NCBI RefSeq assembly: GCF_016907875.1
Contig: NZ_JAFBCU010000001.1
Location: 1,116,001 to 1,180,000 of the forward strand
Length of the DNA: 64,000 nucleotides
From: Arthrobacter roseus
GTDB lineage: Bacteria; Actinomycetota; Actinomycetes; Actinomycetales; Micrococcaceae
Direction: 5' to 3'
The position numbers and the translations under genes are program-made. Shown here piece after piece: positions 1 to 64,000 of this stretch. The number at the start of each line of letters is the position of its first letter. Position 1 is the stretch's first letter. The notes under the pieces are model-generated. The model ran no database searches, was not told the origin of the DNA, and saw only the letters and a list, made by a program, of their open reading frames with translations.

Positions 1-72
1 GAGGAGACTCAGCGGCGCCTGGAGGCGCACGGTGTGCGAATTCCAGGTGCATCCGTGCTGATACCGGTTTAG
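1..72 (+). CDS. Possible C-terminal end of an upstream gene (partial)
   Basis: Frame 1 is open from the window edge through 23 codons to a TAG at 70-72 and reads like a protein tail ending in SVLIPV. The next gene is convergent and stops one base further on, so a plus-strand gene ending here fits the layout. The piece is too short to assign a family, and an open frame of this length can occur by chance at this GC content. Confidence 0.35.
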   Translation, partial: EETQRRLEAHGVRIPGASVLIPV

Positions 73-73
73 A

Positions 74-1681
74 CTATTTTTCCCAGGGAGCTTTGAGCGG
101 GAAATACTTCTCCAGGAAATCCGTCACGAGATGAGCCCGTTCCTCCGCGGCAACCTCCGGAAAGCTGCCGTCATTGAGGCAGAAGCAGTCGCGGTGCCGC
201 TTTGCCAAAAGCTTCCGCAGACTCTTGAGCCCCGAGTAAGTGGTGGTGTCCACATAGCCCACCTTCGCTGATTCCTGGGTGACTGCCCTGCCTGTGAGCA
301 GTGCGTAGTAGTGGTACAGCGAATTGGTGACCGAGATGTTGTCTTTGGCACGGAAGCGCGAGGCCGCCGTGGAAGCAAACTCGGCTGCGAACTCTTCTTC
401 CATCTCCAGCAGCACGCTCTTGCGCAGAGGAGCGGCGCAGTGCTCCAGATGGCGCGTGGTGATCCGGCCGAACCTCTCGTGCAGTAGACGGCGATTAACG
501 CGGGCCGCGTTTTCAAAGCCGCTCCGTTCGGCGTCATTGTCGCCAAGCCCAATGCGCGTCTCTGCCTGAATGAACTTGGTGATTCCGCCGGGGGAGAAAA
601 ACAATCCGGGGCTGACGGGCCGGCCAAAGAACATGTCGTCGTTGGAGTAGAGGAAATGCTCGGATAATCCGGGAATATGCTGCAGCTGACTCTCGACGGC
701 CTGCGAGTTATGCGTGGGCAGCACCGATGAATCTCGGAAGTGCTCTTCGGAGGGCACCAGAGTCACTGCTGGATGGTCGGCGAGCCAGTCCGGCCGAGCG
801 GAATCGGTGGCAATGAAAATGCGCCGGATCCACGGAGCGAACATGTACACCGAACGTAGCGCGTATTTGAGTTCGTTGATCTGGCGGAAACGCGCCTCGT
901 TGTCGTCTCCCTCGCCCACGATGACGCCCTGCATGCGTGCTGCCCGTGCTGCCTGATACTCCGGGGAGCTTCCATCAACCCACGAGAACACCATGTCGAT
1001 GTCGAAGTCGATGTCTGTTGCATGGTCCGCGAACATGTTGTCGATCGTTGGCCACGTGAGGCCGTGGCGCTCTACGGTTCCCCGGACCATTTCCGAGGCA
1101 TCAATCGAGCGGCGCGTCAGCGAATTTTCCATGGGCAGGATCATCAGCTCACCGGCCCGCTCCCAGAACTCCACCTGTACCCCCGCAGATGGGCCGTAGA
1201 CCAGTTCACCAAAGGGCTCAATCCGTGGCCGAAATAATCTGAAGATGCGTGCCATGCCACTTCGTGAGAAGATTCCGTCGGCCACCAAGCGGGTGGAACG
1301 GCCCTTGGTGTCCACGGTCCGGACGTAGAACGGCTCGTTGGCGCAGGCCGTGACGAGCGCGTCGCGGAACGCATCTGATTCCTGAAGGTCAACCGCGATG
1401 ACGGGACGCGCATCGTTGCCGCGGACCAGAAGGTAGCCGATTCCGGCGTTGTCGAGGACGGTGCGGATGAACAGCAGATCCTCCACCATGGCATCGTTCG
1501 GTGTCAGGTCACGATTGATGAGGGCAAAACGGCCTTTGACCAGCATCAGGTCACTGCGACTGCGGAACCGTTGTTCCGCTGCGCTGGACACTGTCTCGAA
1601 AGCCTCTTGCTCTGGCCCTGGTTCCGGGGCTCCAAAGTAGGCGTCCTGCTGCGCGACTGAGTTCGTGATGGATGCCTCCAA
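74..1681 (-). CDS. Stealth family sugar-phosphate transferase
   Basis: Stealth proteins transfer hexose-1-phosphate from a nucleotide sugar to build phosphodiester-linked surface glycopolymers, and are related to animal GlcNAc-1-phosphotransferase. All four conserved regions are visible, numbering from the chosen start: CR1 about residues 225-246 with DMVFSWVDGS; CR2 about 266-356 with NELKYALRS, APWIRRIFIATD and FLYSNDDMFFG; CR3 about 396-446 with the FRAKDNISVTNSLYHYY segment; CR4 about 499-531 with CFCLNDG. The frame stays open to an ATG at 1798, but that start lies inside a long inverted repeat and the extra N-terminus is Cys/His-rich and unconvincing. I therefore take the TTG at 1681 (535 aa). 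A GTG at 1747 or the ATG at 1549 are alternatives. The family is firm and the start is not. Confidence 0.85.
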   Translation of the reverse strand: MEASITNSVAQQDAYFGAPEPGPEQEAFETVSSAAEQRFRSRSDLMLVKGRFALINRDLTPNDAMVEDLLFIRTVLDNAGIGYLLVRGNDARPVIAVDLQESDAFRDALVTACANEPFYVRTVDTKGRSTRLVADGIFSRSGMARIFRLFRPRIEPFGELVYGPSAGVQVEFWERAGELMILPMENSLTRRSIDASEMVRGTVERHGLTWPTIDNMFADHATDIDFDIDMVFSWVDGSSPEYQAARAARMQGVIVGEGDDNEARFRQINELKYALRSVYMFAPWIRRIFIATDSARPDWLADHPAVTLVPSEEHFRDSSVLPTHNSQAVESQLQHIPGLSEHFLYSNDDMFFGRPVSPGLFFSPGGITKFIQAETRIGLGDNDAERSGFENAARVNRRLLHERFGRITTRHLEHCAAPLRKSVLLEMEEEFAAEFASTAASRFRAKDNISVTNSLYHYYALLTGRAVTQESAKVGYVDTTTYSGLKSLRKLLAKRHRDCFCLNDGSFPEVAAEERAHLVTDFLEKYFPLKAPWEK

Positions 1682-1750
1682 AATATGTGGGTGTACGTCC
1701 TTCCAATGGTAAAGGCACGCGCAAAATCCTGGGCTGCGCCAACACACAGA

Positions 1751-1810
1751 CGCGTGGCCCAAGTGCAGGTGCGTGGTGCGGAAACCACGTACCTGCACCT
1801 AGGCCACGCG
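1751..1810. terminator. Long inverted repeat, probable terminator of the PRC-barrel gene
   Basis: Arms 1751-1776 and 1785-1810 match at 23 of 26 positions around an 8-base loop. The element sits just past the stop of the minus-strand PRC-barrel gene and before the minus-strand Stealth gene. In the minus-strand transcript two of the three differences become G-U pairs. There is no long U-tract, so termination is inferred from position and stem stability. Confidence 0.6.
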
Positions 1811-1840
1811 TTTGCGTAGGCTAAGCGCCGCCGGCCTAGG

Positions 1841-2746
1841 TCAGCGGCGGTCTCTGCCGTCGTCGTCCACGCCCTCTGCTTCGATCCTTTCCTTGCGAAC
1901 TTCCTCGTTGACGTGCGCTTCATCGGTCACGGTTTCCTTGTCCAAGCGCACTCGCTCCGCGGGGACAGTCTCCTTTTCCACCACGGGGCGTTCCTCGTTC
2001 AGGACAACCTCATGTTCCTCTTCGCTGAGCTCTGCCCCGGATGAGGCGTTCCCACGGTTGGCGTCAGTGATCGGTTCACGCTCCACCCGGACCTCTTCGT
2101 GGCTGACCGGTACGGTCGTCTCCACGTCTTCCGTCACCACGTACTTGCGCAGTCGCGCCCGGCCGGTCTCGTGTTTCTCTGTGCCAACATGCAGTTCCTC
2201 TTCGGACCGTGTCATTGCCTCGTCGGTGTTGGGCCCAGATGTGTCATGTCCGTCATCGCGGTTCCGGTCGTCGGCGTCGGTGCCGAAATCGTCGTCGCTC
2301 AGGTGCGTCCCCGTGCGTTCGCCGCGCATATCGTCCGTTCCGGTTGTGACGCCGGAGTACGTTCCGGCGGCTGCCGAGCGGGTGTCGTTGCCGGTATCAC
2401 TGTCGGTGTCAGTACCAGTGTCGGTGCCAGTACCAACACCATAGTGCTTGTAGAGTCGGTCTTCCTCTTCGGGGGAGAGCTGTGAATCAGCTTCCATCCT
2501 TGGAGCGTCCTTCACCTGGTCCTTGTCATACGGGACACGAACGTCATTTCCGTCCACTGTGGCCTCTGACAGCGGAACAAAGGATTCTGAGGAGCCGAAA
2601 AGTCCAGTCTTGGCGGTAACCCAGCTGGGGTTTCCGGAATCGTCGTCGACGTAAAACTGGCCGATGGAACCGATCTTGTGACCGTCGGTCCCGACCAGAT
2701 GTCCACCATTGTTGAGAATTTCTTCAATGTTCTGTTGGGTAATCAT
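1841..2746 (-). CDS. PRC-barrel and DUF2382 domain protein
   Basis: 301 aa, cytoplasmic, with no signal peptide or membrane segment. Residues 1-80 form a PRC-barrel-like fold (HKIGSIGQFYVDD, then WVTAKTGLFG and FVPLSEA). The middle is a hydrophilic Thr/Asp/Gly-rich linker containing GTGTDTGTDTDSDTG. The C-terminal third carries the charged DUF2382 region (LRKYVVTEDVETTVPVSHEE and several VxxExE repeats). Proteins of this build are common in Arthrobacter and Deinococcus relatives and are usually linked to stress responses, but no biochemical role is established. The ATG has a clear Shine-Dalgarno (CAGGAG) 7 bases upstream. It appears to be transcribed alone. Confidence 0.85.
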   Translation of the reverse strand: MITQQNIEEILNNGGHLVGTDGHKIGSIGQFYVDDDSGNPSWVTAKTGLFGSSESFVPLSEATVDGNDVRVPYDKDQVKDAPRMEADSQLSPEEEDRLYKHYGVGTGTDTGTDTDSDTGNDTRSAAAGTYSGVTTGTDDMRGERTGTHLSDDDFGTDADDRNRDDGHDTSGPNTDEAMTRSEEELHVGTEKHETGRARLRKYVVTEDVETTVPVSHEEVRVEREPITDANRGNASSGAELSEEEHEVVLNEERPVVEKETVPAERVRLDKETVTDEAHVNEEVRKERIEAEGVDDDGRDRR

Positions 2747-2899
2747 TGTCTACTCCTGACTCAGTGTGACGGCGTGGCTGATGGTGGGACCAGCATAGAC
2801 ACGATCAACCAGCAAATAACAGCATACTTAGCAAACTACGTCGATGGTGTTCTCTTGTTACTGACCACGTTCATCCACAACTGACAGTCGCCTGCGAGC

Positions 2900-2905
2900 T
2901 AGGGT
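2900..2905 (+). promoter_or_regulatory. -10 box TAGGGT for leaderless transcription of the TauE/SafE gene
   Basis: TAGGGT lies exactly 6 bases before the GTG at 2912 and no Shine-Dalgarno is present, so transcription should start at or beside the start codon. Confidence 0.6.
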
Positions 2906-2911
2906 AAACAG

Positions 2912-3664
2912 GTGACAACAGGACTGCTCATCGCCATCATCGTGGCCATCTTCCTGGGATCCACCACTCAGCGCATCGCCGGAATTGGCTTCGCCATGCT
3001 GATCGTGCCCTTCCTCGTCCTGATGCTTGGACCCCACGAAGGCGTGCTGCTGGTGAACATCTGCGGCGTTGTCTCCTCCGCCATCATCACTGTGCGCGTC
3101 TGGAAAGACATCGACTGGAGCATGTTCCGGTGGTTGACGCTACCCTCAGCGCTCGGATCGATACCGGGATCATTCGCGGCCGTCTACCTGCCCGCCGCTC
3201 CGCTGGCCGTGACCGTCGGCGCTGTGGTCCTCGCCGCCCTGACTATCTCGCTGCTGTTGCAACGCTCCACCATCGTCCTGACCGGTAACCTCCCCAAGGC
3301 GACGGCGGGCGTGGCCGCGGGACTGACCAACTCCATGGCAGGCGTCGGCGGTCCGGCCGTCAGCGTCTACGCGCTCCTGGCCCGCTGGCCTCAACGCCCC
3401 TTCGCGGCCACCCTGCAGCCGTTCTTCGTTGTCATAGGACTAGTCACTCTCGTCACAAAAATTACGCTGGCACCCGGTCAAGTGCCGCCCATCCCGCCAT
3501 GGGCATGGATTGGAATTGCGCTTGCCATTAGCGCCGGCATCTTTGTCGGCGAAAGGCTTGCCCGCCACATCCGTGATAACCACGCACGCTTCGCCGTCAT
3601 CGTCATAGCCTTCATCGGCGCGGCAACCGCATTCGTCAAGGGCATCACCGACCTCCTGGCTTGA
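2912..3664 (+). CDS. TauE/SafE family membrane transporter
   Basis: 250 aa, strongly hydrophobic, with seven or eight predicted membrane segments. It has the small-residue-rich repeats of the TauE/SafE (former DUF81) family, for example GSTTQRIAGIGFAM near the N-terminus and NSMAGVGGPAVSVYAL in the second half, which are the two pseudo-repeat signatures. Members are proposed to export sulfite, sulfoacetate or other small organic anions, and substrate cannot be read from sequence. The GTG start has no Shine-Dalgarno but a -10 box 6 bases upstream. The DUF6350 gene follows on the same strand. Confidence 0.85.
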   Translation: MTTGLLIAIIVAIFLGSTTQRIAGIGFAMLIVPFLVLMLGPHEGVLLVNICGVVSSAIITVRVWKDIDWSMFRWLTLPSALGSIPGSFAAVYLPAAPLAVTVGAVVLAALTISLLLQRSTIVLTGNLPKATAGVAAGLTNSMAGVGGPAVSVYALLARWPQRPFAATLQPFFVVIGLVTLVTKITLAPGQVPPIPPWAWIGIALAISAGIFVGERLARHIRDNHARFAVIVIAFIGAATAFVKGITDLLA

Positions 3665-3741
3665 ACTTGCCCAAAGGGGCGCGTGCGTCCTCACCGCGTG
3701 GCTGGCCAAAGCGCCCGCGCGGGGGTGCGACGATAGAGCAG

Positions 3742-5016
3742 ATGAGACTTTCAACGCGCCCAATGCCCGCCATGCCGCTCTGGCTGCAAGGCGTCTTTGA
3801 ATTCGGGCAAGCCGCGCTACTGTCCGCGCTCGCCGTTGTCCTTCCTCTCGCCGGCGTCTGGTTTGCCAACGGTTTCACCGACCGCGGTTTCCTCTCCGTG
3901 GCACGCCTCGCCGGTCAGGCCTGGTTGCTGATTCATGGCGTACCCCTGACACTGAAATTTCCCGAGGATGTGTCCTCTGACGGGCAGAGCACCGGTGTCC
4001 TTTCACTGATCCCACTTGGTCTGAGCCTGATTCCCTTCGCGTTGGCCTGGCGTTCGGGGCGGCGGCTCGCACGCGCGTCCTATACGGACCAGTTGTGGCA
4101 GGGTCTGCTGGGAGCGCTTGGAATCTACGCTGCGCTCGGCCTGATGACGGCGTACCTGTGCAGCACCTCCGAAGCCTCGGCATCCCTGCTGGCTGGCGCG
4201 CTGATCCCGCTGATCCCTGCCGGTGCTGGGCTTGTTGTCGGTGCCTACCGCGAAGCGGGGTCCTGGCCGCGGCTGATTGGCATGGACCTCACCGTTTGGA
4301 TCGCAAAAACCAGTCAGCACTCACGATGGGCCGGCTCCTATGTATGGTCAGCCATCCGTGCGGGCCTGTTGGGCATCACCGCAGCCACCGGACTGGCCGC
4401 GGTGCTGCTGGCAACTACTATCGCCCTTCACTGGGCGGACATCGTTACCCTCTACGAACGGTTGGAGCCGGGCATAGTGGGCGGTAGCGTCCTGACCATC
4501 GCGCAACTGGGGTTCCTACCAAACTTGGTGGGCTGGTCATTTGCCTGGTCCACCGGTGCGGGTTTCGCGCTCGGGACGGGCAGTTCCATCACTCCGCTGG
4601 CGACGAGTGCGGGACCACTTCCGGCCGTGCCCATTCTTGGCGCTCTCCCAACAGGGACCCTCGACTACGGTTTTGCCGTGCTCATCCTGCCCGTGCTCGC
4701 CGGCGTCATAGCAGGCTGGTGGTTCTTGCGCGAAGGTGAAAACCACTTTGATGAGTGGCTGGCCATCAAAATTGACGTCCGCTGGCTGACGTCAACCGTT
4801 TCCACACTCGTACTGGCAGTGTTCATTGGTGTAGTCAGTGGTCTCTGTGGCGCGGTCATAGCGTGGCTTGCCCAGGGATCCGCCGGGATCGGGCGGTTCG
4901 TGGATCTTGGCCCGGCCCCACTGGAAGTAGCGCTCTGGCTGGCTCCGGAAATAGCGATCGGCGTCGTCATTGGCTACGCACTCGGCCCGTGGCTGGAGCG
5001 CGAACGCTCCGCTTGA
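3742..5016 (+). CDS. DUF6350 family integral membrane protein
   Basis: About 424 aa, with many hydrophobic helices across its length and no catalytic motif I recognise. It lies directly upstream of the purN region, the position held in Mycobacterium by the membrane protein Rv0955, and its composition fits DUF6350. Function is unknown, though the lasting link to purN/purH hints at a role in nucleotide or envelope physiology. The frame is open further upstream, but that part overlaps the previous gene and reads as low-complexity basic sequence, so I prefer the ATG at 3742. An ATG at 3763 is also possible. Confidence 0.75.
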   Translation: MRLSTRPMPAMPLWLQGVFEFGQAALLSALAVVLPLAGVWFANGFTDRGFLSVARLAGQAWLLIHGVPLTLKFPEDVSSDGQSTGVLSLIPLGLSLIPFALAWRSGRRLARASYTDQLWQGLLGALGIYAALGLMTAYLCSTSEASASLLAGALIPLIPAGAGLVVGAYREAGSWPRLIGMDLTVWIAKTSQHSRWAGSYVWSAIRAGLLGITAATGLAAVLLATTIALHWADIVTLYERLEPGIVGGSVLTIAQLGFLPNLVGWSFAWSTGAGFALGTGSSITPLATSAGPLPAVPILGALPTGTLDYGFAVLILPVLAGVIAGWWFLREGENHFDEWLAIKIDVRWLTSTVSTLVLAVFIGVVSGLCGAVIAWLAQGSAGIGRFVDLGPAPLEVALWLAPEIAIGVVIGYALGPWLERERSA

Positions 5017-5025
5017 GGCCAGGCC

Positions 5026-5427
5026 CTACGGAGTGGGGAGCAAACCGTTCAGGGAGAGATAGTTTTCCTGACATTCCGCTTTAGTCTCGATCGTCAGAGC
5101 CAGTTCCATGCACTGCTCATAATCAGCGGTGAACGGCCAGAGCGCGACCATGGCCCCAGTGCCCAGCGTTGAGAGCAAAGTGATGACCAGGCCCAGTACG
5201 GTGGTTACCTTCAAAATCCGCGAACGCTTGAATCTGAACAGGTGAACGAGGGTGAAAATACCCATGACGACGGCGGCAATACCGGTGGCCAGCCCCAGTA
5301 CCTTCCACGGGAGCGGCAGAGTGCCCGTGATGAGCATGAGCACAAAGAAGACCATGAACCACCGCAGTAGGGTCCTTCCCCTGAGAGCCTGCTCCTGGTC
5401 GGGGGAGGGCGATGTCTTCTGATCCAT
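5026..5427 (-). CDS. Small three-helix membrane protein, function unknown
   Basis: 133 aa. After a charged N-terminus it has three hydrophobic stretches (about residues 23-40, 43-63 and 74-98). A C-terminal tail of about 35 residues, probably outside the cell, contains two Cys (YEQCMELA and AECQENY) that could form a disulfide. I do not recognise the family. The gene is divergent from purN with only 39 bases between the two start codons, and both genes carry leaderless-type -10 boxes there. Confidence 0.7.
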   Translation of the reverse strand: MDQKTSPSPDQEQALRGRTLLRWFMVFFVLMLITGTLPLPWKVLGLATGIAAVVMGIFTLVHLFRFKRSRILKVTTVLGLVITLLSTLGTGAMVALWPFTADYEQCMELALTIETKAECQENYLSLNGLLPTP

Positions 5428-5433
5428 TGTTTC

Positions 5434-5439
5434 AGCCTA
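5434..5439 (-). promoter_or_regulatory. -10 box TAGGCT, leaderless promoter of the small membrane protein
   Basis: On the minus strand TAGGCT is followed by 6 bases and then the ATG at 5427, with no Shine-Dalgarno. It faces away from the purN -10 box 15 bases further on. Confidence 0.6.
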
Positions 5440-5454
5440 GAGGGTGCCGACGCC

Positions 5455-5460
5455 TAAAGT
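5455..5460 (+). promoter_or_regulatory. -10 box TAAAGT, leaderless promoter of purN
   Basis: TAAAGT ends 6 bases before the purN ATG at 5467. Its expected -35 region falls on the -10 box of the divergent gene. Confidence 0.6.
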
Positions 5461-5466
5461 TGACGC

Positions 5467-6048
5467 ATGCGAATAGTAGTCCTGGTCTCAGGCGCCGGAT
5501 CCAACCTGCAAGCCGTTATCGATTCCGTGAGTAGCGGTGCGCTTCAGGTGGAGATTGCGGCGGTGGGCGCGGACCGCCCAGGAACCGGTGGCGTTCAGCG
5601 CTCTGCCGACGCCGGCATCGATACGTTTGTGGTGAACTTTGCTGACTATCCCAACCGAGCGGACTGGAACACTGCGCTAACGCAGGCGGTTGCCTTCTAC
5701 CAGCCTGATTACGTGGTGTCCTCGGGCTTCATGCGCATAGTCGGTGAAGAGTTTCTGGATAGTTTCCCCAACAGGTACCTCAATACACATCCTGCTCTTT
5801 TGCCTTCTTTTCCGGGTGCACATGGGGTGAGGGATGCGCTGGCCTACGGGGTCAAGGTCACCGGCTGCACCGTCATGATCGCCGACGCCGGGGTTGACAC
5901 CGGTCCCATCCTCGCTCAGCAAGCAGTGGAGGTCCTCGACGATGACACCGAAGACTCCTTGCACGAACGGATCAAGGTTCTGGAGCGTCGCTTACTGATC
6001 GAGACTCTCGCGAGCCTCGCCGAAAGGGCAGACCATGCCACTCGTTGA
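5467..6048 (+). CDS. purN: Phosphoribosylglycinamide formyltransferase (PurN)
   Basis: 193 aa, normal length. The enzyme transfers a formyl group from 10-formyl-THF to GAR in step 3 of purine synthesis, in the cytoplasm. The phosphate-binding start VSGAGSNLQAV and the active-site block NTHPALLPSFPGAHG are present. The catalytic Asn106, His108 and Asp144 (AGVDTGPIL) fall at the same residue numbers as in the E. coli enzyme. Translation probably begins at the very 5' end of the mRNA, given the -10 box 6 bases upstream. The 3' end overlaps the CorA gene by 14 bases, so the two are co-transcribed. Confidence 0.97.
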   Translation: MRIVVLVSGAGSNLQAVIDSVSSGALQVEIAAVGADRPGTGGVQRSADAGIDTFVVNFADYPNRADWNTALTQAVAFYQPDYVVSSGFMRIVGEEFLDSFPNRYLNTHPALLPSFPGAHGVRDALAYGVKVTGCTVMIADAGVDTGPILAQQAVEVLDDDTEDSLHERIKVLERRLLIETLASLAERADHATR

Positions 6049-7051
6049 TAACGCTGTTTACGTAGACGGACGACGGGCACTGGAGCCGGACAGCCTAGAT
6101 GAAACGTTCGAGCTGATGCGGGACGTCAAGGGCATGGCGTGGATTGGACTGTACCGTCCGGACGACGACGAAATTCATGCGATCGCCAATAAATTTGGTC
6201 TTCACCACCTCAGTGTGGAGGACACATCCAAGGGACATCAGCGGGCCAAGCTCGAGAGCTACGAAGACACGTTGTTCGTCGTGCTGCGCCCTGCCCGCTA
6301 CCTGGACCGTGAGGAAAGAGTGGAGTTCGGGGAAGTTCATGTTTTCGTGGGGCCGGATTTTGTGCTGACCATCAGGCATGCGGAGGCTCCTGATCTGGGC
6401 AAGGTACGCCACCGTCTCGAGGGCATGCCGGAGCTGTTGGCCATGGGACCGGACGCGGTCCTCTATGCGATTCTGGACGAGGTGGTGGACGGTTATGAAC
6501 CGGTGGCCAACGGGCTGGAGAATGACATCGACGAAATTGAGAACGATCTCTTCGGCGGAAATCCGGGTGTGGCACGTCGTATCTATAAACTCCACCGTGA
6601 GGTACTCCAGTTCCAGCGCGCAACACAGCCGCTGCAGAATATGATCGAGACCCTTCAACGTGGCGGAAGCCAGTACACCATAGACAACGAGCTGGGGCGC
6701 AGACTCCGAGACGTTCATGACCATGTGATCCGAGTCGTGGACCGGGCCAACACTTTCCGCGCCCTGCTTCAGAACGCACTGACAGTACATTCCACCCTTG
6801 TAGCGCAGCGGCAGAACGCAGAAATGCAGCGGATGACGGAGACATCGCTGAAGCAGAACGATGAAGTGAAGCGAATCTCCTCCTGGGCAGCCATCTTGTT
6901 CGCACCAACGCTGATCGCTTCGATCTACGGCATGAACTTCGACGTCATGCCGGAGCTGCACTGGGCCTTCGGGTATCCGTTCTCCATCGGACTCATGCTC
7001 ATGCTCGGAGTGGGGCTCTATTGGACGTTCAGACGAAACAACTGGCTCTGA
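6035..7051 (+). CDS. corA: CorA family magnesium/cobalt transporter
   Basis: 338 aa. CorA is a pentameric inner-membrane channel for Mg2+ (also Co2+/Ni2+). There is a long soluble, largely helical N-terminal domain, then two C-terminal membrane helices. The signature GMN (residues 299-301, in IYGMNFDVMPE) closes the first helix, and the protein ends in a basic tail (FRRNNWL) as expected. Its start lies inside purN, which indicates translational coupling. It and the next lipoprotein gene separate purN from purH, which are adjacent in many actinobacteria. Cation choice is not decided by the sequence. Confidence 0.93.
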   Translation: MPLVDNAVYVDGRRALEPDSLDETFELMRDVKGMAWIGLYRPDDDEIHAIANKFGLHHLSVEDTSKGHQRAKLESYEDTLFVVLRPARYLDREERVEFGEVHVFVGPDFVLTIRHAEAPDLGKVRHRLEGMPELLAMGPDAVLYAILDEVVDGYEPVANGLENDIDEIENDLFGGNPGVARRIYKLHREVLQFQRATQPLQNMIETLQRGGSQYTIDNELGRRLRDVHDHVIRVVDRANTFRALLQNALTVHSTLVAQRQNAEMQRMTETSLKQNDEVKRISSWAAILFAPTLIASIYGMNFDVMPELHWAFGYPFSIGLMLMLGVGLYWTFRRNNWL

Positions 7052-7168
7052 GAGTGAAGTACGCCACAAGAAGCAGGATTCCGGGTCTCGTCGCTCCGGG
7101 CCGCGGATAAGGTGTGCAAAGACGGTTGATTCACCGTTCACGCGCGCAGACTCCCAGGGACCAAAAAA

Positions 7169-7777
7169 ATGACTCACACTTTTGCCAAATTTGCGGCTGT
7201 GACCGCTCTTGCCGCCATGGTTTTGACCGGTTGCGGTAATGACGCAGCACCGGGCACCGTGGCTGCTGAAGAGGGCCCGCAGCCGGCCAGTTCAACCGCC
7301 CCTGCGATCAACGTTGAGCGCCCCGAAACCAATGAACTAGCCGGTCAGCCAACCCTGGACGGGGCAAAAGCCTTCCTGTACTACTACTTTGAGCTCGAGT
7401 CCTATGCACAGCTCACTGGTGACACCACTGCGATGCTGGAGTCCATGGATAAGGCGCCGCAGCCTGCCGCTCAGGCCAAGCACATCAACGCCGTTTACGA
7501 CGACGGCGGTTGGATTCTTGGCGGAACGGAGAACATCCAGAACGTCTTTGTCATTGATCCTGACGCGTCGAAGATTGGCGAAGGGGTGGAGGTCACGGTC
7601 CTTTTGCCTTCGATTCCCACCGCTTACTCGGAGTTCACTAAAGATGGCAGCGTATCGGATACCCGTGAGTGGAGCAGCAAAGGCACCATCCACACAGCCA
7701 AACTGATTTTCCGTGGTGGCGAGTGGAGGCTGACGTCCTTGGAAGAGACCCCGGGAGTCGAGCTTCCCGAACAGTAG
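7169..7777 (+). CDS. DUF6318-like lipoprotein
   Basis: 202 aa. A signal peptide ends in the lipobox LTGC with the lipidated Cys at residue 22, followed by a Pro/Ser/Thr-rich spacer, so the protein is anchored outside the membrane. The mature part begins with an AKAFLYYYFELESYA segment and a TGD motif that match my memory of DUF6318, a small actinobacterial family of unknown function. The ATG has an upstream AGGGA. A 117-base gap from corA leaves room for its own promoter. Confidence 0.75.
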   Translation: MTHTFAKFAAVTALAAMVLTGCGNDAAPGTVAAEEGPQPASSTAPAINVERPETNELAGQPTLDGAKAFLYYYFELESYAQLTGDTTAMLESMDKAPQPAAQAKHINAVYDDGGWILGGTENIQNVFVIDPDASKIGEGVEVTVLLPSIPTAYSEFTKDGSVSDTREWSSKGTIHTAKLIFRGGEWRLTSLEETPGVELPEQ

Positions 7778-7833
7778 TCACCGGCCGTTAAGCTAGAAGT
7801 ACACACCCGTCTGAAAATCTCTGGAGTAGCTGC

Positions 7834-9456
7834 GTGAGTCTTCTGAAGCTTGATCGTGTCCCCATCCGCCGTGCACTGATTTCTGTTTACAACAAGACCG
7901 GGCTTGAGGAACTGGCCGCGGGGTTGCACCAGGCGGGAGTCAGTATTGTCTCAACCGGTTCCACCGCTCAGCGGATCGCTGCCGCCGGGGTACCTGTCAC
8001 CGAGGTCTCAGAGGTGACCGGTTTCCAGGAGTGCCTGGACGGGAGGGTGAAAACTCTTCACCCCCGTGTCCACGCCGGAATCCTGGCAGACCGACGTCGG
8101 CAGGAACACATAGATCAGCTGCGTGAGCTGGACGTCGAGGCGTTCGATCTCGTGGTGGTGAACCTGTACCCGTTCGTGGAGACCGTGAAGTCCGGCGCCG
8201 CGGAGAACGACGTCGTGGAGCAAATTGATATCGGCGGACCAGCGATGGTCCGGTCTGCCGCCAAAAATCATCCTTCGGTGGCCGTCGTGGTGGATCCGGC
8301 ACGCTACACGGACGTTGTGAACGCAGCTTCTCAAGGCGGCTTTGATCTCACCGCCCGACGCCGGCTGGCAGCCCTCGCCTTTGCGCACACAGCTGCCTAT
8401 GACAATTCAGTGGCGGCGTGGACTGCAGCGCAGTTCGGCGACGATCAGGGCGATTCGTTGGCGGTCCCCGCGTTCCCGGCTTACGCCGGATTGTCGCTGG
8501 AACGCTCAGAGGTTCTGCGCTACGGAGAAAATCCGCACCAAGCTGCTGCCCTCTATGTTGAGCAGGGAGCAGCGCCGGGTATTGCCCAAGCCGATCAGCT
8601 GCACGGTAAAGCAATGAGTTACAACAACTTTGTGGATGCGGACGCAGCGTTGCGAGCCGCCTTCGATTTCGCTGAACCAGCGGTCGCCATCGTCAAGCAC
8701 GCCAATCCGTGCGGGGTCGCCGTTGCTTCTGCGGACGCCAAGGACCTCATGGCCAACGCCCATGCCAAGGCCCACGCCTGCGATCCCGTATCCGCCTATG
8801 GCGGCGTGATCGCTGCCAACCGCGAGGTCACCGAGGGCATGGCACGGGCCATCAAGGACATTTTCACCGAGGTCGTCATCGCGCCCGGATTCGAGCCGGC
8901 TGCCCTGGAGATCTTGAAGACCAAGAAGAACATCCGATTGCTCACCCTCCCCGACGGCTATCGCCGAGAGCCTGTGGAAATGCGCCAGGTATCTGGCGGA
9001 GTGCTCCTCCAGATGGCGGATACCGTCGAGTCCGATGGCGATTCCGTCGAGAACTGGACGCTTGCTGCCGGTGAGGCGGCAGACGAAGCAACTCTGGCGG
9101 ACCTCGCTTTCGCGTGGAAGGCCTGTCGTGCTGCAAAATCGAACGCGATTCTGCTGGCCCACCATGGCGGCGCCGTCGGGGTAGGTATGGGGCAGGTCAA
9201 TCGGCTGGACTCCTGCCGGCTCGCAGTGGAGCGCGCCAATACTCTGGGCGGCGAAGGTCAGGAGCGTGCGCGCGGTTCCGTAGCGGCGTCGGACGCGTTC
9301 TTCCCCTTCGCGGACGGCCTGCAGATCCTCATCGACGCCGGTGTCCGCGCCGTGGTCCAGCCCGGCGGTTCGGTGCGAGATGAGGAAGTGATTGCGGCTG
9401 CGAAAGCCACCGGAATCACCATGTACTTCACCGGATCGCGGCACTTCTTTCACTGA
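7834..9456 (+). CDS. purH: Bifunctional AICAR transformylase / IMP cyclohydrolase (PurH)
   Basis: 540 aa, about the usual length. It performs the last two steps of IMP synthesis. The N-terminal MGS-like cyclohydrolase domain (about 1-150) shows [12 protein letters not shown] and [12 protein letters not shown]. The transformylase domain shows [22 protein letters not shown] and the C-terminal [16 protein letters not shown] ending typical of PurH. The GTG start has GGAGT upstream, and a TAAGCT box at 7789-7794 would give a leader of roughly 30 bases. This gene and purN use the same cofactor, 10-formyl-THF. Confidence 0.97.
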
Positions 9457-9591
9457 AATTTTGATCCAACTGGGGTGCGGAGCGGACACTAGCGCATTTA
9501 GAGGCATATTAGGCCTTGTGGCATAGTTGGGTCAGGACACAACCCGGAAATAACAGGGGCTCACAAGGCCCTGACGATGCAAGGAGAACGT

Positions 9592-10821
9592 GTGGCTGAC
9601 ACACAGAAGATTAAGGTCCAGGGTTCGGTTGTAGAGCTCGACGGCGACGAGATGACGCGCATCATCTGGCAGTTCATCAAGGAACGCCTCATCCACCCTT
9701 ATCTGGATGTTGATCTGTTGTACTTCGATCTGTCGATCCAGAACCGCGATGCCACCGATGATCAGGTGACCATTGATGCTGCGAACGCCATCAAGGAGCA
9801 CAGTGTCGGCGTCAAGTGCGCCACCATCACCCCTGATGAGGCGCGCGTTGAAGAGTTCGGCCTGAAGAAGATGTGGGTTTCGCCCAACGGCACCATCCGC
9901 AACATCCTCGGCGGCGTGGTCTTCCGCGAACCGATCATCATCTCCAACATTCCGCGGCTGGTCCCGGGCTGGAACAAGCCGATCATCATTGGGCGCCACG
10001 CGCACGGTGATCAGTACAAGGCCACGAACTTCAAGGTTCCCGGCGCCGGTACTCTGACCCTGACCTACACGCCCAAGGACGGCGGCCAGGAGATCAAGCA
10101 TGAAGTCGTCACCTACGGTGAAGACGGTGGCGTTGCGATGGGCATGTACAACTTCAACGATTCAATTCGTGATTTTGCCCGTGCATCCTTCGCCTACGGC
10201 CTGCAGCGGAACTACCCGGTATACCTGTCCACCAAGAACACCATTCTCAAGGCTTATGACGGCCAGTTCAAGGACCTCTTCCAGGAAGTCTTTGACGCCG
10301 AATTTAAGGACCAGTTCGACGCCGCCGGCCTCACGTATGAGCACCGTCTGATCGATGACATGGTGGCTTCGGCAATGAAGTGGGAGGGCGGTTACGTCTG
10401 GGCGTGCAAGAACTACGACGGCGACGTCCAGTCGGACACTGTGGCGCAGGGCTTCGGTTCGCTGGGCCTCATGACGTCCGTGCTCATGACGCCTGACGGC
10501 AAGACCGTTGAAGCGGAGGCTGCCCACGGTACGGTGACTCGTCACTACCGGCAGCACCAGCAGGGTAAGCCCACCTCCACCAACCCGATTGCGTCGATCT
10601 TCGCGTGGACTCGTGGTCTGATGCACCGTGGCAAGCTGGACAACACCCCGGAGGTCACCGAGTTCGCTCAGACTCTGGAAGACGTCGTCATCAAGACTGT
10701 TGAATCGGGCAAGATGACGAAGGACCTGGCTTTGCTGGTTGGCGCGGACGCACAGTACCTGACCACCGAGGAGTTCCTCGCGGCGCTTGACGAAAACCTT
10801 TCGGCGCGCTTGGCCAAGTAG
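9592..10821 (+). CDS. icd: NADP-dependent isocitrate dehydrogenase, homodimeric type
   Basis: 409 aa from the GTG at 9592, chosen because AAGGAG lies 5 bases before it; the in-frame ATG at 9577 has no such site. The protein is of the dimeric NADP type shared with eukaryotes, not the E. coli type. Motifs seen include [11 protein letters not shown] (NADP/substrate region), [16 protein letters not shown] and [12 protein letters not shown]. It oxidises isocitrate to 2-oxoglutarate with NADPH formation in the TCA cycle. The gene stands alone, closed by a strong hairpin. Confidence 0.96.
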
Positions 10822-10836
10822 GGCGCAACGTTCCAC

Positions 10837-10884
10837 CTCATGGGCCATTCTCCGGGCAGGCCGCCGCGGAGAATGGCCCATGAG
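10837..10884. terminator. Bidirectional terminator between icd and the oxidoreductase gene
   Basis: Perfect 18-bp arms (10837-10854 and 10867-10884) around a 12-base loop sit between two convergent genes. The right arm ends just inside 5 bases of the minus-strand stop codon. Confidence 0.8.
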
Positions 10885-10888
10885 TGCT

Positions 10889-11983
10889 TTAAGGGGTGGT
10901 CTCTGCGGCGTCGTCGTTCGCGTAGTGGACACCAAGTTGCTTCCGAACGTCGTCGAAGATTTCCATGGTGGCGAGCGAGTGCGCTAACGGCATGGTTGCG
11001 CTTTGCGTCCGCCCGTCCTGGACGCAGCGGGTAACCTCGCGTAGCTCGTACGTGTACCCGTTGCCCACCGGGGCAAAGCGTTCCACGCGCGGCTGAGCGT
11101 CACCCGCCGCCATGATGTTCAGTTCCAGCGGATGATGGAGCGGGGCGCCGGTTCGCAGCCACCCGAGACTTCCACACACTGTGGCGGTGCGGGGCGAGGA
11201 GGCCACCAACGACGTCGTGAGCTGTGCGTGGGAGCCGGAGGCGTAGCGAAGTGTGAGTGCGTTCTGGACGTCTACGCCGTCGTCGTTGAGATGGCCTGAG
11301 GCACGAACCTCGTCTGGAAAACCGAGGGTACCCAACGCCCAGGTCAGCGGGTAGACAGCAAGGTCCAGCAACGCACCGCCACCGGCGGCTGGGGCCCAGA
11401 TACGACTTGCCGGATCCAGCGGTGCCTTAAAGCCAAGATCCGCCTGAACCCACTGGATGTCGCCAAGCTCACCTGAGCGGATGATCTGCCATGCCCGGTT
11501 GAGTGAGGGGAGGAAACGGCTCCAGACTGCCTCCATGAGGAAGACCCCCTGTATGGCTGCGAGCTCAGTGAGTGCCCGTGCCTCCCAGGCGTTGATGGTC
11601 AGAGATTTCTCGCAGAGGACATGCTTTCCCGCTTCAAGTGCCGCCTGGACTATCTCATAGTGCTGCCCGTGGGGCGCAGCAACATAGACAATGTCCACGT
11701 CCGGGTCCTGACACAGCAGACGGTACCCGGAGATGGGACCGGTATCTGAGTAGGCGCGGGCAAAGCCAAAGCGTGCCGCGAACGCCTGGGCCTTATCGGC
11801 TGTGCGGGAACTGACCGCGTGGAGTACGGCATCTTCGAGGAGGGCAATGTCTGCGCTGACGGTTGCGGCAATCTTCCCGGTTGCCACGACTCCCCACCGG
11901 AGGGATTGCCCAGTGGGCGACGTCGGATTTTCCTGTTCGTTCAGCGCTGGGGCATGGATGGGCAGGCGAGAATCATGGTCCAT
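10889..11983 (-). CDS. Gfo/Idh/MocA family NAD(P)-dependent oxidoreductase
   Basis: 364 aa. After about 25 variable residues comes a Rossmann start (LRWGVVATGKIAATV). The family's second-domain entry follows: VAAPHGQHYEIVQAALEAGK, and then the EKP-type motif as CEKSLTINAWEA, with Ser in place of Pro. The usual C-terminal alpha/beta substrate domain is present. Members oxidise or isomerise sugars, inositols or dihydrodiols, and the exact substrate is not readable. The gene is monocistronic, divergent from the protease genes. Confidence 0.88.
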   Translation of the reverse strand: MDHDSRLPIHAPALNEQENPTSPTGQSLRWGVVATGKIAATVSADIALLEDAVLHAVSSRTADKAQAFAARFGFARAYSDTGPISGYRLLCQDPDVDIVYVAAPHGQHYEIVQAALEAGKHVLCEKSLTINAWEARALTELAAIQGVFLMEAVWSRFLPSLNRAWQIIRSGELGDIQWVQADLGFKAPLDPASRIWAPAAGGGALLDLAVYPLTWALGTLGFPDEVRASGHLNDDGVDVQNALTLRYASGSHAQLTTSLVASSPRTATVCGSLGWLRTGAPLHHPLELNIMAAGDAQPRVERFAPVGNGYTYELREVTRCVQDGRTQSATMPLAHSLATMEIFDDVRKQLGVHYANDDAAETTP

Positions 11984-12126
11984 GAAGCGTATTTACTCAC
12001 ACGTTCTACAGCGTGTCAACGAATCGTGTCCATTTTGGGACAACTTTGCGCAAACTCTCATTCATTTCACAGATTTGTGGCAGAAAGCTGCCAAGGGTCT
12101 CTACCTTTGGAACAGCCCGCAGAAAT

Positions 12127-12140
12127 CAAACGATCGTTTG
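12127..12140. promoter_or_regulatory. 14-bp palindrome, candidate operator upstream of the protease pair
   Basis: CAAACGATCGTTTG is a perfect palindrome about 75 bases before the first protease start, within the 232-base gap between divergent genes. This size and symmetry suit a dimeric repressor or activator. No regulator gene is adjacent, so the binding protein is unknown. Confidence 0.45.
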
Positions 12141-12215
12141 GCTGACAACGGGCCGCCTCAATAACACCTCCGGATAGCGCAATGGAGCGCCCACCGGACG
12201 TAGCAAAGGATGAAC

Positions 12216-12941
12216 ATGATCAGGAAGAAACTACTGGGCGGCGCAGCAATCGTAGCGCTGGCCCTCATGGGAACTGCCGGAGCGTCAACCGCTGCACCGA
12301 GCCCAGACCAGGCAAGCCCGAACATTGTCGGTGGCGACACGATCCCCATCAGCAGTGCTCCGTACGCGGTGCAGATCCACGTGAACTCCACGGGAAATGC
12401 GTTCAACTGCTCCGGTTCCCTCATCTCCTCCCAATGGGTATTGACTGCACGCCACTGTGAAGGAACCAAGTCAGTCCGTCTGGGCTCCAGCTCACTGAAT
12501 CAGGGAACACTGCGCACCGTGGCTGCTGACTATGCATGGTCCGGCGGGGACGTGCGGCTGCTGAAGCTCAGCACCCCGTACTACGGAACAACAGTGACGC
12601 TGAACAAGGATCGCGTGTCAGTCAACCAGGCCGCGGACGCGTACGGTTGGGGCCGCACGTGCGGAGCCTGTTCGGCGTCGTCCCTCCTCAAGCACGCCAG
12701 CGTGAAGATCACCGGAGGGTCCTACGACGCCTACAACGGTCCCGCCGTCGAAACCTACGGTGTCGACGGACAGGTCTACAAGGGCGACTCCGGCGGACCT
12801 CTCATGGTCGGCGGCCAGCAGTCAGGTGTTCTGTCCACTGGTGGCGGAAACCCGGACAGTATCTACCGTTACGCCAATTACGCCTACGTTTACCACGCCA
12901 TGCCGTGGATCACGTCAGTCAGCGGAGTTACCGGACAATAA
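12216..12941 (+). CDS. Secreted chymotrypsin-fold serine protease (family S1), copy 1
   Basis: 241 aa from the ATG at 12216 (AAAGGA 5 bases upstream; an ATG at 12210 is too close to it). A signal peptide of about 25 residues is followed by a short propeptide and the mature N-terminus IVGG at residue 37. The catalytic triad is His80 (LTARHC), Asp112 (GGDVRLLKL) and Ser192 (GDSGGP). Cys65-Cys81 is the conserved His-loop disulfide; an extra pair, Cys149/Cys152, is absent from copy 2. The residue six before Ser192, which sets the S1 pocket, is Gln186 rather than the Asp of trypsin, and the usual Cys of the pocket loop is Tyr. It is an extracellular protease of uncertain specificity. Confidence 0.93.
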   Translation: MIRKKLLGGAAIVALALMGTAGASTAAPSPDQASPNIVGGDTIPISSAPYAVQIHVNSTGNAFNCSGSLISSQWVLTARHCEGTKSVRLGSSSLNQGTLRTVAADYAWSGGDVRLLKLSTPYYGTTVTLNKDRVSVNQAADAYGWGRTCGACSASSLLKHASVKITGGSYDAYNGPAVETYGVDGQVYKGDSGGPLMVGGQQSGVLSTGGGNPDSIYRYANYAYVYHAMPWITSVSGVTGQ

Positions 12942-12959
12942 GTAGTAGGAGAATAAACG

Positions 12960-13679
12960 ATGAAAAAGAACTTGAAATTTGCAGGCATCGCAGCAGTTGC
13001 AGCCATGGCGCTAGCCGGCCCGGCAGCAGCAAACGCTGCTCCCAGCCCCGACACAGCATCGCCGAACATTGTTGGCGGCAATGAAGTCAGCATCAACGCT
13101 GCTCCCTTTGCCGCCCAGGTGTACTCCAATGGCAACTTCACCTGCTCCGCATCGCAGATCTCCTCGCAGTGGGTTCTCACCGCGAAGCACTGCGTAGGGG
13201 GCAACATGTCCGTGAACCTTGGCTCGGGCCGGCTCGGCAGCGGTACGAACGTGGCAGTTTCCACCTACTACTCCTACAATGGCGGTGACTTGGCACTGCT
13301 GAAGCTGCGGAGCCCGTACTACGGCAACTACGCCAGTCTGGAAGCTGACAAGCTTCAGTACACCACCGGTGGCAGCATCTTCGGGTGGGGCCGCACAACA
13401 CCGGACGGACCAGCATCGTCCCAGCTGAAGACCGCCAATGTCTACATTGACGGTCTCGCAACGGATGCCTACAACGGCCCGGCCTACCGTAATTACGGCG
13501 TGAACGGTCAAGCCTGGAAGGGCGACTCAGGGGGCCCTCTGGTGATCAACGGGAAGGTTATCGGAGTTGCGTCCACCAGTGCGAGTGGCGGAAGTGACAC
13601 GAGTGCTTACTCCTGGTACTCGTCCGTTCCCCACGGCATCAACTGGATCACCTCGGTGTCGGGAGTCAGTGGATCCTGA
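12960..13679 (+). CDS. Secreted chymotrypsin-fold serine protease (family S1), copy 2
   Basis: 239 aa, a clear tandem paralogue of the preceding gene 18 bases away, with its own TAGGAG ribosome site. Signal peptide, propeptide APSPDTASPN and mature IVGG at residue 37 line up with copy 1. The triad is His77 (LTAKHC), Asp110 (GGDLALLKL) and Ser190 (GDSGGP). Cys62-Cys78 is the only disulfide. As in copy 1 the pocket position is Gln184 and the pocket-loop Cys is replaced, here by Trp. The shared oddities show they arose before duplication. Both are probably made from one mRNA and act outside the cell. Confidence 0.93.
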   Translation: MKKNLKFAGIAAVAAMALAGPAAANAAPSPDTASPNIVGGNEVSINAAPFAAQVYSNGNFTCSASQISSQWVLTAKHCVGGNMSVNLGSGRLGSGTNVAVSTYYSYNGGDLALLKLRSPYYGNYASLEADKLQYTTGGSIFGWGRTTPDGPASSQLKTANVYIDGLATDAYNGPAYRNYGVNGQAWKGDSGGPLVINGKVIGVASTSASGGSDTSAYSWYSSVPHGINWITSVSGVSGS

Positions 13680-13690
13680 TTTCGCACCAG

Positions 13691-13754
13691 TGACCAATGG
13701 TCGCTCGTGGTTGCCCCAAACAGGGGATATCCAGCCACGAGCGGCCATTGGTCA
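13691..13754. terminator. Bidirectional terminator between the proteases and the ABC permease
   Basis: Arms of 20 bp (13691-13710 and 13735-13754) differ at one position. The loop holds a smaller CCCC/GGGG hairpin. The element lies between convergent genes only 13 bases from the protease stop. Confidence 0.75.
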
Positions 13755-13763
13755 TTTAAATGC

Positions 13764-14651
13764 TCAGCCCTTGACGGAGCCGCTCATGAGCCCGCCGACA
13801 AAGTACTTGCCGAGCAGGATGTACACGATCAGCGTGGGAATGGACGCAATCAATGCGCCCGCCATGGACGCCCCATAGTCCGTCAGCTGGCCACCGGCCA
13901 GGAAGCTCAGGGCGATCGTCACGGGGCCGTTACTTCCGGAGGAGAAGAACGCTGCAAAGAGATAGTCATTCCACACTGCTGTGAACTGCCAGATAATCAC
14001 GACCACGAACCCAGGAGCGGACAGCGGAATAATGACCGAGGCGTAGGTGCGCAGGAGTCCGGCGCCGTCCATCCTCGAGGCCTCAATGAGCTCGGTTGGG
14101 ATGGACTCATAATAGTTGCGGAAGATCAGCGTGCAGATGGGGATGCCGTAGACAATATGCAGCAGGAGCAGCGATGGTATGCCGCCGGGAACACCGAGGT
14201 TCTGCAGCAACTGAGTTAGCGGAATCATGACGGCCTGGTAGGGGATGAACATGCCAAACAGGATCATGGTGAAGACCAGATTGGCGTAGGGGAAGCGCCA
14301 GCGGGAGAGGACAAAACCATTCATGGAGCCCATCACGGCTGAAATGATCGACGCCGGTATGACCAGTGCAAACGTCCTACCCAGTGAGGGAGAAAGGGTT
14401 TCCCAGGCCTTGACCCAGCCGTCGGTGACCCACTCCGTGGGGAGGTACCACGCCGTGGACGGATCGGCGTCGGATGCTCCTTTGAAACTGGTCACCACCA
14501 GAACGTAAGCGGGAATGAGCACAAAAATCACGCCGACCAGCAGTAGCGCATACTTCAGCGTACGGTTCAGCTTTGGCCTGGCAGATCGCTTGCCGCGACG
14601 GAGATCTCCAGCGTCGACGTCGGCCGTGGCCGGAACGGTTGCTGTAGTCAT
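13764..14651 (-). CDS. Carbohydrate ABC transporter permease, MalG type
   Basis: 295 aa from the ATG at 14651, which overlaps the stop of the upstream permease in a TGATG, so the two are translationally coupled. Six hydrophobic segments are present. The EAA loop that docks the ATPase reads EASRMDGAGLLRTYASVIIPL. The C-terminus GLMSGSVKG is typical of MalG/CUT1 permeases. It forms the membrane channel with the next gene for an oligosaccharide or polyol taken from the binding protein. No ATPase gene lies in the cluster. Confidence 0.92.
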   Translation of the reverse strand: MTTATVPATADVDAGDLRRGKRSARPKLNRTLKYALLLVGVIFVLIPAYVLVVTSFKGASDADPSTAWYLPTEWVTDGWVKAWETLSPSLGRTFALVIPASIISAVMGSMNGFVLSRWRFPYANLVFTMILFGMFIPYQAVMIPLTQLLQNLGVPGGIPSLLLLHIVYGIPICTLIFRNYYESIPTELIEASRMDGAGLLRTYASVIIPLSAPGFVVVIIWQFTAVWNDYLFAAFFSSGSNGPVTIALSFLAGGQLTDYGASMAGALIASIPTLIVYILLGKYFVGGLMSGSVKG

Positions 14652-15556
14652 CAGCGCTTCTCCTGACGTGAGGTGTAGACGAGGTAGGGGATGACCACGA
14701 GGGCTACGAGTACAAGCATGATCATGCCGATAGCGGCGGAGTCCGCATAGTCGCCGCCGATGTATTTGACCCACATCTCAGTGGCGGGCACCTGAATCGC
14801 GTAGGTGTTCGCGTCCGGGACAATGGCGCGGATAAGGTCAAAGAGTTTCAGCGACATGTGACCGATGATAATGACGGCCGAGAGCATTACGGGGCTGAGC
14901 TGCGGAAAGATGACATGCCGGTAGAGCTTCCATTCACTGCACCCATCGATGCGGGCAGCTTCACGCAACTCGTCGGGAATTCCACGGAACCCTGCGAGGA
15001 ACAGCGCCATGACGTATCCGGAAAGCTGCCATATGGCGGGAACCGCAATGGCCGCGATGCCCCAGTTGGGGTCCGACCACCACGAGTTCTGTAAGAACCC
15101 CAGCCCGACGTCATCGAGCAGACGATTGAGCCCGGACGCTCTTTCTCCACCAGGCTGGTCGGTCTGCAGGCTGGACAGGAGCCAGCGCCAGACAACACCC
15201 GAAGCGATGAACGAAACGGCCATGGGTGCCAGATATACGGAGCGGAAGAAGCCTTCGCCGAAGGCGGGACGTTCCAGTATCCAGGCCCAGAGGAAACCGA
15301 AGATCAGCGTGCCCGCGAGGAAGACAACGGTCAGCAGACCCAGGTTTCGCAGCGAATGCTGGAAATCATCGTCTTGGAGCAGCCTGATGTAATTGTCAAA
15401 GCCCACGGATTTGGTGGCAGGCGCTGCCGTATGTTTGTTCGTCATCGAGATCTGCAGGTTCTGTCCAATCAGAACATAGACGAACACCGCCACGAGAATG
15501 ATGGATGGCGTCACGAGGAGCAGCGGCGGCCCCCAGGATTTGATGCGTTTAAACAT
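14651..15556 (-). CDS. Carbohydrate ABC transporter permease, MalF type
   Basis: 301 aa, six membrane segments. The EAA loop appears as REAARIDGCSEWKLYRHVIFP, and an N-terminal SMTNKH segment precedes the usual periplasmic-side domain. It is the partner of the MalG-type permease immediately downstream and lies 93 bases after the binding-protein gene, from which it is separated by a strong hairpin. The start is an ATG with a purine-rich site just upstream. Substrate is unknown. Confidence 0.92.
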   Translation of the reverse strand: MFKRIKSWGPPLLLVTPSIILVAVFVYVLIGQNLQISMTNKHTAAPATKSVGFDNYIRLLQDDDFQHSLRNLGLLTVVFLAGTLIFGFLWAWILERPAFGEGFFRSVYLAPMAVSFIASGVVWRWLLSSLQTDQPGGERASGLNRLLDDVGLGFLQNSWWSDPNWGIAAIAVPAIWQLSGYVMALFLAGFRGIPDELREAARIDGCSEWKLYRHVIFPQLSPVMLSAVIIIGHMSLKLFDLIRAIVPDANTYAIQVPATEMWVKYIGGDYADSAAIGMIMLVLVALVVIPYLVYTSRQEKR

Positions 15557-15590
15557 GGTTTTCTCCGTTGGCCCGGCGGACGGGCAGTAT

Positions 15591-15640
15591 ACGTAGGGAA
15601 GGGCGAACGGGCCTTTCGCCTCGTCCGCCCTTCCCTACGT
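15591..15640 (-). terminator. Hairpin between binding-protein and permease genes
   Basis: Perfect 15-bp arms (15591-15605 and 15626-15640) lie 10 bases past the binding-protein stop within a same-strand operon. Such elements usually stabilise the upstream message or cut read-through, so that the binding protein is made in excess over the membrane parts. Confidence 0.65.
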
Positions 15641-15649
15641 TGACCAACT

Positions 15650-16942
15650 TTACTTGCCAAACTTCTCGGCTATTTCGGCGGCCGACTTCTGCAGTGCGTC
15701 GACATCGCCGGTGCCTCCGAACTTATTGACAGCCGTGCTCAACTCGTTCATCCAGGAGACGGGTACAGCCGCACCGTGCGCCAGCGAGGAGACAATCGTG
15801 TTCTCCTTGAAGTCTGCGATTGCGCTTTTCTGATACTCGCTGAATTCTTCAACAGGAACGTCGGTACGGGCTGGGATCGATCCCTTGGCCGCGTTGAAGG
15901 CCTGCTGGCCCTCGACACTTGAGATCGTGTTCAGCCAGGCCTTGGAGCCAGCTGGATTCTCCGCTCCGACGGGCAGCGTAAAGGAATCCGCCAGGAAGTC
16001 GAAGATGCCATCAGTGCCCGGGGTGGGGAAATAGACATAGTCCTCGCCGGCAACTTTGCCGTCTTGCTGGAACTTTGCTTCAGCCCAGTCGCCCATTACG
16101 TTGTACGCGGCGGAGCCGTCTTCAACCAGCTGGGTGGCCGGCCCCCAGTCACTGAGCGTGTTTCGGTCCGAGTTGCTGTAGCTGAGGGCCTTCTTGTAGT
16201 TCTCGATGCCCTCCGTGACCTCAGATCCGGACCAGTCGGTACTGCCGTCCCAGAGCCCGTTGTATCCATCGGCTCCAAGCGTGGCAAGCATGATGTTCTC
16301 GAATAGCTGGACCTGCGTCCACGATCCGGCGACAGACAGGGGAGTCACGCCAGCGGCCTTGATCTTGTCCATGTCCGCGAACCAGGCGTCGAGGTCTTCG
16401 GGCGGGCTCTTTGGATCCAGCCCGGCCGCTTCGAGGACTTCAACGTTTGCCCAGACAACGTTGGCACGGTGGATATTGGATGGAACCGAGTAGATCTTGC
16501 CATCAACCGTTAGCCGCTCCATCAGGTCCGCAGGGAACGCGGACGCGAGGTCCTTTTCCTCGTAGAAGCTGCTGAGGTCTTCAAGCTGGTCCGCAACGAT
16601 GTAATCCTGTAGCTCCGCACCGGCATGTGCCTGGAAAGAATCCGGGGGATTCCCTGCCTGCAGCTGCGCTGCGAGTACGGCCTTCGCCTGACTGCCAGCC
16701 CCACCAGCTACGGCAAGGTTATTGAACGTGAGGTCCGGGTACTGCTCATTGAAAATGCTGACGAGGGCGTCGAGGCCCGCTTTTTCGGAACCGTCAGCCC
16801 ACCAGGTGAACACACCGACTTCTCCCGTTGCTTCGCTGGCGTTGGCCTCATCGGCGGAAGGAGTAGTGCTGTCACCTCCGCAGGCAGTAAGAGCCAGTGC
16901 CACTGCTGCGGCACCGGCAAGCATTGATAGGCTGCGTCGCAT
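15650..16942 (-). CDS. Extracellular sugar-binding lipoprotein (family 1 SBP)
   Basis: 430 aa. The signal peptide ends in lipobox LTAC with the lipidated Cys at residue 21. The mature protein has the family 1 features: VFTWWADGSEKAGLDALVSI near the start, a PDSFQAHAG segment, and hinge and C-lobe sequences such as AAYNVMGDWAEAKF. It captures a sugar outside the cell and hands it to the two permeases downstream. GGAGG precedes the ATG. The sequence 5' of the gene holds repeats that the upstream ROK regulator may bind. Confidence 0.93.
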   Translation of the reverse strand: MRRSLSMLAGAAAVALALTACGGDSTTPSADEANASEATGEVGVFTWWADGSEKAGLDALVSIFNEQYPDLTFNNLAVAGGAGSQAKAVLAAQLQAGNPPDSFQAHAGAELQDYIVADQLEDLSSFYEEKDLASAFPADLMERLTVDGKIYSVPSNIHRANVVWANVEVLEAAGLDPKSPPEDLDAWFADMDKIKAAGVTPLSVAGSWTQVQLFENIMLATLGADGYNGLWDGSTDWSGSEVTEGIENYKKALSYSNSDRNTLSDWGPATQLVEDGSAAYNVMGDWAEAKFQQDGKVAGEDYVYFPTPGTDGIFDFLADSFTLPVGAENPAGSKAWLNTISSVEGQQAFNAAKGSIPARTDVPVEEFSEYQKSAIADFKENTIVSSLAHGAAVPVSWMNELSTAVNKFGGTGDVDALQKSAAEIAEKFGK

Positions 16943-17030
16943 TTCGCCTCCAGATTTAAGTGATGTGCGGTGGGATCAGCGAACTGAGTCGCGTGATGAG
17001 ATGAGTTAACCTCGTCACACCCCTGCCGTC

Positions 17031-17077
17031 AAGTGTTAAACACAACCATGGGTACTTGCCGCCGAGATGTAACACTT
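17031..17077. promoter_or_regulatory. Candidate ROK-regulator operator
   Basis: AAGTGTTA (17031-17038) and its inverse TAACACTT (17070-17077) flank the space before the binding-protein gene. The first copy is part of GTGTTAAACAC (17033-17043), a palindrome with 5-bp arms. Placement between the ROK gene and its likely target makes this the best operator candidate in the cluster. Confidence 0.4.
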
Positions 17078-17079
17078 TA

Positions 17080-18276
17080 CTAGGTCGTCACTTTTCGTCG
17101 CTGTCCCGCACTCTGGATGACAAGGGTGGCCGCTCCGAGGGCCTCGGCTCTATCCCCCAGCGACGTCGGCGCCACTGTAGTGGACTCTCCAACGACGGGG
17201 ATGGCGTACCGAATCAGCCCGCGGCGCACTGGCGCTACCAGCACTTCACCCAGCGCGCTCAACGGTCCGCCGACGACGATGACTTCTGGGTTGATCAAGT
17301 TTGCAAGTGTTCCTAGTGCCCGGCCTACGGCCTGCCCCGTGTCGTCTATGACTCGGAGGGTGGCGGCGTCCCCTTTCAAGGCGAGACGCACGATGTCTTG
17401 CGTTGTCAGCACGGCAGGAGAATGTCCGCGGAGGAGATCCAGCATGATTTTTGTTGAAGCCACCGTCTCAAGGCATCCGCGGTTGCCGCATCGGCAGACA
17501 CTGCCTTGGTCATCGAGGGTGGTGTGGCCTATTTCGCCAGTGACACCGATCTTGCCTCTGAATGGCTGACCGTTGATGACCAGCCCGGACCCGATGCCCG
17601 TCCCGATTTTGACGAAAGCGAGGTTTTCGGTTGTTCGGTAATCACCCCAGGTGACCTCAGCCAACGCTCCAAGATTGCAGTCATTGTCTACGTATACGGG
17701 CACGCCAAAGAGCGCTTCCATGTCTTCCCTCACCGCCACCCCTACCCATTCAGGATGAATGGTTCCTCCGACGGCGCGTCCAGTTCTGCTGTCGAGTGGG
17801 CCGGGTATTCCAACTCCGACGCCGGTCAGATCATCGAGCGTTCGCCCGGCCTGTTCAAGAAGGTCCCGGACCATTGAGTAAGCCGCCGTCATTCCGGTCT
17901 CAGCCGAATAGGCTTCGGCGGGAGGGGCTGTGCTTTCCGCGAGCACTTCGTAGGAGAGATTCGCAACGACCACCCGCAGGTGCCGGCGGCCAAAATCGAT
18001 GCCGACAGCAGCTTCACCGGTGTCTACCAGGTGAACTGCGAATGCACGCCTGCCGGAGCTGGTGATGGGCGTCAACCGGATCAGTCCCGAGGTGGACATA
18101 CGTTTGATGATGTTGGAAACCGTGGCAGTGGACAAGCCGGTCAATCGGGAGAGCTCGGCCTGCGTCAAAGCCCCGTTTCGTGTCAGGGCTTCGAGGAGAC
18201 GCTGCTGGTTCTGTGCCCTGAGGGCGGATTGGGATCCGGGGCGTGGTGGAGCGGAGTTGAATGGGGCGACTGGCAT
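17080..18276 (-). CDS. ROK family transcriptional repressor
   Basis: 398 aa from the ATG at 18276 (frame open to a TTG at 18312). It has an N-terminal winged helix-turn-helix (NGALTQAELSRLTGLSTATV) and then a sugar-kinase-like ROK domain with VGIDFGRRHLRV and GVGIPGP. The zinc/effector motif CRCGNRGCLE is followed by the GPL and C-terminal helices. Such proteins repress sugar uptake operons and release DNA on binding a sugar. The binding-protein and permease genes follow on the same strand, and they are its most likely target. Confidence 0.92.
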   Translation of the reverse strand: MPVAPFNSAPPRPGSQSALRAQNQQRLLEALTRNGALTQAELSRLTGLSTATVSNIIKRMSTSGLIRLTPITSSGRRAFAVHLVDTGEAAVGIDFGRRHLRVVVANLSYEVLAESTAPPAEAYSAETGMTAAYSMVRDLLEQAGRTLDDLTGVGVGIPGPLDSRTGRAVGGTIHPEWVGVAVREDMEALFGVPVYVDNDCNLGALAEVTWGDYRTTENLAFVKIGTGIGSGLVINGQPFRGKIGVTGEIGHTTLDDQGSVCRCGNRGCLETVASTKIMLDLLRGHSPAVLTTQDIVRLALKGDAATLRVIDDTGQAVGRALGTLANLINPEVIVVGGPLSALGEVLVAPVRRGLIRYAIPVVGESTTVAPTSLGDRAEALGAATLVIQSAGQRRKVTT

Positions 18277-18394
18277 AAGGGTAAGAGTGCTACATGAAGT
18301 AATTGTCGTCAAGAAGTAAATTCAAGATTGGACTAGCGAGCATTACGTGGCGGGTCCCGCACCATCCGTAGAAAGCGATGTCCACATAGCGTCC

Positions 18395-18913
18395 CTAGGC
18401 CAGGGCTTCGCGGTGTTTCTGCGCCAGTTCGCGGTAGTGCGAGGCATTGTCCCGAATCGATTGGAACTCTTCGTCGGTCAGTTCTCTGCGGACCTTGGCG
18501 GGGACGCCAGCCACGAGGGACCGCGGTGGGACCTCGGTGCCTTCAAGCACCACGGCGCCGGCTGCGACCAGCGAACCCGTGCCGATGACCGCCCCATTCA
18601 TCACGGTGGCGCTCATGCCAATCAAGCAGTCATCAGCGATGGTGCAGCCGTGGACTACCGCAGAGTGCCCAACGCTGACGCGGTTGCCCACTGTGGTCGG
18701 GAAGCCGGGGTCTGCGTGGAGCACCACGTTGTCCTGAAGATTGGTGCCCTCGCCTACCGTGATCGCCGCAGTGTCACCGCGGACGGACACACCATAGAAG
18801 GCGCTCGAATCGGCCCCCAGTGAGGCGTCCCCAATGATTGATGCCGTCGGCGCAACGAACGCGCCGGGGTGAATGAATGGAGATTTGCCGTCGAAATCGA
18901 TGATGTAGGCCAT
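18395..18913 (-). CDS. Gamma-carbonic anhydrase family hexapeptide-repeat protein
   Basis: 172 aa, a left-handed beta-helix of hexapeptide repeats forming a trimer. The three metal-binding His are visible at residues 66 (VVLHADP), 83 (VGHSAVV) and 88 (VHGC). A C-terminal helix (ELTDEEFQSIRDNASHY) packs against the helix. Relatives include YrdA and PaaY; many bind zinc or iron, and activity ranges from carbonic anhydrase to none shown. Transcription appears leaderless (TAGGGT 6 bases before ATG). The gene lies just after purU but has its own promoter. Confidence 0.9.
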   Translation of the reverse strand: MAYIIDFDGKSPFIHPGAFVAPTASIIGDASLGADSSAFYGVSVRGDTAAITVGEGTNLQDNVVLHADPGFPTTVGNRVSVGHSAVVHGCTIADDCLIGMSATVMNGAVIGTGSLVAAGAVVLEGTEVPPRSLVAGVPAKVRRELTDEEFQSIRDNASHYRELAQKHREALA

Positions 18914-18919
18914 GGCTCC

Positions 18920-18925
18920 ACCCTA
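18920..18925 (-). promoter_or_regulatory. -10 box TAGGGT, leaderless promoter of the gamma-carbonic anhydrase gene
   Basis: On the minus strand TAGGGT is followed by 6 bases and the ATG at 18913. It lies in the 26-base gap after purU. Confidence 0.55.
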
Positions 18926-18939
18926 CGTGGCAGCGGTGA

Positions 18940-19788
18940 TCAGTTGAAGACGATGGTTCGTTTTCCATCCAAGAGCACTCGGTGCTCGGCATGCCACTGT
19001 ACGGCCTGCGCTAAGGCACGGCCCTCCACATCACGGCCCAGGGTGGCCAGCGATTCAGGGGACCGGGCGTGATCGACCCGGATCACCTCTTGTTCGATGA
19101 TCGGTCCCTCATCGAGATCGGCTGTGACGTAGTGCGCCGTTGCGCCAATCAGTTTGACCCCGCGGGTGTGCGCCTGATGGTAAGGACGCGCGCCCTTGAA
19201 CGATGGCAGGAATGAGTGGTGGATGTTGATGGCCTGGCCAGACAGGTCTCGGCAGAGATCGTCGGAGAGAACTTGCATGTAGCGCGCCAGTACCACCAGT
19301 TCAATGTTGGCCCCGGCAATGATGTTTCTCAACGCGGCCTCGGCTTTGTCTTTCGAATCGGGGGTGACGGGCACGTGATGAAAAGCGATGCCGTAGAAGT
19401 CCGCCAGTGGTTCTAGATCCCGATGATTAGAAACGATCGCCGGGATCTCGATGGCAAGGGTGCCCGAGCGTTGTAGGAACAGCAGATCGTTCAGACAGTG
19501 CCCCGCCTTGGACGCCATGACCAACGTTCTCATCCGCGCTCCGTCCCGGTTCAGACTCCACTGCATTCCGAACTCCCCAGCTACCGGTGCCAGCCCGGCC
19601 TCCAGCACATCAGCAGCCGACGTCGTTGTCATAGCCACTCGCATGAAAAATGTACCCGTATCCGGTGACCCATACTGCTGTGATTCTGTGATGTTGCAGC
19701 CGGCTTCGGCCAGCGCGCCGGAGACGGCGTGCACAATGCCGGGTCTGTCGGGGCAGAAGAGGGAGAGAGAGTATGAAAGATCAGTCAC
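18940..19788 (-). CDS. purU: Formyltetrahydrofolate deformylase (PurU)
   Basis: 282 aa. It hydrolyses 10-formyl-THF to THF and formate, balancing the one-carbon pool. There is an N-terminal ACT domain (about 1-80, SLFCPDRPGIVHAVSGALAE) and a formyltransferase-like catalytic domain with INIHHSFLPSFKGARPYHQA and YVTADLDEGPI, carrying the Asn/His/Asp set. The start is GTG, and a TAACCT box lies 6 bases upstream, so it is probably leaderless. It is divergent from an acetyltransferase gene with 44 bases between the starts. Confidence 0.96.
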   Translation of the reverse strand: MTDLSYSLSLFCPDRPGIVHAVSGALAEAGCNITESQQYGSPDTGTFFMRVAMTTTSAADVLEAGLAPVAGEFGMQWSLNRDGARMRTLVMASKAGHCLNDLLFLQRSGTLAIEIPAIVSNHRDLEPLADFYGIAFHHVPVTPDSKDKAEAALRNIIAGANIELVVLARYMQVLSDDLCRDLSGQAINIHHSFLPSFKGARPYHQAHTRGVKLIGATAHYVTADLDEGPIIEQEVIRVDHARSPESLATLGRDVEGRALAQAVQWHAEHRVLLDGKRTIVFN

Positions 19789-19794
19789 GAACCA

Positions 19795-19800
19795 AGGTTA
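19795..19800 (-). promoter_or_regulatory. -10 box TAACCT, leaderless promoter of purU
   Basis: TAACCT on the minus strand lies 6 bases before the GTG start at 19788. It is back to back with the acetyltransferase promoter, with 20 bases between the two -10 boxes. Confidence 0.6.
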
Positions 19801-19820
19801 CCCGCGCGTCTATCCACGGG

Positions 19821-19826
19821 TAGCCT
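19821..19826 (+). promoter_or_regulatory. -10 box TAGCCT, leaderless promoter of the acetyltransferase gene
   Basis: TAGCCT ends 6 bases before the ATG at 19833. Its expected -35 site overlaps the purU -10 box. Confidence 0.6.
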
Positions 19827-19832
19827 GTGTGC

Positions 19833-20372
19833 ATGGACGTTACCTTCTCCCCGCTGACAGATCAGGACGATGACGAACTGATCAGGTTCCTGACCACGAA
19901 CGCCTTCCCGTTCCACGTCAGCAGCGCGCCTAGTGAGGAACAGGTGCGCGACAGGATGGCAGCCGGAGAGTTTCGCAGCGACGAGACCCGAACGTACTGG
20001 ATCTACGGGGACAACCAGCGACTGGGCTTACTGAAGTTGGAAGACCTCAAGGACGACAACCCCGTCTTCGACCTGCGGTTGGCCGAGCGATTCCGCGGTG
20101 AAGGCCACGGGGTGCCCGTGCTGAACGCCCTGACCGGCATGGTTTTTAAGGAATTTCCGCACTTTCGGCGGTTCGAGGGCCAGACTCGCGAGGACAACAT
20201 CGCCATGCGGAAAACGCTCCTGCGCTGCGGGTTTGTCAAGGAAGCGCACTACCGGCAGAGCTGGCCATCCGAGGGCGGCACCTATCTCGCTTCCGTTGCT
20301 TACACCATCCTCAAATCTGATTGGGAGGACGGGACAACGACGCCGGTGGTCTGGGAGGACTTCGAGGAGTAG
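19833..20372 (+). CDS. GNAT family N-acetyltransferase
   Basis: 179 aa, about the size of RimJ/RimL-type acetyltransferases. It shows the acetyl-CoA strand (LGLLKLEDLKDDNPVFDLRL), a degenerate pyrophosphate loop (RFRGEGHGVPVL) and the typical late segment EGQTREDNIAMRKTLLRCGF. It would acetylate an amine on a protein or small molecule; the substrate is unknown. I take the ATG at 19833 and not the GTG two codons earlier, since that GTG touches the -10 box. Divergent from purU. Confidence 0.88.
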   Translation: MDVTFSPLTDQDDDELIRFLTTNAFPFHVSSAPSEEQVRDRMAAGEFRSDETRTYWIYGDNQRLGLLKLEDLKDDNPVFDLRLAERFRGEGHGVPVLNALTGMVFKEFPHFRRFEGQTREDNIAMRKTLLRCGFVKEAHYRQSWPSEGGTYLASVAYTILKSDWEDGTTTPVVWEDFEE

Positions 20373-20467
20373 ACATTCGCCGAATCAAGTCGGCAGAAAA
20401 TACGCCGAGATCATCTTCAGCCGGTAGCCTGTGAGTAGAAGTCCGTACCCTCACCCAGGAGTCTAGA

Positions 20468-21751
20468 GTGACCGCAACAAGCCAGTCTGTGTCCAACGCG
20501 CCCCTTTCGGAGATTGATCCGGAAATCGCCGACGTACTCAACAAGGAGCTCGGTAGACAGCGGGACACGCTGGAAATGATCGCATCGGAAAACTTTGCGC
20601 CCCGGGCGGTACTCGAGGCTCAGGGGTCGGTCTTGACCAACAAGTACGCTGAAGGGTATCCGGGACGCCGCTACTATGGCGGCTGCGAACACGTCGATGT
20701 AGCGGAAAACCTCGCCATCGAGCGCGTGAAAGCGCTCTTCGGCGCCGAATTCGCCAATGTACAGCCGCACTCAGGTGCTCAGGCCAACGCAGCCGCGCTC
20801 GCCGCCATGGCCAAGCCCGGCGACAAAATCATGGGACTCTCGCTAGCGCACGGTGGGCACCTGACCCACGGAATGAAGCTGAACTTCTCCGGGAAACTGT
20901 ATGAGGTCGCTGCCTACGGTGTCGAGGAAGACACCAACCGTATTGATATGGACCGGGTTCGCGAGCAAGCCATCGCAGAAAAGCCCAGGGTCATCATTGC
21001 TGGCTGGTCCGCTTACCCGCGCCAGCTCGATTTTGCGGCCTTCCGCTCCATTGCGGACGAGGTGGGAGCCGTGTTCTGGACGGATATGGCACACTTCGCC
21101 GGTCTTGTTGCCGCCGGGCTTCATCCCAATCCGGTGCCGCACGCCGACGTCGTCACCTCCACTGTTCACAAGACTCTGGCTGGTCCGCGGTCGGGCCTGA
21201 TTCTGGCCAAGCAGGAGTGGGCAAAGAAGCTCAACTCAAATGTTTTCCCGGGTCAGCAGGGCGGACCGTTGATGCATGTCATCGCAGCGAAGGCCACAGC
21301 GTTCAAGATTGCGGGCTCGGATGAGTTCAAGGAACGTCAGCAGCGGGTACTTGAGGGCGCGTCGATCATAGCGGACCGGCTGACGTCCGCCGACGTCGCC
21401 GAGCACGGCGTTTCAGTGCTGACCGGCGGTACGGATGTTCACCTCGTCCTGGTGGACCTGCGCAATTCGGCGCTCGACGGTCAGCAGGCAGAGGATTTGC
21501 TGGACTCTGTAGGTATCACGGTCAACCGCAACGCCATACCCAATGACCCCCGCCCACCCATGGTCACGTCCGGGCTGCGCATTGGTACGCCGGCTCTGGC
21601 CACGCGTGGATTTGGCGCCACTGAGTTCACCGAAGTCGCAGAGATCATTGCCAGCGCCCTCAAGCCCGGCGCGGACATCGAAGCGCTCCGAGCCAGAGTT
21701 GCAAAGCTGACAGCTGAGTTCCCGCTATACCCCGAACACGAGGAGTGGTAA
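20468..21751 (+). CDS. glyA: Serine hydroxymethyltransferase (GlyA)
   Basis: 427 aa, normal length. A PLP enzyme converting serine and THF to glycine and 5,10-methylene-THF, in the cytoplasm. Seen are [34 protein letters not shown] and the PLP-lysine motif [13 protein letters not shown]. The GTG start has AGGAGT 5 bases upstream, and a TAGCCT -10 box at 20425-20430 would give a leader of about 30 bases. No glycine riboswitch is recognisable. The folD gene follows after 3 bases, so the two steps of methylene-THF supply are coupled. Confidence 0.97.
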
Positions 21752-21754
21752 GCC

Positions 21755-22735
21755 GTGGAGCAGGGCAGCAACATGGTGGGGGCTGCGGAGCCGGCCGATG
21801 AGTCTGGGGTTCCGGCGGGCAACGCGGAGCGCACACCCTTGGGCACTAAAAAAGCGGCCCGGGTACTGGATGGAAAGGCAACGGCCCGCGCTATCAAAGC
21901 CGAGCTTGCGGAGAGAGTCCACACGCTGAAGTCTGTCCATGGCATCACCCCCGGGCTGGGTACGGTCCTCGTTGGCGATGATCCGGCAAGTCATTCTTAT
22001 GTGGGCGGCAAGCACCGCGACTGCGTGGAAGTGGGCATCCAGTCCATTCGCCGGGATCTGCCCGCGGACATCACGCAGGCGGAGCTCTTGGATGTGGTGG
22101 ATGAGCTGAACGCAAATCCGGAGTGCACGGGCTACATCGTGCAGCTGCCACTTCCTGCGCATCTGGATGCCAACGCGATCCTGGAGCGAATGGATCCAGC
22201 TAAGGATGCGGACGGACTACATCCCATCAACCTCGGACGGCTTGTGCTCAATGTGAGTGATCCCATGGCGTCGCCGCTACCCTGCACTCCGCAGGGCATT
22301 GTTGAGCTGCTGATCCGCCACGAGGTGTATCTCACGGGTAAGAACGTGTTGGTGATCGGCAGGGGAATCACGGTGGGGCGTCCGTTGGGCCTACTGTTGA
22401 CGCGCCGGCCCATCAACGCGACGGTGACGCTCGCCCACACGGGAACCAGAGATCTGTTGGAGCACCTGAGAACGGCCGACGTCGTCATTGCCGCCGCCGG
22501 GTTCCCAGGGATGGTCAAGGCCGAAGATCTCAAACCGGGTGCGGTGGTGCTCGATGTTGGTGTGACGCGGGTTGAGGATCCGGAAACCGGGAAAGTCACC
22601 CTGATGGGCGACGTCGAGAAGGCTGCTGCAGAGGTTGCGTCCTGGCTCTCGCCCAACCCCGGTGGAGTGGGGCCGATGACTCGCGCGATGCTGCTCTCCA
22701 ACGTCGTCGAGGCCGCGGAGCGCTCTGCGTCCTAA
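21755..22735 (+). CDS. folD: Methylene-THF dehydrogenase / methenyl-THF cyclohydrolase (FolD)
   Basis: 326 aa. It turns 5,10-methylene-THF made by GlyA into 10-formyl-THF, which PurN and PurH consume and PurU hydrolyses. Catalytic motif [14 protein letters not shown], substrate loop [10 protein letters not shown] and nucleotide-binding [11 protein letters not shown] are present. About 37 N-terminal residues rich in Gly/Ala/Glu precede the conserved start and make it longer than the usual 285-300 aa. A start at the ATG at 21773 would shorten this only slightly. The GTG is 3 bases past glyA with GAGGAG upstream. Confidence 0.96.
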
Positions 22736-22767
22736 CTGATTGGTTGGTGACAACCAGTCCGGTCAAC

Positions 22768-22773
22768 TACTGT
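22768..22773 (+). promoter_or_regulatory. -10 box TACTGT, leaderless promoter of the ABC exporter operon
   Basis: TACTGT ends 6 bases before the GTG at 22780, with no Shine-Dalgarno. Confidence 0.55.
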
Positions 22774-22779
22774 TAGCGA

Positions 22780-23721
22780 GTGCCCAACTCGACACCGCCT
22801 GAATTCGTCATTTCCGCCCACAATCTCACCAAAAAATATGGTGATTTCGTTGCTGTGGACGGTATCTCTTTCGACGTACCCCCAGGGGAGGCTTTCGGCC
22901 TTCTTGGTCCCAACGGAGCGGGTAAGTCCACCACCATGAAGATGATCGGCGGGGTGTCTCAACGGACTGACGGCGACCTCACGATCATGGGGCTCGACCC
23001 CGAGCACCATGGACCAGAGGTGCGGGCGCATCTGGGCGTAGTTCCGCAACAGGACAACCTGGACGAGGAACTCAAGGTCCGCGATAATCTCCTGGTGTAC
23101 GGGCGGTACTTTGGTCTGCCGATGAGTTATCTGCAGCCGAAGGCGGACGAGTTGCTGGAGTTTGCACAGCTCAAGGACAAGGCAAAATCCAGAGTGGATG
23201 CCTTGTCCGGTGGAATGAAACGCCGTCTGACCATTGCGCGGTCTTTGATCAACGACCCCAAAATTCTGCTCCTTGATGAGCCAACTACGGGCCTGGATCC
23301 GCAGGCTCGCCATATCCTCTGGGACCGGCTCTTCCGCCTGAAGGAAGCAGGGGTCACCCTGATCCTGACCACGCACTACATGGATGAGGCAGAGCAGCTC
23401 TGCGATCGCCTCATCGTGGTGGACAAGGGGCGCATTATGGCCGAGGGCTCGCCCGCGGCGCTCATCCGAGAGCACTCCACCAGGGAGGTCCTGGAGCTGC
23501 GATTCGGCTCGGACCGCAATACGACGGTCAGCGCGGAACTCGTTGGCATCGGCGATCGATTGGAGACGCTTCCGGATCGTGTGTTGATTTATGCGCACGA
23601 CGGCGAGTCCGCGCTCGAACAGGTCACCGCGCGGGGGCTTCATCCCATCACGTCGCTCGTGCGGCGCTCCTCACTGGAGGATGTCTTCCTGCGCCTGACC
23701 GGGAGGAGCCTCGTTGACTGA
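22780..23721 (+). CDS. ABC exporter ATP-binding protein, NodI/DrrA type
   Basis: 313 aa. Walker A GPNGAGKST, Q-loop VPQQDNLDEELKV, signature LSGGMKRRL, Walker B ILLLDEPTTGLDP and the switch His in LTTHYMDEAEQL are all present. The C-terminal extension (about residues 235-313) is the one found in NodI and DrrA drug exporters. It powers the two ABC-2 permeases downstream, whose first gene overlaps it by 8 bases. The product is likely exported, but the substrate (drug, lipid or polysaccharide) is not defined. Confidence 0.93.
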   Translation: MPNSTPPEFVISAHNLTKKYGDFVAVDGISFDVPPGEAFGLLGPNGAGKSTTMKMIGGVSQRTDGDLTIMGLDPEHHGPEVRAHLGVVPQQDNLDEELKVRDNLLVYGRYFGLPMSYLQPKADELLEFAQLKDKAKSRVDALSGGMKRRLTIARSLINDPKILLLDEPTTGLDPQARHILWDRLFRLKEAGVTLILTTHYMDEAEQLCDRLIVVDKGRIMAEGSPAALIREHSTREVLELRFGSDRNTTVSAELVGIGDRLETLPDRVLIYAHDGESALEQVTARGLHPITSLVRRSSLEDVFLRLTGRSLVD

Positions 23722-24610
23722 GCAACAGAACCGGCCAGGAGCAAGGGTTGTGGAGCGTCACCCGGTGCTTGGTCTTCGTTCGCCGTTGACCCCGGCCGAG
23801 ACTGCAACGAAAGCTCGGCGGTTCGGGTCCTTTTACTATGCCGAGCACTGGCTGAGGACGCTGCGGGGCTATGGCTGGACCGTCGTGGTGACATCCATTG
23901 GTACACCACTGGTGTACTTGTTTGCGATGGGTGTTGGGCTGGCTTCACTCGTGGATGCGAACAGCAACGCTTCGCTCGACGGCGGCAGCTCGGGGCCGGT
24001 CTCGTACCTGGTGTTTGTGGCTCCCGCTCTGCTGGCAACGGCGGCAATCATGGTGGCTAGCGAAGAGAATACCTATACGGTGATGGGCGGTTTCAAATGG
24101 CATCGCACCTATTACGGCCCCAACGCGTCGCCGTTGGCCAGTGATCAGCTCGTCAACGGCCATGTCATGGGGGTTTCGGTCAGGCTTTTGGCAACCACCG
24201 CCATCTACTACGTGTTCCTGCTGCTCTTTGGCGCCGTTCAGCAGGATACCGGCTGGATCATGATCTTCTCCGCTGCCCTTGCTGGATTGTCCTTCGGCAT
24301 CCCGCTGATGGCCTATTCGGCGTCGGTCATTGAGGACAAGGGTCAGTTCGCGATGGTGCAGCGCTTTATTGTGATGCCGTTGTTCCTGTTTTCCGGGACG
24401 TTTTTCCCGCTGGATGCCATGCCGTTGGTGGTCCGTTGGATTGGTTGGATTTCTCCTTTGTGGCACTCAACCGAGCTCGGACGCGTCCTTTCCTACGGTT
24501 ACAGCGAGCCTGCGGTCCTGACGGCGGTCCACGTGGCCTACCTGGTGCTTCTGTGCTTCGTGGGACTCTATTTCGCCCGTCGTAACTATGAGCGGAGGTT
24601 GGGAAAATGA
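23714..24610 (+). CDS. ABC-2 type exporter permease, first subunit
   Basis: 298 aa from a TTG start with GGGAGGAG upstream, overlapping the ATPase gene. About 40 polar residues come first, then six hydrophobic segments. The ABC-2 landmark near the C-terminus reads PLFLFSGTFFPLDAMPLVVR, a relative of the NodJ signature. It pairs with the next permease, which it overlaps by 4 bases (ATGA). A GTG at 23750 would be an alternative start but has no ribosome site. Confidence 0.9.
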   Translation: MTEQQNRPGARVVERHPVLGLRSPLTPAETATKARRFGSFYYAEHWLRTLRGYGWTVVVTSIGTPLVYLFAMGVGLASLVDANSNASLDGGSSGPVSYLVFVAPALLATAAIMVASEENTYTVMGGFKWHRTYYGPNASPLASDQLVNGHVMGVSVRLLATTAIYYVFLLLFGAVQQDTGWIMIFSAALAGLSFGIPLMAYSASVIEDKGQFAMVQRFIVMPLFLFSGTFFPLDAMPLVVRWIGWISPLWHSTELGRVLSYGYSEPAVLTAVHVAYLVLLCFVGLYFARRNYERRLGK

Positions 24611-25437
24611 CGCAGGTCCTTGCCTCTGACGTGTTGTTTGTACCGTCACGGCGTTTCCTGGGTTCTCTGTATTCCGGGAATATTCGTGCCGTCTTCTCCC
24701 GTGGGGTAAAGGCCACGTGGGGCACCAATTGGGCCATCATGATCAGTGGTTTCGTTGAGCCGGTCCTGTACCTGATCGCCATGGGCATCGGTTTGGGTTC
24801 CTTGGTGGGGGACATCGAGGGACCCGGTGGCCAGTCGATCGGCTACGCGAGCTATATCGCTCCAGCGCTGCTTGCTGTATCTGCTATGAATGGGGCAGTG
24901 TACGACTCGACGTGGAACGTGTTCTTCAAGCTCAACTTTGCCAAGCTCTACGAAGGGATGCTGTACACGTCCCTAGGGCCGCTGGATGTCGCTCTGGGGG
25001 AGATACTGCTGGCGCTCCTTCGCGGCGCCATGTACGCCACCGGGTTCACAGCAGTGATGGGAGCTATGGGCTTGATCAGCTCACCGTGGGCGTTATTGAT
25101 GGTGCCGGCCGCCGTCCTCATAGCCTTTGGCTTTGCATCCTTTGGAATGGCCATCACCAGCTATATGAAGACGTTCCAGCAGATGGACTGGATCAACTTT
25201 GTGATGCTGCCAATGTTTCTGTTCTCGGCAACGTTCTATCCGTTGAGTGTTTACCCGGAGCCGATTCAGTGGTTCATTCAGGCACTGCCACTGTGGCACG
25301 GCGTCGAGCTGCTGCGACAGCTCAACGTCGGCATGTTCGGTCCTGAAACGCTGCTACACGTTCTGTATTTCCTGGTCATGATCCTCTGTGGACTGGTGCT
25401 CACAACCTTCAGGCTGCGGAAACTCTTCCTGAAGTAG
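24607..25437 (+). CDS. ABC-2 type exporter permease, second subunit
   Basis: 276 aa, a paralogue of the preceding permease and closer to NodJ. Six hydrophobic segments are present, with MLPMFLFSATFYPLSVYPEP as the family signature near the C-terminus. Two different permeases with one ATPase suggest a heterodimeric channel. It is the last gene of the operon, convergent with the sortase gene 8 bases away, and no clear terminator hairpin separates them. Confidence 0.9.
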   Translation: MTQVLASDVLFVPSRRFLGSLYSGNIRAVFSRGVKATWGTNWAIMISGFVEPVLYLIAMGIGLGSLVGDIEGPGGQSIGYASYIAPALLAVSAMNGAVYDSTWNVFFKLNFAKLYEGMLYTSLGPLDVALGEILLALLRGAMYATGFTAVMGAMGLISSPWALLMVPAAVLIAFGFASFGMAITSYMKTFQQMDWINFVMLPMFLFSATFYPLSVYPEPIQWFIQALPLWHGVELLRQLNVGMFGPETLLHVLYFLVMILCGLVLTTFRLRKLFLK

Positions 25438-25445
25438 CAGCGGAA

Positions 25446-26141
25446 CTACACCTTCAGCTTCGCGTAGACCACGTAGTTGTAGTCCCACAGACCTGTGGAC
25501 TCCTGGTACCCGTCGCAGGTGATGAGGCGTAACTCCGATCCAGGAGTGTTGCCGTACACCTCGAGCGTGGGGAAGTCGTCCTTCTCATATTGGACGCCCT
25601 TGTCGACGACGAAGACCGCAGTGGATCCGTCATCACGCGGGACCTTAATCTCATCGCCTGATTTGAGCTCGCGAAGTTTTGCGAAGACGCCGGGGCCCCC
25701 GCCGGTAGCGTTGACGTGGCCGAGCATGACTGCGGGACCGCGTTCTCCGGGGGTTGGTGACTGGGTGTACCAGCTGGCAGGGGACCCCGGCCCTTCGGTG
25801 GGTACTTCCAGCGTGCCGTCCGACCGCTGGCCGAGGTGTACGAGTTCGGACTGAACACCGATGGTCGGGATGACGAGCGATGCCGGTTTCGAGGCTTCCA
25901 TGACCGAAAGCTCGGGTGTCTTTGTGGGTGCCGGCGCTGCCTGCGTGGCGGTGGGGCTAGCGCTGGGGGATGCCGACGTCGCCGTCGGGCTTGGCGTGCT
26001 GGTTGAGGATGGGCCGTTGGACGGCGGGGCAGTGGTCGCGGCGTCACCGCAGCCCTGGAGACCCAGGGCTGCGGTGACGACGAGGGCAACCGCCGCGGAT
26101 GTCCGAAGACCTCCGCGGCGACTGCGATCATGATTCGTCAT
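25446..26141 (-). CDS. Class F sortase-like protein with a lipobox
   Basis: 231 aa. The N-terminus ends in LQGC (Cys31), so it may be a lipoprotein and not the usual membrane-spanning sortase. A Ser/Thr/Pro/Ala-rich linker (about 35-77) leads to a sortase barrel. His142 (LGHVN) and Cys209 (RLITC) match the catalytic His and Cys. The Arg normally found on the strand after the Cys is missing: the matching stretch is LWDYNYVV and no Arg occurs after Cys209. The gene lies 15 bases after a CHRD protein with a C-terminal anchor, its probable substrate. Sortase fold is certain enough; activity is open. Confidence 0.85.
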   Translation of the reverse strand: MTNHDRSRRGGLRTSAAVALVVTAALGLQGCGDAATTAPPSNGPSSTSTPSPTATSASPSASPTATQAAPAPTKTPELSVMEASKPASLVIPTIGVQSELVHLGQRSDGTLEVPTEGPGSPASWYTQSPTPGERGPAVMLGHVNATGGGPGVFAKLRELKSGDEIKVPRDDGSTAVFVVDKGVQYEKDDFPTLEVYGNTPGSELRLITCDGYQESTGLWDYNYVVYAKLKV

Positions 26142-26156
26142 GAATACGAACCTGGA

Positions 26157-26936
26157 CTACGCGTTGTCGCTGTTACGACGACGGACCACGTAGGTGCCGC
26201 CTGCGGCTGCGGCCAGAACGAGACCGCCACCAAGGGCGATGATGCCCAGAGCGTTGGAGTCGCTGGCGCTTTCCATGGCAACACCGGTGTCGGCGCCACC
26301 TTCAGGCATGGCGCCCATCTGCGATGCGGTCAGTACACCACATGCAGCCGGTGCCGTAGCTGCCAGGGGCAGCTCCGGAACCAGGCTGGACTTGGCCTCA
26401 GCAGCTTCCTTGCTCAGCGTGGCCGGGTCCAGACCGTGAACCACAACAACGCCGGTGCCAGCCTTGAGAGATTCCATGGTTTCTGGGTTCATCTCGAACG
26501 TGCGCTCGTAGGTGTAAGCGCCGCCCATCCCAGCCAACTTAAGATCGGTGGCCGTGCTGGTGTCCGTTGCCCCGCTCGTGGAGAGCGTGGTTCCGATCTC
26601 ACCGTAGGAAGGCTGGCCTTCAGGGGTGTCAATAACACCGTCGCCATTGGTGTCCGCTTCCGGAGTGGGGCAGACACCGTTGCCGGCGATGTGGATGTGC
26701 TGAACGTGCGGGTAAGCAGCGTCATTGAACGTTTCCGCGAGACCGGAGACGTTCAATTTGACGGTTGCCTCGTTGCCGTTCAGGTCAACCGTGACCTGGC
26801 CCGTTGCACTGCTACCGTTGAGGGCGTTCAATTCGCCCTGGAACGAGCTGTCAGCGGCCATTGCAGGCGAACCTGCCATGGCGATGGCCCCGAGGGCCAG
26901 CGTGGGTACTGCAAGGTAGCGAAGTGACTTCTTCAT
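26157..26936 (-). CDS. Secreted CHRD-domain protein with C-terminal membrane anchor
   Basis: 259 aa from the ATG at 26936 (AGGAGG 9 bases upstream). A signal peptide ends near AMAADS. The CHRD domain (about residues 30-170) shows ETFNDAAYPHVQHIHIAG and VVVVHGLDP with conserved His. The C-terminus has a sorting-signal layout: MPEGGADTG (ending at residue 218), a spacer, a hydrophobic helix and VVRRRNSDNA. LPXTG is absent; GADTG (26283-26297) resembles the LAXTG motif with Gly first. The adjoining sortase supports wall attachment. The role of CHRD domains in bacteria is unknown. Confidence 0.85.
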   Translation of the reverse strand: MKKSLRYLAVPTLALGAIAMAGSPAMAADSSFQGELNALNGSSATGQVTVDLNGNEATVKLNVSGLAETFNDAAYPHVQHIHIAGNGVCPTPEADTNGDGVIDTPEGQPSYGEIGTTLSTSGATDTSTATDLKLAGMGGAYTYERTFEMNPETMESLKAGTGVVVVHGLDPATLSKEAAEAKSSLVPELPLAATAPAACGVLTASQMGAMPEGGADTGVAMESASDSNALGIIALGGGLVLAAAAGGTYVVRRRNSDNA

Positions 26937-27058
26937 CGTGAGTTCCTCCTCATAAATAACATTCTGCGGTGATCCGGTAGGGACCACTTACATAACTATA
27001 TTCGGAGTGGTCCTCATCACGGATGGGTGGGATGGGGAATATTTGAGAGAATCTTTTT

Positions 27059-27571
27059 ATGCGATCTCTCGGTATCCCGGAAAACACTGCAAATAAGCCC
27101 ACCCGCGGCGTCAGCCTGAAAGCCGGAACCATTGGCATGACCATCATGCTGGTGGTCTTCCTCGTAGCTCTGGTCTTTGCTGCCAATGAGAACGACGTTG
27201 TCGGTTGGTTGGTCGTGATCGTGTCCCTTGGCTGGCTGCTGGTTTTCAGCTTCGTCGTGTTCAGCCTCCGTTCGGCGGCGAAAAAGGCTTCCGCGAAATT
27301 CGATGAGGCGCAGAATTCCTTCAATCGCGCTGCCGGGAGAGGCCCGCTGAACCCGGCGTCGGGGTCCACTGCCATGCGGGACCAGAAGCTGGATCACAGT
27401 TTCAAGATCATCCAGGTGCAAGCAAAAGTTGTCCGTGACTATCAGGACAGGGACCAGGCCATGGTAGACAGGGCGCTCGAGACCATAGAGATCACAGCTC
27501 ACAATGCCCGCGGAATGATGAAGACTCCGAACGATGACGGGCCGGTCCAGGGCACAGTAGTAAACGAGTAA
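27059..27571 (+). CDS. Small two-helix membrane protein, function unknown
   Basis: 170 aa. Residues about 20-45 and 50-70 form two membrane helices (IGMTIMLVVFLVALVFA and VGWLVVIVSLGWLLVFSFVV), followed by a soluble charged C-terminal domain rich in Lys, Asp and Gln that may be helical. I do not recognise the family. No clear ribosome site precedes the ATG. The next gene, exonuclease III, starts 10 bases after its stop but has a separate -10 box. Confidence 0.7.
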   Translation: MRSLGIPENTANKPTRGVSLKAGTIGMTIMLVVFLVALVFAANENDVVGWLVVIVSLGWLLVFSFVVFSLRSAAKKASAKFDEAQNSFNRAAGRGPLNPASGSTAMRDQKLDHSFKIIQVQAKVVRDYQDRDQAMVDRALETIEITAHNARGMMKTPNDDGPVQGTVVNE

Positions 27572-27574
27572 GGT
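27569..27574 (+). promoter_or_regulatory. -10 box TAAGGT before the exonuclease III gene
   Basis: TAAGGT overlaps the stop codon of the preceding gene and lies 7 bases before the GTG at 27582; no Shine-Dalgarno is seen. Confidence 0.5.
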
Positions 27575-27581
27575 GGATTGT

Positions 27582-28433
27582 GTGAGCCCGGTATCAGAAT
27601 CAGTTGTTGCGGAAGCAGCGAACTCCTCAGCTGGCGGGCACCTGCGTGTCGCCAGCGTCAATGTCAACGGCATTCGCGCTGCCTATAAGAGAGGCATGGC
27701 CCAGTGGCTTGCCGCCCGAGACATCGAAGTCCTGTGTCTTCAGGAAGTCCGCGCCCCTGACGCCATCGTGCGGGAACTTCTGGGCGACTCCTGGCATATT
27801 GTCCACGCCGAAGCGCAGGCCAAGGGCCGCGCCGGCGTCGCCATCGCGTCGCGGATGAAACCGACGGCTACGCGTGAGCACATCGGTGACGACTATTTCC
27901 AGACCTCAGGACGGTGGGTTGAGGCCGACTTCCTGGTCAACGGCAAAACATTCACGATTGCAAGCGCCTACGTGCACTCCGGTGAGGTAGATACCCCTAA
28001 ACAGGCGGACAAGTACAGGTTCCTGGACGTCATGTGCACGCGGCTTCCAGCCCTGCGTGAGGCTAGTGACTACGCCTTGATCGTCGGCGATCTCAATGTT
28101 GGGCACACCACGCTGGACATCAAGAACTGGAAGGGCAACGTCAAACGGTCAGGGTTCCTGCCGGACGAACGAGCCTACTTTGACCGTTTTTTCGGTGCGG
28201 AAATTGGCTGGGTAGATGTCCAACGAAATCTTGCTGGCGAAGTCGACGGCCCCTACACTTGGTGGTCCTGGCGTGGGCAGGCCTTCGACAACGACACCGG
28301 GTGGCGCATCGATTACCACATGGCCACACCGGAACTGGCCGCACTCGCAGGCAATGCCGTCGTTGACCGGGCGGCGTCCTACGACGCCCGTTTCTCCGAT
28401 CATGCACCGCTGGTAGTGGACTACCGGCTCTAG
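27582..28433 (+). CDS. xthA: Exodeoxyribonuclease III (AP endonuclease family)
   Basis: 283 aa from the GTG at 27582. It cleaves at abasic sites and removes 3' blocking groups in base excision repair. Metal-dependent EEP-fold motifs are present: [17 protein letters not shown] (catalytic Glu), [19 protein letters not shown] (Asp/Asn) and the terminal [10 protein letters not shown] (His). The family fits xthA/exoA of actinobacteria. An in-frame GTG at 27573 overlaps the -10 box and is unlikely. trpS follows after 20 bases. Confidence 0.94.
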
Positions 28434-28453
28434 CACCTGAGGAAGTACTTTCC

Positions 28454-29491
28454 ATGACCATCACAGAATCCCAGCAACCGGCTGACCGCCAGCGCATCCT
28501 TTCCGGAGCCAAGCCCACCGCTGACTCGCTACATCTGGGCAATTATATTGGCGCGGTCCGTAACTGGGCAGAGATGCAGAGCAGCTATGACGCAGTGATC
28601 TTCATCCCTGATCTGCACGCCGTCACCGTGGACTTTGACCCGACGACGCTCGCCCGACGTACCCGGACCGTCGCTGCCCAATACATCGCGGCCGGCATTG
28701 ATCCGGAGGAATCGACGTTCTTTGTGCAGTCGCATGTTCCTGAGCATGCACAACTGGCATGGGCGCTGAATTGCATCACCGGCTTTGGAGAAGCGTCCCG
28801 GATGACCCAGTTCAAGGACAAATCTGCCAAGCAGGGAACCGACTCCACGACGCTGGGCTTGTTTGCCTATCCCACCCTCATGGCCGCTGACATCCTGTTG
28901 TATCAAGCGGACCTGGTACCCGTGGGAGAAGACCAGCGGCAGCACCTGGAATTGACCCGAAACCTTGCTCAACGCTTCAACACGCGGTTTGGCGAAACGT
29001 TCACGGTCCCGGAAGCGACCATTCTTCGGGATACCGCCAAAATTTATGACCTGCAGAACCCGACGGCAAAGATGTCCAAGACGGGGGAGTCCGTTAACGG
29101 GACAATTCAGCTGCTGGATGACCCAGGAGTCACGGCCAAGAGGATCAAGTCCGCTGTAACGGACGACGACACCGAGATCCGGTTCGACGAACAAAATAAA
29201 CCGGGCATATCCAACCTGCTCACTATCTACTCGGTGATCAGTGGTAAGACAATCGCTGAACTGGAAGCCGACTATGCTGGCCGCATGTACGGGCACCTCA
29301 AAGTGGACCTCGCTGACGTACTGGTGGAATTCGTGACGCCATTGCGGAACCGCACCAATGAGTTGCTTGCAGACCCTGCCGAGTTGGACAGGCTGTTGGC
29401 GCAGGGGGCAGCCAAAGCTCGAGGCATAGCTGCCACAACACTGGGGACCGTTTATGACCGGATGGGATTCCTCCCCAGGAAGCAGGCATAG
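28454..29491 (+). CDS. trpS: Tryptophanyl-tRNA synthetase
   Basis: 345 aa, normal for the bacterial enzyme. It charges tRNA-Trp. The class I motifs are the HIGH-type [10 protein letters not shown] and the KMSKS-type [10 protein letters not shown]. The [10 protein letters not shown] and [13 protein letters not shown] segments are typical of TrpRS. GAGGA lies about 10 bases before the ATG. The order trpS followed by a YihY/BrkB membrane protein is also known in Mycobacterium. Confidence 0.97.
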
Positions 29492-29549
29492 CACAGCCAT
29501 GTGTGATCGCAACGTTGGATCAGGAACCGGAGGCACAGACTACAGCTCT

Positions 29550-30065
29550 ATGCCTCCGGCGCGGTGCATCGGGATTGTGATTCCCATACCCGATCCATTG
29601 GCTGGTCGGCTGGAAGAATGGCGAGCCTCTTTCGGAGACCCGATGGCTGCCGTCGTGCCGCCGCACATCACACTCATCACCACAACGCCCGCGTGGGACT
29701 GGACGGCGGTCATGGACCACGTCCGCGAGGCCGCCAGTCACCAGGAGGAATTCAAGGTGACGCTTCGGGGGACCGGCACTTTCCGTCCGATGTCTCCTGT
29801 GGTGTATATCAACGTAACCGACGGATTCGATGCCTGTGTGGGTATGCACCAGAGACTTCAGACCGGCCCATTGGCGCGGGAGCTCGATTTTCCCTACCAT
29901 CCACACGTCACGGTCGCCCACGATGTCAGCGAGGCGAGCATGGACACCGCCCTGCAGCGGCTCGTAGACTTCGAAGAATCGTTTCCAGTGCGGTCAATGG
30001 GGCTGTTTGAACATGAGGCAGGCGGGCTCTGGACGCCACGGGAGGAGCTAACGTTTGGACGTTAG
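29550..30065 (+). CDS. 2'-5' RNA ligase family (2H phosphoesterase) protein
   Basis: 171 aa from the ATG at 29550; an ATG at 29499 would add 17 residues lacking similarity to anything I know. Both 2H motifs are visible, HITLITT and HVTVAHD, about 90 residues apart, as expected for a two-lobed cyclic-phosphodiesterase fold. Such proteins open cyclic phosphates or ligate 2'-5' RNA; the cell substrate is unknown. The 3' end overlaps the next gene by 11 bases, so they are probably co-translated, possibly with trpS. Confidence 0.82.
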   Translation: MPPARCIGIVIPIPDPLAGRLEEWRASFGDPMAAVVPPHITLITTTPAWDWTAVMDHVREAASHQEEFKVTLRGTGTFRPMSPVVYINVTDGFDACVGMHQRLQTGPLARELDFPYHPHVTVAHDVSEASMDTALQRLVDFEESFPVRSMGLFEHEAGGLWTPREELTFGR

Positions 30066-31134
30066 GACACCAGTCCCCACTAGGCCTCATCCCATCGACC
30101 GGACGCAGTTGAGGGTGCGGGTCGGCGAGACCAAAAGAAATTTGTCCCGAGCCGTTCGGGAAGAAGCGGCGCTCCCGGTGAAGGCAAAGGCACTCTTTGC
30201 CTACCTGGTAGCCAAGCTCAGCATCTGGCGGCCCGCACGCACTCTACAGCTATACAGCCGACGTCGTGGTCCGTTGATGGCAGCCGGAGTGTCCTACCGA
30301 ATGTTCTTTTCAGTCGTGGCACTCCTTGCGGTCGGCTTCTCCATTTTTGGTCTCATAGCGACGGGTAACACGGGACTTCAGTCACTGATCATTTCGGCCG
30401 TTGACGAGAGCACCCCGGGCCTCATCGACACCGGCAATGGCGGGCTGGCCAAGCCCGAAGAGCTTTTTGCCTCCAACACCAGGTTTGGCTGGGCGTTGGT
30501 CATTTCCACGGCAACCATGCTCATCACATCCCTGCGGTGGATCGCTGGCCTGCGGGACGGAATGCGTGGTGTGTTCGACCTCCCACCCGTCGTCAAGAAC
30601 CCGTTGATCAAAAAACTGAATGACCTCGGCGCCTTGCTGTTGCTAGGTGTAGCCCTGGTAGTAACGTCGATTGTGGCCGCTGTGACAAATACGGCAGTCA
30701 AGTTCGTCACGGATCTTCTCAACTTCACCGGCGCACTCGCCGTCCCCCTGACGTCCCTCGCCGGAATCATGGTGATGTTGCTCCTGGATATGGCAGTCGC
30801 CGTCGTACTGTTCCGATTGGTCTCCGGCATCACCATGCCACGGATAGTGATGCTCCAGTCGGCACTGATCGCTGGGCTCGGGAGCACCCTCTTGCGGACA
30901 TCCAGCTCACTACTACTGCAATCGGTGGATAAGAACCCGTTGCTGGCCACCATTGCCGTCATTCCGGGCCTCTTCGTGTGGTTTTTTCTACTTAGTCAGG
31001 TGTACCTACTAGCGACAGCGTGGGGAGCGGTCGGAACGGCAGATCACGAGGCAGTCAGAAATAGGGAACGGCGCGGTGTGCGCAGGCTTTCGCTCCGGCA
31101 GCGGGCGCGGATCGGACAACACCAAGATCCGTGA
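30055..31134 (+). CDS. YihY/virulence factor BrkB family membrane protein
   Basis: 359 aa. After about 70 basic residues come six hydrophobic segments. The family hallmark GPLMAAGVSYRMFFSVVAL is near residue 75, and IPGLFVWFFLLSQVYLLATAW lies near the C-terminus. Despite an old annotation as ribonuclease BN, these are integral membrane proteins of unknown function. The TTG start has GGAGG about 9 bases upstream and lies inside the preceding gene. The extended basic N-terminus is longer than in many relatives. Confidence 0.88.
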   Translation: MDVRTPVPTRPHPIDRTQLRVRVGETKRNLSRAVREEAALPVKAKALFAYLVAKLSIWRPARTLQLYSRRRGPLMAAGVSYRMFFSVVALLAVGFSIFGLIATGNTGLQSLIISAVDESTPGLIDTGNGGLAKPEELFASNTRFGWALVISTATMLITSLRWIAGLRDGMRGVFDLPPVVKNPLIKKLNDLGALLLLGVALVVTSIVAAVTNTAVKFVTDLLNFTGALAVPLTSLAGIMVMLLLDMAVAVVLFRLVSGITMPRIVMLQSALIAGLGSTLLRTSSSLLLQSVDKNPLLATIAVIPGLFVWFFLLSQVYLLATAWGAVGTADHEAVRNRERRGVRRLSLRQRARIGQHQDP

Positions 31135-31155
31135 TGATGCCCTTGCTGCAGCTAT

Positions 31156-31926
31156 CTACTCGTCGATCTCCAAATACTGTTCCGCCCATGCGGCAATGAT
31201 AGTTGCGGCCCGTTTTGACTGCGTCTTTCCGGTCAGCAGATGGTCGCTCTTCTCCAATGAGAAAAACGACTTGGGGTGCTTCGCTGTCCGAAATATATTG
31301 CCCGCGTTCTCAATTCCAACCACGTTGTCCATAGGGGAGTGAATGACGAGCAGCGGCACCCCGAGAGTGCGAATGCAGTCCTTGATGTCTGTGCGCTCCA
31401 AATCGAGAAGCAGTTCATGACGAATTTCAAGGTGACGTCCGCCGAGCTGCACGGTAGCGCGTCCTGTGCTCTCTATCTCTTCCTGGACCGCTTCGAAAAG
31501 ATGAACAACATGACTGGGCTCGTACGGCGCGCCAATGGTGGCGACGGCATCCACTTCCGGAATGTCTTTGACGGCCGCTAGAACTGCTGCGCCGCCGAGG
31601 GAATGGCCAATAGCAATGGAGATGGTTTTGCCGACTGATTGCATGTACGCCGCTGCGCTCCGGACGTCCGCTACCTTGCTGCTGAACGTGCCATCTTCCC
31701 AGTTACCCGTGGAGTCGCCCAGACCAGCTGCATCATAGCGCAGCACACCTATGCCTAGACTCGCCAGTTCTCGGCAGACCCTCGCTGCTGCAAGACTATT
31801 TTTTCCTAGAGTGAAGCCGTGACAAAAAAGTGCCCAGGCCTCCACCTCTCCCTCCGGCACATCGATAACACCGGAGAGAGTGGTCCCTCCGACACCCGGA
31901 AATGTAACTGGCGTTGAGGAAGTCAC
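31156..31926 (-). CDS. Alpha/beta hydrolase, serine aminopeptidase-like
   Basis: 256 aa, cytoplasmic. The oxyanion region is FCHGFTLGKNS, the nucleophile elbow IGHSLGGAAVLAA contains the catalytic Ser, and LLVIHSPMDNVVGIENA and SDHLLTGK provide the Asp and His. A role as an esterase or peptidase is likely, but substrate is unknown. The GTG start lies 21 bases after the sdhB stop on the same strand and has no clear ribosome site. It may be the last gene of the sdh message. Confidence 0.85.
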   Translation of the reverse strand: MTSSTPVTFPGVGGTTLSGVIDVPEGEVEAWALFCHGFTLGKNSLAAARVCRELASLGIGVLRYDAAGLGDSTGNWEDGTFSSKVADVRSAAAYMQSVGKTISIAIGHSLGGAAVLAAVKDIPEVDAVATIGAPYEPSHVVHLFEAVQEEIESTGRATVQLGGRHLEIRHELLLDLERTDIKDCIRTLGVPLLVIHSPMDNVVGIENAGNIFRTAKHPKSFFSLEKSDHLLTGKTQSKRAATIIAAWAEQYLEIDE

Positions 31927-31947
31927 GGAAAGTTCTGGCCCTGTCAG

Positions 31948-32739
31948 TTAAACGTTTCGCGCTAGAATTGCCTGCTTCACTTCGGCGATTGCCTTCGTGA
32001 CCTGAATGCCTCGGGGGCACGCTTCGGTGCAGTTGAACGTGGTGCGGCAACGCCACACTCCCTCTTTGTCATTGAGGATTTCTAGACGCATGTCTCCGGC
32101 GTCGTCGCGTGAATCAAAGATGAACCGGTGTGCGTTGATAATGGCGGCTGGACCGAAGTACTGGCCGTCAGTCCAGAACACCGGACACGATGAGGTGCAC
32201 GCAGCGCAGAGGATGCATTTGGTGGTGTCGTCGAACCGCTCACGCTCTTCAGCGGACTGAAGACGTTCACGGCTTGGATCATGTCCCTTGTTGATGAGGA
32301 ACGGCATGATTTCGCGGTACGACTGGAAGAAGGGCTCCATGTCCACGATCAGGTCCTTCTCCACGGGGAGTCCCTTGATGGGCTCCACAAGGATTGGCTT
32401 GGACGTGTCCAGATCCTTCAGAAGAGTCTTGCAAGCAAGTCTGTTCCGACCGTTGATGCGCATGGCATCGGAGCCACATACTCCATGAGCGCAGGACCGA
32501 CGGAACGACACTGAGCCGTCCTGTTCCCATTTGGCCTTGTGCAGCGCATCGAGGACGCGGTCCGTGCCGTACATGGTCATTGAAAAATCGTCCCAGTGCG
32601 CTTCATCGGAGATCTCCGGGTTGTAACGGCGCACGCGCAAAGTGATGTCAAACGTCGGGATTTCCCCGCCGCCGCCAACTCCGGCCGGTAGCTCCACCTT
32701 TGAGGCGGGCTCAGCTGTTTCCGCTGTTTCGGTGCTCAT
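31948..32739 (-). CDS. sdhB: Succinate dehydrogenase iron-sulfur subunit
   Basis: 263 aa. It carries electrons from the FAD of SdhA to quinone through three clusters, whose ligands are visible: [2Fe-2S] in CAHGVCGSDAMRINGRNRLAC, [4Fe-4S] in CILCAACTSSCP, and [3Fe-4S] in CRTTFNCTEACPRGI. About 25 extra N-terminal residues rich in Glu/Ala/Thr come before the core. The ATG overlaps the sdhA stop codon (TAATG), a sign of tight coupling for equal subunit supply. Confidence 0.97.
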   Translation of the reverse strand: MSTETAETAEPASKVELPAGVGGGGEIPTFDITLRVRRYNPEISDEAHWDDFSMTMYGTDRVLDALHKAKWEQDGSVSFRRSCAHGVCGSDAMRINGRNRLACKTLLKDLDTSKPILVEPIKGLPVEKDLIVDMEPFFQSYREIMPFLINKGHDPSRERLQSAEERERFDDTTKCILCAACTSSCPVFWTDGQYFGPAAIINAHRFIFDSRDDAGDMRLEILNDKEGVWRCRTTFNCTEACPRGIQVTKAIAEVKQAILARNV

Positions 32740-34517
32740 TAGTACTTTCGCTCCATCGGCTTGTATCGGGTGAAGATAACCGGCTTGGTTCCTAGACGGA
32801 TCCCAAGTGTCTCGGTGGCTGTCGGATCCAGGTACGACATGGAATGGACCATGAAGTTCTCGTCGTCGCGGTCCGGGAAATCCTCACGAAAGTGTCCGCC
32901 GCGGGATTCCTGGCGGTGGAGGGCAGCTGCTGTCATGACCTTGGCCATGTCCAGAAGGAATCCGAGCTCCACAGCCTCGAGGAGGTCCAGATTGAATCTC
33001 TTACCCTTGTCCTGCACATTGATCCGCGTGTACCGCTCCTCGAGGGAGCCAATGACGGACAGGGCCTCCCCCAGAGATTCTTCGGTGCGGAAAACCTGAA
33101 CATTGGCGTCCATAATGTCCTGGAGCTCCTTGCGAATCTTGGCAACTCGCTCAGTACCCTCAGAGTTACCCACCGTTGCCAGCAGCTTCTCGGTCAATGC
33201 TGTTGGCTCTTCCGGAAGGTCAACGAAATCCGCAGTCAGCGCGTATTCGGCTGCCGCGATACCCGCACGCTTGCCGAAAACGTTGATGTCCAGCAGTGAG
33301 TTCGTGCCCAGGCGGTTAGATCCGTGTACGGATACGCAGGCTACTTCACCTGCCGCATACATACCGGGTATCACGGTGTCGTTGTCTTGAAGGACCTCCG
33401 CCTTGATATTGGTGGGAATGCCACCCATGGCATAGTGCGCCGTGGGGAAGACCGGCACCGGTTCGGTGTACGGTTCTACGCCCAGATAGGTCCGCGCGAA
33501 CTCAGTGATGTCCGGAAGCTTCGCATCGATATGCGCTGGTTCAAGGTGCGTCAAATCCAGCAGCACGTAGTCCTTGTCCGGACCACAACCGCGGCCCTCA
33601 CGAACCTCGTTGGCCATGGCGCGAGCCACGATGTCGCGTGGTGCCAAGTCTTTGATCGTTGGGGCATAACGCTCCATGAAGCGCTCACCCTCTGAGTTAC
33701 GGAGGATGGCACCCTCACCGCGGGCTGCTTCGGAGAGCAGAATGCCAAGGCCGGCAAGGCCTGTCGGGTGGAACTGGAAGAACTCCATGTCCTCCAGTGG
33801 GATTCCCTTGCGGAAGGAGATGCCCATACCGTCGCCGGTGAGAGTGTGCGCGTTGGACGTGGTCTTGTATACCTTGCCCACACCGCCGGTCGCGAAGATG
33901 ATGGACTTTGCCTGAAACACGTGAAGTTCCCCGGAGGCGAGGTCATAGGAAACCACGCCAGCAACGCGCTTCTGGATGCGGGTCTCGCCGTCAACGACTA
34001 CTTCTTCATCAACGGTCAGTAAGTCCAGGACGTAGAACTCGTTGTAGAACTCAACGTTGTGCTTGACGCAGTTCTGATAGAGCGTTTGAAGGATCATGTG
34101 CCCGGTGCGGTCTGCGGCGTAGCACGAACGGCGAACCGGAGCCTTACCATGGTCTCTTGTATGACCGCCGAAGCGACGCTGATCGATCCGGCCTTCCGGG
34201 GTGCGGTTGAAAGGAAGGCCCATCTTCTCCAGGTCCAGGACAGCTTCAATTGCTTCTCTGGCCATCACCTCGGCAGCATCCTGGTCCACCAGGTAGTCGC
34301 CGCCTTTAACGGTGTCGAAAGTGTGCCACTCCCAATTGTCTTCTTCCACGTTCGCTAGCGCCGCGCACATGCCGCCCTGTGCGGCGCCGGTGTGGGACCG
34401 GGTGGGGTAGAGCTTGGTCAGAACCGCAGTACGCGCGCGCTGGCCAGATTCGATGGCGGCTCGCATACCGGCGCCGCCGGCACCGACAATAACGACGTCG
34501 TACTTGTGGACCTGCAT
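32739..34517 (-). CDS. sdhA: Succinate dehydrogenase flavoprotein subunit
   Basis: 592 aa. It oxidises succinate to fumarate with covalently bound FAD. The dinucleotide fold VVIVGAGGAGMRAAIES opens the protein. His42 in RSHTGAAQGGM is the FAD-attachment residue. The active-site stretches HPTGLAGLGIL and REGRGCGP and the RLGTNSLLDINVFG segment are intact. It is the third gene of sdhCDAB and lies on the cytoplasmic face of the membrane. Confidence 0.98.
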   Translation of the reverse strand: MQVHKYDVVIVGAGGAGMRAAIESGQRARTAVLTKLYPTRSHTGAAQGGMCAALANVEEDNWEWHTFDTVKGGDYLVDQDAAEVMAREAIEAVLDLEKMGLPFNRTPEGRIDQRRFGGHTRDHGKAPVRRSCYAADRTGHMILQTLYQNCVKHNVEFYNEFYVLDLLTVDEEVVVDGETRIQKRVAGVVSYDLASGELHVFQAKSIIFATGGVGKVYKTTSNAHTLTGDGMGISFRKGIPLEDMEFFQFHPTGLAGLGILLSEAARGEGAILRNSEGERFMERYAPTIKDLAPRDIVARAMANEVREGRGCGPDKDYVLLDLTHLEPAHIDAKLPDITEFARTYLGVEPYTEPVPVFPTAHYAMGGIPTNIKAEVLQDNDTVIPGMYAAGEVACVSVHGSNRLGTNSLLDINVFGKRAGIAAAEYALTADFVDLPEEPTALTEKLLATVGNSEGTERVAKIRKELQDIMDANVQVFRTEESLGEALSVIGSLEERYTRINVQDKGKRFNLDLLEAVELGFLLDMAKVMTAAALHRQESRGGHFREDFPDRDDENFMVHSMSYLDPTATETLGIRLGTKPVIFTRYKPMERKY

Positions 34518-34571
34518 GCCTGTTGCTCTTTCTGTCGGAAGCTTGGTTTTACTGATGTACTGCGAAAGGCC

Positions 34572-35036
34572 TTAAGGAGCCGGGCAGTAGTCCGCAACTG
34601 TGGCGACGCCGTCGACAACGGGGCAAGGATCGAAGGTGAAGATCACCAGAGTTCCGAGAACGATGATGACGATCGTCGCGGAGTAGAGCACTCCCTTGAG
34701 CCAACGTCGTGTGGTGGTTTTCTCGGCATAGTCATTGATGATGGTCCGGACACCGTTGGTGCCATGGAGCATGGCGAGCCACAACATGGTGAGATCCCAG
34801 AATTGCCAGACGGGGTTAGCCCATTTGCCGGCTACAAAGCCAAAATCAATGCCCTTGATCCCGTCGCCCATAATGAGGTTGACGTATAGGTGGACGAAGA
34901 TGAGGACCACCAGAATGACGCCGGAAAGACGCATGAAGAGCCAAGCCAGCATTTCAAAGTTGCCAGCAGACTTTCCGGAACGCAGGTACTTGGGTGAAAC
35001 CCGACCGCTGCGCGGAGCTTCAATTTCGGTGCTCAT
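34572..35036 (-). CDS. sdhD: Succinate dehydrogenase membrane anchor subunit SdhD
   Basis: 154 aa with three membrane helices. The first carries LAWLFMRLSGVILVVLIFVH, with the His expected to bind haem, and the middle loop has MLHGTNGVRTIINDY, which includes the conserved Asp-Tyr near the quinone site. The C-terminus ends in a tail with two Cys. It lies 3 bases after sdhC and 54 bases before sdhA. Confidence 0.92.
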   Translation of the reverse strand: MSTEIEAPRSGRVSPKYLRSGKSAGNFEMLAWLFMRLSGVILVVLIFVHLYVNLIMGDGIKGIDFGFVAGKWANPVWQFWDLTMLWLAMLHGTNGVRTIINDYAEKTTTRRWLKGVLYSATIVIIVLGTLVIFTFDPCPVVDGVATVADYCPAP

Positions 35037-35039
35037 GGT

Positions 35040-35420
35040 TTAGTGGCTCCCAAAGACAATCGGCAGGTGACGGAACGAGAAGGCGATCATGGTTACTAGC
35101 CAGAGGGCCACGACAATCCATAGGAGCTGCCGGTGGTATTTGGTGCCCTTTTTCCAGAAGTCCACGGCGATGACCCTGAGCCCATTGAACGCGTGGAACA
35201 CGATCGCGGCCACTAGCCCCAGTTCGCCGAGTCCCATGATGACGTTCTTGTAGGAACCGATCACGGCGTTGTAGGCCTCTGGCGATACCCGAACCAGGGA
35301 CGTATCAAGAACGTGGACCAAAAGGAAGAAGAAGATCGCGACGCCGGTAATGCGGTGCGCTACCCAAGACCACATGCCCTCACGGCCGCGGTAGAGAGTT
35401 CTTGCTGGTGTCTTCGACAC
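35040..35420 (-). CDS. sdhC: Succinate dehydrogenase cytochrome b subunit SdhC
   Basis: 126 aa, three membrane helices. The first-helix motif WSWVAHRITGVAIFFFLLVH contains the Arg/Ser-type quinone region and the axial His. The second helix HAFNGLRVIAVDFW is typical of SdhC. The start is GTG with GGGAGG about 9 bases upstream, so this is the first gene of sdhCDAB. Its promoter must lie in the 211-base gap to the divergent guanylyltransferase gene. Confidence 0.93.
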   Translation of the reverse strand: MSKTPARTLYRGREGMWSWVAHRITGVAIFFFLLVHVLDTSLVRVSPEAYNAVIGSYKNVIMGLGELGLVAAIVFHAFNGLRVIAVDFWKKGTKYHRQLLWIVVALWLVTMIAFSFRHLPIVFGSH

Positions 35421-35617
35421 TGTATTAACCTCCCTGCCTCACCGAACGCTGGCGTGTTGTCCCACGCAAGAGATGACGTCCAGGCAAAAGCATTCCAAAC
35501 TTGATTCTAACCTAGGCTTCCCTGACTGGTGAGTTCAATGTAGGTATCCCTTTGTTAGCTCTGCCACCTTCCAGAAAATCAGCCCGCGGGATGAGTACCC
35601 AGCTCGACGGCGTGGTC

Positions 35618-35623
35618 TAACGT
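35618..35623 (+). promoter_or_regulatory. Possible -10 box TAACGT before the guanylyltransferase gene
   Basis: TAACGT lies 8 bases before the ATG at 35632, one or two bases more than at the other leaderless-type starts here. Confidence 0.4.
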
Positions 35624-35631
35624 TGACATCG

Positions 35632-36768
35632 ATGAATACTGACCAGCCCAGCCCAGGTAACCTCGCGGATCTTGACCGTTTTTACGGCGTCATTCCGGCT
35701 GGAGGTGTAGGTACGCGTCTGTGGCCGCTCTCAAGAGCGGCGGCTCCCAAGTTCCTCCACGACCTCACGGGGTCCGGGAGCACGTTGATTCGGGCAACCT
35801 ATGACCGGTTAGCACCTCTGAGCGGTGACAAGATCATGGTGGTTACCGGCACTGTGCACCGAAAGGCTGTTCTCAAACAGCTGCCTGAATTGCAGAAGTC
35901 CAACCTCGTCCTCGAGAGTGAACCCAAGGATTCGGCTGCAGCCATTGGGCTTGCAGCGGCCATCCTGCACCGCAGAGACCCGGCCATCATCATGGGTTCC
36001 TTTGCCGCAGACCAGGTCATCACGCCCGTTGGAATCTTCCAGGACGCCGTTCGGCAGGCGGTGCATACAGCGGCGCAGGGCTACATAGTGACCATCGGAA
36101 TTCAGCCAACTCATCCCTCTACCGGTTTTGGTTACATCCATGCTGGTAAGCCTCTAGGCATTGTCGGCGCCCCGGATGCCCACACAGTGGATGAGTTCGT
36201 GGAGAAGCCTTCCGCCACTGTCGCTGCTGGGTACCTCGCCGAGGGTGGCTATAGCTGGAACGCGGGAATGTTTGTGGCGCCGGTCGATCTGATGCTGAAG
36301 CATCTGCAGGCCAACGAGCCGGAGCTCTTCGCCGGACTCACGGAGATCGCTGAGGCGTGGGATACCCCGCGGAGAGTTGAAGTTGCCAGACGGGTCTGGC
36401 CAACGTTGCCCAAGATCGCCATTGACTATGCCGTTGCCGAACCAGCTGCCGCCGCCGGAGACGTGGCTATGATCCCGGGTACCTTCGGCTGGGACGATGT
36501 AGGGGACTTCGCCGCCATTGGTCGACTGAATCCAGCATCGGAAGACAGCAAAGTCACTGTCATGGGTGAGGGGGCTCGGGTGTACTCGGAGAACGCCTCG
36601 GGAGTCGTGGTCTCAGATACCAAGCGCGTGATCGCGTTAATCGGAATTGACGATGTGGTGGTGGTAGATACCCCTGACGCGCTGCTGGTGACTACTAAGG
36701 AACACGCTCAGGAAGTGAAGAAGGCTGTGGAGCATCTTAGGGCAAGCGGAGACACCGACGTCCTGTAG
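35632..36768 (+). CDS. manC: Mannose-1-phosphate guanylyltransferase
   Basis: 378 aa. It makes GDP-mannose from GTP and mannose-1-phosphate, for cell-wall mannans and glycolipids. The nucleotide-binding signature is GVIPAGGVGTRLWPLSRAA, with AAPKFLHDL after it. VDEFVEKPS, ALIGIDDVVVVDTPDALLV and the substrate segment GFGYIHAG follow. There is no C-terminal isomerase domain, so it is the short single-function form. I take the ATG at 35632 and not the TTG at 35623, which is part of the -10 box. Confidence 0.94.
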   Translation: MNTDQPSPGNLADLDRFYGVIPAGGVGTRLWPLSRAAAPKFLHDLTGSGSTLIRATYDRLAPLSGDKIMVVTGTVHRKAVLKQLPELQKSNLVLESEPKDSAAAIGLAAAILHRRDPAIIMGSFAADQVITPVGIFQDAVRQAVHTAAQGYIVTIGIQPTHPSTGFGYIHAGKPLGIVGAPDAHTVDEFVEKPSATVAAGYLAEGGYSWNAGMFVAPVDLMLKHLQANEPELFAGLTEIAEAWDTPRRVEVARRVWPTLPKIAIDYAVAEPAAAAGDVAMIPGTFGWDDVGDFAAIGRLNPASEDSKVTVMGEGARVYSENASGVVVSDTKRVIALIGIDDVVVVDTPDALLVTTKEHAQEVKKAVEHLRASGDTDVL

Positions 36769-36801
36769 CGACACACTCCCCCATACTGAATGCGTTGTAG
36801 C

Positions 36802-36807
36802 TAGGGT
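36802..36807 (+). promoter_or_regulatory. -10 box TAGGGT, leaderless promoter of the M20 amidohydrolase
   Basis: TAGGGT ends 6 bases before the GTG at 36814. No Shine-Dalgarno is present. Confidence 0.6.
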
Positions 36808-36813
36808 GGAAGA

Positions 36814-38022
36814 GTGCAGACTTCAACAGCTGAAGAGAATCCACTAGCCACCGTAGGCCCGTTGGTTGCGCCCCTACTTGAGTCTCTTGTTGAGTTCAGA
36901 CGTGACATTCACGCCAATCCGGAACTTTCCCACAAAGAATTCCGCACAACGGACCGCATCTATGCTGCACTTCTGAAGGCGGGACTGGCACCACGGCGTC
37001 TGGAGAAGACCGGAGTCATGGTAGACATCGGGACCGGGCCGATTGCGATTGCGCTGCGCGCTGATATCGATGCGCTGCCGATTCTTGAGGAGACTGGTCT
37101 TCCGTATGAGTCCCGCAATGAGGGCATCACGCACGCCTGCGGACATGACATTCACACAACGGTCATGCTTGGTGTGGCCCGCGTGCTGGCGCAGCTCGAT
37201 GCCGAGGCCCCGTTGTCTGCACGGATTCGCGTTATTTTCCAGCCGGCCGAGGAGACAATGCCCGGCGGGGCCCTCGACGTTATCAGCCAGGGCGTCCTGA
37301 CCGATGTTCCCCGTATTCTGGCGTTGCACTGTGATCCCCGAATCGACGTGGGAAAAGTCGGTACTCGCATCGGCGCCATCACCTCGGCCTCGGACACCAT
37401 TCGTATTGAGCTAACGGGCCGAGGAGGTCATACTTCCCGGCCGTACTTGACCGAGGACATGGTTTTCGCACTTGCCCAGATCGCCGTGAACGTCCCTGCG
37501 GTGCTGTCCCGACGGGTGGATGTCCGAAGTGGCGTTTCGGTGGTGTGGGGGCAGATCAGTGCCGGTTCGGCACCCAACGCAATTCCGGCGCACGGATTTA
37601 TGTCCGGCACCATGCGGTGTCTGGACAATGAAGCGTGGTTCGCAGCTGGTGAGTTGCTGGACTCTGTGGTCAAACAGGTCGCCGCTCCTTATGGCGTCGC
37701 AGTGGATCTGCAACACACCCGGGGGGTGCCTCCCGTGATCAATTCGGAGACGGAAACGCGCCTGATTGAGGTGGCCGCACGTGCGGAACTGGGTGAGGAG
37801 TCTGTGGTCTTGACGCCTCAGTCAATGGGTGGTGAGGACTTCGCCTGGATGACACAGAAAGTACAGGGAGCCATGATGCGCCTCGGCACCAGGACACCCG
37901 GCGGTGAAACCTATGATCTGCACCGAGGGGACTATTCCCCGGATGAGCAGGCAATAGGTTGCGGGGTCCGCGTCATGGCCGGAGCCGCAGTGCGGGCTGT
38001 CTTTCCTACCGGAGTCGCATAG
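36814..38022 (+). CDS. M20 family amidohydrolase
   Basis: 402 aa, cytoplasmic metallohydrolase resembling hippurate/IAA-amino-acid hydrolases and actinobacterial AmiA/AmiB. Zinc-site sequences are ACGHDIHTTVMLGVARVL, ADIDALPI, QPAEETMPGGALDVI and the late MGGEDFAWM. The dimerisation domain starts near RIELTGRGGHTSRP. It would release amino acids from N-acyl or peptide conjugates. In Mycobacterium ami genes also lie near the add/deoA/cdd/sdh block. Confidence 0.92.
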   Translation: MQTSTAEENPLATVGPLVAPLLESLVEFRRDIHANPELSHKEFRTTDRIYAALLKAGLAPRRLEKTGVMVDIGTGPIAIALRADIDALPILEETGLPYESRNEGITHACGHDIHTTVMLGVARVLAQLDAEAPLSARIRVIFQPAEETMPGGALDVISQGVLTDVPRILALHCDPRIDVGKVGTRIGAITSASDTIRIELTGRGGHTSRPYLTEDMVFALAQIAVNVPAVLSRRVDVRSGVSVVWGQISAGSAPNAIPAHGFMSGTMRCLDNEAWFAAGELLDSVVKQVAAPYGVAVDLQHTRGVPPVINSETETRLIEVAARAELGEESVVLTPQSMGGEDFAWMTQKVQGAMMRLGTRTPGGETYDLHRGDYSPDEQAIGCGVRVMAGAAVRAVFPTGVA

Positions 38023-38028
38023 TTCTCA

Positions 38029-38156
38029 GATGTGGACAGCTACTCGTTGGTAACGAAAGTTCAACGATGCACCCTTGACGGAGCGGAACGGTGGTATGTA
38101 TGCGCTGCTTTCCATTACTCTATGTTCATACTGCAGTCCACATCACGCGTGGACAT
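38029..38156. promoter_or_regulatory. Inverted repeats upstream of the nucleoside transporter operon
   Basis: GATGTGGAC (38029-38037) and its exact inverse GTCCACATC (38136-38144) occur in the 224-base gap, with a third partial copy GTGGACAT at 38149-38156. The close pair in the second group could be an operator for a nucleoside-responsive regulator. No regulator gene is adjacent, so this is only a candidate. Confidence 0.3.
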
Positions 38157-38246
38157 GGCACCACGGGCAAGTCAGTGAAAACAGAACTTGATAGCGGACA
38201 CTCATTGAAATAGCGGCCTGGGGTTAATTTCGTCATCGGAGGAATC

Positions 38247-39350
38247 TTGAAGAAATCACCTCGCACTATTAAGCGCGGCACGGGTACGGCTACTGCCCTG
38301 TTCGCGGCGTCCGCACTCTTGTTGTCCGCCTGCGGCGCCCCGCCTGCGGAGGACGCTGCGCAGGACAAGAGCGCCAACAGCGACTACACCGGTTGTATCG
38401 TCTCGGACTCCGGTGGATTTGACGACCGCTCGTTCAACCAGTCCAGCTATGAGGGCATTCAAAAAGCCAAGGATGACCTCGGTATCAAGGTACTCGAAGC
38501 CGAATCATCGGCCGAGACCGACTTTGGCCCGAACGTTAATTCAATGGTGACCAGCGGTTGCGATTTGATCGTGACGGTGGGTTACCTGCTCTCTAGCACC
38601 ACCAAAGAAGCCGCGACGGCTAACCCTGACACCAACTTCGCCATCGTGGATGACAACCAGATTGACCTTCCGAACGTCAAGCCGATTATTTATGACACGG
38701 CCCAGGCCGCGTTCATGGCTGGTTACCTGGCCGCCGGAACCACAGAAACGGGCAAAGTAGCGACCTACGGTGGCATCCAGATCCCTACCGTCACTATTTT
38801 CATGGACGGTTTTGCTGAAGGCGTGAATTACTACAATGAGCAGAAGGACGAGGACGTTCAGCTCCTGGGCTGGAACAAGGAAGCCCAGACCGGAACCTTC
38901 ATCGGGGACTTCGAGAACACCACCAAGGGCAAGACGAACACCAAGAACTTCGCCAACGAGGGCGCCGACATCATTATGCCGGTGGCCGGACCTGTTGGAC
39001 TTGGAACCCTCGATGCAGTCACCGAGCTGCAGGCGGCCGGGAAGGACATGAAAGTTATCTGGGTAGACTCCGACGGGTACCTGACGGTTCCCAATGGTAA
39101 AGAGTTCATCCTGACTTCCGTTATGAAGCTCATGGGCGAGGCCGTTGAGGAAGTTATCAAGACAGACGTCGAGGGTAACTTCAGCAACGAACCCTACGTA
39201 GGAACCCTGGATAACGGTGGAGTTGCCCTCGCGCCGTTCCATGATATGGAAGATGCGGTTGCGGACGACATGAAGTCCGAACTCGACAAGATCAAGGCCG
39301 ACATCATTTCTGGTGAGATCTCGGTAGAGTCCGAGGCCAGCCCCAAGTAA
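38247..39350 (+). CDS. bmpA: BMP family nucleoside-binding lipoprotein
   Basis: 367 aa from a TTG start with CGGAGGA 5 bases upstream. The lipobox LSAC puts the lipidated Cys at residue 29. The mature protein opens with the BMP signature VSDSGGFDDRSFNQSSYEG. It also has GADIIMPVAGPVGLGTLDAV, found in ABC receptors for guanosine, adenosine and other nucleosides. It delivers ligand to the ATPase and two permeases downstream. A strong hairpin separates it from them, which should raise its level over the other parts. Confidence 0.95.
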   Translation: MKKSPRTIKRGTGTATALFAASALLLSACGAPPAEDAAQDKSANSDYTGCIVSDSGGFDDRSFNQSSYEGIQKAKDDLGIKVLEAESSAETDFGPNVNSMVTSGCDLIVTVGYLLSSTTKEAATANPDTNFAIVDDNQIDLPNVKPIIYDTAQAAFMAGYLAAGTTETGKVATYGGIQIPTVTIFMDGFAEGVNYYNEQKDEDVQLLGWNKEAQTGTFIGDFENTTKGKTNTKNFANEGADIIMPVAGPVGLGTLDAVTELQAAGKDMKVIWVDSDGYLTVPNGKEFILTSVMKLMGEAVEEVIKTDVEGNFSNEPYVGTLDNGGVALAPFHDMEDAVADDMKSELDKIKADIISGEISVESEASPK

Positions 39351-39366
39351 CCTTATCGCTGGTGCG

Positions 39367-39407
39367 CCGCCGTTCCTGTGGGAGATATTCCGCCACAGGA
39401 ACGGCGG
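39367..39407 (+). terminator. Hairpin after the nucleoside-binding protein gene
   Basis: Perfect 15-bp arms (39367-39381 and 39393-39407) around an 11-base loop, 16 bases past the stop. No strong U-tract follows, so it may be a partial terminator or an RNA stabiliser within the operon. Confidence 0.65.
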
Positions 39408-39504
39408 TGCGTTCTGCGTTGTGGCTTGAGCGCCGTCATCTAGCATCACCGTTTGCGAGCCATGCGACAAACGGATTCCAACAAAGAACGGATTGGTTGG
39501 AGTT

Positions 39505-41061
39505 GTGAAACTCGAACTTCAGGGAATTACCAAAAAATTCGGATCCATGGTGGCCAATGACCACATTGACCTTGTGGTTGAACCCGGGACAGTTCACTGC
39601 CTTCTGGGGGAAAATGGCGCCGGGAAATCGACCCTCATGAACGTCCTCTACGGACTCTACGAACCGACCGAGGGGTCCATCCTCGTAGATGGCAGACCTG
39701 TGACCTTCAAGGGTCCCGGCGATGCCATGGCCGCGGGCATTGGGATGGTCCACCAACACTTCATGTTGATCCCGGTCTTCACAGTGGCGGAGAATGTTGC
39801 TCTGGGCGACGAAGCGACCAGGCTGGGCGGCGTTCTGGATCTGAAGGAGACGCGCAAGAAAATCCGCGAAATCTCGGATCAGTATCAGTTCGACGTCGAT
39901 CCGGATGCGCTGGTGGAAGATCTGCCGGTTGGCGTTCAGCAGCGGGTAGAGATCATCAAGGCGCTGGTCCGCAATGCGAAAGTGCTCATCCTCGATGAAC
40001 CGACGGCGGTTCTTACGCCCAAGGAATCCGACAAGCTGATGGGCATTATCGGCCAGCTGAAAGCAGGCGGCACCTCGATCGTCTTCATCTCGCACAAGCT
40101 GCGTGAGGTCAAAGCCGTTTCGGATGTCATCACTGTTATTCGCCGCGGAAAAGTTGTCGCTACTGCTGAGCCCTCCACATCGACAACGGAACTCGCGTCG
40201 ATGATGGTTGGCCGAGAGGTCAACCTCAGCCTCAACAAGGCTCCAGCGCAGCCCGGGAAGCCCACCTTCGACGTCAAGCGCCTTACCGTGCTGTCCTCCA
40301 CGGGCTATAAAATGGTCGACGACGTCTCTTTCACCATTTTCGAGGGTGAGATCCTCGCCGTCGCCGGTGTTCAGGGCAACGGCCAGACTGAGCTGACCGA
40401 GGCGATTCTTGGGCTTCAGGACCACGTACGCGGGTCGATCAAGCTCAATGGTATTGAACTTCTAGGAAAATCTGTCCGGGATGTCATCCGTCAGGGCGTG
40501 GGTTTCGTCCCTGAAGACCGGCAGGAAGACGGCCTCGTCGGTGCGTTCACCATTGCGGAGAACTTGATCCTGAACTGGTATGACGAGTCCCCCTTCGCGA
40601 AGGGACTCACCATGAAACCTGTTGTTGTCCGCGAAAACGCGGAGAAGAAGATCCTGGAGTACGACGTTCGCACGGAGTCGGCATTAGCTGACGCCAGCAC
40701 CCTCTCGGGCGGAAATCAGCAGAAAGTCGTTCTCGCGCGCGAGCTGTCGCGTCCGCTGAAACTCTTCATCGCGTCACAGCCCACGCGCGGAGTCGACGTC
40801 GGATCCATCGAATTCCTGCACAAGCGTATTGTGGCGGAGCGCGATGGCGGCACTCCCGTTCTGATCGTCTCCACCGAACTCGATGAAGTCAGCGAACTCG
40901 CAGACCGAATCGCCGTCATGTTCCATGGCCAGCTCATGGGGATTGTGCCAGGTAACACCACCCGCGACGTTCTTGGCCTGATGATGGCGGGGATGACCGG
41001 AGATGAGGCTCTGGCACAGACTTCCAGTAGCACCGCAGTAGACCCGGGAGGGCAGCAATGA
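39505..41061 (+). CDS. Nucleoside ABC transporter ATPase (two fused NBDs)
   Basis: 518 aa from the GTG at 39505 (a TTG at 39493 is also possible). There are two nucleotide-binding domains in tandem, as in simple sugar and nucleoside importers (YufO/NupO type). Domain 1 has Walker A GENGAGKST, signature-like LPVGVQQRVEI and Walker B VLILDEPTAVLTP. Domain 2 has the degenerate Walker A VQGNGQTEL, signature LSGGNQQKV and LFIASQPTRGVD in place of a full Walker B, as is usual for this family. It overlaps the next gene by 4 bases. Confidence 0.95.
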   Translation: MKLELQGITKKFGSMVANDHIDLVVEPGTVHCLLGENGAGKSTLMNVLYGLYEPTEGSILVDGRPVTFKGPGDAMAAGIGMVHQHFMLIPVFTVAENVALGDEATRLGGVLDLKETRKKIREISDQYQFDVDPDALVEDLPVGVQQRVEIIKALVRNAKVLILDEPTAVLTPKESDKLMGIIGQLKAGGTSIVFISHKLREVKAVSDVITVIRRGKVVATAEPSTSTTELASMMVGREVNLSLNKAPAQPGKPTFDVKRLTVLSSTGYKMVDDVSFTIFEGEILAVAGVQGNGQTELTEAILGLQDHVRGSIKLNGIELLGKSVRDVIRQGVGFVPEDRQEDGLVGAFTIAENLILNWYDESPFAKGLTMKPVVVRENAEKKILEYDVRTESALADASTLSGGNQQKVVLARELSRPLKLFIASQPTRGVDVGSIEFLHKRIVAERDGGTPVLIVSTELDEVSELADRIAVMFHGQLMGIVPGNTTRDVLGLMMAGMTGDEALAQTSSSTAVDPGGQQ

Positions 41062-42374
41062 GCGGCGACAACACACCTCAGGAGCAGGACCTGGAAAAGG
41101 AAACTGCAGCAGAGACCGACGGCGGCACGCACGCACGCTCGCCTGCTGCCGCGGGAACCAACCCCAGCGAGTCACAGGGCAAGGCGAGCTCTGTTCTTCA
41201 GCAGATCATGGGTGGCAGCGGAATCGTTTCCGTGTTGGCTGTTGTCCTGTCCATGATCTTGGGTGGGCTGCTGATCGCTGTCACCAACGAGCGGGTGACA
41301 GCAACGGCGTTGTATTTCTTCACCCGCCCCATGGACATGCTGGCAGCGGCGTGGAACGCGGCGAGCAGCGCCTATGTGGCCCTGTTCAAGGGAGCTATCT
41401 TCAACAGCGACGCCGACACGGTCTCTGCGATGTTCCGGCCTTTCACCGAAACCCTGACCGTCGCAACGCCGCTGGTGCTCGCCGGACTTGGTGTGGCTCT
41501 GGCGTTTCGCGCCGGACTGTTCAACATCGGCGCCCAGGGCCAGATCGTCTTGGGTGCAACGTTCGCCGGCTGGGTAGGGTTCACCCTGGATCTGCCGGTC
41601 GGTGTGCACCTGGTGGTCGCTATCATCGCGGGCTTCGTCGGCGGTGCGCTCTGGGGCGGTATTGCCGGTGTGCTGAAGGCACGAACCGGGGCACACGAGG
41701 TCATTGTGACCATCATGCTCAACTACATTGCCATCAACCTGGTGGCCTTCCTGTTGTTTACCCCCGCTTTCCAGAATCCGGGGTCCTCAAACCCCATCAG
41801 TCCGCCGATCAAGGAAACGGCGCTCTTCCCGCTGCTACTGGGTAGCGGATTCCGTCTTCACCTGGGCTTCCTCGTGGCACTTGCTGCAACGTACGGGATC
41901 TGGTGGCTACTCAATCGGTCGACCATCGGATTTGAGCTCCGCGCGGTCGGAGCGAATCCTCATGCAGCCCGGACCGCTGGAATCAGTGTGGCCAAGGGTT
42001 ACATCGTCGTCATGCTGATCGCCGGAGGGCTCGCTGGTTTAGCTGGGGTTGCCCAGATATCTGGTACTGAGCGGGTCCTCACGGGAGGAATTGCGGCGAG
42101 TTTTGGTTTTGACGCGATCACCGTGGCATTGCTGGGTCGCTCCCACCCCTGGGGTGTGTTCTTTGCAGGGATTCTCTTCGGAGCGTTCCGTGCCGGTGGC
42201 GTACAGATGCAGACGCAGACCGGAACCCCCATAGACATCGTTCTGGTGGTGCAGTCACTGATCGTCCTGTTCATCGCAGCGCCTCCGTTGGTCAAAGCGA
42301 TTTTCCGCATTGACGTGAAGAAAAAGAAGAAGCGCCAGCCGCGCGTGGCGGCAACGGTTGGAGGTGCGGCATGA
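41058..42374 (+). CDS. Nucleoside ABC transporter permease, first subunit
   Basis: 438 aa. About 45 polar N-terminal residues come first, then eight or more membrane segments. The BPD_transp_2 hallmarks are VLAGLGVALAFRAGLFNIGA and the ATPase-docking region LRAVGANPHAARTAGISV. It resembles NupP/YufP. The ATG overlaps the ATPase stop, and the gene overlaps its partner permease by 4 bases, so one message makes all three. Confidence 0.94.
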   Translation: MSGDNTPQEQDLEKETAAETDGGTHARSPAAAGTNPSESQGKASSVLQQIMGGSGIVSVLAVVLSMILGGLLIAVTNERVTATALYFFTRPMDMLAAAWNAASSAYVALFKGAIFNSDADTVSAMFRPFTETLTVATPLVLAGLGVALAFRAGLFNIGAQGQIVLGATFAGWVGFTLDLPVGVHLVVAIIAGFVGGALWGGIAGVLKARTGAHEVIVTIMLNYIAINLVAFLLFTPAFQNPGSSNPISPPIKETALFPLLLGSGFRLHLGFLVALAATYGIWWLLNRSTIGFELRAVGANPHAARTAGISVAKGYIVVMLIAGGLAGLAGVAQISGTERVLTGGIAASFGFDAITVALLGRSHPWGVFFAGILFGAFRAGGVQMQTQTGTPIDIVLVVQSLIVLFIAAPPLVKAIFRIDVKKKKKRQPRVAATVGGAA

Positions 42375-43660
42375 GTACGGCTACTGCTGAATCACACGCG
42401 GAAACCACGACACCTCACGCGGTAGTGAGGAACTGGAAGGCGCCCGTTGGCTTTGGCATCGGTGCACTGGTGTCACTGCTCGTGTTCGCGATCGGAAGCC
42501 CGGCCAAGACGGCCATCTTCCGCATTTCGGCCGACGACGATCGTTTCCGACTTCAGGACGTTCATTTACCCGCGACGACGGTGGGATGGGTTGTCACGAT
42601 CGCCCTGACCGCCCTAGCGGTTTACGCGTTCCTGCAGGTCCGGAAGGGCGTCCATATTTCACGCTGGGCGGCAGCGGCGTACGCTCTTTTCTTTGTCACA
42701 GGCTTCCTCACCTGGGTGGTGGGCAGTGCCAACACCCCGAGCATCTCGCTCGGCGGCTTGGTCGCGGGTTCTGTCACGCTCGCCGTGCCGTTGATTTTCG
42801 GCTCCATGTCAGGTGTTCTGTGCGAGCGTTCCGGGGTGGTGAACATCGCCATCGAGGGGCAGCTTCTCTCTGGTGCATTCGCTGCCGCCGTTGCCGGTTC
42901 AATCTCCGGCAGTGCGTTCGTCGGGCTCATCGCAGCGGCGCTTGCCGGGATGCTGGTGTCGGTGGTGCTCGCGATGTTCAGCATCAAGTATTTCGTGAAT
43001 CAGATCATCGTTGGCGTGGTTCTCAACGTTCTTGTGTCCGGAGTGACGGGCTTTCTGGCGTCTACATTGCTCAGCCGTGATCCCCAGGTGTGGAACAACC
43101 CGCCGCGGTTGCCGGACATCAGCATTCCGCTGCTCTCAGATATCCCCATCATCGGGCCCATCCTGTTCAAACAGAGCATTGTCGGTTACCTGATGTACAT
43201 CATTGTTATCGTCATCTACCTTGGCCTCTACTACACAAAGTGGGGCCTTCGGCTCCGAGCTGTGGGCGAGCATCCGCAGGCCGCGGACACCGTGGGCATC
43301 AACGTGAATCGCTGGAGATTCTGGAACGTGGTTCTTGGCGGCGGAGTTGCGGGTCTGGGAGGCGCTTTTTACACCCTTGTTGCCGTTAGTAGCTTCACAC
43401 CGGATATGACGGCTGGACAGGGCTATATTGCCCTGGCGGCGCTCATCTTTGGACGGTGGAATCCCATCGGCGCATTCTTCGCCTCACTGCTCTTCGGGTT
43501 CGCAACGAACCTGCAATACGTGCTGTCCATCGTGGGGACGTCGGTGCCGAGCCAGTTTCTGGCCATGCTGCCGTACATCGTCACGATTCTGGCCGTCGCC
43601 GGGTTGGTCGGGAAGTCCCGCGCTCCGGCAGCAAGCGGCATCCCCTACGTCAAGGAGTAA
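42371..43660 (+). CDS. Nucleoside ABC transporter permease, second subunit
   Basis: 429 aa, NupQ/YufQ type, with the signatures MSGVLCERSGVVNIAIEGQL and LRAVGEHPQAADTVGINV. Several N-terminal hydrophobic segments (about 30-120) precede the BPD_transp_2 core and make it longer than the usual 310-320 aa of this subunit. Cytidine deaminase follows after 2 bases, so uptake and breakdown of pyrimidine nucleosides are directly linked. Confidence 0.94.
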   Translation: MSTATAESHAETTTPHAVVRNWKAPVGFGIGALVSLLVFAIGSPAKTAIFRISADDDRFRLQDVHLPATTVGWVVTIALTALAVYAFLQVRKGVHISRWAAAAYALFFVTGFLTWVVGSANTPSISLGGLVAGSVTLAVPLIFGSMSGVLCERSGVVNIAIEGQLLSGAFAAAVAGSISGSAFVGLIAAALAGMLVSVVLAMFSIKYFVNQIIVGVVLNVLVSGVTGFLASTLLSRDPQVWNNPPRLPDISIPLLSDIPIIGPILFKQSIVGYLMYIIVIVIYLGLYYTKWGLRLRAVGEHPQAADTVGINVNRWRFWNVVLGGGVAGLGGAFYTLVAVSSFTPDMTAGQGYIALAALIFGRWNPIGAFFASLLFGFATNLQYVLSIVGTSVPSQFLAMLPYIVTILAVAGLVGKSRAPAASGIPYVKE

Positions 43661-43662
43661 CT

Positions 43663-44067
43663 GTGTCCAGTATCCCCAACGCGGTGGACTGGGAGGCCCT
43701 CACCAAGGCTGCCCGGCAAGCGATGGAACAAGCTTATGTGCCGTACTCAAGATATCCAGTGGGGGCGGCTGCGCTGACCGAGGACGGCCGGGTGGTCTCC
43801 GGCTGCAATGTCGAGAATGCATCCTATGGCCTGACGTTGTGTGCAGAGTGTTCGCTGGTCAGTCAGCTGCAAATGACCGGCGGCGGTCGTTTGGTTGCGT
43901 TCAGCTGCGTGGACGGAGAGGGCAACGTCCTTATGCCGTGTGGACGGTGCCGGCAGCTCCTGTATGAATTCCGGGCACCGCACATGCAGTTATTGACGGT
44001 GAGCGGCGTAAAGACCATGGATGAGGTGCTTCCGGACGCATTTGGTCCGGAGAACCTCTCCCAATAG
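43663..44067 (+). CDS. cdd: Cytidine deaminase
   Basis: 134 aa, the short tetrameric form. It converts cytidine and deoxycytidine to uridine and deoxyuridine. Zinc-site motifs are TLCAECSLV and PCGRCRQ, and YSRYPVGAAALT near the N-terminus and NVENASYGL complete the active site. The GTG start has AAGGAG 6 bases upstream. The product feeds the phosphorylase encoded next. Confidence 0.96.
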   Translation: MSSIPNAVDWEALTKAARQAMEQAYVPYSRYPVGAAALTEDGRVVSGCNVENASYGLTLCAECSLVSQLQMTGGGRLVAFSCVDGEGNVLMPCGRCRQLLYEFRAPHMQLLTVSGVKTMDEVLPDAFGPENLSQ

Positions 44068-44088
44068 ACAGACAGCCAGGGAGGGCTC

Positions 44089-45387
44089 ATGAGCCAGAGG
44101 CGAGCAGAAAATTTCGATGCAGTAGACATCATCAGGACCAAACGGGACAAGGGAACCCTCACCCGCCAGCAGATCGACTGGACCATTGATGCCTACACCC
44201 GCGGGATCATCGCGGATGAGCAGATGTCTGCGCTCAACATGGCGATCCTCCTCAACGGGATGGACCACGAGGAAATTTCGGCCTGGACCGCGGCCATGAT
44301 TGCCAGCGGAGAACGGATGGACTTCTCTGCACTGGGCAAGCCGACATCGGATAAACACTCGACGGGCGGTGTTGGCGACAAGATCACGTTGCCTCTTGCG
44401 CCTCTCGTCGCAGTCTTCGGTGTGGCTGTGCCGCAACTATCCGGCAGGGGCCTTGGCCATACGGGCGGGACCCTGGACAAACTCGAGTCCATCCCGGGCT
44501 GGCGGGCCAACCTCTCCAACGAGGAGATGATGCGACAGCTCCATGATGTCGGCGCTGTCATCTGCGCGGCGGGAGCGGGTCTGGCCCCAGCGGATAAGAA
44601 GCTCTATTCCCTGCGCGATGTTACCGGCACAGTAGAAGCGATTCCCCTCATTGCCTCGTCGATCATGAGTAAGAAAATCGCCGAGGGCACCGGTTCACTG
44701 GTTCTGGATGTGAAGGTCGGTTCGGGCGCGTTCATGAAGGACGAGCGCAGAGGGCGGGAGCTGGCCGAAACCATGGTTGCCCTGGGGAAGGACGCCGGCG
44801 TCAATACTGTGGCTTTGCTGACCAATATGGAGACGCCCCTGGGCCTCACGGCGGGTAACGCCATCGAGGTCGAGGAATCTGTCGAGGTTCTCGCCGGAGG
44901 AGGCCCGGAGGACGTCGTCGAACTCACCGTGCGTCTTGCTGAAGAAATGCTTGCCTGCGCCGGCGTCCATGATGCTGATCCGGCAGCCGCCCTCCGGGAC
45001 GGCCGAGCCATGGATCTCTGGCGTCGGATGATCGCGGCTCAGAACGGAGATCCTGACGCCGCGCTACCGGTAGCCCGGGAATCAGAGACTGTGTTGGCCC
45101 CGGCCGACGGCGTGCTGGTGGGACTTGACGCCATGGCCGTTGGCCTAGCAGCTTGGCGGCTAGGAGCGGGCCGTGCCCGCAAAGAAGACGCAGTCCAGGC
45201 AGGGGCCGGGATACGGCTCCACGCGAAGCCCGGCGCCGTGGTTCGGGCCGGAGAGCCGCTGATGACACTGTTGACAGACACCCCGGAAAAATTCGATCGT
45301 GCCAGAGAAGCACTGACAGATGCGGTAACGATCGCACCGGAAGGGGCACGAGCGGGGCAGCAGCTCATCATCGACCGGATCTCCTGA
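44089..45387 (+). CDS. deoA: Thymidine/pyrimidine-nucleoside phosphorylase
   Basis: 432 aa. It splits thymidine or uridine with phosphate into base and (deoxy)ribose-1-phosphate. The family signature SGRGLGHTGGTLDKLE is present. DKHSTGGVGDKITLPLAPLV forms the phosphate-binding part, SIMSKKIAEGTGSLVLDVK follows, and the C-terminal barrel-sandwich domain includes IRLHAKPGAVVRAGEPL. GGGAGGG precedes the ATG. It is the natural next step after cdd. Confidence 0.95.
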   Translation: MSQRRAENFDAVDIIRTKRDKGTLTRQQIDWTIDAYTRGIIADEQMSALNMAILLNGMDHEEISAWTAAMIASGERMDFSALGKPTSDKHSTGGVGDKITLPLAPLVAVFGVAVPQLSGRGLGHTGGTLDKLESIPGWRANLSNEEMMRQLHDVGAVICAAGAGLAPADKKLYSLRDVTGTVEAIPLIASSIMSKKIAEGTGSLVLDVKVGSGAFMKDERRGRELAETMVALGKDAGVNTVALLTNMETPLGLTAGNAIEVEESVEVLAGGGPEDVVELTVRLAEEMLACAGVHDADPAAALRDGRAMDLWRRMIAAQNGDPDAALPVARESETVLAPADGVLVGLDAMAVGLAAWRLGAGRARKEDAVQAGAGIRLHAKPGAVVRAGEPLMTLLTDTPEKFDRAREALTDAVTIAPEGARAGQQLIIDRIS

Positions 45388-45405
45388 CCGGTTTCCGCCG
45401 GGCCT

Positions 45406-45423
45406 CTCATCCCTGGGGATGAG
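45406..45423. terminator. Short hairpin after deoA
   Basis: CTCATCC and GGATGAG pair around CTGG 18 bases after the deoA stop. The stem is short and no U-tract follows on the plus strand, so termination here is uncertain. Confidence 0.35.
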
Positions 45424-45606
45424 AAAAGCGCTATCCCAAGATCAGCTATACGGCTGATGCCCTCGCAGAGCGGCGTCGCCTAGGTTGGATACCGGGGCTG
45501 AATCAGGGGAATACCCCATGGTGGCTTTCACCGCAGCACTGGCAGTGTTGAATCAACGCAATGTCGATTCAAGGCAGCCAGCACGGTCATCAGAAGGAGC
45601 ACCACG

Positions 45607-46296
45607 GTGGAATCGACGATCGAATTTGTCAACGGTCTGAATGCGTTCATTGTCGGTGCGGCCGAACAGCCTTGGGTCTACGTCCTGGTCTTTGCATGCT
45701 GCACCCTGGACGGGTTCTTCCCTCCGGTCCCGTCGGAATCGGTGGTGGTGGGACTCGGCTCGGTGGTGGCTAGCGCTGGATCCCCCAACGTCTGGCTTCT
45801 CATTCTGGTAGCGGGCCTTGGTGCTTTCGTCGGAGACAACATCGCGTATCTGATTGGGCGCGCCATTGGTACAACCCGGTTTGCTTGGATGCGCCGCCCC
45901 AGAATGCAGCGGTCCTTTGCGTGGGCGCGCTATGAACTCGACAAACGGGCTGCCTCGCTGATCATGATCGCCCGGTTCATTCCCATTGGGCGGGTGGCCG
46001 TAAATCTGGCTGCCGGAGCCACGAGGTATTCCCGCCGTCGATTCCTGTTTCTCACCACTATCTCAGCGGTCGCCTGGTCGTCATACTCTGTGGGCATCGG
46101 CATGTTCTTTGGGCAGTGGTTTGCCCACAACCACTCGCTCGGCGCTACTCTGGCTATCGCGTGCGCTGTCATCATCGGTTTTACCGTGGACAGGGTCATC
46201 GCGGCGGTGCGGGGAGAGCCCGGGCGGGGCACGTATGCCGGGGAAAGTACAGCAGCCCGAACGGATGACCGGGCGGAGCGGGCTCGCGTACAGTAA
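45607..46296 (+). CDS. DedA family membrane protein
   Basis: 229 aa. The family start FFPPVPSESVVVGLGSVVAS, LGAFVGDNIAYLIGRAIG and the conserved FIPIGRVAVNLAAGATRYSR are present, with about five hydrophobic segments including re-entrant ones. DedA proteins are thought to flip lipid carriers such as undecaprenyl phosphate or keep membrane balance. The GTG start has AGAAGGAG upstream. It sits among nucleoside genes but may be independent; a TAGGTT at 45481 could be its -10 box. Confidence 0.88.
   Translation: MESTIEFVNGLNAFIVGAAEQPWVYVLVFACCTLDGFFPPVPSESVVVGLGSVVASAGSPNVWLLILVAGLGAFVGDNIAYLIGRAIGTTRFAWMRRPRMQRSFAWARYELDKRAASLIMIARFIPIGRVAVNLAAGATRYSRRRFLFLTTISAVAWSSYSVGIGMFFGQWFAHNHSLGATLAIACAVIIGFTVDRVIAAVRGEPGRGTYAGESTAARTDDRAERARVQ
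46289..46294 (+). promoter_or_regulatory. -10 box TACAGT before add
   Basis: TACAGT overlaps the end of the DedA gene and lies 7 bases before the GTG at 46302, with no Shine-Dalgarno. Confidence 0.5.
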
Positions 46297-46301
46297 TCCG
46301 T

Positions 46302-47462
46302 GTGACTGAATCTATGACTGACCCTGCAACAGACCTCGACTTCGACATCCTTAGCCTGCCCAAGGTATCCCTGCATGACCACCTTGACGGTGGATTGCGC
46401 CCATCAACGATCATTGAACTTGCCGCTGCCGTTGGTCACGCACTGCCGTCAACCGATCCGGTAGCCCTTCGCGCCTGGTTCCTTGAGTCGGCGAGTTCAG
46501 GCTCGCTGGAGCGCTACCTTGAGACGTTCGATCACACGATCGCCGTCATGCAAACGGCGGAGGCCCTGACGCGCGTTGCTCACGAATTTGTGGAAGACCT
46601 CGTGGACGACGGCGTCGTGTACGGCGAAGTCCGATGGGCTCCCGAGCAGCACCTCACCGTGGGCCTGAGCCTTGACGACGCCGTGACAGCGGTTCAGGAA
46701 GGGCTTAACGCCGGCGTGGCGGCAGCAGAGGAACGCGGCCACCTCATCCAGGTTGGCCAGCTGATCACAGCCATGCGGCACGCGGACAGAAGCCAGGAGA
46801 TTGCCGAGCTTGCCGTCCGGCACCGGGATGCAGGAGCCGTCGGCTTTGATATCGCCGGAGCGGAAGATGGTTTTCCGGCGTCGCGTTTCGCGGAAGCTTT
46901 CACGTATTTGGCTGCACACCAGTTCCCCGTCACGGTTCATGCTGGCGAGGCAGCAGGTTTGGAGAGCATCGTCAGTGCCCTGGTTGATGGACGCGCGCTT
47001 CGCCTGGGCCATGGTGTTCGGATTGCCGAGGACATCGACGTCGAATTCAACGAAGAAGATCAACAGGACGCTTCCGGAGCTGAAGGAGACGAAGCCGTGG
47101 GCTTGGTCTCGCTCGGCAAGGTGGCGTCGTGGGTCCGAGATCGCCAGATCACTCTGGAAGTATGTCCTTCATCAAATCTTCAGACGGGTGCTGCTGAACA
47201 GTTCGGCGGGGACCTCGATAGCCACCCCATCGACTTGCTGTACCAGACCGGCTTCAACGTGACAATCAACCCAGACAATCGACTGATGAGCGGCATCACG
47301 CTGACCGGAGAGTTTGAACTCCTGGCAGAAACGTTCAGCTACGATCTTGAGGATATCCGCACGTTCACGCTGAATGCAGCGGAGGCAGCGTTTTTGCCGC
47401 TGGAAGAACGCGAGGCTCTGATCGATTACATCAATGATGGCTTCGACAACGCCGTGGACTGA
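46302..47462 (+). CDS. add: Adenosine deaminase
   Basis: 386 aa. It converts adenosine and deoxyadenosine to inosine forms. Metal-binding HDH (His25, His27 in VSLHDHLDGGL), FPVTVHAGEAAG, LGHGVRIAED and the actinobacterial NPDNRLMSG segment with the catalytic Asp are present. An acidic insert (DVEFNEEDQQDASGAEGDEA) follows the GHG motif and is longer than in typical Add. The GTG start appears leaderless. mazG overlaps its 3' end by 29 bases. Confidence 0.95.
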   Translation: MTESMTDPATDLDFDILSLPKVSLHDHLDGGLRPSTIIELAAAVGHALPSTDPVALRAWFLESASSGSLERYLETFDHTIAVMQTAEALTRVAHEFVEDLVDDGVVYGEVRWAPEQHLTVGLSLDDAVTAVQEGLNAGVAAAEERGHLIQVGQLITAMRHADRSQEIAELAVRHRDAGAVGFDIAGAEDGFPASRFAEAFTYLAAHQFPVTVHAGEAAGLESIVSALVDGRALRLGHGVRIAEDIDVEFNEEDQQDASGAEGDEAVGLVSLGKVASWVRDRQITLEVCPSSNLQTGAAEQFGGDLDSHPIDLLYQTGFNVTINPDNRLMSGITLTGEFELLAETFSYDLEDIRTFTLNAAEAAFLPLEEREALIDYINDGFDNAVD

Positions 47463-48090
47463 GACGAACGCCATCCCGCGGCTGGTTGAGGTCATCGCCC
47501 AGCTGCGGGAGCGTTGTCCTTGGGTTGCGGATCAAACACCGGGATCCCTCGTGGGCTACCTCATCGAGGAAAGCTACGAGCTCGTTGAGGCGCTGGAAAC
47601 CGGGCAGGGTGATCAGGCCGGGCTTGATGAGCTTCGCGGTGAACTCGGCGACGTTCTGTTACAGGTGGTCCTGCACGCCCGCATCCAGCAGGAGCGCGGC
47701 AACTTCGATCTCGACGCCGTGGCCCGGACCCTGACCGAGAAGATGATCCGCCGCAACCCGCACGTTTTCACTCCCGACGGCAGCCTGGTCGAGGGCGCAG
47801 CGGAAATCGGCGTCGATGATATTGAGAAGACCTGGCAGAACGTGAAGCGTCAGGAGAAACCGGCACGCAGCAGTCCATTGGATGGCATCCCAGCCCACTT
47901 GCCAGCGTTGATAATGGCTGCGAAGGTCTCAGCGCGGGTCCACGGACACGGAAGCGTTGACCGTGAGGGGCACGCGAGGGAACATGAGCTCGGTGACATG
48001 CTCCTGAACCTCGTCGAAGAGACAACACGAGGAGGACTCGACGCCGAGCGCGCACTCCGGGCTGCCATCCGGCGCCGATACGGAACGTAA
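47434..48090 (+). CDS. mazG: MazG family nucleoside triphosphate pyrophosphohydrolase
   Basis: 218 aa. It hydrolyses (d)NTPs, including damaged ones, to monophosphates. MazG-fold motifs are LRERCPWVADQTPGSLVGYL, the metal-binding EESYELVEAL and ELGDVLLQVVLHARI. A second, shorter helical region with REHELGDMLLNLVEET repeats the pattern near the C-terminus. It starts inside add and so depends on add translation. The order mazG before eno is also known from Mycobacterium. Confidence 0.92.
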   Translation: MMASTTPWTETNAIPRLVEVIAQLRERCPWVADQTPGSLVGYLIEESYELVEALETGQGDQAGLDELRGELGDVLLQVVLHARIQQERGNFDLDAVARTLTEKMIRRNPHVFTPDGSLVEGAAEIGVDDIEKTWQNVKRQEKPARSSPLDGIPAHLPALIMAAKVSARVHGHGSVDREGHAREHELGDMLLNLVEETTRGGLDAERALRAAIRRRYGT

Positions 48091-48091
48091 C

Positions 48092-49465
<1,374 letters not shown>

Positions 49466-49477
49466 CAGGAACACTTA

Positions 49478-49516
49478 CGGTGGGTACCCTCGTTAACAAC
49501 GGGTACCCACCGTTTT
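49478..49516 (+). terminator. Rho-independent terminator after eno
   Basis: Perfect 12-bp arms (49478-49489 and 49501-49512), an 11-base loop and a following TTTT, 12 bases past the eno stop. Confidence 0.85.
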
Positions 49517-49544
49517 CGTAGTAGACCGCTCAGCAAGGAGGCCC

Positions 49545-50345
49545 ATGGCACAGCGTCGTCCCTCCGTTCCGCGTACCAGAGGTCTACCTGGCGGTGCTGA
49601 ACGCGGTGGGTCCGGTTCAGTTTCGGCAAAAGAGTCACGCCAGCAACAGCAGACTGGTCATGAATACATCATCAGCGCCGAGAAAGAGGTCACCGAGACT
49701 GGCGAACACCAGATCATCCGGGCCAACTTCGGGGCGAAGCTGACGAAACCGGCAAAACAGGCAGCGCCGCCAAAGCCGACAAAACAGGCAGAGCCGCCAA
49801 AGCCGACGCCGCCTGCGCCCCCACCCGAAGCTAAAAAACCTCCAGCCAAGAGCAATAAATCCGAGGAACGAGCGCGTGCCAGAACACAGCTCTCCTCCGC
49901 CATTCGGAAGGGACGCGAAAAGCCAGGCTCCAGTACCACTGCTGCACAGTCTGCGCCCGAACCAGTTCCGGCAAAAAGGTTCTCTGGAAGACTGCTGGCG
50001 CTCGCCGTCGTACTCATCACCATCATTGTCATGCTGGCGCCTTCCGTACGCGTCTATATTCAGCAAAGCTCAGAGATCGCGACGCTGGAAAGTGAAATTG
50101 CGGTTCAGAAGGAACGGCAACAAGAGATCGAGAGCCAGGTGGCACGGTGGGAAGACCCATCGTTCATCAAGGCCCAGGCCAGGGAACGCCTGTTCCTGGT
50201 CATGCCGGGGGAGAAGCGCTATCTGGTGAAAGGCGTGGATGGTTTCAAGGAGTCGGAGAATGAAGTAGCTGGCGCGGCTCCGGCGGATCTTGCGTGGGTC
50301 GATGCGCTCTGGGATTCTGTTCAGCGTTCAGCAACTGCAAAATAG
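49545..50345 (+). CDS. FtsB/DivIC-like septum formation initiator
   Basis: 266 aa, a single-pass cell-division protein. A long basic, Pro/Ala/Lys-rich cytoplasmic N-terminus (1-145) precedes one membrane helix (about 148-168, LLALAVVLITIIVMLA). An extracellular coiled coil (ESEIAVQKERQQEIESQVAR) and the family ending DPSFIKAQARERLFLVMPGE follow. It would bridge FtsQ/FtsL-type partners at the septum. AAGGAGG precedes the ATG. Its position between eno and a DUF501 gene is conserved in actinobacteria. A 27-bp tandem repeat in the gene expands the Pro/Lys region. Confidence 0.88.
   Translation: MAQRRPSVPRTRGLPGGAERGGSGSVSAKESRQQQQTGHEYIISAEKEVTETGEHQIIRANFGAKLTKPAKQAAPPKPTKQAEPPKPTPPAPPPEAKKPPAKSNKSEERARARTQLSSAIRKGREKPGSSTTAAQSAPEPVPAKRFSGRLLALAVVLITIIVMLAPSVRVYIQQSSEIATLESEIAVQKERQQEIESQVARWEDPSFIKAQARERLFLVMPGEKRYLVKGVDGFKESENEVAGAAPADLAWVDALWDSVQRSATAK
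49754..49807 (+). repeat. 27-bp tandem repeat (2 copies) in the FtsB-like gene
   Basis: Units 49754-49780 and 49781-49807 differ at one base and encode KQAxPPKPT twice, lengthening the low-complexity N-terminal segment by 9 residues per unit. Confidence 0.8.
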
Positions 50346-50400
50346 TAATGTCGGGGACCTGTTTCCACGAGACGAACTTGAAAGGTAAGGACCGCACTGC

Positions 50401-51054
50401 ATGAGCGACAACGTTGCAATGGCACCCACGCAGGAGGACCTGGACACCCTGAGCCTGCAGCTGGGCCGTCCTGTCCGCGATGTCGTCGAAATCGGTGCGC
50501 GGTGTGTTTGCGGTAACCCACTGGTTGCTACGACCGCGCCGCGTCTATCCAACGGCATTCCTTTTCCCACCACGTTCTATCTCACGCACCCGGTCATCAC
50601 TGCAGCAGTATCGCGGCTGGAGGCGGCAGGTGTTATGACCGAGATGAGCGAACGTCTCCTGACGGATCCCGGTCTCGCCAGCAGTTATCAGGCGGCGCAC
50701 GAGAATTATTTAGCGAGCCGCAATGGCGTTGGACACCGAACCGGGGTGGGCGCGGTTCCGGAGATCGATGGCGTGTCTGCCGGGGGGATGCCAACGCGGG
50801 TGAAATGCCTGCACGTACTGGTAGGGCACTCTCTGGCGGCCGGCCCCGGTATCAACCCGCTCGGTGATGAAGCGTTGGCGGGCATCGACCAGTGGTGGAA
50901 CCGCGAGCAGTGTTGGTGCAAGGGCGCTTGGGACACCAACGCCAGCGTCCCCAACCAGGAGTTGAGCCGGCATGCCCGTACACAGGGGCTCAGTCCGGAG
51001 GAACTGCAACAGAAAAAAGCGGAGCGTCGCGCGCCCTCGGGGGACCGCACATGA
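50401..51054 (+). CDS. DUF501 domain protein
   Basis: 217 aa, soluble. The conserved core GRPVRDVVEIGARCVCGNP and the following PFPTTFYLTHP match DUF501, a family kept beside eno, ftsB-like and ppx genes in actinobacteria. Five or so Cys/His pairs (CVCGNP, KCLHVLVGH, EQCWCKGAW) suggest a metal site, though function is unknown. The C-terminus is a charged helix. It overlaps the ppx start by 4 bases (ATGA). Confidence 0.88.
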   Translation: MSDNVAMAPTQEDLDTLSLQLGRPVRDVVEIGARCVCGNPLVATTAPRLSNGIPFPTTFYLTHPVITAAVSRLEAAGVMTEMSERLLTDPGLASSYQAAHENYLASRNGVGHRTGVGAVPEIDGVSAGGMPTRVKCLHVLVGHSLAAGPGINPLGDEALAGIDQWWNREQCWCKGAWDTNASVPNQELSRHARTQGLSPEELQQKKAERRAPSGDRT

Positions 51055-52001
51055 GCAGGGTGGCCGCCATTGACTGCGGCACAAACTCGATCCGACTCCT
51101 GATAGCCGACGCCGACCAAGGCGCCCTCACCGACGTGGTGAGACTGATGCGCGTGGTCCGGCTAGGCGAAGGCGTTGATGCCACGGGCAGGTTCAGCGAC
51201 GCAGCACTCGAACGCACCCTTGCAGCAACACGGGAGTACGCGGAACTGATTGAACAGCACGACGCCGGCCGGATTCGATTCGTTGCAACCTCGGCTACCC
51301 GCGACGCCGCCAACCGGGAGGTCTTCTTTGATGGTGTCCGCGAGCTTCTCGGTGTGGAACCGGAGGTCATCAGTGGCGATGAGGAAGCGTCCCTGTCCTT
51401 CCAAGGTGCGGCCAGTGTGTTGAGCCTGGATCAAGCTGACAATCTGCTGGTGGTGGACCTCGGTGGCGGCAGCACCGAATTCGTCATGGGTAACGCTGAC
51501 GGAGTCACAGCCGCGAGGAGTATGAACATGGGCTGCGTCCGGTTCACGGAAAAGTTCCTGTCAACCGATCCGCCCACGGCGTCGGAAATCGCCATGGCTG
51601 TCGGGAGTGCGCGCGAGCTGATCCACTCGGCGTCCATTGACGTCCCCCTTTCGCAGGCCACAGCCCTGGTGGGGGTGGCTGGCAGCGTTACCACTATCAC
51701 GGCACACGCTCTGGGCCTGGAGGAATACAGTTCCGAGGCCATTCACGGGACTGAATTGCCCCAGCAGCTTACTGCGGATGCATGTACTGATCTGCTGACA
51801 ATGCCGCGATCGGTCCGTGGGGAACTGCCGTATATGCACCCCGGAAGGGTAGACGTTATTGGCGCCGGCGCACTGATCTGGCGGACCATCATCGACGAAC
51901 TAGCTGAACGCACCAATGGCCGAATCGCCTCGACCATCACCAGCGAACACGACATCCTGGATGGAATCGCTCTGAGCATCGCATCGTCGGAACGGCGCTG
52001 A
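51051..52001 (+). CDS. ppx: Ppx/GppA family exopolyphosphatase
   Basis: 316 aa, the short two-domain actinobacterial form. It removes phosphate from polyphosphate or hydrolyses pppGpp. The ASKHA motifs are AAIDCGTNSIRLLIAD, VDLGGGSTEFV and VGVAGSVTTITA; the catalytic Glu lies in FVATSATRDAANREVF. The ATG at 51051 overlaps the DUF501 stop, although the frame is open further up. Short relatives such as Rv1026 act on polyphosphate, the more likely role. Confidence 0.92.
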   Translation: MSRVAAIDCGTNSIRLLIADADQGALTDVVRLMRVVRLGEGVDATGRFSDAALERTLAATREYAELIEQHDAGRIRFVATSATRDAANREVFFDGVRELLGVEPEVISGDEEASLSFQGAASVLSLDQADNLLVVDLGGGSTEFVMGNADGVTAARSMNMGCVRFTEKFLSTDPPTASEIAMAVGSARELIHSASIDVPLSQATALVGVAGSVTTITAHALGLEEYSSEAIHGTELPQQLTADACTDLLTMPRSVRGELPYMHPGRVDVIGAGALIWRTIIDELAERTNGRIASTITSEHDILDGIALSIASSERR

Positions 52002-52002
52002 T

Positions 52003-53376
52003 GTGGCTGTGTCCCGCCAGAAAATGACCGCAGCCTCTCGACGCACCCTCAGCGCCGTCGTCGTGCTGGTTCTTTTGGGTACCTGGGCCGCGGCCCCGGC
52101 AGGTGCTGCTGATGATATCCGCAGCAAGGAGTACTGGCTCGAGGATTACGGCATCACAGAAGCCTGGAAGACGTCTAAGGGAAAGGGCGTCAAAGTTGCT
52201 GTCATCGACAGCGGTGTGGACGGTAGCCACCCGGATCTGAAGGGCGTTGTAGTTGGCGGTACGGACGTTTCCGGGGTTGGTGCCGCAGATGGCCAACAGG
52301 GCATTGGCATAACGCCGGAGCACGGCACACTCGTTGCTTCGCTGCTCGCCGGGCGCGGGCATGTTGATAAAGGTCCTTCGGTATCGCCTTCCCCGAGCGC
52401 CAAACCAGACCCCATGGACCGCTACGGTCGTGGGCCCGAAGGGATCGTGGGTGTTGCTCCGGAGGCAGAAATACTTGCAGTATCCGCCTTCATCGGGCAG
52501 GACAATCCGGGCGGGATCAGCATTGACGAACAGATCCCGAACGCCGTCCGATGGGCCGTGGACCACGGTGCGCAAGTCATCAATATGTCTTTAGGCAGCA
52601 CTTCCGCTTCCTGGCCCAAGGCGTGGGACGCAGCCTTTCTGTATGCCGAACAGCACGACGTCGTCATCATCACGGCGGCTGGAAACCGTGGGGTGGGCAT
52701 GGTGCAGGTAGGCGCTCCCGCTACGATCCCCGGTGTCTTGGCCGTTGCTGGACTTGATGTCGAAGGCAGGGCAAGTTGGGACTCATCGTCCCAGGGGATC
52801 ACCATCGGGGTTGCTGCTCCGGCGGAGAAACTCGTGGGAGCACTGCCCGGAGGGCTCTATGCCAACTGGTCCGGAACCTCAGGCGCCGCACCCCTGGTCG
52901 CGGGCGTCGCTGCTCTGATCAGGGCTGAATATCCTGATATGTCTGCGGCGCAGGTCATCAATCGGATCATCACGACCGCCACTGACGCCGGGGTGCCCGG
53001 TCTTGACCCGATCTATGGATACGGAGTGCTCGATGCGGCGGCTGCGGTGACGGAGCCAGTCCCCGTGGTGGCAGTGAATCCGCTGGGTACCATCAGTGAT
53101 TGGATCCGGGTCCATCGCCGTGGAGCCGTACCAACGCCCACCGCGGCGCAGCCTCCATCGAAGGAGGACAAGCCTGCCGAACCGTTGGCGCCCGAGCCAA
53201 CCGTGCCAGCGGCGGTCGAACCAGCCTCGGAGCATTCCGGATTGCCCGCGCTCATCATGTTGGGTTTCGGCACGCTGATCGTTTTCATCGCGGGTGCGGG
53301 TGGATATCACGTCCTCCAGGCGCGCCGTCAAACCGGCGAAACTTCCCTTGACGACGCTGACGATGAGGCCTCGTGA
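52003..53376 (+). CDS. Membrane-anchored S8 (subtilisin/mycosin-like) serine protease
   Basis: 457 aa from the GTG at 52003 (GTG 52009 and ATG 52024 are alternatives). A signal peptide ends near PAGAAD. The subtilisin triad is Asp69 (VIDSGVDG), His107 (EHGTLVAS) and Ser293 (SGTSGAAP), with Asn228 (TAAGN) as oxyanion residue. A Pro/Glu/Ala-rich linker leads to a C-terminal membrane helix and an acidic cytoplasmic tail. This resembles the mycosins of type VII secretion, but no ESX gene is present here. It begins 1 base after the ppx stop and is likely co-transcribed. Confidence 0.9.
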   Translation: MAVSRQKMTAASRRTLSAVVVLVLLGTWAAAPAGAADDIRSKEYWLEDYGITEAWKTSKGKGVKVAVIDSGVDGSHPDLKGVVVGGTDVSGVGAADGQQGIGITPEHGTLVASLLAGRGHVDKGPSVSPSPSAKPDPMDRYGRGPEGIVGVAPEAEILAVSAFIGQDNPGGISIDEQIPNAVRWAVDHGAQVINMSLGSTSASWPKAWDAAFLYAEQHDVVIITAAGNRGVGMVQVGAPATIPGVLAVAGLDVEGRASWDSSSQGITIGVAAPAEKLVGALPGGLYANWSGTSGAAPLVAGVAALIRAEYPDMSAAQVINRIITTATDAGVPGLDPIYGYGVLDAAAAVTEPVPVVAVNPLGTISDWIRVHRRGAVPTPTAAQPPSKEDKPAEPLAPEPTVPAAVEPASEHSGLPALIMLGFGTLIVFIAGAGGYHVLQARRQTGETSLDDADDEAS

Positions 53377-53404
53377 AGATTTTCACAAAGTGAACGGCCG
53401 CAGC

Positions 53405-53410
53405 TAGACT
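53405..53410 (+). promoter_or_regulatory. -10 box TAGACT, leaderless promoter of ndh
   Basis: TAGACT ends 6 bases before the ATG at 53417, and TTCACA lies 17 bases upstream as a -35-like box. This is the most complete promoter of its type in the window. Confidence 0.65.
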
Positions 53411-53416
53411 GGGGCC

Positions 53417-54862
53417 ATGGCATCCCATCCTGAATTTATTGATCGTCCGCGCGTTCTTGTTGTCGGCGGCGGCTATGTTGGTCTGTATGTAGCCATGAAA
53501 CTGCAGAAGAAGGTTCGGGCGCATGGTGGCATCGTGACTGTCGTTGATCCGGTCCCCTACATGACGTACCAGCCCTTTCTGCCTGAAGTAGCGGCCGGAA
53601 ACATCGAGGCGCGTCACGCTGTTGTATCCCACCGCACCCACCTCGGCGCGAGTGAACTCATCAGTGGCCGAGTCACCTCCATTGACCACGCGCAGCGCAA
53701 GGCAGTAGTGGCTCCGGTAGATGGTTCCGCTCCATTCGAGCTTGGTTACCGCGACGTCGTGATTGCCGCTGGTGCGATCACTCGCACGTTCCCCATCAAG
53801 GGTTTGGCAGAACAGGGTATCGGCATGAAATCCATTGAAGAAGCCGTTGCCGTGAGGAACAAGGTGCTTGAGCGCATCGAAACCGCATCTCTTCTCCAGG
53901 ACGGCCCGGAACGTCGGCGGATGCTCACATTTGTCGTCGTCGGCGGTGGATTCGCAGGTATCGAGACCATTGCCGAGATCGAGGATCTGGCACGGGCCAC
54001 AGTCGCGAAAAACGATCGGTTGACGCACGAAGATCTGCGCTTCGTTCTCGTTGAGGCCATGGGCCGAATCATGCCTGAGGTCACCGAAGAGCAGGCTCTC
54101 TGGGTCGTCGATCACCTCCGTTCACGCGGCATTCAGGTGCTGCTCAATACCTCGCTTGCCAACGCCGAGGGCGGGCTGCTGCAACTGATCAACATGCCGG
54201 ACAAGTCTGCGGCGGATGAATTCGAGGCGGATACTCTGATCTGGACAGCCGGAGTCCAGGCAAACCCGATGGTCCGGTTCACAGATTTCCCCATCGATGA
54301 CCGCGGACGTGTCCGTGCCAACGCTGAACTGCGGATTACGGGCGACGACGGACCCATTGACGGCGCTTGGGCGGCCGGAGACGTTTCCGCCGTTCCTGAT
54401 CTGTCCGGAGGCGGCGTGGGCGGATTCTGTGTTCCGAATGCTCAGCACGCGGTGCGTCAGGCCAAGCGCCTCGCCGCAAACCTCTATGCCGAGCGCTATG
54501 GCGTGGGCAGGGTGGCTGAGTACAAGCACAAGAACCTCGGCGCGGTAGCTGGGTTCGGAGTGTACAAGGGCGTGGCCAACATCATGGGCCTCAAGCTTCG
54601 GGGTGTCCTCGCCTGGGCCGCACACCGCGGCTACCACGGCATGGCTATGCCCACTTTTGAGCGGAAGTTCCGCGTGCTGTCAGGCTGGTTCTCCAGCTTA
54701 CTTTTCCGTCGCGACACCACGCAGCTCATGGACCTGCAGACGCCACGCCGCCAATTTGAAGAGGCAGCTACTCCCAAACCCAAGCCAGCCGCTCAGGAAG
54801 CTCCTGCCACCGCGCAGGATTCTGCTGACAACCGGACGGCCGAGAAGCAGCCCGCGAACTAG
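53417..54862 (+). CDS. ndh: Type II NADH dehydrogenase (NDH-2)
   Basis: 481 aa, a membrane-associated flavoprotein that passes electrons from NADH to quinone without pumping protons. Two Rossmann motifs are seen: FAD-binding VLVVGGGYVGLYVAMKL and NADH-binding FVVVGGGFAGIETIAEI. GAWAAGDVSAVP (second FAD site) and a C-terminal hydrophobic/amphipathic region for membrane contact follow. The last 40 residues are Pro/Ala/Lys-rich and variable. It joins sdhCDAB in feeding the quinone pool. Confidence 0.93.
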   Translation: MASHPEFIDRPRVLVVGGGYVGLYVAMKLQKKVRAHGGIVTVVDPVPYMTYQPFLPEVAAGNIEARHAVVSHRTHLGASELISGRVTSIDHAQRKAVVAPVDGSAPFELGYRDVVIAAGAITRTFPIKGLAEQGIGMKSIEEAVAVRNKVLERIETASLLQDGPERRRMLTFVVVGGGFAGIETIAEIEDLARATVAKNDRLTHEDLRFVLVEAMGRIMPEVTEEQALWVVDHLRSRGIQVLLNTSLANAEGGLLQLINMPDKSAADEFEADTLIWTAGVQANPMVRFTDFPIDDRGRVRANAELRITGDDGPIDGAWAAGDVSAVPDLSGGGVGGFCVPNAQHAVRQAKRLAANLYAERYGVGRVAEYKHKNLGAVAGFGVYKGVANIMGLKLRGVLAWAAHRGYHGMAMPTFERKFRVLSGWFSSLLFRRDTTQLMDLQTPRRQFEEAATPKPKPAAQEAPATAQDSADNRTAEKQPAN

Positions 54863-54955
54863 TAGGACTCAGTGTTCGGTGGCGGCGGGAGAGATCCGGC
54901 CGCCGTCGATCTTTAACGGTGTTTACATCCCGTATTCTGGGAGATGCACTTCGCG

Positions 54956-55028
54956 GCCCCAGTAGCCCAATGGCAGAGGCAGGAGACTTAAAATCTTCAC
55001 AGTGTGGGTTCGAGTCCCACCTGGGGCA
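54956..55028 (+). tRNA. tRNA with anticodon UAA (Leu), short variable loop
   Basis: Full cloverleaf by hand: acceptor GCCCCAG/CTGGGGC, a D arm with AATGGCAG loop, an anticodon stem GGAGA/TCTTC with loop CTTAAAA, a 5-base variable loop ACAGT and T arm GTGGG-TTCGAGT-CCCAC, then A73. CCA is not encoded. The anticodon TAA reads UUA, a Leu codon, but leucine tRNAs normally have a long variable arm, which this one lacks. Confidence 0.9.
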
Positions 55029-55047
55029 CCGGCCAGTCCCCTTCCTG

Positions 55048-55119
55048 CGCGAGATCACCCTTTAGCGCTCAAAGTACGGGTTGCTCGGGGTGATCTCGGC
55101 GGCAGGGGGTGACCTCGCG
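55048..55119. repeat. Three copies of a 13-bp motif after the tRNA gene
   Basis: CGCGAGATCACCC (55048-55060, inverted), GGGTGATCTCGGCG (55088-55101, with one extra base) and GGGTGACCTCGCG (55107-55119) share the same core. The first two can pair into a hairpin of at least 10 bp that may end the tRNA transcript. The third copy is extra. Confidence 0.5.
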
Positions 55120-55241
55120 ATTGGCTGAAAGGCGCGCGTAACGGCGCCAAGGGTGGGAGTGGAATCTTCAGGAGGAGTTGTCCGTTGTCATTGGTAGACT
55201 TGTTCACACGCTCCACCCCATAGATGAAGGACACACAGCAC

Positions 55242-56093
55242 ATGGCAACTGGCAGTAACCCTGTCTTCAACGGCAAGAACTTCCGTGCCCAGACCCGGGG
55301 CGGAAACTACTCTCAGGGCGGTGTGGCTCAGGGTGCACCTGAATCCATGTCGGCACAGCAATTGCAGGACATGTACAACGGGCCGTCAGCAGGCCCAACT
55401 GACACTGGCCGCATGACGTTCGACGACGTCATCGTCAAGACGCTGGCATGCCTCGGCATGGTACTCGTCGGTGCGGCCATCCCGGCGTTCATTGTGCCGC
55501 AATTTGCAACGGTACTCATGATCGTTGGGGTTGTCGGCGGACTTGTGCTGGGCCTCGTCAATGCTTTCAAGCGCGAGCCCGTGCCTGCACTGATTCTGGC
55601 CTACGCCGGTTTGGAAGGCCTCTTCCTTGGTGCACTGACCATGTTCCTTGAGGCACAGTTCCCCAACATTGCTCTGCAGGCGATCATTGGTACCCTCTCC
55701 GTTTTTGGTGTCACTCTGCTGCTGTTCCGCAGTGGCAAGGTGCGGGCTACCCCCAAGGCCATGAAATTCTTCATGATCGCCATCATCGGCTACGGGGTCT
55801 TCAGTCTCGTCAATATGGGGCTCATGATCTTTGGCGGCGTTAGTGACCCATGGGGCATCCGTGGCATGGATATACCGGGCACCAACATTCCGTTCGGTGT
55901 TGTGATCGGCTTATTCGCGATCGGTCTTGCGGCGTTCTCTCTGATCATTGATTTCACGTCGATCTCTGCCGGTGTCAAGAACGGAGCCCCGCGGCGCTAC
56001 TCCTGGACGGCGGCCTTCGGACTGACGGTCACGCTGGTCTGGCTGTACGTTGAGATTCTGCGGCTCCTAGCCATCATCCGCGGCAACGACTAG
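55242..56093 (+). CDS. Bax inhibitor-1/YccA family membrane protein
   Basis: 283 aa from the ATG at 55242, with GAAGGA about 11 bases upstream; an ATG at 55224 has no site. A polar Gly-rich N-terminus (about 1-55) precedes seven membrane segments. The family feature AGLEGLFLGALTMFLEAQFP (first-half loop) and DFTSISAGVKNGAPRRYSW (last helices, with the acidic channel residue) are present. Members leak Ca2+ or protons or regulate membrane proteolysis. A TAGACT at 55195-55200 is a likely -10 box. Confidence 0.9.
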   Translation: MATGSNPVFNGKNFRAQTRGGNYSQGGVAQGAPESMSAQQLQDMYNGPSAGPTDTGRMTFDDVIVKTLACLGMVLVGAAIPAFIVPQFATVLMIVGVVGGLVLGLVNAFKREPVPALILAYAGLEGLFLGALTMFLEAQFPNIALQAIIGTLSVFGVTLLLFRSGKVRATPKAMKFFMIAIIGYGVFSLVNMGLMIFGGVSDPWGIRGMDIPGTNIPFGVVIGLFAIGLAAFSLIIDFTSISAGVKNGAPRRYSWTAAFGLTVTLVWLYVEILRLLAIIRGND

Positions 56094-56107
56094 TAGCTGA
56101 TCAGCAG

Positions 56108-56145
56108 ATAGGTGGGCCCCCGACGATGGTCGGGGGCCCACCTAT
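56108..56145 (+). terminator. Rho-independent terminator after the Bax1/YccA gene
   Basis: Perfect 17-bp arms (56108-56124 and 56129-56145) with a 4-base loop, 15 bases past the stop. A short T/A tract follows. Confidence 0.85.
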
Positions 56146-56266
56146 GTTAATTGGCGCGTCGCTGAAAGCACCCGTGCATCGTCCCTCCCCGACCTGGAGG
56201 AATTCTCCCAACGGTGGACTCTCTGGACAGGAATCCGTACACCACCGGATGTGGAAAGGTTGAGCC

Positions 56267-57460
56267 ATGAGACGCCCGAACAGTCGTCAAAATTCTCCGC
56301 TCGCCTTCCAACGATCCATGGCCAAGGCATCTTCGGAGAACGCGTCGGAGGATGTGCCATATGCGCTTCGTGTTTCCGCCGCGTGGGCATGGCGCCTCGG
56401 TCTGATTCTCGTGGTCTCCGGGATCCTCATCTGGTTGCTCAGCAAGGTCTCGCTGATCATCATTCCACTCATGGTCGCTGGGCTACTGGCGGGTCTGCTG
56501 TCCCCGGTGACGGAAGCGATGCGCAGAAACCGTGTACCCGGCTCCCTGGCTGTCACCATCACGGTCCTGGGATTTCTCGGCATCATCGTGGGCGGATTAT
56601 CGCTCGTGGGGCAAGAACTGGTCCGTGGATTCTCCGACCTCAGAGACGAGGCGATTGAGGGCGTCAACAAAGTTGAACGCTGGCTATCTGATGGCCCGCT
56701 GCATCTCACCACCGACCAGATCGGCAATTACGCCAAGGACATCGGAGAGGCCGCCCAATCGAACAGCAGCACTATTGTCTCCGGTGCACTCTCTTTTGGA
56801 AGTACTGCCGGCCAGTTAGCAGCGGGCTCACTGCTCACCGTGTTTGCGCTGATCTTCTTTCTGCTTGAAGGAAACCGGATCTGGGGTTTCGCCGTCGGAC
56901 TCATGCCGCGAAAAGCACGAGCAGCCACTGACGGTGCAGGACGCAAAGGCTGGGTGTCCATGGTGCACTACGTTCGCACTCAGATATTTGTGGCGTTCGT
57001 CGACGCCGTAGGTATCGGGGCGGGCGCGGCAATCATTGGTGTCCCGCTCGCGCTTCCACTATCCGTGCTGGTCTTTATCGGCTCTTTCATCCCCATCGTC
57101 GGTGCCCTCTTCACCGGTTTTCTCGTCGTCGTACTGGCCCTGGTGGCGAACGGCTGGGTCAACGCACTGATCATGCTTGCGATAGTTTTGGTGGTACAGC
57201 AGATCGAGGGCCACATCCTTCAGCCACTCGTGATCGGTAAGGCCGTTGCGCTCCACCCACTCGCAGTCGTCCTTGCCGTAGCCGCCGGGTCCCTCCTTGC
57301 AGGAATCCCCGGGGCACTCTTCTCGGTACCATTGTTGGCAATCGTCAACACCATGGTCCGGTACATCGCAACCCGCCAGTGGGAATCTGATCCCGCGCTG
57401 GGTGCGCCGCCGAGCAGAGCCGAACTCATACAGGACAATCACAACGAGGCCACACCATGA
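56267..57460 (+). CDS. AI-2E family transporter
   Basis: 397 aa. The family of eight-helix permeases that includes TqsA and Na+/H+ antiporter-like members. It has a first membrane helix at about 43-62 and the IIIPLMVAGLLAGLLSPVTE segment. A soluble helical middle (about 120-180) comes next, and then the late AVVLAVAAGSLLAGIPGALF and PLLAIVNTMVRYI. The substrate, autoinducer, ion or other, is unknown. GAAAGG lies about 9 bases before the ATG. ilvA overlaps its end by 4 bases, so they share a message. Confidence 0.88.
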   Translation: MRRPNSRQNSPLAFQRSMAKASSENASEDVPYALRVSAAWAWRLGLILVVSGILIWLLSKVSLIIIPLMVAGLLAGLLSPVTEAMRRNRVPGSLAVTITVLGFLGIIVGGLSLVGQELVRGFSDLRDEAIEGVNKVERWLSDGPLHLTTDQIGNYAKDIGEAAQSNSSTIVSGALSFGSTAGQLAAGSLLTVFALIFFLLEGNRIWGFAVGLMPRKARAATDGAGRKGWVSMVHYVRTQIFVAFVDAVGIGAGAAIIGVPLALPLSVLVFIGSFIPIVGALFTGFLVVVLALVANGWVNALIMLAIVLVVQQIEGHILQPLVIGKAVALHPLAVVLAVAAGSLLAGIPGALFSVPLLAIVNTMVRYIATRQWESDPALGAPPSRAELIQDNHNEATP

Positions 57461-58704
57461 CACCATCACCGCAACCGCAGCTGCCAGTAACGCTCAAGGA
57501 CATCGAGGCTGCTCGGACGCGTCTGGAAGGAGTCATTGCCAATACTCCGATTGAGATTTCACGAGCACTGGCCCGCCAGCTAGGATCTGACGTCTTTTTG
57601 AAATGTGAAAACCTGCAACGCGCAGGTTCGTTCAAGCTTCGCGGTGCGTACAACCGGATGTCCCAGCTCTCCGAGGACGAAAAGTCCCGCGGCGTTGTTG
57701 CCGCCTCGGCAGGGAATCATGCTCAGGGTGTGGCAGTTGCCGCCAGCCGCCTCGGCATACGTGCACGCATCTACATGCCGCTGGGTGTCGCACTGCCCAA
57801 GCTGGCCGCAACCCGGAGCCACGGAGCGGAAGTTCTGTTGCACGGACACACCGTTGATGAAGCACTGGCGGAAGCGCACCGCTACGCCGAAGAATCCGGA
57901 GCCGTCGTGGTACACCCCTTTGATCACGCCGATGTCGTGGCAGGGCAGGGAACAATCGGTCTGGAGATTCTTGAACAGGTACCCAATGTTGACACCATCC
58001 TCACCGGCGTGGGCGGCGGAGGATTACTGGCTGGAGTTGCCGTTGCTGTCAAAGAACGCGCTCGCCAACTCGGCCGCGAGATCAAAATCATTGGAGTTCA
58101 GGCTGAGAACGCTGCGGCTTACCCACCGTCGCTCGCTGCCGACGCCCTGGTCCCGCTGAATCGGGTATCAACCATTGCGGACGGTATCGCCGTTGGCCGG
58201 CCAGGACAGATTCCCTTCTCGATCATCAAGGAACTGGTCGACGACGTCGTCACGGTCAGTGAGGACGCGCTTGCCCGAGCCCTTGTCTTCCTACTCGAAC
58301 GGACCAAGCTCGTCGTAGAACCTGCCGGTGCCGTTGGAGTCGCGGCCATTATGGAAGGCAAGATCAAGAACACCGGCAATACGGCAGTCATCCTCACCGG
58401 TGGCAATATAGACCCCATGCTGATGCTCAAAGTCATCCAGCGCGGTCTGGCAGCAGCTGGCCGGTACTTGGTCGTACGCATCCTCCTGGATGATAGACCG
58501 GGATCACTGGCAACCATCTCGCAGATCATCGCCGAATCGGACGCCAACGTCACCGGGGTGGATCACAACCGAGTGGGAGGCTCCATCAGCATGGGCGACG
58601 TCGCCATCACCATCAACATGGAGACTAAAGGCGACGAACACTGCGAGCTGGTGCTGGGGAACCTGCGCGCAGCGGGGTTCCGCCCTGTCGTGGTTCACGG
58701 TTAG
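57457..58704 (+). CDS. ilvA: Threonine ammonia-lyase (IlvA), short form with ACT domain
   Basis: 415 aa. A PLP enzyme that deaminates threonine to 2-oxobutyrate, the first step to isoleucine. The PLP Lys is residue 60 in GSFKLRGAYNRM; SAGNHAQGVA and the phosphate-binding GVGGGGLLAG complete the site. One C-terminal ACT-like domain (about 335-415, VVRILLDDRPGSLATISQII) replaces the two of E. coli IlvA, as in catabolic or single-ACT forms. Whether it is feedback-controlled by isoleucine cannot be read. The rhomboid gene follows after 3 bases. Confidence 0.93.
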   Translation: MTPSPQPQLPVTLKDIEAARTRLEGVIANTPIEISRALARQLGSDVFLKCENLQRAGSFKLRGAYNRMSQLSEDEKSRGVVAASAGNHAQGVAVAASRLGIRARIYMPLGVALPKLAATRSHGAEVLLHGHTVDEALAEAHRYAEESGAVVVHPFDHADVVAGQGTIGLEILEQVPNVDTILTGVGGGGLLAGVAVAVKERARQLGREIKIIGVQAENAAAYPPSLAADALVPLNRVSTIADGIAVGRPGQIPFSIIKELVDDVVTVSEDALARALVFLLERTKLVVEPAGAVGVAAIMEGKIKNTGNTAVILTGGNIDPMLMLKVIQRGLAAAGRYLVVRILLDDRPGSLATISQIIAESDANVTGVDHNRVGGSISMGDVAITINMETKGDEHCELVLGNLRAAGFRPVVVHG

Positions 58705-58707
58705 CCG

Positions 58708-59319
58708 ATGCTCGCAACACGTGCTCGGAAGGGGCTGGTGACCGTTGCGCTTTTCGCGGCGGTTCTGGTGGCCTGTTTCATCCTCGATCAGCTCAGCAAC
58801 AGGTACTTTACGCGTCTGCTGTCCGTGGACCCACGTGACATCGATGGGCTGGACGGAATTGTGTTTGCGCCGCTTCTACACGCCGATGCAGCCCATTTGA
58901 CCAGCAACATCTTCCCCCTGGTGATCTTCGGATTTCTGGCGTTCCTCGACGGTGCCCGGCGGTTTACTCTCGCGGTCGCTATGAGCTGGGGCGCCTCAGG
59001 GCTGGGTGCATGGCTGTTCGGATTCGGTCCCACGATCGGGGCTTCCGGCGTCATCTTTGGCCTGTTTACCTACCTGTTGGCCCGCGGCTTCTACAACCGA
59101 AACTGGAAGCAGATAGCCCTCGCCGCAGTTCTATTCCTCGTCTATGGGTCAATCCTCTGGGGCGTCCTCCCACTGGGAAACAGCGGAATTTCGTGGCAGG
59201 CGCATCTTTTCGGTGCCATGGGAGGGCTCGGCGCCGCCGTCGTACTACGGCAACAGCGCCGCCACACGCAACGAGCAGGTACGACAAAGGGCGAGCCAAC
59301 CGGCTCGCCCTTTACCTGA
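58708..59319 (+). CDS. Rhomboid family intramembrane serine protease
   Basis: 203 aa with six membrane segments. The active-site pair is Ser113 (TIGASGVIFG) and His166 (WQAHLFGAMGG), supported by Asn67 (HLTSNIFPL) for the oxyanion hole. It cuts membrane proteins within the bilayer; targets are unknown. Its last codons overlap the terminator hairpin, so the C-terminal KGEPTGSPFT is partly dictated by that structure. It shares a message with ilvA. Confidence 0.92.
   Translation: MLATRARKGLVTVALFAAVLVACFILDQLSNRYFTRLLSVDPRDIDGLDGIVFAPLLHADAAHLTSNIFPLVIFGFLAFLDGARRFTLAVAMSWGASGLGAWLFGFGPTIGASGVIFGLFTYLLARGFYNRNWKQIALAAVLFLVYGSILWGVLPLGNSGISWQAHLFGAMGGLGAAVVLRQQRRHTQRAGTTKGEPTGSPFT
59286..59313. 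terminator. Terminator hairpin inside the end of the rhomboid gene
   Basis: Perfect 12-bp arms (59286-59297 and 59302-59313) with a 4-base loop lie before the TGA at 59317. It is placed between convergent rhomboid and greA genes and can serve both. Confidence 0.75.
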
Positions 59320-59326
59320 GAATAGG

Positions 59327-59818
59327 TTAGCTCGAGTAGGGCGTGGCGGAAATGATTTCCACCGCGATCTCATGTCCGTTCGGGGCCGTGTACATGCGCT
59401 TGTCCCCAGCCTTGGCGCCATGAATGGCTGCTCCGAGAGGGGATTTCTCGCTGTAAACGTCCATGTCTGTGTCCCCGGCTACTTCACGGCTGCCCAACAG
59501 GAACGTTTCTTTGTCTCCTGCAATGAGTGCCACTACCTGCATGCCGGGCTCAACGATGCCATCGTCCGCGGGTGCTTCGCCGACGTGAGCGTCCCGTAGG
59601 AGCTGTGTGAGCTGCCGGATGCGGGCCTCTGATTTGCCCTGCTCTTCCTTGGCTGCGTGGTAGCCACCGTTTTCTTTGAGGTCTCCCTCGGAGCGGGCCT
59701 GCTCAATGCGGGCAACGATCTCAGTACGACCCGGGCCGGACAGTTCATCCAGCTCAGCGTTGAGACGGTTGTAGGACTCCTGAGTGAGCCACGCGGCTGG
59801 TGCGCTGTTGGTGGACAC
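59327..59818 (-). CDS. greA: Transcription elongation factor GreA
   Basis: 163 aa. It enters the RNA polymerase secondary channel and stimulates cleavage of backtracked RNA. The N-terminal coiled coil carries the acidic tip Asp46/Glu49 in EGDLKENGGYHAAKEEQG, and the C-terminal FKBP-like domain has SPLGAAIHGAKAGDKR. Alone on its message. The pair greA then DUF4307, opposite mca, is conserved in Mycobacterium. Confidence 0.96.
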   Translation of the reverse strand: MSTNSAPAAWLTQESYNRLNAELDELSGPGRTEIVARIEQARSEGDLKENGGYHAAKEEQGKSEARIRQLTQLLRDAHVGEAPADDGIVEPGMQVVALIAGDKETFLLGSREVAGDTDMDVYSEKSPLGAAIHGAKAGDKRMYTAPNGHEIAVEIISATPYSS

Positions 59819-59895
59819 GGCATCTCCTTAGATACTTCCGGGCCACAGGGCGTGGCTCAGCAATGACAGTATTCATTTGTTGGATTTCATGTGAA

Positions 59896-59932
59896 TGGTC
59901 CAACAAACAAGAACCCCGCCAGCGGGGACCAA
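59896..59932 (-). terminator. Terminator of the DUF4307 gene
   Basis: CCCCGC/GCGGGG (59914-59927) lies inside outer TGGTCC/GGACCA arms. On the minus strand the core is followed by TTCTTGTTTGTT, a U-rich tract. It lies past the DUF4307 stop and before greA. Confidence 0.65.
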
Positions 59933-60044
59933 TTATTTCCTTGATCACCAGAAGGGCGGGGTACAACGTATTTGATTCATTGTAGTCATCATCGCGATAT
60001 AACCCAATATGGGAATAGTGCTGCGCGTTGAGTGAAGAACGCGC

Positions 60045-60533
60045 TCAGGTCGGTGTGTCGAGTATCCAGCACGAGTCGATTCCGCCGCTTACGCCGGGCG
60101 ATTCCAGGCGTAACTGCGTACGGTGCGCCGTCGTCTGTTCATCGGAGGGACCGATGGTGACGGTCTTCCAGCCGACAATGGCATAATTTTCGCTCAGAAC
60201 AGAGACAGCGCATTCAACCGTTGACTCCGGGGCCTTGGTGATCTGGTAATCCACAACGGCGTGCAGATCATCAGTGCCAATGGAAAAGCCGACATCCTGT
60301 GTGCTTACGGGTTTGAGCGCGAACATCGCGGTGAACACGCCCGTCAACACGATGGTGAGGCCAAGGGCTACGATGATGCTGATCTTTTTGGTACGCGAAG
60401 ACACCCCCGGCTTGGGCGCGCCGTACCGATTCGCTAATCTGGAACTGGAAGTGTCAGCAGCGATTTCCTGCGGAGACGAATTGCCATCGATTGTGGAGGA
60501 TTCGCCCGGCGTGGGGCTCTGCTCGGTACTCAT
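60045..60533 (-). CDS. DUF4307 family single-pass membrane protein
   Basis: 162 aa. A polar N-terminus (about 1-45) precedes one membrane helix (IIVALGLTIVLTGVFTAMFA), then an extracellular domain with two conserved Cys (VECAVSVLS and DSCWILDT) that may form a disulfide. The family is DUF4307 (Rv1081c-like), function unknown. The ATG has a TAAAAT box 6 bases upstream and appears leaderless; it is divergent from mca with 49 bases between the starts. Confidence 0.88.
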   Translation of the reverse strand: MSTEQSPTPGESSTIDGNSSPQEIAADTSSSRLANRYGAPKPGVSSRTKKISIIVALGLTIVLTGVFTAMFALKPVSTQDVGFSIGTDDLHAVVDYQITKAPESTVECAVSVLSENYAIVGWKTVTIGPSDEQTTAHRTQLRLESPGVSGGIDSCWILDTPT

Positions 60534-60539
60534 ACCGAC

Positions 60540-60545
60540 ATTTTA
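60540..60545 (-). promoter_or_regulatory. -10 box TAAAAT, leaderless promoter of the DUF4307 gene
   Basis: On the minus strand TAAAAT ends 6 bases before the ATG at 60533. Confidence 0.55.
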
Positions 60546-60582
60546 TCGTCTTTGACTCGCATAGCCATTTCAGGAGCCACTC

Positions 60583-61497
60583 GTGAGCAGTCCGCAGAAC
60601 CATCCCTTCCCCGCCGCAGGGTTGCGGCTGCTCGCCGTCCATGCGCACCCCGACGACGAGTCGAGTAAGGGAGCCGCGATGATGTCCAGCTATGTGGCGG
60701 CCGGCGCCGACGTCATGGTAGCCACCTGTACCGGAGGCGAGCGCGGCGACATCCTGAATTCAGCGATGCTTTCCGAACCGCACGCACACTGGGACCTGCC
60801 GGGACTGCGCAGAATCGAGATGGCCGACGCCGCCCGTGAACTAGGAGTGCAGCACCGGTGGCTGGGCTTTACTGATTCCGGCTTGCCGGAAGGGGACCCG
60901 CTGCCGGACCTGCCCTGGGGGTGCTTCGCTCTCCAGCCGCTCGAGCGGGCCACCGCACCGCTGGTCCGTCTCATTCGGGAGTTCCGGCCGCATGTGATCA
61001 TCAGCTATGACGAGAACGGCGGCTACCCGCACCCGGACCACATTATGGCCCACAAGGTGACGGTAGAGGCTTATCATGCAGCAGGCGAGGCAGGGAAATA
61101 CCCGGGCACTGGCGAGCCGTGGACTCCGTCCAAGCTCTACTACGACCGCGCATTCAACCCTGAGCGGTTCAAGGCGCTGCACTTGGCCCTGGAGGAATCT
61201 GGCATCAAATCGCCTTTCGCGGAGCGGATCGCGGCATGGTTGGAAGAAGACGCAGAGGGACACACGCCACCGGCATCGCTGCACCCGACGACAACGCAGA
61301 TCGAGTGCGGGGACTTCTTTGAAAACCGTGAGCGTGCCCTGCTGGCACATCGCACGCAGATCGAGCCGGGGGGTTTCTTCTTCGCCGCCACGAACGATAT
61401 GCAGCGCAAGGCATGGCCGTGGGAGGACTATTCGCTCATCGATTCGCGGGTAGAAACGACGGTGCCTGAAACGGACCTCTTTGCGGGCATACGATAG
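60583..61497 (+). CDS. mca: Mycothiol S-conjugate amidase
   Basis: 304 aa, the zinc amidase that cleaves mycothiol conjugates of toxins, so that mercapturic acids leave the cell. Metal ligands sit in VHAHPDDESSKG (His22, Asp25) and YPHPDHIMAH; CTGGERGDILN, LGFTDSGLPEGD and a YYDRAFNPERF region fit Mca rather than MshB. Mycothiol is confined to actinobacteria, so this is the best taxon marker here. The GTG start has CAGGAG 6 bases upstream. It heads a run with the two following genes. Confidence 0.95.
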   Translation: MSSPQNHPFPAAGLRLLAVHAHPDDESSKGAAMMSSYVAAGADVMVATCTGGERGDILNSAMLSEPHAHWDLPGLRRIEMADAARELGVQHRWLGFTDSGLPEGDPLPDLPWGCFALQPLERATAPLVRLIREFRPHVIISYDENGGYPHPDHIMAHKVTVEAYHAAGEAGKYPGTGEPWTPSKLYYDRAFNPERFKALHLALEESGIKSPFAERIAAWLEEDAEGHTPPASLHPTTTQIECGDFFENRERALLAHRTQIEPGGFFFAATNDMQRKAWPWEDYSLIDSRVETTVPETDLFAGIR

Positions 61498-61557
61498 GGG
61501 CACGGGTCCAACCGCCCCGCGTCTGAGGCCAGACACCACTCCCGAAAGAGATATACC

Positions 61558-61899
61558 TTGGGATTCGCCCTTCACCTGCTGCTGACCGCCACTCCTCCCC
61601 CCGGAGGAGACCTGCGCGAGGGCTTGAACGCTGACCAGGTCAGCCCTGGTCTGACGGGATTCATCGCGACGTTCGCCGTCGTCGCCGTCACCATTTTGCT
61701 GATCCTCGACATGACCAGGCGGATCCGCCGCGTGCGGTATCGCAACGATCAGGAGCCAGTCGGCGGAAGCCCGGTCGGGTACGGGGACGCGGAAACCGGA
61801 GGTACCGCCGTACCGGCGGAGAGGAACCAGCTCGACGACGAGGGCGGGGCGCCTCCGCACCGGGACTCCCCGGACCCGGGCCCGGATACGAAGGTTTAG
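61558..61899 (+). CDS. Small single-pass membrane protein (Rv1083-like)
   Basis: 113 aa from a TTG start preceded by GAAAGAG. A hydrophobic first segment, perhaps a signal sequence, is followed by one membrane helix (GFIATFAVVAVTILLILDM). A basic RRIRRVRYR stretch and a polar tail follow. Function unknown. The position between mca and a DUF255 protein matches the Mycobacterium order and supports it as a real gene. Confidence 0.8.
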   Translation: MGFALHLLLTATPPPGGDLREGLNADQVSPGLTGFIATFAVVAVTILLILDMTRRIRRVRYRNDQEPVGGSPVGYGDAETGGTAVPAERNQLDDEGGAPPHRDSPDPGPDTKV

Positions 61900-61903
61900 G
61901 ACC

Positions 61904-63976
61904 ATGGGCGGCAGGCTCAGCAGCGAAGCCTCGGCATACCTGCGTCAGCACGCCCACAATCCGGTGGACTGGTGGCCCTTCGGAGATGCTGCTTTTGAAC
62001 AAGCACGGCTGCGCGAGGTGCCAGTATTCGTTTCTGTGGGCTATGCGGCCTGCCACTGGTGCCATGTCATGGCGCACGAATCGTTCGAGGACGATGAACT
62101 TGCCGGGTACCTGAACGAAAACTTTGTCAGCATCAAGGTGGATCGCGAGGAGCGCCCGGACGTCGACGCTGTTTATATGGCAGCAACCCAGGCGATGACG
62201 GGTCAGGGGGGATGGCCGATGTCGGTCTTCACCCTCCCTGATGGCCGCGCGTTCTATGCCGGTACCTATTTTCCGCCAGAGCCCCGGCACGGAAGTGCAT
62301 CCTTCAGGCAAGTTCTCGAAGCCATTAACGACGCCTGGTCAAACCGCCGTGAGCAGGTTGAGGCCAGTGCTGAAGGACTCGCCGGCAGTCTCGGCGAGGC
62401 GCAGCAGCGCAACCGTGCGTTACTCCTGACGCCGCCGGGCACGGATCCATCGTCTCGGCACTGGGCCGACGCCGCGGTGGAAAAACTGCTGAAGCAGGAG
62501 GACCGGTACCACGGGGGCTTCGGCAATGCCCCCAAGTTCCCGCCGTCGACCGTTCTGCCCTTCCTTCAGAAGTTTGCCGCAGAACGCCAACCGGAGCCCG
62601 CGGAGCTCACAGAAGCGGCTTCCGGACTAGTAGACCGCACCCTTGAATCAATGGCCGTCAGCGGTCTCTACGATCAGGTAGAGGGAGGGTTTTCGCGCTA
62701 CACGGTTGATGCTGCCTGGGCCATACCGCACTTCGAGAAGATGCTCTACGACAACGTTCAACTGATCCGCAGCTATGCCTGGTGGTCGGCTTCAGCGGAC
62801 TCACCCGAACATCAGCAATTGGCTGTTGATGTGGTCCGTAGAAGCGCTGACTGGATGATCCGCCGGCTGCGGGTAGCTGACGGCGCGTTTGCCTCTTCAT
62901 TGGATGCTGACACGCTGATCGATGGACACGCGGTGGAGGGCGGCACTTACACGTGGACGGTCGAACAGCTCTCCGAGATACTGGGAGCCGACGACGGCCG
63001 TGCTGCCGCAGAGCTTTTTGATCTCAGCACTGGCCTGATGGAGACGGGTGCATCTACATTGCATCCGGGACGCCTGTGGAACGTGGATGAGAGAGCTCTC
63101 TGGGACCGGCTCCGGCCCGCTCTGCAACGTGCACGGGACCGTCGTCCGCAGCCGGCACGTGATGACAAAGTAGTGGCCGGGTGGAATGGTCTGGCCGTTG
63201 CGGCACTGGCGGACGCGGGTGTCCTGCTCAAGGATCAGGAACTGCTCTCCGCGGCCAAACGAACCGCCGAATACTTGATCGACGTCCACTGCCACGACGG
63301 CAGGTTGACCCGGGTCTCACACGATGGCAAAGCCCAGGGCATCGAGGGAATGCTTGAGGATTATGCTGGCGTCGCGGAGGGGTATTTCGCTCTGTATGCG
63401 GCCACGGGCGAAGAGCATTGGTACCGCGAGGGGGAGCAGCTGGTCCACGCAGCCGGTCAAAAATTCATGATCGACGGCGTGTTGCGGGACAGTGCCGTAG
63501 TCAGCCCGCAGCTGGCGCGGGCGCAGGCCACGGAATCAGCTGCTGACCCTCTAGACGGACCATCGCCCAGTGGGACGGCTCTCTACGCCGGTGTACTTGC
63601 CACCTACGCCGCATATTCGGGTTCAGAGCCGGACCGGCAGAGGGCCGAGGACATTGTTCAGCACGCCATGGTCCTTGGCGACCAGGCTCCACGCGCTGTG
63701 GGCTGGGCCATGGGAGTTGCCCACACCCTGTTCTACGGGCCGGGGGAACTCGCCGTCGTCGGGCATGATCGGGACCAGGTAGTGGCAGTTGCCTGCAGCG
63801 CCCGCCGGGTAGCCGGTCCAGGGCTGACAACAGCCCTCGACGACGGCAGTGAGGTCGGGGTTCCGCTAGTGGCTGGCCGCTCTGGTCTACCCGGGCTGCA
63901 GGCCTACCTCTGCCGCAACATGGTTTGTGGCATGCCGGTCTCCACCGAGGAGGAGCTCGTTCGGCTGCTGCGTTGA
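61904..63976 (+). CDS. DUF255 thioredoxin-domain protein (YyaL/spermatogenesis-associated 20 type)
   Basis: 690 aa. An N-terminal thioredoxin-like domain opens with the family signature SAYLRQHAHNPVDWWPFGDA and holds the redox motif CHWC (Cys50, Cys53). It is followed by a glycosidase-like alpha/alpha toroid (DKVVAGWNGLAVAALADAG in the middle) with no known substrate. Relatives occur from bacteria to humans (SPATA20). The role is unknown; the position beside mca suggests thiol chemistry, which is an inference. The ATG lies 4 bases after the previous stop. Confidence 0.92.
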   Translation: MGGRLSSEASAYLRQHAHNPVDWWPFGDAAFEQARLREVPVFVSVGYAACHWCHVMAHESFEDDELAGYLNENFVSIKVDREERPDVDAVYMAATQAMTGQGGWPMSVFTLPDGRAFYAGTYFPPEPRHGSASFRQVLEAINDAWSNRREQVEASAEGLAGSLGEAQQRNRALLLTPPGTDPSSRHWADAAVEKLLKQEDRYHGGFGNAPKFPPSTVLPFLQKFAAERQPEPAELTEAASGLVDRTLESMAVSGLYDQVEGGFSRYTVDAAWAIPHFEKMLYDNVQLIRSYAWWSASADSPEHQQLAVDVVRRSADWMIRRLRVADGAFASSLDADTLIDGHAVEGGTYTWTVEQLSEILGADDGRAAAELFDLSTGLMETGASTLHPGRLWNVDERALWDRLRPALQRARDRRPQPARDDKVVAGWNGLAVAALADAGVLLKDQELLSAAKRTAEYLIDVHCHDGRLTRVSHDGKAQGIEGMLEDYAGVAEGYFALYAATGEEHWYREGEQLVHAAGQKFMIDGVLRDSAVVSPQLARAQATESAADPLDGPSPSGTALYAGVLATYAAYSGSEPDRQRAEDIVQHAMVLGDQAPRAVGWAMGVAHTLFYGPGELAVVGHDRDQVVAVACSARRVAGPGLTTALDDGSEVGVPLVAGRSGLPGLQAYLCRNMVCGMPVSTEEELVRLLR

Positions 63977-64000
63977 TGCCCTATTGCGAGTGGTTCAGCA

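Follow-up and report, generated by a model that had tools for sequence, protein, structure and literature searches.

A class F sortase with asparagine at the catalytic arginine position, and its GGADTG-tagged CHRD neighbour, in Arthrobacter roseus

The window, the whole stretch of 64,000 nucleotides from Arthrobacter roseus that was analysed, carries adjoining genes for a class F sortase and a secreted CHRD protein. The two genes form a genuine pair of enzyme and presumed substrate, conserved and inherited together, and of a type already known. The sortase has Asn where other sortases have their catalytic Arg and, judging from aligned sequences, this is the norm for class F and no departure by this enzyme. 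Across class F as a whole, signals of the GGADTG type go with Arg-less sortases. It is therefore likely, and we hold this with good confidence, that an Asn-type class F sortase with a dedicated neighbour substrate anchors GGADTG proteins to the cell wall, although cleavage and anchoring are themselves steps that we infer. The two genes are:

25446 to 26141, minus strand: sortase gene, encoding a class F sortase of 231 aa that is a predicted lipoprotein (PF04203, NF033748, AF2 fold)
26157 to 26936, minus strand: presumed substrate gene, encoding a secreted CHRD/SOD-like protein of 259 aa with a C-terminal sorting signal (domain common to 112/152 partners)

The CHRD-protein gene starts with the ATG at 26936, has AGGAGG upstream, and is followed by the sortase gene after a gap of 15 bp (26142-26156), just the spacing given in an earlier sequence-only reading of this DNA. 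A promoter and terminator scan of the locus found none. The same reading had described a motif, helix and basic tail at the end of the CHRD protein, and this layout has been corroborated:

26283 to 26309, minus strand: sorting motif MPEGGADTG, residues 210-218 (NF058571, conservation)
26184 to 26249, minus strand: hydrophobic part of the signal, residues 230-251 (sequence, alignment)
26175 to 26183, minus strand: basic tail RRR, residues 252-254 (sequence, alignment)

The tail has no LPXTG or LAXTG pentapeptide and has GGADTG instead. It scores 30.5 bits against the NCBIfam model NF058571 (GVDTG_CTERM, 'GVDTG sorting domain'; cut-off 29) and 34.7 bits in a genome search, which means that the motif already has a curated model. 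The likeness to this model lies in G-x-DTG, the helix and the basic tail; the difference is GGADTG in place of GVDTG. A literature search found no paper describing the GVDTG motif, and its matches to 'GVDTG' were unrelated sequences. Compared with LPXTG, the tag has Gly for Leu and Ala for Pro.

Does a signal of this kind accompany such sortases elsewhere? Sortases were gathered from two sets of genomes, 149 sampled within the family and 119 within the phylum, and a partner was defined as a same-strand neighbour with G-x-x-x-TG, a hydrophobic segment and a basic tail. Such a neighbour adjoins 90 of the 126 sortases with both Arg205 and Asn222 (31/126 have none), 3/28 other sortases with Asn222 and 0/9 with Arg222. 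Among the ORFs around these sortases the signal occurs in 97/1696 on the same strand versus 1/1722 on the opposite strand. The rule was fixed on the genome set and then applied to 80 named loci from a genome-contig scan seeded with a close alignment (Arthrobacter, Kocuria, Rothia, Pseudarthrobacter and others). There, 69 of 76 sortases have a co-directional neighbour that fits, against 1/1303 on the opposite strand. A homologous pair with a normal Arg and LPXTG would have told against the pairing and was looked for among these loci; all 76 distinct sortases have Asn, and an LPXTG partner was found for 0 of the 76.

Co-occurrence counts with NF058571, which are independent of the G-x-x-x-TG rule, point the same way. 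An above-cut-off GVDTG signal is present in 30 of the 149 family genomes and a class F sortase in all 30 of these, versus 73/149 overall (p=1e-11); of the 49 signals, 33 have a class F gene no more than 2 kb away. In the phylum sample the corresponding figures are 8/8 versus 17/119 (p=3e-8). The non-LPXTG motif thus tracks with the Arg-less sortase. Differences between motifs also track differences between sortases (Mantel r=0.72, permutation p=0.0005), although co-inheritance alone could yield this, and the link between Arg205 and the motif is inseparable from phylogeny, a co-evolution test on independent tree pairs having no power. The earlier suggestion that enzyme and motif are matched therefore stands as a class-wide pairing, but not as two oddities of one locus. 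Some sortases with Asn222 have Val, Thr or Ala at 205 (L062, L185, L186, L190, L194, L196, L197) and neighbours with AVNTG, VVNTG, LAATG or GVPTG, which are possibly a second sorting code.

Three sortases are encoded in the A. roseus genome: that of the window, a paralogue (L003) and a class E-like enzyme with Arg (L001). The paralogue has its own CHRD partner with an MPEGGADTG tail. A third GGADTG protein is a stand-alone cupredoxin (PF13473, 40.2 bits; L004:1489-2415(-), G000:C1:2933748). LPKTG and LARTG proteins are also encoded, separately, and are presumably served by the class E-like sortase. Elsewhere the partner heads are CHRD-like in 112/152 cases, the others being Excalibur, DUF4397, ice-binding or AMIN-like. 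Stand-alone tagged proteins of related genomes, part of them assigned by eye from their sequences, are CHRD, cupredoxin or Excalibur-like; tagged cupredoxin-like proteins also occur in L286, L292 and L294. The proposal of one enzyme for one substrate is ruled out by the two pairs and the tagged cupredoxin in this genome, together with the varied heads elsewhere.

The sortase itself is readily recognised. It matches Pfam Sortase PF04203 with 80.2 bits and falls on the borderline of NCBIfam NF033748 class_F_sortase (165.8 bits, cut-off 166; 166.6 in a genome search). With this family it shares sequence, a lone catalytic domain and Asn at the Arg position; scoring right at the cut-off is its only departure. 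An AF2 model of residues 70-231, built on a 95-sequence alignment, has a pLDDT of 95, and every one of its closest solved folds is a sortase. Contigs labelled Vibrio cholerae strain 35D (WNZI01000027.1, L229; WNZI01000031.1, L235; WNZI01000019.1, L263) also encode class F sortases, with 66-69% identity to the window's enzyme, so a wrong label or contamination by Micrococcaceae DNA is probable for that assembly. The residues on which the discussion turns are:

25716 to 25718, minus strand: His142, catalytic (H in 165/167 aligned domains)
25515 to 25517, minus strand: Cys209, catalytic, end of strand b7 (C in 162/167 aligned domains; AF2 strand)
26049 to 26060, minus strand: lipobox L28-Q-G-C31 (sequence; fits a PROSITE-type pattern)
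25476 to 25478, minus strand: Asn222, position of SaSrtA Arg197, in strand b8 (pairwise and profile alignment, AF2 strand)
25527 to 25529, minus strand: Arg205 (Cys-4, strand b7), candidate replacement charge (R in 127/155 Asn222 sequences; Thr in 5/5 Arg222 TCGG sequences)
25581 to 25583, minus strand: Lys187, start of the b6/b7 loop, candidate replacement charge (K/R in 95% of 155 Asn222 sequences)

His142 and Cys209 had been noted as retained, and both are indeed conserved across the 167 aligned sortase domains, the window's own included. The lipobox that had also been remarked on is real at residues 28-31, but it is not unusual, being found in 81 of the 126 sortases with Asn222 and Arg205.

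The absence of an Arg after Cys209 is confirmed too. A pairwise alignment with S. aureus SrtA (SaSrtA) places CDGYQESTGLWDYN without gaps on CDDYNEKTGVWEKR, so that Asn222 falls on Arg197, and the class profile match likewise puts it in that column. The strand-b8 catalytic position of His-Cys-Arg sortases is thus filled by Asn in this enzyme; according to a 2026 paper all sortases carry His-Cys-Arg (PMC13257024). The sequence-only reading had taken Arg to be the family norm, and this is where it went wrong. Over the 167 aligned domains the Arg197 column has Asn in 155, Arg in 9 and a gap in 3. Because Asn occupies 155 of the 164 ungapped positions, and the change from Arg to Asn in actinobacterial class F has already been stated (PMC6998099, citing Malik and Kim 2019), the missing Arg is no oddity. 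Four of the nine Arg residues belong to outgroup sortases and five to one class F-like clade with 'TCGG...DR' (L065, L066, L067, L198, L199). Members of this clade have Arg in the catalytic column and no GxxxTG neighbour; they may represent the state before the Arg-to-Asn change, or a reversal of it.

What might make up for the lost charge? Lys187 and Arg205, the latter already singled out in the sequence-only reading, may be the displaced positive charge, a fair hypothesis drawn from the alignment, since both are conserved with Asn222 and mostly absent where Arg222 is kept: in the five Arg222 TCGG sequences position 187 is basic in two and Arg205 occurs in none. However, the tree needs only about two changes between Asn and Arg, and the association of the charged residues therefore rests on very few events.

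The following sequence of events is proposed. The signal peptide would export the substrate, and its C-terminal helix would hold it in the membrane. The lipid-anchored sortase, using Cys209 and His142, would cut GGAD-T|G between Thr and Gly. A thioacyl enzyme would form, and the protein would then be passed to a wall amine, for example in the lipid II bridge, as the likely acceptor; both cleavage and transfer are modelled on LPXT|G (PMC5148588). SaSrtA with LPXTG (class A) shares the fold, His and Cys, the motif-helix-basic layout and the conserved TG, but it has Arg197 instead of Asn and an N-terminal helix instead of a lipid anchor. Asn222 would replace the catalytic Arg and most likely hydrogen bond to the substrate backbone, and Lys187 and Arg205 may restore the charge. 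In class E the P3 carbonyl accepts a hydrogen bond from the active-site Arg (PMC5148588). By analogy, an Asn amide could act as the donor. Citrulline in place of Arg197 in SaSrtA is reportedly active, which would fit such a role for Asn222.

Could the enzyme cleave GGADTG but mainly hydrolyse the intermediate, releasing the CHRD protein from the membrane rather than anchoring it? Acyl transfer could suffer without Arg, the Arg-to-Ala mutant of F. alocis SrtA lost cleavage activity (PMC13257024), and the computed results fit transfer and hydrolysis alike. However, the motif, helix and basic tail form the layout of wall-anchored proteins, and the Excalibur, ice-binding and cupredoxin heads are plausible surface proteins. 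Release instead of anchoring is thus unlikely, if the best of the alternatives.

The GGADTG proteins might instead be handled by the Arg-bearing class E-like sortase, leaving the class F enzyme with another job. That sortase is present in the genome, and phenotypes in A. missouriensis come from SrtE only. Yet every genome with an above-cut-off GVDTG signal has a class F sortase, the signals adjoin class F genes, and the LPKTG and LARTG proteins are available for the class E-like enzyme. Handling of the tag by the class E-like enzyme is accordingly improbable. Class E sortases such as S. coelicolor SrtE1, with LAXTG, are also actinobacterial and have a dedicated non-LPXTG motif but, unlike the window's sortase, they keep the Arg (R329) and lack a GxxxTG signal. 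Least credible of all, and rejected, is a degenerate and inactive pseudo-sortase that merely binds tagged proteins: the absence of one of the three canonical catalytic residues speaks for it, but a decaying gene would not keep His and Cys in nearly all of 167 domains, and Asn in 155, across a phylum, nor retain an adjoining substrate.

Anchoring of GGADTG proteins by the class F enzyme remains the preferred reading, and two observations from the literature count against it. Cutibacterium (Propionibacterium) acnes SrtF, called class F and the sole biochemically studied enzyme of that name, cleaves LPXTG, unlike the pairing described here. Its active-site peptide, AIVIC-WDYVK as taken from primers (PMC7451113), has IC-WDYVK and does not resemble TCDG/TCGG; a DNA pattern for the peptide had no match in the genome contigs. 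The other observation is that deleting all four class F genes of A. missouriensis gave no phenotype (PMC13251363). In that study two srtF neighbours were set aside as being without an LPXTG-type pentapeptide (PMC13251363). In line with the rule, both combine a signal peptide, a C-terminal helix and a basic tail with the absence of an LPXTG-type motif.

The head of the presumed substrate offers a clue to what may be displayed:

26337 to 26879, minus strand: CHRD/SOD-like domain with flanks, residues 20-200 (invariant H77, H80, H82, H167, C89, C199; EF-hand-like loop 95-106)

The original CHRD call falls short by sequence (17.6 bits against Pfam PF07452, below the cut-off of 24.1; a match at E<=0.01 in 9/19 sequences of the A4 set) but is supported by the modelled fold. 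The AF2 model has a pLDDT of 92.4, and its Foldseek matches in the PDB are nearly all Cu,Zn-SODs (TM ~0.45); CHRD domains have been described as SOD-like (PMC13382577). H77, H80, H82, H167, C89 and C199 are invariant in 60/60 sequences of the CHRD-like family. In the model strand 4 holds H80-x-H82, strand 7 has H167 at its end and strand 8 contains C199, and the order of H80, H82, H167 and the Cys pair is the SOD order of copper ligands and disulfide. The model thus suggests a Cu,Zn-SOD-like fold that retains the three copper-ligand histidines. By the model, the apparent likeness to Cu,Zn superoxide dismutase takes in a Greek-key fold, HxH, a later His and a Cys pair; the difference is that no zinc-loop ligands were recognised in the head, where an EF-hand-like loop (95-106) takes their place. 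The chordin CHRD domains share the SOD-like fold but have lost the metal histidines that are kept here. An hhalign comparison of the CHRD profile with one SodC gave no significant match, and there is no Sod_Cu match in the A. roseus genome. On the model, copper binding by the head is plausible, and the CHRD protein is possibly a wall-displayed copper protein. Since the anchored heads of this genome are two CHRD/SOD-like domains and a cupredoxin, the system probably displays putative copper-binding proteins on the wall.

A broader reading is offered tentatively, as possible rather than probable. Class F in Actinomycetota would be an Asn-based branch of sortases with a relocated charge (Lys187/Arg205) and its own Gly-rich G-x-x-x-TG code, separate from the LPXTG/LAXTG of the same cells, and the Micrococcaceae type would put largely copper proteins (SOD-like CHRD, cupredoxins) on the wall.

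Although class F sortases occur widely in Actinomycetota, recent papers describe their physiological roles as unknown (PMC13251363) and state that no function has been designated for them (PMC6998099). The adjacency rule points to candidate class F substrates and to their motif, which is what this analysis adds beyond the published Arg-to-Asn change. The question of the Asn can be reduced to a simple mutant experiment, and the display of copper proteins is a concrete suggested role for a bacterial CHRD family.
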